47,946 nucleotides of DNA from contig JAFEBY010000130.1 of the NCBI GenBank assembly GCA_018242465.1, positions 1-47,946 on the forward strand. The letters run 5' to 3'. Under the pieces are notes generated by a model. That model was not told the DNA's origin, ran no database searches, and saw nothing but the letters and a program-made list of their open reading frames with translations. Position 1 is the stretch's first letter. Every line of letters begins with the position of its first letter. Positions 1-47,946 of the stretch are shown here, in pieces. The DNA is from Pseudomonadota bacterium. GTDB taxonomy: Bacteria; Pseudomonadota; Gammaproteobacteria; Xanthomonadales; Xanthomonadaceae. The translations under genes and the position numbers were made by a program.

Positions 1-1
1 G

Positions 2-592
2 CTGATCAAGGACAAGCGCTTCGAGAACCTGTTCGTGCTGGCTGCGTCGCAGACCCGCGACAAGGACGCGCTCACGAAGGAAGGCGTCGAGAAGGTGCTG
101 AAGGAACTCGACGGCGAGGGCTTCGATTACATCGTCTGCGATTCGCCGGCGGGCATCGAGAAAGGCGCGTTCCTGGCGATGTACTTCGCCGATCGCGCGA
201 TCGTGGTGGTGAATCCCGAAGTGTCTTCGGTGCGCGACTCCGACCGCATCCTCGGCCTGCTTGCCTCCAAGACCAAGAAGGCGGAGGAAGGCGGACGCGT
301 GCAGGAGTCCCTGTTGCTCACCCGCTACAGCCCGACGCGTGTCGAAAAGGGCGAGATGTTGAGCGTCAAGGATGTCGAGGAAGTGCTGGGCCTGAAGGCC
401 GTCGGCGTGATCCCGGAATCCGGCGACGTGCTGAGCGCGTCGAACAAGGGTGAGCCGGTGATCCTGGAAGCCGATTCCGATGCCGCAGCCGCCTACGACG
501 ATGCGATCGCCCGCTTGCTTGGCGAGGACCGCCCGATGCGCTTCCTCACCGTCGAGAAGAAGGGCTTCTTCAGCAAGATCTTCGGGGGTTGA
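2..592 (+). CDS. minD: Septum site-determining protein MinD, 3' part (5' end outside window)
   Basis: The reading frame is open from the window edge and gives the last 196 residues of a roughly 270-residue protein. MinD is a membrane-associated ATPase that activates MinC and, with MinE, oscillates between the poles to keep the division septum at mid-cell. Visible are the DYIVCDSPAGIE strand (Walker B/switch II region of the MinD/ParA family), the FADRAIVVVNPEVSSVRDSDR segment, and the C-terminal amphipathic membrane-targeting helix ending FFSKIFGG. The Walker A motif lies outside the window. minE follows 2 nt after the stop, the usual minD-minE order, so the assignment is secure. Confidence 0.96.
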   Translation: MIKDKRFENLFVLAASQTRDKDALTKEGVEKVLKELDGEGFDYIVCDSPAGIEKGAFLAMYFADRAIVVVNPEVSSVRDSDRILGLLASKTKKAEEGGRVQESLLLTRYSPTRVEKGEMLSVKDVEEVLGLKAVGVIPESGDVLSASNKGEPVILEADSDAAAAYDDAIARLLGEDRPMRFLTVEKKGFFSKIFGG

Positions 593-594
593 GC

Positions 595-861
595 ATGGGC
601 ATCTTCGACTTCCTGAAACCGCGCCAGCAATCCGCGAGCACCGCCAAGAACCGCCTGCAGCTGATCATCGCCGAACAGCGCAGCGAAGCCGGCGCGCCCG
701 ACTACCTGCCGCGCCTGCGCCAGGAACTGATCGAGCTGATCCGTCGTTACGTCCACGTGCCGGAAGATTCCATCAAGGTGTCGAAGGAAAAGCACGGCGA
801 CTACGACGTGCTCGACATCTCGGTGGAACTGCCGGATTCGCGCGCGGGCGCCGATGCCTGA
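595..861 (+). CDS. minE: Cell division topological specificity factor MinE
   Basis: This 88-residue protein has the MinE layout: an N-terminal membrane-targeting segment (MGIFDFLKPRQ), the MinD-contact helix around residues 15-30 (AKNRLQLIIAEQR), and a C-terminal dimerisation domain with the DYLPRLRQELIELIRRYV stretch. It stimulates MinD ATPase and drives pole-to-pole oscillation. The ATG at 595 is chosen over an in-frame TTG two codons upstream because it gives the canonical MGIFDFL start. The gene begins 2 nt after the minD stop and its last 8 nt overlap the next gene, so all three are probably cotranscribed. Confidence 0.96.
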   Translation: MGIFDFLKPRQQSASTAKNRLQLIIAEQRSEAGAPDYLPRLRQELIELIRRYVHVPEDSIKVSKEKHGDYDVLDISVELPDSRAGADA

Positions 862-1336
862 GGCCACTGTCGCCCGCGTGGGCGACATCGAATGGAAAGA
901 CTGCGCCACGCTGCTCGCCCGTTATGGCCTTGAGCTGGTTCGAGCGCCCGACGGCGAGGCGATCCCCGGCAGCTACTGGGGCGAAACCGAAGCCGGCATC
1001 ATCGGCCACCGTGTCTACGCGCGCGCCGATACCCCGGTGCATTCACTGCTGCACGAAGCCGGTCATCTGATCGTATTGCCGGCGGCACAACGCGATGCCG
1101 TCCACACCGACGCCACCGATTCCATCGAAGAGGAAAATGCGGTCTGCGTACTGCAATCTCTGCTTGCCGATGCATTGCCCGGCTATGGCCGCGACCGCCT
1201 GTTTACCGACATGGATGCCTGGGGATATACCTTCCGGCTCGGTAGCGCCCGAGCGTATGTCGAACAGGATGCCGAGGACGCGTGGGCGTGGTTGCAATAC
1301 CGCGGACTGATCGACGCGGATCGCCGGCTTGCCTAG
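854..1336 (+). CDS. Small HExxH-containing putative metallopeptidase-like protein
   Basis: This 160-residue protein is not one I can name. It contains HEAGH at residues 67-71 in a hydrophobic context (VHSLLHEAGHLIVL), the classic zincin zinc-binding and catalytic motif. An EEEN stretch at residues 92-95 could supply the third, glutamate ligand as in gluzincin-like folds. It has no signal peptide and no membrane helix, so it should be cytoplasmic. It starts inside minE (8-nt overlap), which implies translational coupling with minDE. Whether it acts in division or is only cotranscribed cannot be told. Protease activity is inferred from the motif alone. Confidence 0.8.
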   Translation: MPEATVARVGDIEWKDCATLLARYGLELVRAPDGEAIPGSYWGETEAGIIGHRVYARADTPVHSLLHEAGHLIVLPAAQRDAVHTDATDSIEEENAVCVLQSLLADALPGYGRDRLFTDMDAWGYTFRLGSARAYVEQDAEDAWAWLQYRGLIDADRRLA

Positions 1337-1345
1337 TGCACCGGC

Positions 1346-1366
1346 AGGCCACCCTCCCTGTGGCCT
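1346..1366 (+). terminator. Hairpin downstream of the minDE operon, possible weak terminator
   Basis: A perfect 7-bp inverted repeat (AGGCCAC / GTGGCCT, loop CCTCCCT) lies 10 nt after the stop of the HExxH gene. No T-run follows, so it is either a weak or factor-assisted terminator or an mRNA 3'-end stabiliser. Confidence 0.35.
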
Positions 1367-1468
1367 CACTGGTACCTCGACATCTTGTGCATCCCGAGCG
1401 CCAGCGTTGCCGGTTGAGGGGATCCTGCGCCTCGCGAATGGAACGGTGGTGTGAAATCCGGCCACCAC

Positions 1469-1499
1469 TTGCTCGAAATGCACCCGCTATCACTTTAAT
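1469..1499 (+). promoter_or_regulatory. Possible promoter of the Rieske oxygenase gene
   Basis: TTGCTC (1469-1474) and TTTAAT (1494-1499) are separated by 19 nt, just after an inverted repeat GTGGTG...CACCAC (about 1446-1468). The AT-rich stretch stands out in this GC-rich window. The spacing is long for sigma-70, so this is tentative. Confidence 0.3.
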
Positions 1500-1544
1500 T
1501 TTTGGGGCGTATCCGCTTCCGTGATTCCGCCGCATACTCGCGGC

Positions 1545-2612
1545 ATGGATTCCCAGTCCGATTTCGCCCCACGCCCCCTCGATACCGCCACCGCCTTGGC
1601 TGCCCATTGCTATGTCGGCACGGAGAGCCTTGAACGCGATCTACGCACTGTCTTCGCCCGCAGTTGGCAGTTCGTTGCGCACGTCAGTCAGCTCGCCGGA
1701 ACCGGTGACCATGTCGTCACTCGCGTCGGCAACCTGCCGGTGATCGCAGTGCGCGGGGACGATGGTGAAATCCGCGCGTTCCACAACGTCTGCCGCCATC
1801 GCGCCGGTCCGCTGGCGCAATGCGATGGCACGGGGGCGAAGACGCTGCGCTGCCGCTACCACGGCTGGACTTACACCCTGGAAGGCCAATTGCGCTCGGC
1901 ACCGGAAATGAAGGATGTGCAAGCGTTCGACATCAGTGAAATCCACTTGCCGCGACTCGCTGTGCGCGTCTGGCAGGGGCTGGTATTCGTGGCGGTGGAT
2001 GAAGCGCTGGCACCAAACTTCGATGCCTACGTCACCGGCATCGATGACCGCATCGGCAGCGATCGCGGACTGGAGCATTATGGCCATCACCATCGCGTCG
2101 GTTACGACATCGACTGCAACTGGAAGGTCTACGTCGACAATTACCTCGAGGGCTACCACGTCCCCCACGTGCATCCCGAGTTGAATCGCCTGCTCGATTA
2201 CCGCAGTTATCGCACAGAACTGTCGCGCTGGCATTCGCTGCAATGGAGCCCACTGGAAAGCAGCGCTTCGTTGTACGGGAACGGCGATGCGCTGTACTAC
2301 TGGCTGTGGCCGTCAACGATGCTCAACATCTTGCCCGGCCGCCTGCAGGTGAACCGCGTATTGCCACTGGGCCCTGATCGCTGCCGTGTCGAATTCGACA
2401 CCTGGTACGCACCGGGCATCGACGACGAGGTGCGCCGCCAGGCCGATATCGATTTCAGCGACGAAGTGCAGCACGAGGACATCGGCATTTGCGTCGACGT
2501 GCAACGCGGGCTGGCATCGGGATCGTATGTCGCGGGACGCTTGAACCCGCTGCGCGAATCCGGCGTCCACCATTTCCACGAGCTGCTGCGCGAGGCGTAT
2601 CGTACCAACTGA
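1545..2612 (+). CDS. Rieske [2Fe-2S] non-heme iron oxygenase, alpha subunit
   Basis: This 355-residue protein has both hallmarks of a Rieske oxygenase alpha subunit. The Rieske site is C83-x-H85...C103-x2-H106 (CRHRAGP ... CRYHGWTY). The catalytic mononuclear iron region is NWKVYVDNYLEGYHVPHVHPEL, with bridging D198 and iron ligands H205 and H210. This catalytic segment resembles the choline/carnitine/betaine monooxygenase branch more than dioxygenases of aromatic hydrocarbons, so a quaternary amine or other small substrate is plausible but unproven. No ferredoxin or reductase gene is adjacent, so electrons must come from elsewhere. The ATG at 1545 is preferred to a GTG 24 nt upstream. A permease gene follows 21 nt later. 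Confidence 0.88.
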   Translation: MDSQSDFAPRPLDTATALAAHCYVGTESLERDLRTVFARSWQFVAHVSQLAGTGDHVVTRVGNLPVIAVRGDDGEIRAFHNVCRHRAGPLAQCDGTGAKTLRCRYHGWTYTLEGQLRSAPEMKDVQAFDISEIHLPRLAVRVWQGLVFVAVDEALAPNFDAYVTGIDDRIGSDRGLEHYGHHHRVGYDIDCNWKVYVDNYLEGYHVPHVHPELNRLLDYRSYRTELSRWHSLQWSPLESSASLYGNGDALYYWLWPSTMLNILPGRLQVNRVLPLGPDRCRVEFDTWYAPGIDDEVRRQADIDFSDEVQHEDIGICVDVQRGLASGSYVAGRLNPLRESGVHHFHELLREAYRTN

Positions 2613-2633
2613 ACACGGGTGAGGGGACAGCGC

Positions 2634-3980
2634 ATGAGGCAGGAAGCCAGCGGCACCTTGCAGTCCGGACGGCTGCTGCAAGCCATTGGCATGGCATTCG
2701 CACTTGCAGTGCTGGTCGGCAACACCATCGGCATGGGCATCCTGCGCACGCCGGGTGAGATCGCGGCACGGGTGCCTTCGGTTTCGCTGTTCATGGGCGT
2801 GTGGGTGGCCGGCGCGCTGTATGCTTTGCTCGGCGCGCTGACCGTGGCCGAACTGGCGACCATGCAGCCGCGCTCCGGAGGCCTGTATCCGCTGGTGCGC
2901 CGCGGACTGGGGCCGTACCCGGGCTTCGTGGTCGGCTGGAGCGACTGGCTATCGACGTGCGGCAGCACCGCGGCGGTCGCGATCGTGCTGGGCGAATACG
3001 CCGGCCCGCTGGTGCCGCTGCTGGCCGGCCACGAACAACTCGTCGCCTGTGGCGTGGTGCTCACCTTCGGCCTGCTGCAGTGGCGGGGCATCCGCATCGG
3101 CGACATCGCCCAACAAGCCACCAGCTCGGTCAAGGCGCTGTCCTTGGTCGCATTGGCGCTTGTCGCACTGTTCGTCGCGAAGACACCGGCACCCGCCATG
3201 ACCACGGACATCGCACCCGTCCTCCCGATGGGCATCGCCTTGGCCAGCGCGGTCATCGTCGCGATGCAATCGGCGATCTACACCTACGACGGCTGGACCG
3301 GGCCGGTCTATTTTAGCGAAGAACTGCAAAACCCGGCGCGCGACCTGCCGCGCGCCATGATCGGTGGCGTACTGCTGGTGATGGCGATCTACCTGCTGTT
3401 GAACGCAGCGTTCCTATCCGTCATTCCGATCCGGGAGATGGCTGGCGATCCGTTCGTGGCCGCAAGTGCGGCAGCGCGCATATTCGGCCAGCGCGGCGAT
3501 ACCGTGCTGCGCATTGTGATGATCCTGTCGCTGGTCGCCAGCGTGAATGCACTGGTGCTGATGGCATCACGGATTCCCTTCGCCATGAGCAGCGACGGTC
3601 TGCTGCCGGCCGCATTGCGGCGGGTGAATCCGGGCGGCACGCCGGTGCCCGCCTTGTGGAGCAGCGTGCTGGTTGCGCTGGGCCTGATCGCCACCAATAC
3701 CTTCAACACCATGATTGCCCTTCTTGCCTTCATGTTCGTGGCCAACTACGCGGTGACGTTCACCACCTTCTTCGTCATGCGCTGGCGCGAGCCCAGTGCG
3801 CCCAGACCCTTCCGGGTACCGCTGTATCCGGTGGTGCCGGGACTTGCGCTACTCGGCTCGCTGGCGTTCATCGGCGTATCGCTTAGCAGCGACACCCGCA
3901 ACAGCCTGTTCGCGCTGGCGCTGGTCGGCATCTCCTGGCCGATGTACCGACTGTTCACGCGAGACCCCGCGCACTCGTAG
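2634..3980 (+). CDS. APC-family amino acid/amine permease
   Basis: This 448-residue polytopic protein has about 12 hydrophobic segments and the APC-superfamily first-helix signature (VGNTIGMGILRTPGEI), the broken helix that binds the substrate carboxyl/amine. YDGWTGPVYFSEELQNPARDLPRA in the sixth-helix and loop region is typical of the amino acid-polyamine-organocation family. The ATG at 2634 has a good ribosome-binding site (GAGGGGAC) and is chosen over a GTG 15 nt upstream. It lies 21 nt after the Rieske oxygenase gene in the same direction, so it may import that enzyme's substrate (inference). It converges on the MFS gene with a 2-nt gap. Confidence 0.88.
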   Translation: MRQEASGTLQSGRLLQAIGMAFALAVLVGNTIGMGILRTPGEIAARVPSVSLFMGVWVAGALYALLGALTVAELATMQPRSGGLYPLVRRGLGPYPGFVVGWSDWLSTCGSTAAVAIVLGEYAGPLVPLLAGHEQLVACGVVLTFGLLQWRGIRIGDIAQQATSSVKALSLVALALVALFVAKTPAPAMTTDIAPVLPMGIALASAVIVAMQSAIYTYDGWTGPVYFSEELQNPARDLPRAMIGGVLLVMAIYLLLNAAFLSVIPIREMAGDPFVAASAAARIFGQRGDTVLRIVMILSLVASVNALVLMASRIPFAMSSDGLLPAALRRVNPGGTPVPALWSSVLVALGLIATNTFNTMIALLAFMFVANYAVTFTTFFVMRWREPSAPRPFRVPLYPVVPGLALLGSLAFIGVSLSSDTRNSLFALALVGISWPMYRLFTRDPAHS

Positions 3981-3982
3981 CG

Positions 3983-5239
3983 CTAGGGATTCGTCGGTTC
4001 GAGCGCAATCGCTTCGTCGGCATCGTGCGGTGAACGCGGAGGGCGTTTGTCGCGCTGGTATTCCCAGCGCCAGAACAGCCACGCCAGCACGCTGAGAATG
4101 CCTGCAGCCAACGCAAGCTGGAACAGGTTGGCGCTCAGCCACGGTGAGATCACTCCAGCCATCACTGCATTCGCCAGCAGGCCGATGAAGGCCTGCATCG
4201 ATGATGCCGCGCCGCGCACGGCCGGGAACATGTCGAGAATGGCGAGCGTGAGGATCGGGAACACCAGCGCGATGCCGAACGAATTCAGCGCGACCGGCAG
4301 CACCGTCGGCAAGACTGCGGGTTCTGCCACGACGTAGTGATAGATGGCGTTGACCAGCGCCGCAACGATGCAGCAGACGAAACCGATGCGGATCTGCGCG
4401 ATGCCGTCGACACGTCCGGCCAATCGTCCCGAGGCGAAGGCACCGAGCATCATCCCGCCGATCATCGGGATGAAGAACCAGCCGAAGCCATTCTGGCCAA
4501 GATGAAGATGATCGAGCACCAGCGCCGGCGCCGACGAAATGTAGAGGAACAGTGCTGCGAAATTGAGGCTGCCGGCGAATGCCAGGCGCATGAAGCGCTC
4601 ATCACCCAGCATCGCCCAGTAGTCGCGCAGCATCGGCGCCACACGCAAGGGTTGCCGGGCGTCCTGCGGATGGGTTTCCGGCAGCAGGACGACGACCGCG
4701 ACGATCATCGCCACGGACAGGAGAACCATGAACCAGAAGATCGCCGGCCAGCGCGACCAGCCGAGCAACCACGCTCCCACCAACGGTGCGATCGCCGGGG
4801 CGATGCCGAAGATCATCGAGACATGGCTCATCAGGCGCTGGGCATCGTCGCCCTGCAAGGCATCGCGGATCACCGCGCGTCCGACGATCAGGCCAACGCC
4901 CGCCGACAGTCCCTGCAACACGCGGAACGCCAGCAGCATCGGCAGGCTGGTCGCCATGGCGCAACCGGTCGACGCAAGACCGAACACCGCGAGTCCGGCG
5001 AGGATCACGCGACGACGCCCCAGCGCATCCGACAACGGGCCGTGCGCCACGCTCATCAAGGCATAGGCCAGCAAGTAGGCACTGATGGTCTGCTGCATCG
5101 CCAGCTTGTCGGCGCCGAATTGCGCGCCGATGTGCGGAAACGCCGGGAAAATCGTGTCGATCGAGAACGGCCCGAGCATCGCCAGCACCCCCAGCACCGG
5201 GGCCAGCCGCGATGCCGACAGCGCGGGCAAGCGGGCCAT
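3983..5239 (-). CDS. Bcr/CflA-type multidrug efflux MFS transporter
   Basis: This 418-residue protein has 12 predicted helices. Its N-terminal half has the drug:H+ antiporter-1 hallmarks: the helix-1 segment GPFSIDTIFPAFP, the loop 2-3 motif GPLSDALGRRRVIL (motif A) and the motif-C-like GIAPAIAPLVGAWLL. These place it in the Bcr/CflA branch, whose members export bicyclomycin, chloramphenicol and other small molecules. The substrate here is unknown. The start is 1 nt after the stop of the upstream membrane-protein gene, so the two form an operon. The C-terminus is an Arg/Lys-rich cytoplasmic tail. Confidence 0.88.
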   Translation of the reverse strand: MARLPALSASRLAPVLGVLAMLGPFSIDTIFPAFPHIGAQFGADKLAMQQTISAYLLAYALMSVAHGPLSDALGRRRVILAGLAVFGLASTGCAMATSLPMLLAFRVLQGLSAGVGLIVGRAVIRDALQGDDAQRLMSHVSMIFGIAPAIAPLVGAWLLGWSRWPAIFWFMVLLSVAMIVAVVVLLPETHPQDARQPLRVAPMLRDYWAMLGDERFMRLAFAGSLNFAALFLYISSAPALVLDHLHLGQNGFGWFFIPMIGGMMLGAFASGRLAGRVDGIAQIRIGFVCCIVAALVNAIYHYVVAEPAVLPTVLPVALNSFGIALVFPILTLAILDMFPAVRGAASSMQAFIGLLANAVMAGVISPWLSANLFQLALAAGILSVLAWLFWRWEYQRDKRPPRSPHDADEAIALEPTNP

Positions 5240-5240
5240 G

Positions 5241-6005
5241 CTAATGCGCCGGGGTCGGCGCTGCGGATGCAGCCGGTGTTTTCGTTGCAGCGTCGCCCGT
5301 CGTCGTCAACGATTCGATCCGTCCGACCTCTTCCACCGTGATCGCTTCCGCGCGCTTTTGCTCGGGCCAGTAGAGGAAGACGAAATCACCACTGGTGCCG
5401 AGCAGGCGCGCCGTGCCCGGCTGCGGGTCGTGCGTATGCGCAAGCGTGATGCGAACCGGATGACCGCCGCCATTGCGGATGTTGTCGGCCTTGTTCTGGA
5501 CATAGCCGAAGGTCAGCCACATCGTCGCCCACACCACGCCGAAGGCCACCGCAGTCGGCATGGAAAATCCCCCCAAGCCCAACAAGCTGCTTAACCAATT
5601 GCCACGCGCCGGGCGATACGGGAACGGCAAGAGCACGCGTCCCCACCAATGCGCACTGCGGGTCTGTTCGTAATACGCCGGTCCCTTCCTGCGCGCGTAT
5701 TCCTTGAAGTTCAGCAGAAAAGTCAGTGCCAGCGCGGCGGCAACCATCAGGAAATACATCGGATCACGCAGGCCGGCGGTGATGTAGTCGCTGGGATCCA
5801 TGTAGTCCATCACCGGGATGCCGAAGCTGCGGAAGAACCAGTAGCTGGCCCACAAGCCGAGGCCCGACGTCCCGATGTAAAACAGCGTCAACGCATGCGC
5901 GGGTTCGTGGCGGAGCACGCCCAGCAACCAGTCCAGCCAGCGCGAGTGGCTTGGTGGCGTGTCTTGCGGGGCGGATGGCATGGCATCGGTCGTCTGCGGT
6001 TCCAT
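5241..6005 (-). CDS. Uncharacterised three-helix membrane protein
   Basis: I do not recognise this 254-residue protein. It has a polar, Pro-rich N-terminus, three hydrophobic segments (about residues 38-58, 84-102 and 153-173), and a C-terminal soluble domain of about 80 residues with a predicted beta pattern (GTARLLGTSGDFVFLYWPEQKRAEAITVEEV shape), followed by an Ala/Thr/Pro-rich tail. The segment resembles small domains that sit on membrane anchors, but no catalytic motif is visible. It is the first gene of a two-gene operon with the Bcr/CflA-type exporter, 1 nt apart, and diverges from the glycine-riboswitch/gcvP transcription unit. Confidence 0.75.
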   Translation of the reverse strand: MEPQTTDAMPSAPQDTPPSHSRWLDWLLGVLRHEPAHALTLFYIGTSGLGLWASYWFFRSFGIPVMDYMDPSDYITAGLRDPMYFLMVAAALALTFLLNFKEYARRKGPAYYEQTRSAHWWGRVLLPFPYRPARGNWLSSLLGLGGFSMPTAVAFGVVWATMWLTFGYVQNKADNIRNGGGHPVRITLAHTHDPQPGTARLLGTSGDFVFLYWPEQKRAEAITVEEVGRIESLTTTGDAATKTPAASAAPTPAH

Positions 6006-6043
6006 TCAGGCATGGTAACCGGCTCCGGCACGGGGTCGCATCG

Positions 6044-6049
6044 TATAAT
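6044..6049 (+). promoter_or_regulatory. -10 element for the gcvP riboswitch transcript
   Basis: A perfect TATAAT lies about 8-13 nt before the first base of the riboswitch, exactly where a -10 box should be. No strong -35 hexamer is seen 17 nt upstream, so the promoter may be activator-assisted. Confidence 0.6.
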
Positions 6050-6056
6050 CGGCCGG

Positions 6057-6224
6057 ACCGGTGGGAGAAGCAGGATTCGTCCTGCTGCCGAAGGCGCAAG
6101 CGCCCGCAATCGCTCAGGCTCCGTACCATCGCGGTAACACAACTCTGGAGAGATCGGCCACGCGCCGGCGCCGAAGGGGCAAGACGGTTCGCCGTCCAAA
6201 CTCTCAGGCAAAAGGACAGAGGGG
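6057..6224 (+). ncRNA. Tandem glycine riboswitch upstream of gcvP
   Basis: Two consecutive aptamers are recognisable. Aptamer 1 (about 6058-6136) has GTGGGAGAAG, a hairpin, GCCGAAGGCGCAAGCGCCC, the CGCTCAGGC junction and CGCGGTAAC. Aptamer 2 (about 6143-6221) is closed by CTCTG/CAGAG and has GGAGAGAT, CGCCGAAGGGGCAAG, ACTCTCAGGCAAAAGGACAGAG. The GCCGAAGG...GCAA and CTCAGGC...AAAAGGACAG blocks are the conserved glycine-binding core. The family usually turns on glycine-cleavage genes when glycine is abundant. The downstream gene is gcvP, which fits. A stretch of about 137 nt between the aptamers and gcvP holds the expression platform. Confidence 0.93.
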
Positions 6225-6361
6225 CAAGCAGGGCATTCGAGCGGCGCGAGCCGCGAGCCTGCGAGGCCCGTCGGCATGCAAGCCGATGGGCTGGAACAAG
6301 CCCTGCACGCACCTGACACATCGGGTGCGTTGCCCTTGCCACCTCAGCCGAGACCGTTGCC
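6225..6361 (+). promoter_or_regulatory. Expression platform/5' UTR between glycine riboswitch and gcvP
   Basis: No gene is visible here. Several stems are possible: GCAGGGC (about 6227) with GCCCTGC (about 6299), CCGTCGGC with GCCGATGG, and ACGCACC with GGTGCGT just before the gene. None is followed by a T-run, so intrinsic termination is not evident. Control at translation or by Rho is more likely (inference). The start codon region has only a weak Shine-Dalgarno sequence. Confidence 0.5.
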
Positions 6362-9304
<2,943 letters not shown>

Positions 9305-9310
9305 TTCAAG

Positions 9311-9436
9311 CGCGCGCTGTCTCAGCGGGCAGCCGGTCCGATACGCGAGACGCCGTGTGACGTCCATGTAGGCTCGTGCGCGTCATCCATGATGCGCAAC
9401 GCCCGCTTACCGGACCGGCTGCCCGCTGAGCGCGCG
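9311..9436. repeat. Long inverted repeat with internal dispersed-repeat block, between gcvP and a convergent gene
   Basis: The right arm (9411-9436, 26 bp) is the exact reverse complement of a left arm (9311-9318 plus 9323-9340), except for a 4-nt bulge (GTCT) in the left arm. The 70-bp interior contains a second hairpin (9378-9397, GCGCGTCAT/ATGATGCGC with one mismatch) and a 22-bp block (9360-9381) that recurs, inverted, at 21572-21593. A further 13-bp block (9394-9406) recurs at 21469-21481. The pattern is that of a REP/BIME-like dispersed intergenic repeat, and it may terminate transcription from both sides. Confidence 0.75.
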
Positions 9437-9476
9437 TGTTGTTGCTTTTCGGAGAGTGGAACGCTCGCTGCGAGTC

Positions 9477-10457
9477 TCAGTCGGACCGCGAGCTTTTCAA
9501 CGGGACCTGGCTTTCTTCCAGCGCGTACAAGTCGAAGTCGCGCACGGAAACCGGTTCGTAATCGGCATTGAACGCAACGTCGCCCGGCCGCCAGCCGGCA
9601 CGACAGCGGAATGATGCCCAAAAGCGCTTCAGCACGCTCACCTGCTGGCCGATGATGCCACGGCGATTGTCGGCATCCACCATCGGATCGCCGACACCGG
9701 TGGGCCGCACGCGTTCGCCGTACAGGGCAGTGCCGAACAGGATGTCCCACAGCGGGAACACCAAGGCGTAATTGCAGGCGTGCAACGTCGGCCGCGCAGG
9801 GTCGACACGCATGTGGTGCAGGCGATGGAAGCGCGGATCGACAACCAGCTTGTCGAGCACCGGACCGAAGCGCAATCGCACGTTGGCGTGACTGAGGTTC
9901 TGCAGCAACTCGCCCGACAGCACCAGCAACGCGTATTCCACCGGCGGCACGCCGATCACCACCGCGACGCCGGCGACGATCAGTGCTTCCAGCAGGTCAT
10001 CAAGATAATGGTCGCGATCATTGCTCCAGCAACTCACCTGGCGCTGGCTGTGATGCAGGCTGTGCAACGCCCACCACCACGGGATGGCGTGTTGCAGGCG
10101 ATGGATCAGGTAATAGGTGAAGTCCTGGATCGCGTAATAGACCAGGAACAGCAAGACGGGGTGATGCCCGAGCCACGGAACCAGCCCCTGCACGCTGACG
10201 ATGCCGGCGGGATCGTCACTGCCACCACCAAGCAGATTGCCCAGCGGCGCCAGAACCAGATAGGTGAACAACGGCAGCACGCCGAACAGCTTGATCAATG
10301 TGTAACCGCGATCAATTTTGGTGATACGACGATCCGGCCAATCCTCGGCTGGCCACAGGCGCTCCATCGGTCGGAATACCAATGCGATCACCGCCACCTG
10401 GACGATGGCGAGCAGGAAGTAGTTGGCGATCTCGTGCGCCTGGGGCGAATCGGGCAT
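9477..10457 (-). CDS. Sterol desaturase/fatty acid hydroxylase family membrane protein
   Basis: This 326-residue integral membrane protein has the histidine boxes of the di-iron fatty-acid hydroxylase superfamily: HRLQH (residues 119-123), HSLHH (132-136), H190 and HRLHH (211-215). Hydrophobic segments flank them (about 12-30, 55-75, 100-118, 155-180). Members hydroxylate or desaturate lipids using O2, but the substrate here is unknown. The ATG at 10457 is chosen because earlier in-frame starts would add a basic, low-quality N-terminus that runs through the divergent promoter region. No convincing ribosome-binding site supports either choice. It diverges from the TonB receptor gene. Confidence 0.85.
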   Translation of the reverse strand: MPDSPQAHEIANYFLLAIVQVAVIALVFRPMERLWPAEDWPDRRITKIDRGYTLIKLFGVLPLFTYLVLAPLGNLLGGGSDDPAGIVSVQGLVPWLGHHPVLLFLVYYAIQDFTYYLIHRLQHAIPWWWALHSLHHSQRQVSCWSNDRDHYLDDLLEALIVAGVAVVIGVPPVEYALLVLSGELLQNLSHANVRLRFGPVLDKLVVDPRFHRLHHMRVDPARPTLHACNYALVFPLWDILFGTALYGERVRPTGVGDPMVDADNRRGIIGQQVSVLKRFWASFRCRAGWRPGDVAFNADYEPVSVRDFDLYALEESQVPLKSSRSD

Positions 10458-10526
10458 CGCCACAGCATCGGAGCCCGACCCTTCGCCGGTCTTTCGATCC
10501 CCCGGTTGCGGCAACGCAACACCGCA

Positions 10527-10544
10527 AGACGATGAAAATCGTCT
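10527..10544. promoter_or_regulatory. Inverted repeat in the divergent region, candidate operator
   Basis: AGACGAT-GAAA-ATCGTCT is a perfect 7-bp inverted repeat with a 4-nt spacer, 104 nt upstream of the TonB receptor start and 70 nt upstream of the hydroxylase start. It partly overlaps a possible -10 (TAGATT, 10544-10549). It could be a transcription-factor site. No regulator can be assigned. Confidence 0.4.
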
Positions 10545-10647
10545 AGATTGTGAATCGTACGTGACCGCTGCCTGGCCTTGTGTCAACGCATCGGTCGACC
10601 GTACCAGCGCGACACATCCGCGCCGTACTCCACGCCATGAGGGATTC

Positions 10648-13530
10648 ATGCCAAATCACACCGCGCCCGCCATTCGCCGCCTCACCCTTGCCCTCGCCGC
10701 CGCACTGGTGTCCATGCCGATGATGGCGCAACAAACCGACCAGGCCACCACATCGAAAACCGACAAGAAGGAACTGGAATCGGTGACGGTGACGGGGTCG
10801 CGCATCAAGCGCACCGACGTCGAAGCGGCGATGCCGGTCACGATCATCCAGAAAGCGGAAATTCGCGCGCAGGGCATTACCTCGGCGGAGCAATTGCTGC
10901 AGCAACTCAACGTCGCCAGCAACAGTTCGGACAGTCTCGCTGCCAACAGTGGCATCGCGCCCCCCGGCACGCGCGGCAACAACGGCGTTTCGGGCGCCAA
11001 CCTGCGCGGCCAGGGCGCCGACGCCACGCTGGTGCTGCTCAACGGCCGTCGTGTTGCCGCGCACGGACTCGCCGGGCAGGTCGTCGATCTCAACTCGATC
11101 CCGTTTGCCGCAATCGAGCGCGTGGAAGTGCTGCACGACGGCGCATCGGCCGTGTACGGTACCGACGCCATCGGCGGCGTCGTGAACTTCATCACGCGCA
11201 AGGACTACAAGGGCCTGCAGCTGACCTCAGGCGTCGACATCACCCAGGAAGGCGGCGGCAACATCTACCAGGCCGGGATGCTCGGCGGTTGGGGCGATCT
11301 CGACAAGGATCGCTGGAATGTCTGGGTGACGATCAACGCCAAGAAGAACCAGGCGCTGCGCGGCTACCAGCGCGATTTTGCCAACAGCTTCCAAGCCAAC
11401 CGCGGACTGGCGCCGGATACCCGCGGCGCACCCTACGGCAATGTCGTCACTGGCACCGGCAGCCTGATCGGCGGTGGCCTGAAGGACCCCGCCACCGGCC
11501 TCACCAAGACAACGATCAGTCCGCTTGACCTGCCCGGTGGTGCCGGCTGCGTCAATGGCGGCGACATGATGGGACCCTACGGCGACCAGATCTGGGCCAG
11601 CCCCGGCGCCAGCTTCGCCTGCGCCTGGGATTACGGCCGCGCGCGCACGATCCAGCAGCCGGTCAAGACCCTGCAGGCAATGGGCCGCGCCACCTTCAAG
11701 CTTGGCGAGCGCCATGAATTCTTCGTTGAATTCATGGGATCGAACGTCACTTCAACCCGACAATTCGAAGCCCAGCAGATCTCCACCGCCATCAACCCCA
11801 GCGCAACCCAGCTCGATCCCTATCCGTTGAATGCGAACACCAAGGCGACTTACGACTCGGTGTACAACGCCTTGCTCAATTATTTCGGTCCGCAGGCCAA
11901 CCTGGTTTATGGCCGACCGATCACCTACCGCTGGCGTTGCGAGGTGTGCGGTCCGCGCCAGCTCAAGACCACCACCAAGGCCTATCGCATCCTGCTGGGG
12001 CTGGACGGCACGCTCGGCACTTGGGACTACAACATCGGGTTGGCGCGTGCGCAAAGCAAGGCAGCGTCGTCGCTTGCTGGTGGCTACTACTACACTCCGC
12101 AGCTGAAGGCTCTGTTGAACGCAGGCGTCCTCAATCCGTTCCTGATGCCTGGCCAGAGCCAATCGGAAGCGGCCGTCCAGGGGCTGGTCGCCGCTGACGC
12201 TACCGGACTGCAGCTCTATTCCGGCACGACGGCGACGACCACGTTCGACGCCAGTTTCAGCGGCAGCCTCGGCTTCCACTTGTGGGCCAAGGAACCGGTG
12301 CAGGCCGCTGCCGGCGTCGACATCCGCCGTGAGGAATACGAATTCAGCGGCCCGGCGCAATGGGCATTGGGCAACGCCTTCATCTTCGGCGCCCCGGGCG
12401 ATGCGGCGAACTACATGCCGAAGAAAACCCGCAACGTGAAAGCAATCTTCGCGGAATTCAACGTGCCGATCTTCGACAGCCTGTCGGTGGATCTCGCGGT
12501 CCGCCACGATCGCTACGACGGCTTCGGTGGTACCACCAATCCCAAGTATTCATTCAAGTGGCAGCCGGTGGACTGGCTGGCGTTCCGTGGCTCCTACAGC
12601 ACCGGGTTCAAGGTGCCGGACTTCGCCAAGCTGTTCCGCGGCACCATCGAAAGCCCATACACGGGGCTGGACCTCGCCGACCCGGCGATCTGTGCAAAGG
12701 GCCAGTACAACCCCAACGTTCCCAGCTGCAGTGTCCAGATCAAGCCCAACATCCTGAGCGGCGGCAATCCCAAGCTGGAACCGGAAAAAGCCAAGCAGAA
12801 GAGCATCGGTTTCGTCCTGGCGCCCACCCGCAACAGTAACCTCACCGTCGACTGGTGGGAAATCGAACGCACCAACACGATCCGCAGTGGGTTCAGCCTG
12901 ACCACGATGCGCAGCAACTATGCGCTCTATGCCTCGAACTTCATCCGTGATTCGAGCGGACAGATCATCGACATCGACCAGCGGTACATCAATACCGGCG
13001 GCACGCTCAATCGTGGCATCGAACTCGACGGCAACATCGGCGGAAAACTTGCCGGCGGCATGTGGAACGTCCATCTCAATGGCAACTATCTGCTGACATT
13101 CCGCACCAAGAGTTTCGACACCCTGCCCTACAGTGACAATCTGGTCGGCACCTACGATCCCTACTTCAACCTGCCGATCAAGTGGAAGCACACGCTCGGC
13201 TTCAGTTGGAACAAGGGCAACTGGTCGCACACCCTGACCCAGATCTATCGTGGTGGATACAAGGACTGGCAGCCCCCGGGCATCGTCAACGGCTATCGCC
13301 CGCCGGACTACACCCCCAACGTGAAGCCGTACATCACCTACAACTACAGCGCTACTTGGAGCGCTGCCAAGGACCTCAGGCTGACCTTCGGCATCCGCAA
13401 CCTGCTCAACACCAATCCACCGTTCACCCTGCGCTACCTGGATGACGGCGATGGTGCAGGCTGGGATGCGCGCGTGGCCGATCCGCGAGGTCGTTCCTTC
13501 AACCTGCTGGTGGAATACAACTTCATGTAA
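10648..13530 (+). CDS. TonB-dependent outer membrane receptor
   Basis: This 960-residue protein has a signal peptide (residues 1-27, ending MMAQ), a TonB box-like ESVTVTGSRI (about 44-53), a plug domain (IRAQGITSAEQLLQQL, LNGRRVAAHG, IERVEVLHDGASAVYGTDAIGGVVNFIT) and a long C-terminal beta-barrel ending with an aromatic-rich strand (NLLVEYNFM). Such receptors import siderophores, vitamin B12, glycans or peptides across the outer membrane using TonB energy. The substrate is not evident. The ATG at 10648 has a GAGGG ribosome-binding site. Extended upstream starts would remove the signal peptide from the N-terminus and are rejected. A strong terminator follows. Confidence 0.95.
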   Translation: MPNHTAPAIRRLTLALAAALVSMPMMAQQTDQATTSKTDKKELESVTVTGSRIKRTDVEAAMPVTIIQKAEIRAQGITSAEQLLQQLNVASNSSDSLAANSGIAPPGTRGNNGVSGANLRGQGADATLVLLNGRRVAAHGLAGQVVDLNSIPFAAIERVEVLHDGASAVYGTDAIGGVVNFITRKDYKGLQLTSGVDITQEGGGNIYQAGMLGGWGDLDKDRWNVWVTINAKKNQALRGYQRDFANSFQANRGLAPDTRGAPYGNVVTGTGSLIGGGLKDPATGLTKTTISPLDLPGGAGCVNGGDMMGPYGDQIWASPGASFACAWDYGRARTIQQPVKTLQAMGRATFKLGERHEFFVEFMGSNVTSTRQFEAQQISTAINPSATQLDPYPLNANTKATYDSVYNALLNYFGPQANLVYGRPITYRWRCEVCGPRQLKTTTKAYRILLGLDGTLGTWDYNIGLARAQSKAASSLAGGYYYTPQLKALLNAGVLNPFLMPGQSQSEAAVQGLVAADATGLQLYSGTTATTTFDASFSGSLGFHLWAKEPVQAAAGVDIRREEYEFSGPAQWALGNAFIFGAPGDAANYMPKKTRNVKAIFAEFNVPIFDSLSVDLAVRHDRYDGFGGTTNPKYSFKWQPVDWLAFRGSYSTGFKVPDFAKLFRGTIESPYTGLDLADPAICAKGQYNPNVPSCSVQIKPNILSGGNPKLEPEKAKQKSIGFVLAPTRNSNLTVDWWEIERTNTIRSGFSLTTMRSNYALYASNFIRDSSGQIIDIDQRYINTGGTLNRGIELDGNIGGKLAGGMWNVHLNGNYLLTFRTKSFDTLPYSDNLVGTYDPYFNLPIKWKHTLGFSWNKGNWSHTLTQIYRGGYKDWQPPGIVNGYRPPDYTPNVKPYITYNYSATWSAAKDLRLTFGIRNLLNTNPPFTLRYLDDGDGAGWDARVADPRGRSFNLLVEYNFM

Positions 13531-13553
13531 GCAGGCGGACTTCCCGCAGCAAC

Positions 13554-13587
13554 AAGGAAAGGCGCACTCCGGTGCGCCTTTCCTTTT
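13554..13587. terminator. Rho-independent terminator between TonB receptor and AraC-type gene
   Basis: A perfect 14-bp stem (arms 13554-13567 and 13572-13585) with a TCCG loop is followed by a TTTT run on the plus strand. The left arm is A-rich, so it may also stop transcription from the convergent AraC-type gene whose stop lies at 13591. Confidence 0.9.
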
Positions 13588-13590
13588 CAA

Positions 13591-14499
13591 TCACACGTCG
13601 TCACCATCGCCGCGCACGCGCCCAGGACCAACACCTTCGAGGCGCTTGAAGAAACGACGAAACGCCGCCTCGCTGCGATAGCCAAGCATCTCGGCGACCG
13701 CAGCAACGGAAAACCGGCGATTGCGCAACAAGCGCCGCGCTTCGGTGGCGCGCCACTGCGCGAGATACTGGATCGGCGGAACGCCCACGACCTGGGTGAA
13801 CAGTTCCGCGAACGAGGTGCGCGACATCCCGGCGACATGCGCCATGCCCTGGATCGTCCAGTCTTCGCCGGGACGCATGTGGACGGCCGCCAGCGCCTTC
13901 GACAGTCGCGCGTCGACCAGCGCCGCCAGCAACCCGCGCGGCTGCTCGGCACGCCGTACGTATTCGCACACCGCCATCGCGAACAGCGAGTCCGCGAGTT
14001 TGTTCTGCACCACTTGCCGGCCCCAGCGGATATCGCGGCTATTGTTCGCCAGCAATTCGGCGAGCTGGCGAAACGCCGGGCCACTCTCTTCCGAACGGAT
14101 CACGAAGCACGACGGCAACGCGGTGAAGATCGGATTGCCGCTGCCGCCATGGAAATCAAGATCGCCACACAACATGGAAGTATCGGGCGCATCGCCAGCC
14201 GGCGGATGGTGGGGATCGGGCCCGGCCGAGAGCATGTGGCGGCACCCTCCGGGAAAGACCACCAGATCGCCGCGCTCCAGCCACAGGGGTTGCTGCAATG
14301 TTTCCTCATTGATCCAGCATCCACCAGCGGTCACCAGATGAAACTGACCGTGCGGCGTTGCCGGCTCCTGCTCGAACCATGGTCCGCAATAACTGACGTT
14401 CGCGGTGATCTCGACGCGAACGCGGTAGGCGCCCAGGACTGTCTCCAGCACGCTGTCGATGCTGTCCGGGGCGGGTGGAGCCAGATCACTTTGCTGCAT
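13591..14499 (-). CDS. AraC-family transcriptional regulator with N-terminal cupin domain
   Basis: This 302-residue protein has an N-terminal beta-rich cupin-like sensor half (about residues 1-170; CWINEETLQQPLWLERGDLVVFPGGCRHML) and a C-terminal AraC-type double helix-turn-helix (about 195-295; AVHMRPGEDWTIQGMAHVAGMSRTSFAELFTQVVGVPPIQYLAQWRATEARRLL shape). The conserved second-helix signature is AVAEMLGYRSEAAFRRFFKRLEGVGPGRVR. Its ligand is unknown. It is divergent from the bufferin-like operon with 215 nt between start codons, so it could control that operon, but many regulators of this family act on distant genes. Confidence 0.92.
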   Translation of the reverse strand: MQQSDLAPPAPDSIDSVLETVLGAYRVRVEITANVSYCGPWFEQEPATPHGQFHLVTAGGCWINEETLQQPLWLERGDLVVFPGGCRHMLSAGPDPHHPPAGDAPDTSMLCGDLDFHGGSGNPIFTALPSCFVIRSEESGPAFRQLAELLANNSRDIRWGRQVVQNKLADSLFAMAVCEYVRRAEQPRGLLAALVDARLSKALAAVHMRPGEDWTIQGMAHVAGMSRTSFAELFTQVVGVPPIQYLAQWRATEARRLLRNRRFSVAAVAEMLGYRSEAAFRRFFKRLEGVGPGRVRGDGDDV

Positions 14500-14531
14500 G
14501 GCCGCATCCTAGGCCAATCCCACGCCCACTG

Positions 14532-14561
14532 GCCATGCTCACAAGCATGTCATTTCATGGC
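14532..14561. promoter_or_regulatory. Nested palindromes between the AraC-type gene and the bufferin-like operon
   Basis: CATGCT-CACA-AGCATG (14534-14549, perfect 6-bp arms) lies inside GCCATG...CATGGC (14532-14537 with 14556-14561). They are 33-62 nt upstream of the AraC-type start and about 155 nt upstream of the precursor gene. Candidate binding site for the AraC-type regulator or another factor. Confidence 0.4.
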
Positions 14562-14714
14562 GCATCGTCCGAATCGCCTGAATGAACGCGAACTCGCGGA
14601 CGCTCGGGCATGGTGACAGGACGAAGGGGGCTATCCACGGCCGCCATTCGCGGGTGGAATGACCACGCCGCCCGAACGCGACGGCTTCCTCTTCCAACCC
14701 TCCGAGGTTTTCAC

Positions 14715-15017
14715 ATGAACACGCAACTCAAGACCGTTTCCGGCCTGTCCGTGGCGCTGGCCGCCGCATCGATGTTCCTGGTCGCGCCCATCGCGCAAGC
14801 CGCCGGTTCCGGCAGTGCCGCGATGGGTCACTGCATGGGCGCAAACGCCTGCAAGGGCCAGGGGGCCTGCAAGACCACGCACAACGCCTGCAAGGGCCAG
14901 AACGCCTGCAAGGGCCAAGGCTTCACCCAGACCACCGAGAAGGACTGCAAGGTCGCAGGCGGCAAGTTCGAGAGTGCCAAGGGTGCCGCTGCGACGAAGC
15001 CGGCCAGCAAGTCCTGA
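14715..15017 (+). CDS. Bufferin-like six-cysteine precursor peptide (BufA type)
   Basis: This 100-residue protein has a Sec signal peptide (residues 1-29, cleavage about AQA|AG) and a mature part of about 70 residues with six cysteines (C40, C46, C52, C59, C65, C78) in a Gly/Lys/Asn-rich context. NACKGQ occurs three times (44-49, 57-62, 63-68), with a related GACKTT between copies 1 and 2. This is the pattern of the Buf_6/12Cys precursors of the bufferins, in which MNIO enzymes convert cysteines to thiooxazole-type heterocycles that bind copper. Function is inferred from family knowledge and context. The ATG at 14715 follows a GAGG ribosome-binding site, and a longer in-frame ORF start is rejected. 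Confidence 0.88.
   Translation: MNTQLKTVSGLSVALAAASMFLVAPIAQAAGSGSAAMGHCMGANACKGQGACKTTHNACKGQNACKGQGFTQTTEKDCKVAGGKFESAKGAAATKPASKS
14844..14918 (+). repeat. 18-bp direct repeats inside the precursor gene
   Basis: An 18-nt unit encoding NACKGQ occurs at 14844-14861, 14883-14900 and 14901-14918 (the last with one silent change at its third-codon end). Copies 2 and 3 are exactly tandem. Repetition at DNA level suggests recent duplication or conversion of the metal-binding unit. Confidence 0.85.
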
Positions 15018-15026
15018 TGTGCCCCC

Positions 15027-15057
15027 GCTCCGTCCTTTCCATGCGAAGGGACGGAGC
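15027..15057 (+). terminator. Intercistronic hairpin between precursor and MNIO genes
   Basis: GCTCCGTCC (15027-15035) pairs perfectly with GGACGGAGC (15049-15057). The stem can extend three more pairs inward (one G-U). The tail CTTCTTG is only partly T-rich. It starts 9 nt after the precursor stop and ends 31 nt before the enzyme start. Likely role: partial termination or mRNA end protection, giving more precursor than enzyme (inference). Confidence 0.65.
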
Positions 15058-15088
15058 CTTCTTGTCGATGCACCGCAGAGGACACGCG

Positions 15089-15934
15089 ATGACACGCCCC
15101 TTGCAAGGTTTCGGCCTCGGCCTCAGGCCTGCGTACTACGAAGACGCCCTTGCGCCGCATTGTGCGGTGGACTGGTTCGAAATCGTCAGCGAAAACTACA
15201 TGGTCGCAGGCGGTCGTCCCCTGCATGTGCTCGACCAGATCGCCGAGCGGTATCCGCTGGCAATGCATGGCGTGTCGCTCTCGATCGGTGGACGTGACCC
15301 GCTCGATCACGACTACCTGCGCCAACTCACGGCACTCGCGCGACGCGTGCGCCCGCGGGTGATCTCCGATCACTTGTGCTGGTCCAGCGGCAATGGCATC
15401 CATCTCCACGATCTGTTGCCATTGCCGCAGATCGAAGAAGCCGTACGCCATGTCTCGGCGCGCGTGCGCGACGTCCAGGACGCGCTGGGCCAGCAGATCC
15501 TGCTGGAAAACGTCTCCAGTTACCTGCGCTTTTCCGGAGACACCCTGGATGAAGCGCAATTTCTCTCGGCGATTGTCGCGGAGTCTGGCTGCGGCCTGCT
15601 GCTCGACGTCAACAACGTATGGGTGAACGGCCACAATCACGGCTTCGATCCCCATGCAATGCTTGATGCCTTGCCGATCACGGCGGTCGGCCAGATCCAT
15701 CTCGCCGGTCATTCCAGCGACGCGCTCGGCAGCGGCCTGTTGATTGATACCCATGACCAGCCGGTCAGCGACGCAGTCTGGGATCTCTACGCGCATGCCG
15801 TTCGCCGCTTCGGCGCTGTGCCGGCGATGATCGAGCGCGACGACAACTACCCGCCGTTCGCCGAATTGCTGGCGGAGCTCACGCATGCACGCGACATTGC
15901 GGCGACGGCAACGGCGCAAAGGGAGGCAGCATGA
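15089..15934 (+). CDS. MNIO-family (DUF692) peptide-modifying enzyme, BufB type
   Basis: This 281-residue cytoplasmic protein is a member of the multinuclear non-heme iron-dependent oxidase family (DUF692, TIM-barrel). Family motifs are GFGLGLRPAYYED at the N-terminus, WFEIVSENYM (29-38), MHGVSLSIG (59-67), SDHLCW (93-98), LLENVSSY (138-145), LLLDVNNVWVNGHNHG (170-185), QIHLAGHS (202-209), DTHDQPV and ERDDN (249-253). Histidine and acidic residues in these blocks form the iron cluster. In bufferin loci the enzyme modifies precursor cysteines before export. The ATG at 15089 has an AGAGG ribosome-binding site. An ATG at 15068 is less likely. The end overlaps the next gene by ATGA. Confidence 0.93.
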   Translation: MTRPLQGFGLGLRPAYYEDALAPHCAVDWFEIVSENYMVAGGRPLHVLDQIAERYPLAMHGVSLSIGGRDPLDHDYLRQLTALARRVRPRVISDHLCWSSGNGIHLHDLLPLPQIEEAVRHVSARVRDVQDALGQQILLENVSSYLRFSGDTLDEAQFLSAIVAESGCGLLLDVNNVWVNGHNHGFDPHAMLDALPITAVGQIHLAGHSSDALGSGLLIDTHDQPVSDAVWDLYAHAVRRFGAVPAMIERDDNYPPFAELLAELTHARDIAATATAQREAA

Positions 15935-16719
15935 ACCTGCCCATCCCCAACCTTCTCGCGCATCAGGTGGCCCTGCAGGACTGGCTGATGCATGGAAATG
16001 CCGCGCTGTCCGGATGCATCGATGGCGATCGCCGCGACCAGCGCATGCGCATCTATGGCGATGCCTACCGGTTGCGCCTGACCGATATCCTCGCCAACGA
16101 TTTTCCGGTGCTGCATGCGCTGGTCGGCGAAGACATGTTCGACGCATTGGCGGGCGGATATCTGCATGCCCACCCCTCGCGGCATCCGTCCGTTCGTCAT
16201 TTCGGATGCGACTTCCCGGACTGGCTACGACAGCAGGAACACCCATCGACATGGTCGATGCTTGCCGACTTCGAATGGGCGCAAGGCGAAGCCTTCGATG
16301 CCGTCGATGCGGCCGCGATCGCGTTGACGGATATCGCCGCGCTTCCTGCCGATGCCTGGCCCGGATTGCGCTTGACCCTGCATCCGGCAATCCGTCGCGT
16401 CCACGCGCCTGACTGCATCCCGGAAATCGTCGAAGCGCATCACGCAGGCCGGCCGTTGCCGTCCATGAAGGACTGCGATCCATCCGATTGGCTGTTGTGG
16501 CGTGCCGATTTCCGCGTCCATTGGCGCCGACTCGATGCCGACGAGGCAATGCTGCTCGACATGGTGGCTGGCAGCGCGACATTTGCGGACCTCTGCGCCC
16601 AGCTTTCCACTCAGACTCCGGAAACAACCGCAGCGCTTCGCGTCGTCAGCCTGCTCAAACTCTGGATCACCGATGGCCTGGTGATCGCGGCGGCGCCTTC
16701 CCCGAACACGATCGCCTGA
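15931..16719 (+). CDS. DUF2063-family partner protein, BufC type
   Basis: This 262-residue protein has the DUF2063 N-terminal region (QVALQDWLMHGNAALSGCI, RMRIYGDAYRLRLTDILANDFPVLHALVGEDMFDALAGGYLHAHPSRHPSVRHFG), which in MNIO systems recognises the precursor and partners the oxidase. The C-terminal half (about 150-262) looks like a winged-helix or RRE-type fold. It starts with a 4-nt ATGA overlap with the MNIO gene, so the two are translationally coupled and probably form a complex. Partner function is known for DUF2063 proteins next to DUF692 enzymes. Activity here is inferred. Confidence 0.9.
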   Translation: MNLPIPNLLAHQVALQDWLMHGNAALSGCIDGDRRDQRMRIYGDAYRLRLTDILANDFPVLHALVGEDMFDALAGGYLHAHPSRHPSVRHFGCDFPDWLRQQEHPSTWSMLADFEWAQGEAFDAVDAAAIALTDIAALPADAWPGLRLTLHPAIRRVHAPDCIPEIVEAHHAGRPLPSMKDCDPSDWLLWRADFRVHWRRLDADEAMLLDMVAGSATFADLCAQLSTQTPETTAALRVVSLLKLWITDGLVIAAAPSPNTIA

Positions 16720-16729
16720 GGGCCCCATC

Positions 16730-17239
16730 ATGCAACGCTGCGCCACATTCATGAAAAAACCACTCGTCCCCGCATCGATGCAGGATGCCCCGCTGCCCGA
16801 GCGCGCCCATGCCGTGTTGCGCGCGCTTGCCGCCCGCTACGACTGGCTGGCGCCGCTGCTGTTGCGCTTGGTCTTCGGCTATTTCTGGGCGGAAACCGGC
16901 TGGGCCAAGCTGATGAACCACGACGGCTTCACCGAGCGCTTCGTCAACTGGGGCATTCCGTTTCCTGGCTTGAGCGCCTACGTCAGTGGTGCGACCGATC
17001 TCGTCGGCGGCGTGCTGCTGATGCTGGGGTTGATGACGCGGCTCACTACGCTGCCGATGATCTTCAACATGATCGTGGCATTGGCGCTGGTGGTGTTGCC
17101 GGGCGTCTCGACCCTCGACGATTTCGTCGAGTTGAACGAAGTGCTCTACATCCTCGTGCTGTTCTGGCTGTCCATGGCCGGCCCGGGGCGCGCCAGCCTC
17201 GATCACCTGATCGCACGCCGTTCCGCCAGTCGCGCATGA
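16730..17239 (+). CDS. DoxX-family membrane protein of the bufferin-like operon
   Basis: This 169-residue protein has four hydrophobic helices (about 42-60, 78-98, 103-125, 135-153) and the DoxX signature LVFGYFWAETGWAKLMN...GFTERFVNWGIPFP. DoxX proteins commonly accompany bufferin-type loci, and a redox or membrane role is suspected but not settled. The start at 16730 is 10 nt after the DUF2063 stop, with TGAGGG upstream. An alternative ATG lies at 16751. It closes the operon and is followed by a strong hairpin that also ends the convergent aminopeptidase gene. Confidence 0.88.
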   Translation: MQRCATFMKKPLVPASMQDAPLPERAHAVLRALAARYDWLAPLLLRLVFGYFWAETGWAKLMNHDGFTERFVNWGIPFPGLSAYVSGATDLVGGVLLMLGLMTRLTTLPMIFNMIVALALVVLPGVSTLDDFVELNEVLYILVLFWLSMAGPGRASLDHLIARRSASRA

Positions 17240-17242
17240 AAA

Positions 17243-17270
17243 AAGAAACCCGCCTTGCGGCGGGTTTCTT
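17243..17270. terminator. Bidirectional terminator between DoxX and aminopeptidase genes
   Basis: A perfect 12-bp stem (AAGAAACCCGCC / GGCGGGTTTCTT) with a TTGC loop. On the minus strand it is followed by a T-run (A-run at 17239-17244 on plus), a textbook terminator for the aminopeptidase gene. On the plus strand the tail TTTCTT also allows termination of the bufferin-like operon. Confidence 0.9.
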
Positions 17271-17305
17271 CCATTGCAGCATCTCTTGAAAAGCCAGCGG
17301 ATCGA

Positions 17306-19954
17306 TCAGCCGCCGTTCTTCGCCAGCCAGGCATCGACGGCCGGGATCTGCTCCTTGTGCACCTTGATGCGGTATTCGATGCCCGCGATCGCGGTATCGG
17401 CATCGCGGCGCGACGTCGGCGCAAGATACTTCTCGGCGTAGCCGTGGATCTTGTCGATCATCGCCGGATCCGAGGAGCTGGCACCCAGGCCGGCGTAGTA
17501 GCGGCTCAGCGACGAGTTGTCGACCAGCTTGTCGACCTGCTCACGATGCGCCAGCGCCCAGTCGAACACCATGTCCGGGTGGTCAAACGCAGCGCCGCGG
17601 ACCATGCCCGCGCTCGTCGTCGCACCCGGCTCGTCGGTCAGGGCCAAGTCCAGCGCCTTCTGGGCCAAGGTCGCGTCTTCCGCCGATGCCAGCAACGAAT
17701 ACATCTGCGACTTCACCATCGGGGTTGGCGCCGACTTCGCCATCGCGTGCAACTGGTCCCACTCGGCCGGCGTCGCCTTGGAACCGACGAGGCCCAACAC
17801 GATGCGGCGCATTTCCGGCGCCATTGTCCCGCCCGATTGCAGCGTAGCGAAGCGCTTGCGTGCCTCGGCCAGCGTCGCCGCATCATCCATGCCGCCAAGC
17901 GTGCCGATCAGGCTCATGCGCAGCGACTTCACGGCAGCGGAATCGTTGGCCTTCTGCTCCCAGCCGAGCTTGTCCAGCATCGGGCGCAGGCGCTTGGTCG
18001 CATACGCCTGGAATGCACCGCGGTTGGCATCTTTCTTCTTGTAGCTGTTGATGGTCGCCAGCGAACCCACCAGGGCCTGCTGCACCTGCGGCTTGGAATC
18101 GGCATTGATGCTGCGGGTCAGTTCAAGGTAATCGGCGATCGGCTGGCGACCGGCGGTACCCAGCGACCAGGTATCGCTCATCAGGCCAAGCTGGTCGATC
18201 GGCTTCAGCTGCGCGAACGCCTTGCTGATCGCAGCGAACTGGTCGGCGGAATAGTGCGTGCGGTAATAGCCGGCCTGACCGGCATTCACCAGCACCGGGC
18301 CACACCCCTGCAGGGTGATGCTGCCCTTGCCATCACGCACCAACGTGCGCGACTGTGGCTTGCCCACCACTTCCGCCACCACCGGCACGCGCCAACTCAA
18401 CGGGGTCTTGTCAGGACGGTCACGGGTGAATTCCCCTTGGGTCAGTTGCACCGTGGTCTTGCCGTTGCTGCAGGTAACGGCACCGACATCGATCTGCGGA
18501 ATGCCCGGCTGCAGGGTGAAGTCGTGCGCGATGTCCTTGATCGGCATCTTGCTGCCTTCATCCATCGCGTTCCAGAAATCATCCGACACGGTGTTCGAGT
18601 AGGCGTGCTTCTTGATGTAGCGGCGCACGCCGGCGCGCCACGCGTTCTCGCCGAGATAATTCTCGAGCATGTGGATCACCGACTCGCCCTTGGAATAGGT
18701 GATGGTGTCGAAGGCCTGGCTGGCCTGTTCCACCGTCGCCACGTGCTGCACGATCGGATGGGTGGTCGCGATCGCGTCGCGACCCATCGCCGCTTCACGC
18801 ACGCCCACCGCGCTGATCGCCGTTTCCCACTCCGGATGCAGCTTGGCGGTGGTGCGGCCTTCCATCCACGAGGCAAAGCCTTCGTTCAACCACAGGTCGT
18901 CCCACCAGCGCATCGTCACCAGATCGCCGAACCACTGGTGCGCCATTTCGTGGGCATCGGTGGTGAACACGCCGATCTTGTTGCCTTCGGTCGAGACCTT
19001 GGGATCGAGCAGCAACGCGTATTCGAAGGTGAAGATCGCGCCCCAGTTTTCCATCGCGCTGAAGAACTGGCTCTGGCCCGGCGCAGCGATGTTGTCGAGC
19101 TTCGGCAGCGGATACTTCACACCGAAGTAGTCGTTGTATTCATTGATGATCTTCGCGCCCGATTCCAGCGCGAAGTCGGCCTGCGAGACCATGCCCTTCT
19201 GAGCAATCACGCCGATCTCGGTGCCGCCCGCGGCCTTGGTGGTGCGGCGCTCGAAGTCGCCGAGACCGAAGAACAGCAAGTAGGTGGACATCTTCGGCGA
19301 GGTTCCGAAGGTCACGCGCTTCATGCCATTGCCAGCGTCCTTGCTGGACTTGACCGGCATGTTGCTGACGGCCATCTGGTCCTTCGGCACCACCGCGGTG
19401 AGGTCGAACACGGCCTTGTAGTTCGGCTCGTCCCAGCTCGGGATGAAGCGGCGGGCATCGGAATTCTCGAACTGGGTGTACAACGCGCGCTTCTTGCCGG
19501 CCTTGGTGTCGTAATCAAGGGCGAAAATCCCGATCGCCTGGGTGCCGATCTTGCCGGTGTAGTGCGTGGACAGCACGTAGCGGCCCGGCTTCAGTTCCTT
19601 GTCGAAGGTGAAGGTCGCGGTCTGGTTGGCCGCATCGACGCTCACTTGCGGCATCATCGCGCCACCTGCGCCCTTAAGGCTGGTGTGCGAGAACGTCATG
19701 TCGATCGCGTTGAGGGTGATCGTCTTGGTCGCCTGGACCACGGCGATGTCAATCGAGACCACGCCGTCGAAATTCATGTCCTGCGCGTGCGGCGTCACTT
19801 CCACGGTGTAGTGCTGCGGCACCACGTTGCGCGGCAACTGGGTGGTCGTGGTGGTGTCGATGCGCGGCAGTGCGGACGCGGCTGCCGGCTTGGTGGCGGC
19901 GTGGGCCTGACCCGCAAGCGCGGCGGCGATGGCAAGACTGAGGATGCGGGACAT
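17306..19954 (-). CDS. Secreted M1-family zinc aminopeptidase
   Basis: This 882-residue protein has a signal peptide (residues 1-19, ending GQAHA), an M1 N-terminal beta domain, the SAMENWG variant of the GAMEN exopeptidase motif (about 299-305), the zinc-binding HEMAHQW motif (about 335-341) with the downstream NEGFASW glutamate ligand, and a large helical ERAP1-like C-terminal domain. It should remove N-terminal residues from peptides in the periplasm or outside the cell. The length and ERAP1-type C-domain match aminopeptidase N-type enzymes. Because it carries a signal peptide it is not E. coli PepN, so I give no gene symbol. The gene ends at a strong terminator shared with DoxX. Confidence 0.95.
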   Translation of the reverse strand: MSRILSLAIAAALAGQAHAATKPAAASALPRIDTTTTTQLPRNVVPQHYTVEVTPHAQDMNFDGVVSIDIAVVQATKTITLNAIDMTFSHTSLKGAGGAMMPQVSVDAANQTATFTFDKELKPGRYVLSTHYTGKIGTQAIGIFALDYDTKAGKKRALYTQFENSDARRFIPSWDEPNYKAVFDLTAVVPKDQMAVSNMPVKSSKDAGNGMKRVTFGTSPKMSTYLLFFGLGDFERRTTKAAGGTEIGVIAQKGMVSQADFALESGAKIINEYNDYFGVKYPLPKLDNIAAPGQSQFFSAMENWGAIFTFEYALLLDPKVSTEGNKIGVFTTDAHEMAHQWFGDLVTMRWWDDLWLNEGFASWMEGRTTAKLHPEWETAISAVGVREAAMGRDAIATTHPIVQHVATVEQASQAFDTITYSKGESVIHMLENYLGENAWRAGVRRYIKKHAYSNTVSDDFWNAMDEGSKMPIKDIAHDFTLQPGIPQIDVGAVTCSNGKTTVQLTQGEFTRDRPDKTPLSWRVPVVAEVVGKPQSRTLVRDGKGSITLQGCGPVLVNAGQAGYYRTHYSADQFAAISKAFAQLKPIDQLGLMSDTWSLGTAGRQPIADYLELTRSINADSKPQVQQALVGSLATINSYKKKDANRGAFQAYATKRLRPMLDKLGWEQKANDSAAVKSLRMSLIGTLGGMDDAATLAEARKRFATLQSGGTMAPEMRRIVLGLVGSKATPAEWDQLHAMAKSAPTPMVKSQMYSLLASAEDATLAQKALDLALTDEPGATTSAGMVRGAAFDHPDMVFDWALAHREQVDKLVDNSSLSRYYAGLGASSSDPAMIDKIHGYAEKYLAPTSRRDADTAIAGIEYRIKVHKEQIPAVDAWLAKNGG

Positions 19955-20030
19955 GAACGCTCCGGTTCCGTGGGTTGGAAACCGGAGAGTCTGCGGTGTA
20001 CGCCGTCCGCCCGCCCCCGCCAGAAGTCAT

Positions 20031-20056
20031 GTCAACGGCACGACAGCACCGTTGAC
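20031..20056 (-). terminator. Hairpin downstream of purA
   Basis: A perfect 8-bp inverted repeat (GTCAACGG / CCGTTGAC, 10-nt loop) begins 9 nt after the purA stop. No T-run follows on the minus strand, so it may be a weak or factor-dependent terminator. It sits at the upstream end of the aminopeptidase promoter region (19955-20030), where no clear promoter is seen. Confidence 0.45.
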
Positions 20057-20064
20057 TATCCCAT

Positions 20065-22545
<2,481 letters not shown>

Positions 22546-22549
<4 letters not shown>

Positions 22550-23568
22550 CGCCGCACCTCCGCATTCCGGCCACTGCGATTCACGCTGCGATCGACCTCG
22601 CGCGAAGCATCGCGCAACGGGCGCTCGGTGTCCGCCGGCGTTGCCGTAGCAGGCGCTGCACTTGTGGCTGTCGTCGCGGCTGCCGCGGGCGCGGGATCGG
22701 GGGTGACACTGTCGCGCACCGCGCTCTGCAGCACCACATCGCGCGTCACGATCGGCGCCGCCTTGTATTGCGCGACCAGCTCGCGGAAATGGGCGGCATC
22801 CCCTTCGGCGTCGATGATGCGTGCCTGGCGATCACGTTCGGCTGCCGCAAGCATGGCATCCGCCTCGGCCTGTGCCGCCGGCAGTTGTTTGGTGGCCTCC
22901 GCCTTGGCATCGGCGACCGCGCGCTCCTGATCCTGCTTGATGGACTTGAGCGTGTTGCCGGCATCACTCACCGCACTCGGCAACACCGGTTCCGACCATG
23001 TCACCGACAACGGTCGGATCCCAAGTCCCGCGCGCTGCGCCCGTGCCTGCAATGCCGCCAACGCCTGCGGCGCCAGTTGTCCGCCGCGCCCCCCCAGCGT
23101 CGCCAGCGATCCGGCAGCCACCTGCATCGATACGGCATCGCGTGCCATGTGCCGCAACGCATCCTGCGGCACGTCACTGCTATTGGCGATGAAACGAATC
23201 GGGTCGTCGATGATGTAGTCAGTTTGCACCGGCAGGTCGAACATGGCGGGATCCCCCACCATCACCGGCAGCGAGTCTTCGATCGCCTTGCGCGCGCCGA
23301 TCTCGATGCCGGTCGCACGCTCCAGCGGCCACGGCAATTTCAGATGCACGCCCGGCTGGAGCACGCGCAATGGTTGACCCAGTCGCGAGATCACCGCCTG
23401 GCGGCCATCGCCGACCACCACCACGCTGGACAAGGCCAGCCAGGCCCCCAGCACGACACCGGTCCACAGCAGGGCCGAGGGTCCCGGCAGCCAATCGCGC
23501 GGGTCGAGCCGCGACGGCGGTGGCGCGTCGGCGGGGTCGCTATGTTTTCCGGGGGGATTCCAGGCCAT
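22546..23568 (-). CDS. hflK: HflK, subunit of the FtsH-modulating SPFH complex
   Basis: This 340-residue protein has a short Pro-rich N-terminus, one membrane helix (about 33-52), the SPFH domain (GDGRQAVISRLGQPLRVLQPGVHLKLPWPLERA) and a coiled coil (about 220-285), then a low-complexity Ala/Thr/Pro tail ending in charged residues. It pairs with HflC to enclose FtsH. The ATG at 23568 gives the expected MAWNPPG start. The long frame upstream belongs to the antisense of hflX and is ignored. It is shorter than E. coli HflK (419 aa), with a trimmed N-terminal glycine-rich region. The gap to hflX is 37 nt. Confidence 0.93.
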
Positions 23569-23605
23569 CGGGTTTCGTCGGGGCGCCTTGCTGGTCGCTA
23601 GTGTG

Positions 23606-24907
23606 TCAGATGGGGTCGAGATCGGTGTCGGGCAAGAGCGATCGCAGCACCTCGGCGCCGCCCGCAGCCACCAAGCGCAGCGCCTCTGTTTCCGGCAGAT
23701 CGATGGCGACGCGCCAGCCGGTTTCGTCATGCGTTTCCGAACGGATCGCATCGAGTGCGTGCAGGCGCGCGCGCAAGCGCCCCGATTCATTGGACAGGTG
23801 CAGTTCGCCGGCCACGCGGCGCAGCGCGAAGACATCGCCCAACGCATCGCGCAAATGATCGAGGCCGACACCATCGCGCGCCGACACCCATACCCGCGGG
23901 CGCGCATCGGTCGGCACGTCGCGACGCGCTTCCGCGCCGTCGATGCGGTCGATCTTGTTGAACACGAGGATTTGCGGAAGATCGCCCGCGTCAATTTCGG
24001 CGAGCACCGCATCGACCTGGGCGATGCGATCATCGCGATGCGGGTCGGCAGCGTCGATCACGTGCAGCAGCAGGTCGGCTTCGCGTGCTTCGCTCAGGGT
24101 CGAACGGAATGCGGCCACCAGGTCGTGCGGCAGATCGCGCACGAACCCGACGGTATCGGCGAGGATCGCCTGGCCGCCGGAGATATCGATACGACGCACC
24201 GTGGGATCCAGCGTCGCGAACAGCTGGTCGGCGGCATAGGCTTCGGCACCGGTCAGCGCGTTGAACAGGGTCGACTTGCCGGCGTTGGTGTAACCGACCA
24301 ATGCGACGCGTGGCAGTTCACTGCGAGTGCGGGCGCGGCGCATCTGGGTGCGCTGCACTTCGACCTTGTCGAGCTTGCGCTGCAATTGTTCCAGCCGCGT
24401 CTGCAACAGGCGGCGATCGGTTTCCAGCTGGGTTTCACCGGGGCCGCGCAGGCCGATCGAACCGCCGCGCTGGCGTTCCAGGTGGGTCCAGCCGCGCACC
24501 AGACGCGTTGCCAGATGCTTGAGTTGCGCCAACTCGACCTGCAACTTGCCTTCGTGCGACTGCGCACGCTGGGCGAAGATATCGAGGATCAGCCCGGTGC
24601 GATCGATCACGCGCCGTTGCAGCGCGCGTTCGAGGTTGCGTTCCTGCACCGGCGACAACGCGTGGTTGACGAGGACGAGGTCGGCGCCGCTGGCATCCGC
24701 GATCGCCTTGAGTTCCTCGACCTTGCCCTCGCCGATCAGTGTCGCCGCATTCGGACGATCAATGCGTGCATTTGCGCTGGCGACGACAGTCGCGCCGGCG
24801 GAACGCGCCAGTTCGACGAACTCCGCCAGCACATCTTCTTCGAGCCGACTGCCGCGATGCGGCTGCACCAGCAGTGCATGCTCACCTTTTTCCGAACGAT
24901 CGAACAA
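23606..24907 (-). CDS. hflX: Ribosome-associated GTPase HflX
   Basis: This 433-residue protein has the HflX N-terminal domain (about 25-115, LIGEGKVEELK, NHALSPVQERNLER), a coiled linker (RGPGETQLETDRRLL at about 154-168), and the GTPase domain with G1 GYTNAGKS (205-212), G2/G3 region (LDPTVRRI, DTVGFVRDLP) and G4 NKID. HflX splits stalled or stressed 70S ribosomes. It sits between hfq (11 nt away) and hflK, the widely conserved hfq-hflX-hflK-hflC order. No odd residues were noted. Confidence 0.97.
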   Translation of the reverse strand: MFDRSEKGEHALLVQPHRGSRLEEDVLAEFVELARSAGATVVASANARIDRPNAATLIGEGKVEELKAIADASGADLVLVNHALSPVQERNLERALQRRVIDRTGLILDIFAQRAQSHEGKLQVELAQLKHLATRLVRGWTHLERQRGGSIGLRGPGETQLETDRRLLQTRLEQLQRKLDKVEVQRTQMRRARTRSELPRVALVGYTNAGKSTLFNALTGAEAYAADQLFATLDPTVRRIDISGGQAILADTVGFVRDLPHDLVAAFRSTLSEAREADLLLHVIDAADPHRDDRIAQVDAVLAEIDAGDLPQILVFNKIDRIDGAEARRDVPTDARPRVWVSARDGVGLDHLRDALGDVFALRRVAGELHLSNESGRLRARLHALDAIRSETHDETGWRVAIDLPETEALRLVAAGGAEVLRSLLPDTDLDPI

Positions 24908-24918
24908 TGCCTTTCCCG

Positions 24919-25281
24919 TCAGCCGTGATGCGGCGGCTGGTCGTCTTCGTCTTCGTCTTCGTAATCGCCATCCTCGTCGTCTTCATCATGATCATCCTGA
25001 CCCATGTCGCGCGATGACGAATCCTGCTGGACGTAGGCACCCGTCGGCCCCACGCGCACCGCGCGCGCCGGCACCACGGTGGAGATCGCGTGCTTGTAGA
25101 CCATCTGGCTGGTGGTTCCGCGCAACAGGACCACGAACTGGTCGAACGACTCGATCGTGCCCTGGAGCTTGATGCCGTTGACGAGATAGATCGACACCGG
25201 CACGCGCTCACGCCGGAGGACGTTAAGGAAGGGGTCTTGCAGAGACTGCGGCCGCGAGGCCGGGGAATTGCGCTGCTGCAT
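24919..25281 (-). CDS. hfq: RNA chaperone Hfq with long acidic C-terminal tail
   Basis: This 120-residue protein has a canonical Sm core: QDPFLN (15-20), [21 protein letters not shown] (Sm1), and the Sm2 motif VYKHAIS (61-67) that forms the uridine-binding proximal face. Hfq assembles as a hexamer that matches small RNAs with mRNAs. The tail beyond about residue 90 is unusual: about residues 96-114 are nearly all Asp/Glu ([19 protein letters not shown]), then QPPHHG. Acidic tips are known to auto-regulate RNA release in E. coli, but this one is far longer. It lies between miaA and hflX. Confidence 0.97.
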
Positions 25282-25343
25282 GGGAGGAATCTCTTGGGGA
25301 AAAAGTCGTTTTCGGCCCGCGTCTTTGGCGCGGTATCAATAGC

Positions 25344-26339
25344 TTACATGAAGCCGGCAAAACGCCCGCCGAACGAAGTTCCCTGCAGAAACAGCGCCAT
25401 CGCGTCAACGAGTTGCCCACGCTGGCGTTGCGCATCAAAACGGCGCACGTCCAATTGCCCGCGCAACCATGTCATCTGGCGCTTGGCGAGCTGCCGGGTC
25501 GCGGAAATGGCGCGATCACGGAATTGCGCGGCGTCGCCCTCGCCATCGAGATACTCCCAAGCCTGGCGATAACCGACTGCACGGATGGCGGGAAGATCGA
25601 GCGGTGCCAGATGCCCGGCCAGTTGCGGCAAGGCGCGAAGATTCCCGACCTCATCAAGGAAACCGCATTCAAGCATTCGGTCGAAGCGGCGTTCAATGCG
25701 GACGTGCAATTCCGCGCGCGATTCCGGCACCAGCGCCAGCTTCAGCACCCGTACCGGCCAACGCGGCGCGTGGAGGTGTTCCGCTTGCCACTGCGTGATC
25801 GGCTTGCCACTGAGACGGAACACTTCCAGCGCGCGCTGGATGCGTTGCGGATCGGTGGCGTGGATGCGTGATGCCGCTTCTGGATCGACCTGTGCGAGCT
25901 CTGCATGCAGCGCTGGCCAACCCAGCCGTTCGGCGGCGGCGGCGATCGCCGCACGCATGTCGGCGTCGGCGCCGGGCATCGGCGCGAGCCCGGAAAACAG
26001 CGCGTGCGCATAGAGGCTGGTGCCGCCGGCGAGGACCGGCAACGCACCGCGCGCAACAATGGCGGCCACGGCGGATTTCGCGTCATCGACGAACTCCGCC
26101 ACCGAATACGGCTGCCAGGGATCGCGGATGTCGATCAGGTGGTGGCGTACGCGTCGCTGTTCTTCCTTGCTTGGCTTTGCAGAACCAATGTCCAGTCCGC
26201 GATAGACCAGCGCGGAATCGATGCTGACGATTTCACCCCCAACGCGTTCGGACAGCTCCAGCGCCAGATCGGTCTTGCCCGACCCGGTCGGCCCGAGCAG
26301 TGCGATCGCGACCGGGCGGGCATCCGTGCTCATCGCCAT
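25344..26339 (-). CDS. miaA: tRNA dimethylallyltransferase
   Basis: This 331-residue protein transfers dimethylallyl to A37 of tRNAs that read UNN codons. The P-loop GPTGSGKT (16-23), [35 protein letters not shown] and [14 protein letters not shown] motifs of the MiaA family are present. The ATG at 26339 is used. A second ATG two codons later is equally possible. It starts the miaA-hfq-hflX-hflK-hflC run on the minus strand, with a 62-nt gap before hfq that may carry an hfq promoter. In that gap a CCGCG...CGCGG hairpin is seen. Confidence 0.97.
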
Positions 26340-26351
26340 CCCATCAATGCA

Positions 26352-27785
26352 TCAACCCTTGCGCGCCAGCATGCTGTGGCTGCGTGCGTAGGCGAAATAC
26401 ACCACGACACCGATCGCGTTCCAGGTCAGGAACCAGATCTGGGTCTTCTGCGGCAGGCTCCAGAACAGATAGAGGCAGCCGAGAATGGCAAGCGGCCCGA
26501 CCAGCCACGCCAGCGGCGTACGGAAATTGCGCGGCCGGTTCGGCTCGCGCTTGCGCAGCACCAACAGGCAGGCACCGACGGCGATGAAGGCCGCAAGCGT
26601 GCCGGCATTCGCCAGTGCCGCGATCTCGTCGAGGCGAGCCACGCCCGCAAGCGCGGCAACCAGCACGGCGGTGAAGGCAGTGATCGCGACCGGCGTGCCG
26701 GTCCGTGCATTGACCTTCGACAGGCTGCGCGGCAACAGACCATCACGCGACATCACGAAGAAGATGCGGCTCTGGCCGTAGAAGAACGCCAGCAGCACCG
26801 TTGGCAACGCGATGATCGCGACGATGCCGATCAGGAAGGCAACAGTGCCATGACCAAGTTCGCGCATGATCAGCGCCAACGGTTCAGCACTCTTGCCGAA
26901 CACGCCGAAATTCATCGCCCCGATCGCGGCCAGCGCCACCAGCATGTAGATCACGGTGCAGCCGATCATCGAGCCGACGATGCCGATCGAAAGATCGCGT
27001 CCCGGATTCTTCGTCTCTTCCGCCGCAGTGGAAATCGCATCGAACCCATAGAAGGCGAAGAAGATGATCGCCGCCGCCGCCATCACCCCGCGCTCGACGC
27101 CGTCCGCGCCCATCGACTTCGAGAAGCCGTAGGGCATGAATGGATGCAGGTTGTCGGCATTGAACGCCGGCAACGCCACCGCAACGAAGATCGCCAATGC
27201 AATGAGCTTGAACACCACCAGGAAGGCATTGACCGTCGCACTCTCGCGAGTACCGGCCATCAACGCACCCGCGACCACGAACACGATCAATACCGCCGGC
27301 AGGTTGATCAGGCCGCCGGCATGGGGGCCGGCAGCGAGCGCCTTGGGCAAGGCCACGCTCCAGCCCATGTTGGCGTGCAGCCAGTCGAGGAAACCGACGA
27401 AATAGCCGGACCACCCGACCGCAACCGTGCTCACCACCAACGAATATTCCAGGATCAGGCTCCAACCGATGATCCAGGCTAGGCCTTCGCCCAGCGCCGC
27501 ATAACTGTATGTGTAGGCACTGCCGGCAGCCGGCATCATCGTTGACAGCTCGGCATAGGCCAACGCCGCGCAGGCGCAGACCACGCCGGCGATCAGGAAC
27601 GACAGCAGCACCGCCGGTCCCGCCTTGTCGGCGCCGACGCCGATCAGCGTATAGATGCCCGTGCCAACAATGGCGCCGATGCCGAGCGCGACCAGATGCG
27701 GCCATGACAGGGTCGGCACCAGCTTGCGGCCTTCCTCGTGCTCGGTGATGCGGTTGATGTCCTTGCGACGAAGCAGGCTTTGCAT
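26352..27785 (-). CDS. APC-family cationic/branched amino acid permease
   Basis: This 477-residue protein has 12 or more hydrophobic helices and the APC signature GIGAIVGTGIYTLIGVGADKAGPAVLLSF in helix 1, plus FFAFYGFDAISTAAEETKNPGRDLS, typical of the cationic amino acid transporter (CAT-like) branch of the superfamily. It imports or exchanges amino acids at the inner membrane. The substrate is not determined. The ATG at 27785 gives the expected MQSLLRRKDINRITEHEE start. An ATG 48 nt upstream is possible. It ends 12 nt before the miaA start. Confidence 0.88.
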   Translation of the reverse strand: MQSLLRRKDINRITEHEEGRKLVPTLSWPHLVALGIGAIVGTGIYTLIGVGADKAGPAVLLSFLIAGVVCACAALAYAELSTMMPAAGSAYTYSYAALGEGLAWIIGWSLILEYSLVVSTVAVGWSGYFVGFLDWLHANMGWSVALPKALAAGPHAGGLINLPAVLIVFVVAGALMAGTRESATVNAFLVVFKLIALAIFVAVALPAFNADNLHPFMPYGFSKSMGADGVERGVMAAAAIIFFAFYGFDAISTAAEETKNPGRDLSIGIVGSMIGCTVIYMLVALAAIGAMNFGVFGKSAEPLALIMRELGHGTVAFLIGIVAIIALPTVLLAFFYGQSRIFFVMSRDGLLPRSLSKVNARTGTPVAITAFTAVLVAALAGVARLDEIAALANAGTLAAFIAVGACLLVLRKREPNRPRNFRTPLAWLVGPLAILGCLYLFWSLPQKTQIWFLTWNAIGVVVYFAYARSHSMLARKG

Positions 27786-27846
27786 GCGATGGCGTCCGGA
27801 AGAGCGCGGTGCGCGCGGGAATTGCCACAGCATAATCGAACGATGC

Positions 27847-27868
27847 CGACCGGCCCGAAGGCCGGTCG
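27847..27868 (-). terminator. Hairpin downstream of the second TonB-dependent receptor gene
   Basis: A perfect 9-bp stem (CGACCGGCC / GGCCGGTCG) with a CGAA tetraloop starts 16 nt after the receptor stop on the minus strand. There is no strong T-run, so it may work with Rho or protect the mRNA end. Confidence 0.5.
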
Positions 27869-27883
27869 TTCGTAACGCTCCGG

Positions 27884-30373
27884 TCAGAAGTCCCGGCGAT
27901 AGCGGATGCCAACGGTGCGTGGGCGGATTGGGGTGGAGTAGATCGAACCGGGAGCCGACGGTTGCTGACCACACACGGTCTCGAGGCACTCCAGACCGCG
28001 TTTGGTGATACCGCGCGAATCGGTCAGGTTGCTGGCATACAGTTCCACATTCCACTTGTCTGCACCGATACCGGTGGAGAGGTCGAACGTGGTGTAGGCC
28101 CTCATGTTGCCCTTGATCTGGTTCTGAACGGCCCGAAGATCCGAGTGGCGTTCACCCACATGTGCCGCAACACCCTGGACGTAGGCGTTAAACCCGCCGA
28201 GAGTGAACACGTAACGGGCCGTCAGGTTGCCCTTGATCTTTGGCGTTGTCGGCAGCTGGCTTCCTTTGGGTGCCAGCAGATCAGCCCCTGAACAGTTCTG
28301 TCTTGTCTCCAGGGTGACTGGATCAAGCGTGCAATAGTTTTGGGTGAGACGAGGCTTGTAAACGCCAACCGACGCGCTCAGGGTGAGGTTGTAGGTTGCC
28401 GCCCAGGTCAGGTCCATTTCCGTTCCATCGATCTGTGCCTGGCCGACGTTGTGAATTTCGGTCAACCCGTTCGGTCCCAAGAAGGAAACCTGAAGATCCT
28501 TCCATTGCTGGGAAAACACCGCCCCGTTGAAGCGCAGACGGTTGTTCAGCCACGACGTCTTCCAACCCAGCTCGTAGTTGGTGAGGTAATCGGCGACATA
28601 TGGCGGCAAGGTGCCACGGCGATTGATGCCGCCAGGTCGATAGCCTTGCGACCAAGTGGCGTAGATCATTTTGTCCTTGTCAAGGTGATACGTCAGGTTG
28701 ACGCGGCCAAGATTGCCACTCTCACTAATGGTCTTGTTGAAGTCGCTGCATGGTGCGCCCTCGAATCCCTGCCACTTGCTTCGATCCGGTCCGTACAGCA
28801 ACTGGCAACGCCCCTCGCCCTTCGCATCACTCGAAAACGCATTCCCCAGTCCATACCCGAAGTAGCCTTGCAAGCCATTGTGCGCGCGAAAATGACGAAC
28901 ACCTCCGGTAATGGTCAGGCTCTTGGTGATATCGAAAGATGCCTCACCGAACACGGCCTCGTCATGATCGCGGCGCAGCTGCTGGGTCAACCAGATGGTG
29001 CCTGGCCAGCCGCCCACCGAGATGCTGCCGGGATTGCCCTGGTAATCGATCTTGTCGGCAAGTCCATCGATGCGATAGTCCTGCAGGATGTCATGCGTCT
29101 GTGTTTGCATGAAGAGGCCGCCCACCACACGGAAACGATTCTCGAGTGGTGATGCGATGCGCAATTCATGACTGGTCTTTCCATAACCGTCACGCGCTTG
29201 GATGTACTGCGACGGATTCACCAGCGAACCGTCGTTGGCCAACCAGTACTGTCCATAGGCAGACAGCGTGTCATACCAAAAACTGTAGTCGTTGTAATCG
29301 GACGCAGAGTCGACCGTACGCTTGAGATGTGCATATGCGTAGGTAAGGTCGAAGTTTCCGATCTTGCCCTGCACGGTCAACGCCGCTTGCCACCAGCGAT
29401 CCTTCGTCCATTCCGGCTTGAAATGCCCCACCTTCAGGTCGCCGATGGCGGGGTCGAATGCGAACTGGCCATTGGTTTTCTGGGTCTGCCCCATCAGCCC
29501 CGGCGTGATGCTCCAACCACCGTCAAGATCGATCTTGAGCGCCGCCCGCGCACCGGTACTGTGCGAATTGTTGTAGCGGTTGCGCACCAGCTCGGCGTTG
29601 TCGCTGGTAAGGCCAGAAGACGGGTATGTACGCGTCTGGTGCACATTGTTGATGAATCCGGCATCGGTCTTGTCCCACGCCACCAGCCGGACCGCAGTGC
29701 GCTTGCCCAGCGGAATATTGACGAAGCCTTCCTTGACGTTGCCCAAGCCTCCGCCATGCACCGAATTCACCTCGAGCCCGAACCCAGCCTGGAAAGCGCT
29801 CGGATCCGGCTTGTTGGTGATGATGCGCAGCGTGCCCGATTCCGAACTGGCACCGTACAAGGTGCCCTGTGGCCCTGACAGCGCCTCGATGCGGGCGACG
29901 TCATAAATATGGATATCGAGCGGCCCCTGAATAGTCGTGATCGGTTCTTCGTCCAGGTAGATGCTGGCACTCGGCAACGAACCGGAGTGGTTGCCGTTGT
30001 CGCCACTGACCACGCCGCGCATATACGGCTTGTTGAAGCCTGGACCATCGTTCTGGAACGAGACCGACGGCAGCAGCTTGGCGTAGTCCTCAAACTTGTT
30101 GACGTGCAATTCTTCCAGTTTCTGTTGCCCCAGCACCTGGATGCTGATCGGCACTTTCTGCATGTTTTCCTGGCGTTTCTGCGCAGTCACCACCACTTCG
30201 CCCAAAGATGGCGTTTCATTGCCTTTCTTCTGGGCCACGTCGGTTTTCGCAGCAGGGGTTTGCGTCGCCTCCTGCGCATGCACAACCGGCATGCAGGCAA
30301 CGCCAATTGCAACTACCAGCGGCAATTGCGCGGGCAAACGGCGGAAACGGCGGTCACGATTTGCTGGTTTCAT
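27884..30373 (-). CDS. TonB-dependent outer membrane receptor
   Basis: This 829-residue protein has a signal peptide (residues 1-33, ending VHA), a TonB box-like GEVVVTAQKR (58-67), plug domain features (VPISIQVLGQQKLEEL, IEALSGPQGTLYGASSESGTLRIIT) and a beta-barrel ending RPRTVGIRYRRDF. It belongs to the large 'VVVTAQKR' receptor class common in xanthomonads and sphingomonads. The ligand is unknown. The ATG at 30373 has an AAGGAAAG ribosome-binding site and lies 20 nt inside the end of the TPR-sulfotransferase gene, so the two are cotranscribed. The region looks less GC-rich than its neighbours. Confidence 0.95.
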   Translation of the reverse strand: MKPANRDRRFRRLPAQLPLVVAIGVACMPVVHAQEATQTPAAKTDVAQKKGNETPSLGEVVVTAQKRQENMQKVPISIQVLGQQKLEELHVNKFEDYAKLLPSVSFQNDGPGFNKPYMRGVVSGDNGNHSGSLPSASIYLDEEPITTIQGPLDIHIYDVARIEALSGPQGTLYGASSESGTLRIITNKPDPSAFQAGFGLEVNSVHGGGLGNVKEGFVNIPLGKRTAVRLVAWDKTDAGFINNVHQTRTYPSSGLTSDNAELVRNRYNNSHSTGARAALKIDLDGGWSITPGLMGQTQKTNGQFAFDPAIGDLKVGHFKPEWTKDRWWQAALTVQGKIGNFDLTYAYAHLKRTVDSASDYNDYSFWYDTLSAYGQYWLANDGSLVNPSQYIQARDGYGKTSHELRIASPLENRFRVVGGLFMQTQTHDILQDYRIDGLADKIDYQGNPGSISVGGWPGTIWLTQQLRRDHDEAVFGEASFDITKSLTITGGVRHFRAHNGLQGYFGYGLGNAFSSDAKGEGRCQLLYGPDRSKWQGFEGAPCSDFNKTISESGNLGRVNLTYHLDKDKMIYATWSQGYRPGGINRRGTLPPYVADYLTNYELGWKTSWLNNRLRFNGAVFSQQWKDLQVSFLGPNGLTEIHNVGQAQIDGTEMDLTWAATYNLTLSASVGVYKPRLTQNYCTLDPVTLETRQNCSGADLLAPKGSQLPTTPKIKGNLTARYVFTLGGFNAYVQGVAAHVGERHSDLRAVQNQIKGNMRAYTTFDLSTGIGADKWNVELYASNLTDSRGITKRGLECLETVCGQQPSAPGSIYSTPIRPRTVGIRYRRDF

Positions 30374-32423
30374 GCTGTCTTTCCTTGGGGGGCATGGCAG
30401 ATTCGCCGGAAAACGCCGGCACGTCTGGGTACATCGAAAGCACATCTCCGAGCACGGCCTTGAGCGGACCGAGCCAGGGTTCGAAATGACGCCAGTGATC
30501 GACGCCCTCGCGGTAGATCGGCTGGCGTACCTGTTCCGAACTCGCGGTACGAACCGCTCGCCGATTCTCGAAGAAGCGCAGGCAACCCTCCTCGAACGGC
30601 AAGCCGCAATAGGCGAGCAATGTACGTACCTGCGCCTCGGTGTCATCCACCATCGATTCATAGAACACGCGATGGACTCGGCCCGGCAAGGCATCGTCGA
30701 AATGCGCCATCAATTCGACATAATCACGGTAATAGCGCCCGACATCCTCGAGGCCGTATGTGAAGGACTGGCCGCGCGCGAATTGTTGTTTGAACCCGGA
30801 AAACCCGCAGGCCAGCGGATGGCGGCGCGCATCGATGATGCGTGCGTTCGGCAGCATCAGGTGGATCATGCCGACGTGAAGCCAGTTGTTGGGCATCTTG
30901 TCGATGAAGAACGGTGCTCCGTCCTTGCGCTGCACACGGGTCCGCTCCAAGTACTGATGGCCGAGTTCGGCAACGTCATCGCGATCCAGCGACGAGAGCA
31001 AGGCGTGATAGGGCGTCTGGCCATCGGGATCACTGCGCTTGCGCAACTGATGCGCGAGCGCCAGCACCTCCGGCAACTCCATCGTACCTTCCACTTGGCT
31101 GTGGCTGGAGAGAATCTGTTCGATCAACGTCGACCCCGCACGCGGCAATCCGACGATGAAAATCGGATCCGGATCGGATGCACCCCAGCCTTTGCGTTCC
31201 CTGAAAAACTCGCGTGTGAACACCCGCTCAGCAAGCTCGACGCGCGCACTGATCTCCCCAGCGTCATAGGGGATCATGCGTTTGCGCAAGGCGTTGCCGC
31301 GCGCGTAATGACCAAATGACGACTCGTATTCGCGTGCGTCCTCGCGCGCCTTGCCGGCTGCAAATTCGAAATGCAGGCGATCTTCATCGACGAGGGAGCC
31401 ATCGCCAAGACGGCTGTCGATCTCGGTGAGATCCTCGCTCGTGAACCGGAACGTCTTGAGATTGGCCAGGCTCCACCACGCTTCGCCGAAGGTGGGTTGC
31501 AACATCGCGCTGCGCCGATAGGCGTCCACCGCTTCCGATTGCTGTCCAGCCGTTTTCAATGCGTGGCCATAACTCAGCCAGATCTTCGACTGCGTGGGAA
31601 ATTCTTCGACGATATCGCGATACAGCGCAATCGCCTCGTCGTAATCGCCCAATCGCGACAGCATCACCGCCTTGAGGTTGCGATTGGCTGGATGGTGCGG
31701 ATCATCCGCCATCAGACGCTCAATCTCGGACATCGCGGCTTCGGTCTGGTTGGCGCGATGGAGCACCTGCACCAGGTTCTGGCGCGCTTCCTGGAATTCC
31801 GGTGCGAGTTCGAGACAACGTCGCAGCAATGCTTCGGCATCGCCGTATTCGCCCAGCCGTGCTGCCACCTCGGCCAACATGCGGATCGCTGCGACATCAG
31901 TCGGCGCACTCTTCAGCCGTCCGCGCAGCAATGCTTCTGCCATCGGAACCTCACCACGCGCCAGCGCATCGGCAGCCTGCAACAGTGCGGGTTCGCTGTC
32001 CGAGTGACGGACATGATCGAGATAGGCCGCCGCTGCTGCGGGATCGCCGTCCGCAGCCAACGCATCGGCCAACATCAACCAGACAGCCGTGGGAGGCGAT
32101 CGCAATGCTGCGATCTTGCGCAGTTGCAACGCCGCCTGCCCATGCCGACCAAGTGCCACCAGAGCATGGGCATGGTCAAACTGGATCTGGGGAATTTGCG
32201 GATAGCGTCGGTGCAAATCCCCCAAGCCCTGTTCGGCCTCCTGCCAGCGCCCCTGCCCGGCCAGCGCCCGTGCCAGAATGTGTTCGGCAGCCGGATGCGG
32301 CCCCACCGACGCGATGATTTCCCGGGACTGTTCCTCGGCAAGACGCGGCGACTCCCCAAGCAATCGCGCTGCATGCGCGAGCGCAACCTCCAGTGTCCCG
32401 GACGATTCGGTGCTGGCCTGCAT
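30354..32423 (-). CDS. TPR-repeat sulfotransferase family protein
   Basis: This 689-residue protein has an N-terminal two-thirds (about 10-330) of tandem TPR helices and a C-terminal sulfotransferase domain (about 420-650). The PAPS 5'-phosphosulfate loop is IFIVGLPRAGSTLIEQ (about 421-436), and the 3'-phosphate region is about 530-547 (RRHPLACGFSGFKQQF). No signal peptide is seen, so it may act in the cytoplasm. The sulfate acceptor is unknown. I use the ATG at 32423. A TTG at 32441 is an alternative. The stop is 20 nt inside the start of the TonB receptor gene. Confidence 0.85.
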   Translation of the reverse strand: MQASTESSGTLEVALAHAARLLGESPRLAEEQSREIIASVGPHPAAEHILARALAGQGRWQEAEQGLGDLHRRYPQIPQIQFDHAHALVALGRHGQAALQLRKIAALRSPPTAVWLMLADALAADGDPAAAAAYLDHVRHSDSEPALLQAADALARGEVPMAEALLRGRLKSAPTDVAAIRMLAEVAARLGEYGDAEALLRRCLELAPEFQEARQNLVQVLHRANQTEAAMSEIERLMADDPHHPANRNLKAVMLSRLGDYDEAIALYRDIVEEFPTQSKIWLSYGHALKTAGQQSEAVDAYRRSAMLQPTFGEAWWSLANLKTFRFTSEDLTEIDSRLGDGSLVDEDRLHFEFAAGKAREDAREYESSFGHYARGNALRKRMIPYDAGEISARVELAERVFTREFFRERKGWGASDPDPIFIVGLPRAGSTLIEQILSSHSQVEGTMELPEVLALAHQLRKRSDPDGQTPYHALLSSLDRDDVAELGHQYLERTRVQRKDGAPFFIDKMPNNWLHVGMIHLMLPNARIIDARRHPLACGFSGFKQQFARGQSFTYGLEDVGRYYRDYVELMAHFDDALPGRVHRVFYESMVDDTEAQVRTLLAYCGLPFEEGCLRFFENRRAVRTASSEQVRQPIYREGVDHWRHFEPWLGPLKAVLGDVLSMYPDVPAFSGESAMPPKERQHETSKS

Positions 32424-32503
32424 CGAAATGACAGCCCCCAAGTGGCAAGCCCCCGACGTTACGCTTTTGTTAAGGTTCCGACAAGCGGGTCAGGGAGTCG
32501 GGA

Positions 32504-33403
32504 TCAAGCATCGTCCGGCCAGACGATTTCCGGCTTCTGCGCCGCAGCCCGCGGCATCGGCACCGCAGCGACGGCGTCCCATATCTTCAGCGCATCGATC
32601 GTCGCGGCGACATCGTGCACGCGGACGATTTTCGCACCGCGCTGGGCCGCGATCACATGGGCCGCGATCGATCCTGCCACGCGATCTTCCGGATGATCGC
32701 GCCCGGTCAGCACGCCGATGGTTTTCTTGCGTGACATCCCGGCCAGCACCGGTACGCCGAGTTCGGTGAATCGTTGCAGCTGCGCCAGCAAGTGCAGGTT
32801 GTGCGCAAGCGTCTTGCCGAAGCCGAAGCCAACATCGACGACGATGTTCTTCTTGGCAATGCCCGCCATTTCCGCAACGAAAATACGTTCGGCGAGAAAG
32901 CGGTGGACATCGGCGACCACGTCGTCGTAATGCGGATCGTCCTGCATGGAACGCGGCTCGCCCAGCATGTGCATCAGCACCACCGGCACGCCGAGTTCCG
33001 CTGCCGCATCGAGCGCACCCTCTCGGCGCAAGGCGTAGACATCGTTGATCACCCCGGCACCGGCGGCGACCGCGGCACGCATGACTTCTGGTTTCGAGGT
33101 GTCGATGCTGATCGGAATCGCGACCTGCTTCGCCAACGCATCGATCACCGGAATCACGCGTCGCAGCTCTTCCTCCAGCGGCACGTCATCGGCGCCGGGC
33201 CGTGTCGATTCTCCACCGATGTCGAGAATATCCGCGCCCTCTTCCGCCAGCCTCAGCCCGTGCGCGATCGCGGCATCGGTGGTGGCATGGCGACCGCCAT
33301 CGGAGAACGAATCGGGCGTGACGTTGACGATGCCCATCACCCGGGCGTGGTCGAGCTTCAGGACGCGGCCGGCGCAATCAAGTTGGGGCGTGGTGTCGAA
33401 CAT
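32504..33403 (-). CDS. folP: Dihydropteroate synthase
   Basis: This 299-residue protein joins dihydropterin pyrophosphate to p-aminobenzoate in folate synthesis and is the sulfonamide target. The N-terminal MGIVNVTPDSFSDGG (23-37), DIGGESTRPGAD, IDTSKPEVMRAAVAAGAGVINDV and the DVGFGFGKTLAHNLHLL motif are all present. It lies downstream of ftsH on the same strand, as in many gammaproteobacteria, but glmM, which often follows folP, is not here. It is separated from ftsH by a 152-nt non-coding stretch with hairpins. Confidence 0.97.
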   Translation of the reverse strand: MFDTTPQLDCAGRVLKLDHARVMGIVNVTPDSFSDGGRHATTDAAIAHGLRLAEEGADILDIGGESTRPGADDVPLEEELRRVIPVIDALAKQVAIPISIDTSKPEVMRAAVAAGAGVINDVYALRREGALDAAAELGVPVVLMHMLGEPRSMQDDPHYDDVVADVHRFLAERIFVAEMAGIAKKNIVVDVGFGFGKTLAHNLHLLAQLQRFTELGVPVLAGMSRKKTIGVLTGRDHPEDRVAGSIAAHVIAAQRGAKIVRVHDVAATIDALKIWDAVAAVPMPRAAAQKPEIVWPDDA

Positions 33404-33555
33404 GCGTATCAGATTACTGCCGAAGAAGCCGTTTCCGATCCGTTACGAGCGAGGGCCGCGGTTCGCCGCGGAGCGGAGCACGCGCAGCGCATGTACGAAT
33501 ACGTGAGCATTGCGAGCACCGCACGCGGACCGCAGGGCGAGCGCAGCAGGATCGG
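33404..33555. repeat. Hairpin-rich, repeat-like stretch between ftsH and folP
   Basis: No gene is supported here. It contains a CCGCGG-TTCG-CCGCGG hairpin (33456-33471) with a stable UUCG loop, and a GC-rich block (about 33471-33550) with repeated AGCGC/GAGCGC words. Translation of one frame gives a short peptide ending in STARGPQGERS, which looks like repeat-derived pseudo-coding. I suspect a dispersed intergenic element, but no second copy is seen in this window. Confidence 0.4.
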
Positions 33556-35447
<1,892 letters not shown>

Positions 35448-35451
<4 letters not shown>

Positions 35452-36080
35452 TCGGATCCGATTCTCCGCCCCCTCGCGAGGGCATACACTTCATTGGAAC
35501 GACGACGCGATGCCGCCGGCTTGCGGATGGACACCTTGTCGTAACGCTTGCGCACGTCACGTACATACTCGTCGAAACCCACGCCCTGGAACAGCTTGAT
35601 CAGGAAATCGCCGCCCACCCGCAGGTGATTGTCCGCGAATTCCATCGCCAGCTCCGCCAGATGCATGGCCCGTGCCTGGTCCACCGCATCCACACCACTC
35701 ATATTGGGGGCCATGTCGGAGAGGACAAGGTCGACCTCCGCGCCGTTCAGCATGGTCACCAACTGGGATAAGACGCTGTCTTCCCTGAAATCGCCATGAA
35801 GGAACTCGACCCCGGCCAGCCCCGGCATGTCAAGGATGTCGCTGGCGATCACCCGGCCGCTGTCGCCCATGGCCTGGCGCGCCCACTGCGACCAGCCGCC
35901 CGGCGCCGCGCCGAGATCGACCACGACCATGCCCGGCCTGAGCAGGCGGTCGCGCTCGACCAGCTCTTCGAGCTTGAAGGCCGCACGCGAACGCAGCCCT
36001 TCGGCCTGCGCGCGTTTGACGTAAGGGTCGGAAAAATGTTCTTTCAGCCAGCGTTGGCTGCTTTTGCTGCGCGTGGCCAT
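35448..36080 (-). CDS. rlmE: 23S rRNA (uridine-2'-O-)-methyltransferase RlmE
   Basis: This 210-residue protein methylates U2552 of 23S rRNA in the 50S subunit. The RrmJ/FtsJ features are the [10 protein letters not shown] lysine region (31-40), the SAM motif [16 protein letters not shown] (52-67), the catalytic Asp in [11 protein letters not shown] and the Lys in FLIKLFQG. The ATG at 36080 gives the usual [25 protein letters not shown] start, and longer upstream frames are shadows. It is followed by ftsH with a 4-nt overlap, the conserved rlmE-ftsH pair. Confidence 0.98.
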
Positions 36081-36153
36081 TCGAAGGTCGAGCTGTGTGG
36101 CCGGTCCAGCCGTCATGATACCGTGTCGATCCCCCAAGACCGTTCGCGCCTGC

Positions 36154-36459
36154 ATGTCACCCGCCCTTACCCCCGCCCAGATCCGTTTCCTGCGCGGCCA
36201 GGCCCATGACCTGAAACCCTTGCTGCAACTGGGCGCGAAGGGCCTGACCCCGGCTTTCGTGGCTGAATTGTCCGCCGGACTGGAACAGCACGAACTGGTG
36301 AAAGTGAAGGTCGGTGGCGAAGATCGCGACGCACGCGATGCGGTGATCGCCGAACTGGTCGCCGGCACGGACAGCGCGCTGGTGCAGCGGATCGGCCACG
36401 TGGCCATCCTCTACCGCCCCTCGCAGGACAAGCGCCGGATCGTCCTGCCCCGCGCCTGA
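36154..36459 (+). CDS. yhbY: YhbY-family (CRM-domain) RNA-binding protein
   Basis: This 101-residue protein has one CRM/YhbY RNA-binding fold, with the family pattern [49 protein letters not shown] shape and [10 protein letters not shown] near the end. YhbY binds pre-50S particles and helps large-subunit assembly. It is divergent from rlmE (73 nt apart), an arrangement also found in E. coli. The stop is followed by a short gap to the Mth938-domain gene. Confidence 0.95.
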
Positions 36460-36474
36460 CGGGCCCTCGCCCTG

Positions 36475-36849
36475 ATGGAACTCGTCCAGGAACGCCCCGA
36501 TTTCGAATATGTGCTGCGCGGCGCCGATGGCGGCCGCGTGCTGGTGAACAACCTGGCGTTGACCTCCAGCTGCATCGTCGCGCCGAACACGCTGGTGGCT
36601 GACTGGCCGGTCGTGGCCGTGGCAGCGCTGGACGATACCGCGCTCGCCGACCTCTTCGATCTCCAGCCCGACGTGATCCTGCTCGGCACCGGCGAACGCC
36701 AGACGTTTCCGCCGGCACGGGTGATGGCCGCGGTCCTGCAGCGCGGCATCGGCCTGGAGCCGATGGCGAACGCCGCCTGCGCGCGCACCTACAACGTGCT
36801 TGCCGGTGAAGGCCGCAAGGTCGTTGCGGCCTTCGTGCTTCCGGGCTGA
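36475..36849 (+). CDS. Mth938-domain (DUF498) protein
   Basis: This 124-residue protein fits the small Mth938-like family (DUF498), an alpha/beta fold of unknown biochemical role, related to assembly factor NDUFAF3 in eukaryotes. Visible are SSCIVAPNTLVADWPV, DLQPDVILLGTGERQTFPPARV, GIGLEPMANAACARTYNVLAGEGRKVVAAF. It is 15 nt after yhbY with a weak ribosome-binding site and converges with nlpD (1-nt gap). Family call is confident; function is not known. Confidence 0.88.
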   Translation: MELVQERPDFEYVLRGADGGRVLVNNLALTSSCIVAPNTLVADWPVVAVAALDDTALADLFDLQPDVILLGTGERQTFPPARVMAAVLQRGIGLEPMANAACARTYNVLAGEGRKVVAAFVLPG

Positions 36850-36850
36850 A

Positions 36851-37699
36851 TCACTTCTTCGGCAGGTATAGCTGCGGATCGACCGGCTTGCCGTCGAAAC
36901 GGATCTCGAAATGCAACATGTCGCGCGGCGCGGCGGTACGGCCCATCTCGGCAATCTGCTGGCCGGCGGCCACGCGCTGGCCCTCGGTGACCATGCGCTT
37001 GCGGTTGTGCCCGTAGGCCGACAGCCACTCATTGTTGTGCTTGATGATGATCAGTTCGCCGTAACCGACCAGTCCGGCGCCGGAATACACCACCACACCA
37101 TCGGATGCGGCGCGCACCGGCTGCCCGGCGGTCCCGGCGATGTCGAGGCCCTGTCGCGTCGGTTCGCCCGCCAGATAGGTGCTGATGACCTGGCCATCGG
37201 CAGGCCAGCGCCACGCCAGGTTGCCCGCGGTCGGGCGCGTGGTTGCGGCAGATGACGACGTCGGGGCGGAGGACGATGGGGAAGGCGTGGTCGGGCGCGG
37301 TGCCGGGACAACCACGGCGGTCGTGCCAGGCGGTGGTGGTGGCGACTTGCCATTGCGCGGATACAGGCGCACGCGCTGGCCGGGGTGGATGGTGTACGGC
37401 GGCGGGATGTTGTTCCACAACGCGAGATCCAGCGGCGTAATGCCGTTGGTGGTGGCGATGTGGTAGACGGTGTCGCCCTTCTTCACTTCGTAGGTCGCGC
37501 CGTATTTCGGCGTCGAGATTTTTTGCGTCGCACTGACGACGGTGGGGGCTTGCGACGCCGGCGACATCGGTGCCGCCGTGCTGCGAGGCGGCCCCGACGG
37601 TGCGCGGCTCGATGGATATTCGACCACGCGCGCGGTGGTGCACGCGGCCAACAGCATCGGTGCGGCAAGGATCAGGGAAAGTCGCGGCTTGGTCATCAT
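36851..37699 (-). CDS. nlpD: NlpD-type LysM/M23 lipoprotein, activator of septal amidases
   Basis: This 282-residue protein has a lipoprotein signal (LLAAC, lipidated C20), a Pro/Ser/Thr-rich linker, a LysM domain (about 70-114, YEVKKGDTVYHIATTNGI) and a C-terminal LytM/M23 domain (about 185-280). The LytM metal ligands are missing: GLDIAG is preceded by RQ, not HxG, and LHFEIR lacks the first His of HxH. E. coli NlpD has the same loss and activates AmiC rather than cutting peptidoglycan. It is the last gene of surE-pcm-yqaA-nlpD, with ATGA overlap to yqaA. rpoS, which follows nlpD in E. coli, is absent; a convergent Mth938-domain gene is there instead. Confidence 0.9.
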   Translation of the reverse strand: MMTKPRLSLILAAPMLLAACTTARVVEYPSSRAPSGPPRSTAAPMSPASQAPTVVSATQKISTPKYGATYEVKKGDTVYHIATTNGITPLDLALWNNIPPPYTIHPGQRVRLYPRNGKSPPPPPGTTAVVVPAPRPTTPSPSSSAPTSSSAATTRPTAGNLAWRWPADGQVISTYLAGEPTRQGLDIAGTAGQPVRAASDGVVVYSGAGLVGYGELIIIKHNNEWLSAYGHNRKRMVTEGQRVAAGQQIAEMGRTAAPRDMLHFEIRFDGKPVDPQLYLPKK

Positions 37700-38316
37700 G
37701 CGCCTCGCGATTTGAAATAGAGATAACCGATCAGGATCGCCAGCAATGCCGTCGCGATCCAGCCGATCGGTTCGATCCAGCGATGCAGCGCACGCTCGGC
37801 GCGTTCACCGCCGATGCGGATCGCAGTGGCGAGCAGGAACACGCGCTTGCCGCGACCGACCAGCATCGCCAGCAGGTATTGCAGCCACGGCACGCCAACG
37901 ATACCCGAGGCCCAGGTGAAGACCTTCATCGGGATCGGCATGAAACCGCCCAGCACCAGGAACCAGAACACGCCCCAGGGCGACTCCCTCATCTTGGCGT
38001 GGATGGTCGCGATGCCCGCGTCGATCTTGTCGACCATGTGCAGTTCGGCGAGCAGCGGCTTCACCAGTTCCCACGCATGGTGCCCGAGCCAGTAGCCGAT
38101 CACTGCGCCGATCATCGACCCCGCCAGGCTGATCCCGGCATAGCGGAAGGCCCGCTGCGGCCGCGCCAGCGCCATCGGCGCCAGCATGATCTCGGGCATG
38201 ATCGGGAAGAACACCGCTTCGGCGATGCTGAGCACGAACAGCAGCCACGGTGCATGCGGACTGCCGGCCCAGCGGATCGCACGCTCGTAGAGCGGAGCGA
38301 ACAATTTCAACTTCAT
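37696..38316 (-). CDS. YqaA-family inner membrane protein
   Basis: This 206-residue protein is a YqaA/DedA-related (VTT-domain) membrane protein, with the [32 protein letters not shown] segment, four or five hydrophobic helices, and [20 protein letters not shown]. DedA-type proteins influence lipid flipping and envelope integrity, but YqaA itself is uncharacterised. It sits between pcm (4-nt overlap at start) and nlpD (4-nt overlap at end), as in many xanthomonads. Confidence 0.88.
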
Positions 38317-38987
38317 CCGTCGATCACTCCGGCCAGCAATGGCACGAACACCACGGGTTCCAGCATGTCCTGCCGCAACTGACCGTCGTCTTCACGGCGC
38401 ACGCGCAACAAGGTTTGCCCCACCGGGGCGATCAGCGTTCCGCCAACCGCAAGTTGATCGAGCAGCGCCGGCTCGAGCGCTGCCGCACCGGCGGTCACCA
38501 CGATGGCATCGAACGGGCCATGCTCTGCCCATCCCGCGCGACCGTCGTCGTGCTTGCTGCGCACGTTGTAGCCGAGGCCTCGCAGGACCTTGCGCGCACC
38601 CCGCAACAACGCACCGATACGCTCGACCGTATGCACCTGCAATCCCAGCGAAGCGAGGATCGCGGCCTGGTAGCCGGAACCGGTACCGATTTCCAGAACC
38701 TTCTTTGGTGGCGTGGGCACGTCGAGCACCAGTTCGGTCATGCGCGCCACCACCCACGGTTGCGAGATGGTCTGTCCATGTCCGATCGGGAATGCGCTGT
38801 CTTCGTAGGCGCGCTGGGCCAGCGCCTCGTCCATGAAGACATGGCGCGGCACGTTGCGGATCGCGGCCAGCACCTGCTCGTTGCGGATGCCCTGCTCGCG
38901 CAGGCGTTCGATCAGGCGATCGCGCACGCGCTGCGAGGTCATGCCAATGCCGGCGGTGCCGGGATCAAGGCGCAGTCGCGCGATCAT
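38313..38987 (-). CDS. pcm: Protein-L-isoaspartate O-methyltransferase
   Basis: This 224-residue protein repairs isoaspartate sites formed in ageing proteins, using SAM. The PCMT features are [15 protein letters not shown], the SAM motif [15 protein letters not shown] and [24 protein letters not shown]. The start at 38987 overlaps the surE stop by ATGA. A second in-frame ATG (38942, MTSQRVR) could be the real start. The order surE-pcm is conserved in gammaproteobacteria. Confidence 0.96.
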
Positions 38988-39760
38988 GCCGCGGGTCGCT
39001 CCAGTCCGGTCACCCAACGCGCAACCTGTTCGAGCGCGCTGTAACGGGTGAGATCGACATGGATCGGCGTGATCGATACCGCGCCGCGATGGATGGCATC
39101 GAAATCGGTGCCGGGACCCGCATCCTGCTCGCTGCCGGCAGGCCCGATCCAGTAGAACTCGCGGCCGCGCGGATCCGGCGCGCGAATGCAGCTTTCGGCG
39201 CGATGACGGTTGCCCAATCGCGTCGCCTCGAAGCCGTGCAGTTCCGGCCATGGCAGGTCGGGCACGTTGACGTTGAGGATGGTGTCGGCCGGCAACGGGT
39301 CCCGCGCAAGGCGCGCGACGATCTCGACCGCGGCCCGCGCCGCAGTCTCGAAATGGTTCGGGGCATGATCGCGGGCGACGCAAGACACCGCGACCGCCGG
39401 CAAGCCGAGGAAGCGTCCTTCCATCGCCGCCGAAACGGTGCCGGAATAAATGACGTCATCGCCAAGATTGGCGGCATTGTTGATGCCGGAAACGACGATG
39501 TCGGGTTCGCGCTGGCCGGCGAACATCCCGGTGAGTGCAAGATGGACGCAATCGGTCGGCGTGCCATGCACGCGCCAAGTGCGCTCATCCAGCTGGACGA
39601 CGCGGATCGGCATGTCCAGCGTCAGCGAATTGCTGGCGCCGCTGCGGTCGCGATCGGGCGCCACCACCATCACCTCGTGCCCGGCGCCACGCAAGGCTGC
39701 CGCCAGGGCGGCGATGCCCGGTGCGTCCACACCATCGTCGTTGCTGACCAGGATCCGCAT
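38984..39760 (-). CDS. surE: 5'/3'-nucleotidase SurE
   Basis: This 258-residue enzyme dephosphorylates nucleoside monophosphates and exopolyphosphate. It starts with [16 protein letters not shown] (catalytic DD at residues 8-9), with [17 protein letters not shown] and [25 protein letters not shown] for metal binding. The ATG at 39760 matches the canonical start. Starts further upstream are ignored. It is the first gene of the surE-pcm-yqaA-nlpD operon and diverges from the Smr-domain gene (75 nt). Confidence 0.97.
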
Positions 39761-39835
39761 GCGTCTTCCGTCCCAAAGCATCATGATAACGAATCATCCA
39801 CGGATCTTCGCCCGTCACTGCCGTACTCTTGCGGC

Positions 39836-40360
39836 ATGAGCGAGCCCGAGGACGATTCCGAACTGTTCCGATCCGCGATCGGCCCGGTGCGCCGGATCGC
39901 CGCGCGCCCGGAAGCACCCCGCAAACCGGCGCCAGCGGCGCGGGCGGGCATGCGGGAGGCCGACGAACGGGCGGCCTGGTCGGAATTCCGTCACGCCATG
40001 CACGACCCGTTGCTCGACCCCGGCGATGTCTCCAGCCATCGCCGCGACGAAGTATCGCCGCGTGTGCTGGCACGCCTGAGGAAAGGCGAATACGCCGCGC
40101 GCGACGAACTCGATCTCCACGGCCTGACCGTCACGGTCGCCGAATCGCTGCTGCGCGAATTCCTGCGCGACGCCATCGCAGCCGGTACCGGCTGCGTGCG
40201 CATCATCCACGGCAAGGGCCGCAATTCCGAGGGCCTCCCCGTGATCAAGAATCTGGTCGACCGCATGCTGCGCCAGCGCGCCGACATCCTCGCCTTTCAT
40301 TCGGCGCCGCCTGCACAGGGCGGTACCGGCGCTGTACTGGTGTTGTTGAAACACCGTTGA
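39836..40360 (+). CDS. Smr-domain putative endonuclease (SmrA/YdaL type)
   Basis: This 174-residue protein has an N-terminal variable region (about 1-85) and a C-terminal Smr domain with DLHG (93-96) and HGKG (125-128), the motifs of the nicking-endonuclease/MutS2-like Smr fold. Related free-standing Smr proteins cut RNA or DNA. It is transcribed opposite to its neighbours, between surE and truD, whose order is otherwise conserved. The stop is 4 nt from the convergent truD stop. Exact substrate is not predicted. Confidence 0.9.
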   Translation: MSEPEDDSELFRSAIGPVRRIAARPEAPRKPAPAARAGMREADERAAWSEFRHAMHDPLLDPGDVSSHRRDEVSPRVLARLRKGEYAARDELDLHGLTVTVAESLLREFLRDAIAAGTGCVRIIHGKGRNSEGLPVIKNLVDRMLRQRADILAFHSAPPAQGGTGAVLVLLKHR

Positions 40361-40364
40361 GACA

Positions 40365-41393
40365 TCAACGCATCGCGTCGATCACTTCACCAAGCTCGAC
40401 CAGCACCGACGTGGCATAACTGCCCGGTGGCAATTCGAAGGCGAGCTCCAGCGCACCGTCCTGCAGCCACTGCCATTGCAGATGGGTCGCGCACAAGCGC
40501 AAGGCCCGGCGTTCCTGCTTCAATCCCGCGCGCTCGAGGCCATCGCGCAGGGTCTGGGCATCATCACCAGACACCGCTTCGGTTTCCAGCGCACAGGCGG
40601 TATCGCGGGTGCGCAATGCACCGCGACCCCACATCGGTCCGGTTGGGTCGATGTCGAACGTGGCGACGCGTTCGCGGATGTCCTCGTCCAATGGCTCGGG
40701 TCCGAATACGCTGTGGCTGCCGGCGAGCATGAAGACATCGCCGTCGAGTGCGGCATTCCAGTTGCCGTCGCCCACGCGCCGTGCCAGCACGCGATTGAAC
40801 AGTTCCGAACGCGCCGCCGACAGCAGCAACGAACGCTCTTCACGCTTGACGCGCCGCCCCGCAAACATCGCCTGCGCCTGCGCCACGTTGTCCCCGAAGC
40901 GGCCAAATCGTTGTTCGCCGAAATAATTGGGGACACCATGATTCGCGATCGCCTGCAGGCGTTGTTCAATCGCTGCACGATCGCCAACGACTTCGCGCAA
41001 CACCAGGCGAAAGCGATTTCCGGCCAACGCCCCACGCGGCAGCTTCCGCGAATGGCGATGCGCTTCGATGATCCTGAGCGCTTCGCTGTCCAGCATCGCC
41101 GGATCGGGGCCCTCGCGTCCCGGCAACCACACGCTCAAGCGTTGCTGCGTCACTGCGTGGCGGTCCTTCAGGCCAGCGTGGCCGATCGCCGATTCCGCCA
41201 CGCCTGCCCATGCCGCAATTCGCCGCACGGCTTCGGCAGTGGTGAGGCCGCGCTTCTCGATCGTGAGCAGCAGGTGTTCGCCCTCGCCACTGGCGGCGAA
41301 GGCATCGATTTCAGCGACACGAAAATCTTCCGGCGTGACACGCGTGCGCGCCGACAGCACGGCCTCGCCGTGCGCGCGCGGCAGCTCCGTCAT
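40365..41393 (-). CDS. truD: tRNA pseudouridine(13) synthase TruD
   Basis: This 342-residue protein makes pseudouridine 13 in tRNA-Glu. The catalytic Asp lies in [14 protein letters not shown] (D77), and the TruD insertion domain is present ([15 protein letters not shown]). The ATG at 41393 is used because it overlaps the ispF stop by ATGA. A frame extension 18 nt upstream is ignored. The order ispD-ispF-truD is conserved in gammaproteobacteria. Confidence 0.96.
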
Positions 41394-41869
41394 TCCCGCA
41401 CCAGCAGGCACACCGCTTCCGCCGCGATCCCTTCCTCACGACCGGTGAAGCCCAGTTTCTCGGTGGTGGTGGCCTTGATGCTGATGGCGTCGATGTCGAC
41501 CCTGCAGGCCACCGCGATGGTCTCGCGCATCACCTGTGCATGCGGCCCGACTTTCGGCCGCTCGCACAACACCGTGACGTCGGCATTGCCCAGTCTCCAG
41601 CCACGTTCCCCGGCCATGACGATGCACGCCTCGAGGAACTGCAGGCTGTCGGCGCCTTTCCAGCGCGCATCCGTCGGCGGGAAATGCTGGCCGATATCGC
41701 CCAGCGCCAACGCGCCGAGGATGGCATCGCACAAGGCATGCAGCACCACGTCGCCATCGCTGTGCGCGACGACACCACGCACATGCGGCACGTGCACGCC
41801 GCCAAGCATCACGTGGTCGCCGTCGCCGAACGCGTGGACATCGAAGCCGTGGCCGATGCGCAGGTTCAA
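41390..41869 (-). CDS. ispF: 2-C-methyl-D-erythritol 2,4-cyclodiphosphate synthase
   Basis: This 159-residue enzyme closes the cyclodiphosphate ring in the MEP isoprenoid pathway. The metal-binding GFDVHAF (D10, H12), [32 protein letters not shown] and the conserved [20 protein letters not shown] near the C-terminus are present. It overlaps ispD by ATGA at its start and truD by ATGA at its end, so stoichiometry is likely coupled through translation. Confidence 0.97.
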
Positions 41870-42567
41870 CCGCGACGTCCCAGCAGGAATTCGAAGCGCG
41901 CGAGGTCAGCCGGCGTGGTGATCTTGAGGTTGTCCTCGCGGCCCTCGACCAGCAACGGATGCACGCCCTGCATTTCCATCGCCATCGCCTCGTCGGTGAT
42001 CGCCTCGCCGGCATCGCGGACCGCGCGCAGCGCCGTCGACAATGCGCCGCGCGCGAACATCTGCGGAGTGAACGCACGCCACAGGCCTTCGCGCGGCTCG
42101 GTCGCCGCGATCGAGCGCCCCTCGCCGGCACGCTTCAGGGTGTCGCGCACCGGCGCACCAAGAATGCCACCCTGGCGCGGATGCGCACGCACCGCCGCGA
42201 TCAGCACGTCGAGATCGGATGCCCGCAAATTGGGGCGTGCCGCATCGTGCACCAGCACAAGGTCATCCGCACTGACTTCCACCGGCAAGCGCTCGAGCCC
42301 GGATAACACGGATGCCGCGCGGCTGTCACCGCCGATCGCTGTCAGGATCGGCTTGCCTTGCGTATCGTTGTCGCCCGGCCAATACGGGTCGCCCGCGGCG
42401 AGCACCACCACCACCCCGGCGATCAGCGGATGGCCGAGCAGCGCATCCAGCGTATGCCGCAGGATGCTGTGCCCACCGACTTCGAGATACTGTTTCGGCA
42501 CGATGCCGCCGAAACGCTGTCCGGTGCCCGCAGCGGGCACCACGCACCAATGACGTTCCATGTTCAT
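41866..42567 (-). CDS. ispD: 2-C-methyl-D-erythritol 4-phosphate cytidylyltransferase
   Basis: This 233-residue enzyme joins MEP with CTP, two steps before the ispF reaction. The CTP-binding [23 protein letters not shown] and the C-terminal [15 protein letters not shown] are typical. The start has two close ATGs (42567 and 42561). The first overlaps the ftsB stop by ATGA. CTP for this step and PyrG are in the same cluster. Confidence 0.97.
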
Positions 42568-42920
42568 TGCTGGCCTTGTGGTTGTGTTTCTGGTTCCTGT
42601 TTTTTTGCGGGCGCGGCGTTGGGATCGTGCACCACGCGATAGAAGGTTTCACCCGGCTTGACCATGCCGAGCTCGTTGCGCGCACGCTCTTCAATCGCCG
42701 CACCGCCCGATGCCGGGTCCTTGAGATCATGCACTTCCGCGGCCAGCGCATCGTTGCGCTGCTGGCGGGTGGCATTGTCGCTGACCTGCGCTTCGACGCG
42801 ATGTTCGAGCGCCACCACATCGCGATGGCCGCCACGCCCGAACCACCAGCGGTACTGCAACCAGGCCAGCAGGCCCAGCAACAGCACCACAGCGATGGAA
42901 ACGGCGCGACGGTCGTTCAT
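42564..42920 (-). CDS. ftsB: Cell division protein FtsB
   Basis: This 118-residue bitopic protein has one membrane helix (about 7-23) and a periplasmic coiled coil (about 37-70), then EERARNELGMVKPGETFYRV, the conserved C-terminal contact with FtsL/FtsQ. FtsB is a division-complex regulator of septal synthesis. The ATG at 42920 is 2 nt from the eno stop, and the Pro/Gln-rich tail beyond residue 100 is not conserved. The gene sits between eno and ispD as in E. coli. Confidence 0.94.
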   Translation of the reverse strand: MNDRRAVSIAVVLLLGLLAWLQYRWWFGRGGHRDVVALEHRVEAQVSDNATRQQRNDALAAEVHDLKDPASGGAAIEERARNELGMVKPGETFYRVVHDPNAAPAKKQEPETQPQGQQ

Positions 42921-42922
42921 CC

Positions 42923-46884
<3,962 letters not shown>

Positions 46885-46895
46885 TCATCGAACCC

Positions 46896-47156
46896 ATGAA
46901 GAACATACGTCGCACATTGATGGCCCTGGCAATCGCGCTGATGGCGATGAGCCTGCAGGGCTGCCTCACCTCGGTCGTGACGGCCCCGGTCAAAATCGTC
47001 TACGGCGCCGGCAAACTCGCGGTCAAGGGCACCGCAGCCGCGGTGCGGGCCGTCGTTCCCGATGGCGACGACAAGAAGAAGGACGACACGCAGTCCGACT
47101 CCGACCGCAAGAGTCAGCAGCCCGAACAGCCGCAACAGCCGCAAACCACGCCCTGA
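46896..47156 (+). CDS. Small lipoprotein, NF038104-like
   Basis: This 86-residue protein has a basic N-terminus, a hydrophobic stretch and a lipobox LQGC with lipidated C23. The mature part continues LTSVVTAPVKIVYGAGKLAVKGTAAAVRAVVPDGDD, then a Lys/Asp/Gln/Pro-rich tail. It resembles the NF038104 small lipoproteins often found in xanthomonads. No function is known. A possible -10 box (TATCAT, 46883-46888) lies upstream, and a GCGGG/CCCGC hairpin is at 46859-46872. It diverges from pyrG. Confidence 0.8.
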   Translation: MKNIRRTLMALAIALMAMSLQGCLTSVVTAPVKIVYGAGKLAVKGTAAAVRAVVPDGDDKKKDDTQSDSDRKSQQPEQPQQPQTTP

Positions 47157-47182
47157 CGCGGATTCCATCGCCCCGGTGAAAC

Positions 47183-47207
47183 AAAAACGCCCCGCATTGC
47201 GGGGCGT
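47183..47207 (-). terminator. Intrinsic terminator of the small periplasmic protein gene
   Basis: On the minus strand a 9-bp GC-rich stem (ACGCCCCGC / GCGGGGCGT) with a 3-nt loop is followed by a T-run (A47183-A47187 on plus). It ends transcription of the convergent small gene at 47229-47477. On the plus strand there is no T-run, so it works poorly for the lipoprotein gene. Confidence 0.85.
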
Positions 47208-47228
47208 CGTGCATCTGTCGCGGGAACA

Positions 47229-47477
47229 TCAGAGCGGATGCGTTTCCTCTTCCAGCTCCTTGCCCTTCTTGGCCTCGCGCGCGGCGGCGCGGGCATTCGC
47301 GGTGTCCTTCTTCGCCGCGTGATCGTGTTCGTCCTTTTTCGCCTTGGCGTCGTCCTTCTGGGCCGCCTTGTCGGCCGGCTTGGCGGGCGCATCGGCCTTC
47401 TGGCTGGCCTGCTGCGCCAACAGCGGCATGGCAATCAGGGCAGCGGCAGCGAATACGGTGATATGACGCAGTTTCAT
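47229..47477 (-). CDS. Small secreted Lys/Ala/Asp-rich protein
   Basis: This 82-residue protein has a signal peptide (residues 1-22, ending LLA) and a mature part of about 60 residues that is mostly Lys, Ala, Asp, Glu and a few His ([10 protein letters not shown]). It should be disordered and periplasmic or released. No family is recognised. A very strong ribosome-binding site (AAGGAGG, 5 nt before the ATG) suggests high translation. The start at 47477 is preferred to an upstream frame for this reason. It is divergent from parE by 88 nt. Confidence 0.75.
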
Positions 47478-47565
47478 TGCAACCTCCTTCCACCGGGAGA
47501 TTCCCGGATCGGCGCCATCTTGCACCGCGAAAACTGAATGCCCGCTGCCCGTACACTATCCACAT

Positions 47566-47946
47566 ATGAATACCCGTTACAACGCCGCGGACATCGAAGT
47601 CCTCTCCGGTCTGGACCCGGTCAAGCGCCGTCCGGGCATGTATACCGACACCAGCCGCCCCAATCATTTGGCGCAGGAAGTCATCGACAATGCCGTCGAC
47701 GAGGCGCTGGCCGGCCACGCCAGCCGCATCGACGTGATCCTGCATGCCGATGGCAGCTGCGAAGTCGCCGACGACGGCCGCGGCATGCCGGTGGACATCC
47801 ATCCGGAAGAGAAGATCCCCGGCATCGAGCTGATCCTCACCCGCCTCCACGCCGGCGGCAAGTTCAACAACCGCAACTACACCTTCAGCGGCGGCCTGCA
47901 CGGCGTCGGCGTCAGCGTGGTGAACGCGCTGTCGACCCGCGTCGAC
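47566..47946 (+). CDS. parE: DNA topoisomerase IV subunit B, 5' part (runs off the window)
   Basis: The first 127 residues of a GHKL-type topoisomerase ATPase are present. The start [29 protein letters not shown] and the ATP-binding [15 protein letters not shown] and [16 protein letters not shown] are more like ParE than GyrB (which typically has a longer N-terminus with LEAVRKRPGMYIGD). ParE with ParC unlinks sister chromosomes. The start is chosen at the ATG at 47566. The remaining 500 or so residues are outside the window. Confidence 0.92.

Follow-up and report, generated by a model that had tools for sequence, protein, structure and literature searches.

What does a four-gene locus in a bacterium related to Lysobacter produce, and what switches it on? 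The locus lies at positions 14715-17239 of the window, by which we mean the whole 47,946-nucleotide stretch of DNA that was analysed. Very probably it is a standard Buf2 bufferin (captophorin) operon with a copper-buffering role, and as such it is ordinary for its family. For the second part of the question, a divergently transcribed AraC-type gene upstream of the operon provides a candidate.

The identity of the operon follows from curated models. All four genes are on the plus strand, and the open reading frame list and Pfam place them in the order bufA, bufB, bufC and then DoxX. bufA2 (14715-15017) encodes a six-cysteine bufferin precursor of 100 aa matching NCBIfam NF050166 (Cu_RiPP_BufA2) at 88.2 bits (cut-off 60), and bufB (15089-15934) encodes an MNIO (DUF692) bufferin maturase matching NF050167 at 377.5 bits (cut-off 310) and PF05114 at 363.6 bits. 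They are followed by bufC (15931-16719), a DUF2063 and RRE-type partner gene (PF09836, 79.5 bits), and by a gene for a DoxX-family membrane protein (16730-17239; PF07681, 63.1 bits, cut-off 23.6). The Pfam cut-offs are all exceeded, and with the NCBIfam scores also over theirs the set is far above chance. Precursor, MNIO, DUF2063 and DoxX are the Buf2 core as published (PMC12452194). The locus adds one case to a family that is large, was described only recently and is covered by dedicated NCBIfam models. The first-pass annotation had read these four genes as a bufferin-like set, with the DUF2063 gene overlapping the MNIO gene by ATGA and the DoxX gene 10 nt downstream; family models and coordinates agree throughout, and the curated models sharpen ‘bufferin-like’ to Buf2 (BufA2). 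Two of the checks it proposed, the precursor against the Buf profiles and the MNIO against BufB (run as a profile search), are those reported above, and both proteins passed. Its description of a 100-aa precursor with six cysteines and three NACKGQ units matches the translated reading frame, and its description of an intact DUF692 enzyme with conserved His/Asp/Glu/Asn blocks is upheld by alignment.

The precursor cysteines are at residues 40, 46, 52, 59, 65 and 78, and across 15 of 15 aligned precursors all six, along with three NACKG motifs, are invariant. By inspection, the N-terminus is Sec-like and ends in ...PIAQA. NACKG is among the motifs listed as common in PMC12668002 (preprint). In precursor family, six cysteines, Cys-Lys motifs, the precursor-MNIO-DUF2063-DoxX core and the absence of NrsF, the locus resembles Buf2 operons such as that of Caulobacter vibrioides. 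It shares with Buf1 (DUF2282) bufferins an MNIO with a DUF2063-RRE partner and, as judged by inspection, a Sec-type precursor, but the precursor family differs, as DUF2282 gave 0 matches in the host genome (87% complete). Oxazolin (HvfABC) and fontiphorin (FonABC) systems also have a related MNIO and partner, with revised structures pointing to 5-thiooxazole chemistry (PMC12668002, preprint). The locus could in principle be a member of the HvfA/oxazolin (EGKCG) branch instead of Buf2. The HvfB, HvfC and HvfX models do match the MNIO (279.7 bits), the partner (56) and DoxX (72), yet these scores fall below the respective cut-offs of 360, 142 and 80, DoxX just short. Unlike oxazolin and fontiphorin precursors, which carry EGKCG repeats (Lys-Cys), the precursor here has Cys-Lys motifs and no EGKCG repeat, and it passes BufA2. 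We therefore disfavour the oxazolin assignment as extremely improbable and retain Buf2.

For the MNIO, the longest open reading frame is 15017-15934. A start at 15017 was rejected and 15089 is most likely, since the alignments of six relatives (L002-L006, L008) begin at the residue encoded at 15089 and the longer frame spans a predicted terminator-like hairpin at 15027-15057 (plus strand), between precursor and MNIO. This hairpin comes from a pattern scan that found 2 terminator-like sites in the scanned stretch against 1.6 in shuffles. By eye, and without a shuffle control, a stem just 3′ of the bufA2 stop is seen in 14 of 15 loci, and the hairpin may set the ratio of precursor to enzyme. Invariant MNIO columns among 15 sequences include His60, His95, Glu140, Asp173, His208, His222, Glu249 and Asp251, the conserved His/Glu/Asp/Asn blocks being kept in the enzyme; some of these residues would bind iron. 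Asp251 aligns with the published catalytic base, and the next residue, Asp252, aligns with Phe in 3BWW. MNIOs acting on Cys-Lys motifs are described as having an Asp directly behind the catalytic one (PMC12668002 section 5, preprint). Sequence searches of the PDB gave no match for the DUF2063 protein, and a structure model was therefore used. Its AlphaFold model matches 3DEE and TglI in structure comparison (probability 1.00), with E 2.2e-07, TM(target) 0.74 and 16% identity to 3DEE, from which the protein is predicted to be a PME-type 1 partner with the fold of that reference.

By analogy with published relatives, the peptide would be modified, exported and able to bind copper. The DUF2063/RRE partner would bind the precursor, the MNIO would oxidise its Cys-Lys motifs to 5-thiooxazoles (at four or five of the six cysteines, at a guess), the modified precursor would be exported by Sec to the periplasm and there chelate excess copper, and DoxX may assist a membrane redox step. 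Copper chelation by thiooxazoles is reported for Buf1. The 2025 survey did not determine the chemistry of Buf2 products; for the Caulobacter one it gives only a decrease in mass and a band at 305 nm (PMC12452194). A further point against the proposed chemistry is that the EGKCG-type enzyme of the Fon system did not process an NACKG substrate (PMC12668002, preprint). The main ligand could instead be another metal, e.g. gold, mercury or zinc, given that some bufferin operons were first named as gold-induced genes and that MerC-Buf2 fusions exist (PMC12452194 sections 14, 21); a Legionella operon of the gold-induced type is reported to respond to both gold and copper (PMC5413113). Against this, the authors of the survey give a preliminary account in which the Buf2 product of Caulobacter behaves in the same way as Buf1, a copper binder (PMC12452194), and we regard a metal other than copper as a distinctly improbable main ligand.

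How might a Buf2 operon of this kind be controlled? The first-pass annotation had noted that the sigma/anti-sigma pair controlling the Caulobacter loci is not seen here and cautioned that regulation may differ. The absence holds for the anti-sigma factor NrsF, with 0 matches in the host genome (87% complete), and it is expected, because sigma and NrsF genes are a feature of Buf1 clusters and are not reported in Buf2 clusters (PMC12452194 section 14). The caution was thus right yet unsurprising, and a candidate regulator adjoins the operon. An AraC-type gene (13591-14499, minus strand; Pfam Cupin_6 115.6 bits, HTH_18 72.2 bits) lies divergent to the operon and 215 bp upstream, beyond the interval that had been annotated; the first-pass annotation overlooked both this gene and the intergenic repeat described below. 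Scoring at most 7 candidates per genome in 297 sampled genomes of the family, we found orthologues of at least 65% identity in 15, all 15 divergent to and adjoining buf2, and the next best match was at 41% identity. In a tree of 38 rows, the MNIOs from loci that carry the AraC-type gene group together as a single clade (support 100/99). Regulator and repeat set the locus apart from published Buf2 operons, since the 2025 survey mentions neither in its main text, where ‘AraC’ has 0 occurrences (PMC12452194), and an AraC-type regulator tied to Buf2 or MNIO was not found in the open-licence literature searched.

In the intergenic region we propose an operator of two direct half-sites, GGACGNNNGGNNAT, at 14598-14632 (plus strand), with starts at 14598 and 14619, 21 bp apart. 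A -10-like TGGAAT (14655-14660, plus strand) follows, 36 bp from where the second half-site begins, and TGNAAT is found at this spacing in 13 of 15 loci, though such a hexamer is not rare by itself. The pattern scan gave no match to the sigma-70 consensus and there is no good -35 hexamer, so the promoter is possibly activator-dependent; positions 13400-17500 hold no known RNA family. With precursor starts estimated from BLAST hits, the repeat scored 13-18 of 18 in the 15 linked loci (at least 16 in 14 of them), versus 10-15 in 29 unlinked loci, the lowest linked score (13, in L047) overlapping the unlinked range. It scored above all 200 DNA shuffles in 14 of the 15, whereas in L047 8 of 200 were as high; this comparison is descriptive, as scoring used the very sequences that had supplied the motif. 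The 15 loci are also relatives of one another. In the host genome, the mismatch-free repeat has a single match, in front of the buf2 operon. A one-mismatch copy on contig C82 was considered as a second target and rejected, being by eye inside an aminotransferase-like reading frame, and a further match on contig C129 has two mismatches, a level attributable to chance because the reversed pattern gave 14 matches at two mismatches or fewer.

Regulators of the AraC family typically bind direct repeats spaced by 21 bp next to a promoter. In this Lysobacteraceae clade, the adjacent regulator would bind the repeat near the weak promoter and switch on transcription. Alternatively, the AraC-type gene could be a mere neighbour, with another factor acting on the repeat: weaker repeats (scores 14-15) are still seen in three Nevskiaceae loci that have no regulator gene alongside. 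However, an unlinked homologue of 48% identity is present in two of those three genomes and might be the regulator there or might not, and the 15/15 linkage, with no orthologue of at least 65% found elsewhere among the candidates scored, also speaks for a functional tie, as does the fit of the repeat to AraC-family sites. We consider a mere neighbour unlikely.

As for its signal, the closest characterised comparison is E. coli RclR/rclABC, also of the AraC family and divergent to its target operon. The regulator scores 105.3 bits against the RclR profile NF040475, below the cut-off of 400, and its target genes differ, but Cys111 aligns with RclR Cys89, while Cys38 is 3 columns off RclR Cys21. 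The conserved cysteines point, by analogy with RclR, to a trigger of the thiol or copper type. Cys38, Cys61, Cys111, Cys178, His54 and His88 are invariant in 14 complete orthologues, and the sole mismatch-free repeat of the genome fronts a copper-buffering operon, both of which would suit a sensor of copper rather than oxidant. Cys38, Cys61 and Cys111 are, however, kept in distant relatives (6/7, 6/7 and 7/7), some of which adjoin CMD-family or rhodanese genes, and so are not operon-specific; Cys178, compared with the same seven relatives, is specific to the buf2-linked orthologues. Copper sensing is accordingly a tentative reading, one we would place somewhat short of even.

On balance, we see about an equal case for and against a broader proposal: that this Buf2 subclade recruited a dedicated RclR-like AraC-type activator, whose 21-bp-repeat operator couples the peptide to thiol oxidation (e.g. 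by hypochlorite) and/or copper. An oxidant link to copper buffering is hinted at since, in H. influenzae, hypochlorite is reported to induce a related MNIO operon (PMC7907618) and E. coli RclA, which links the two stresses, is reported to protect against hypochlorite plus copper (PMC7527725). If the proposal is true, copper buffering would be tied to an RclR-like oxidant response, and the regulator would be the first dedicated one named for Buf2 bufferins within the papers searched; a linked regulator with a conserved site would make it testable how Buf2 bufferins get turned on.

At the other end of the operon, in the gap that separates doxX from a convergent reading frame, a hairpin absent from the pattern-scan list can be read directly from the sequence at 17243-17270 (no strand assigned), GAAACCCGCC...GGCGGGTTTC, and is likely a terminator.

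The four plus-strand genes of the operon (14715-17239) lie where the first-pass annotation had placed them, as sequence reading confirmed. The bufA2 precursor gene (14715-15017, +) encodes a protein of 100 aa with three NACKGQ units and cysteines at positions 40, 46, 52, 59, 65 and 78; lysine directly follows five of these cysteines. The MNIO start is most likely at 15089; the MNIO and DUF2063 genes overlap by ATGA, and the DoxX gene starts 10 nt past the DUF2063 gene.

Assignment of the precursor and MNIO to bufferin families, as suggested in that annotation, held in profile searches: the precursor matched no Pfam family and scored 88.2 bits against the NCBIfam model Cu_RiPP_BufA2 (cut-off 60), while the MNIO scored 377.5 bits against MNIO_BufB (cut-off 310). 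HvfB was rejected as an identity for the MNIO at 279.7 bits, below the cut-off of 360. The DUF2063 protein passed the PF09836 cut-off in the Pfam search, and its AlphaFold model (mean pLDDT 85.8) gave 3DEE as top structural match and the TglI partner chain as second, each with a probability of 1.00. In the sections consulted of PMC12452194, the Buf2 core is described as precursor-MNIO-DUF2063-DoxX, with six cysteines in 90% of precursors and clusters that lack sigma/anti-sigma genes. Excerpts of a preprint (PMC12668002) define one precursor class by multiple Cys-Lys motifs, list NACKG among the commonly occurring motifs, and place Asp rather than Phe beside the catalytic Asp in Cys-Lys MNIOs; our MNIO has the pair Asp251-Asp252, where the aligned H. 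somni enzyme 3BWW has Phe at the second place. On the basis of these family scores, the DUF2063 fold, the published core without sigma/anti-sigma genes, the Cys-Lys motifs and the Asp pair, the operon is an ordinary Buf2 operon belonging to a known family. Profile searches of the window's genome (87% complete) found one MNIO and one BufA2 match, and no DUF2282 or NrsF match.

A hairpin 3′ of the bufA2 stop was seen by eye in 70-nt folds, without a shuffle control, in 14 of 15 loci (absent in L042), with varying sequences. That of the window has a terminator-like score, two such sites being found versus 1.6 in shuffles, and it may favor precursor over enzyme. A further strong hairpin (17243-17270), between doxX and a convergent reading frame (17306-19954), is likely a shared terminator.

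The part of the locus worth following is the divergent AraC-type regulator (13591-14499, −) and its site. BufA2 matches occur in 34 of 297 sampled family genomes (over the cut-off in 31), and loci were assigned to 30 of these matches; a divergent AraC-type gene adjoins BufA2 in 15 of the 30. In a separate search with the regulator protein, scoring up to seven candidates per genome, we found regulator orthologues of at least 65% identity in 15 of the 297 genomes, the same 15 as the linked loci, with the next best match at 41%. In a class-wide sample of 369 genomes, the window's own regulator was the only match above 43%. An MNIO tree of 38 rows (seven duplicate rows removed beforehand) places the 15 AraC-linked rows in a single clade (support 100/99), adjacent to a pair of Nevskiaceae loci lacking a linked regulator.

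Across the linked loci, the regulator-precursor gap of 165-232 bp contains a pair of GGACGNNNGGNNAT half-sites with a start-to-start spacing of 21 bp in 14 of 15 loci and of 20 bp in L047. TGNAAT follows exactly 36 bp past the second half-site start in 13 of 15 loci and at 35 bp in L047; L043 has TCAAAT in its place. With seven duplicates dropped, repeat scores were 13-18 of 18 in the 15 linked loci versus 10-15 in 29 unlinked loci (Mann-Whitney p = 5e-8, which is overstated, given the relatedness of the loci and the derivation of the motif from the linked set), and some unlinked loci score as high as the lowest linked value of 13. A pattern search across the window's genome found no second mismatch-free copy of the site. 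Three Nevskiaceae loci without a linked regulator (L007, L010, L011) score 14-15 near position 4770. Their copies of the 21-bp direct repeat, ~140-160 bp ahead of bufA2, are weaker. In two of these three genomes, a different contig encodes a 48% regulator homologue, and the 7 kb retrieved around it gave no buf match.

The regulator combines a Cupin_6 domain with an AraC-type DNA-binding domain (Pfam). Aligned with E. coli RclR, which is activated via oxidation of Cys21 and Cys89 according to the portion consulted of PMC7464077, its Cys111 coincides with Cys89 and its Cys38 falls three columns off Cys21. Cys38, Cys61, Cys111 and Cys178 are invariant across 14 complete orthologues; among seven aligned distant relatives, Cys38 and Cys61 are each present in six and Cys111 in all seven, while residue 178 is Arg in every one. 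Judged by sequence, the regulator may work like RclR; we do not call it RclR, since it falls below the RclR family cut-off.

Among other BufA2 loci, five genomes have two BufA2 matches in tandem, spaced 186-252 bp in one open frame (191-378 aa), consistent with the 12-cysteine Buf2 type described in the literature: G129 (L040), G040 (L049), G247 (L045), G199 (L051) and G089 (no locus). In L013, L014 and L018, BufA2 adjoins a DoxX-like match, and the flanks retrieved gave neither an MNIO nor a DUF2063 match. In L017 (5001-8371), one BufA2 gene lies beside two MNIO/DUF2063 pairs that face each other.

Thirteen stretches around distant regulator relatives (33-42% identity) gave no MNIO, DUF2063 or BufA2 match. 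Five contain a CMD-family gene (L069, L071, L081) or a rhodanese gene (L075, L077), neither being recognised in the other eight; these neighbours perhaps hint at a wider group responding to oxidants or sulphur. Also beside three distant relatives, and without a Pfam match, are similar small secreted-looking frames (L073:3077-3553, L079:1091-1558, L080:1168-1644) that share KPGKYRF..TNKA.
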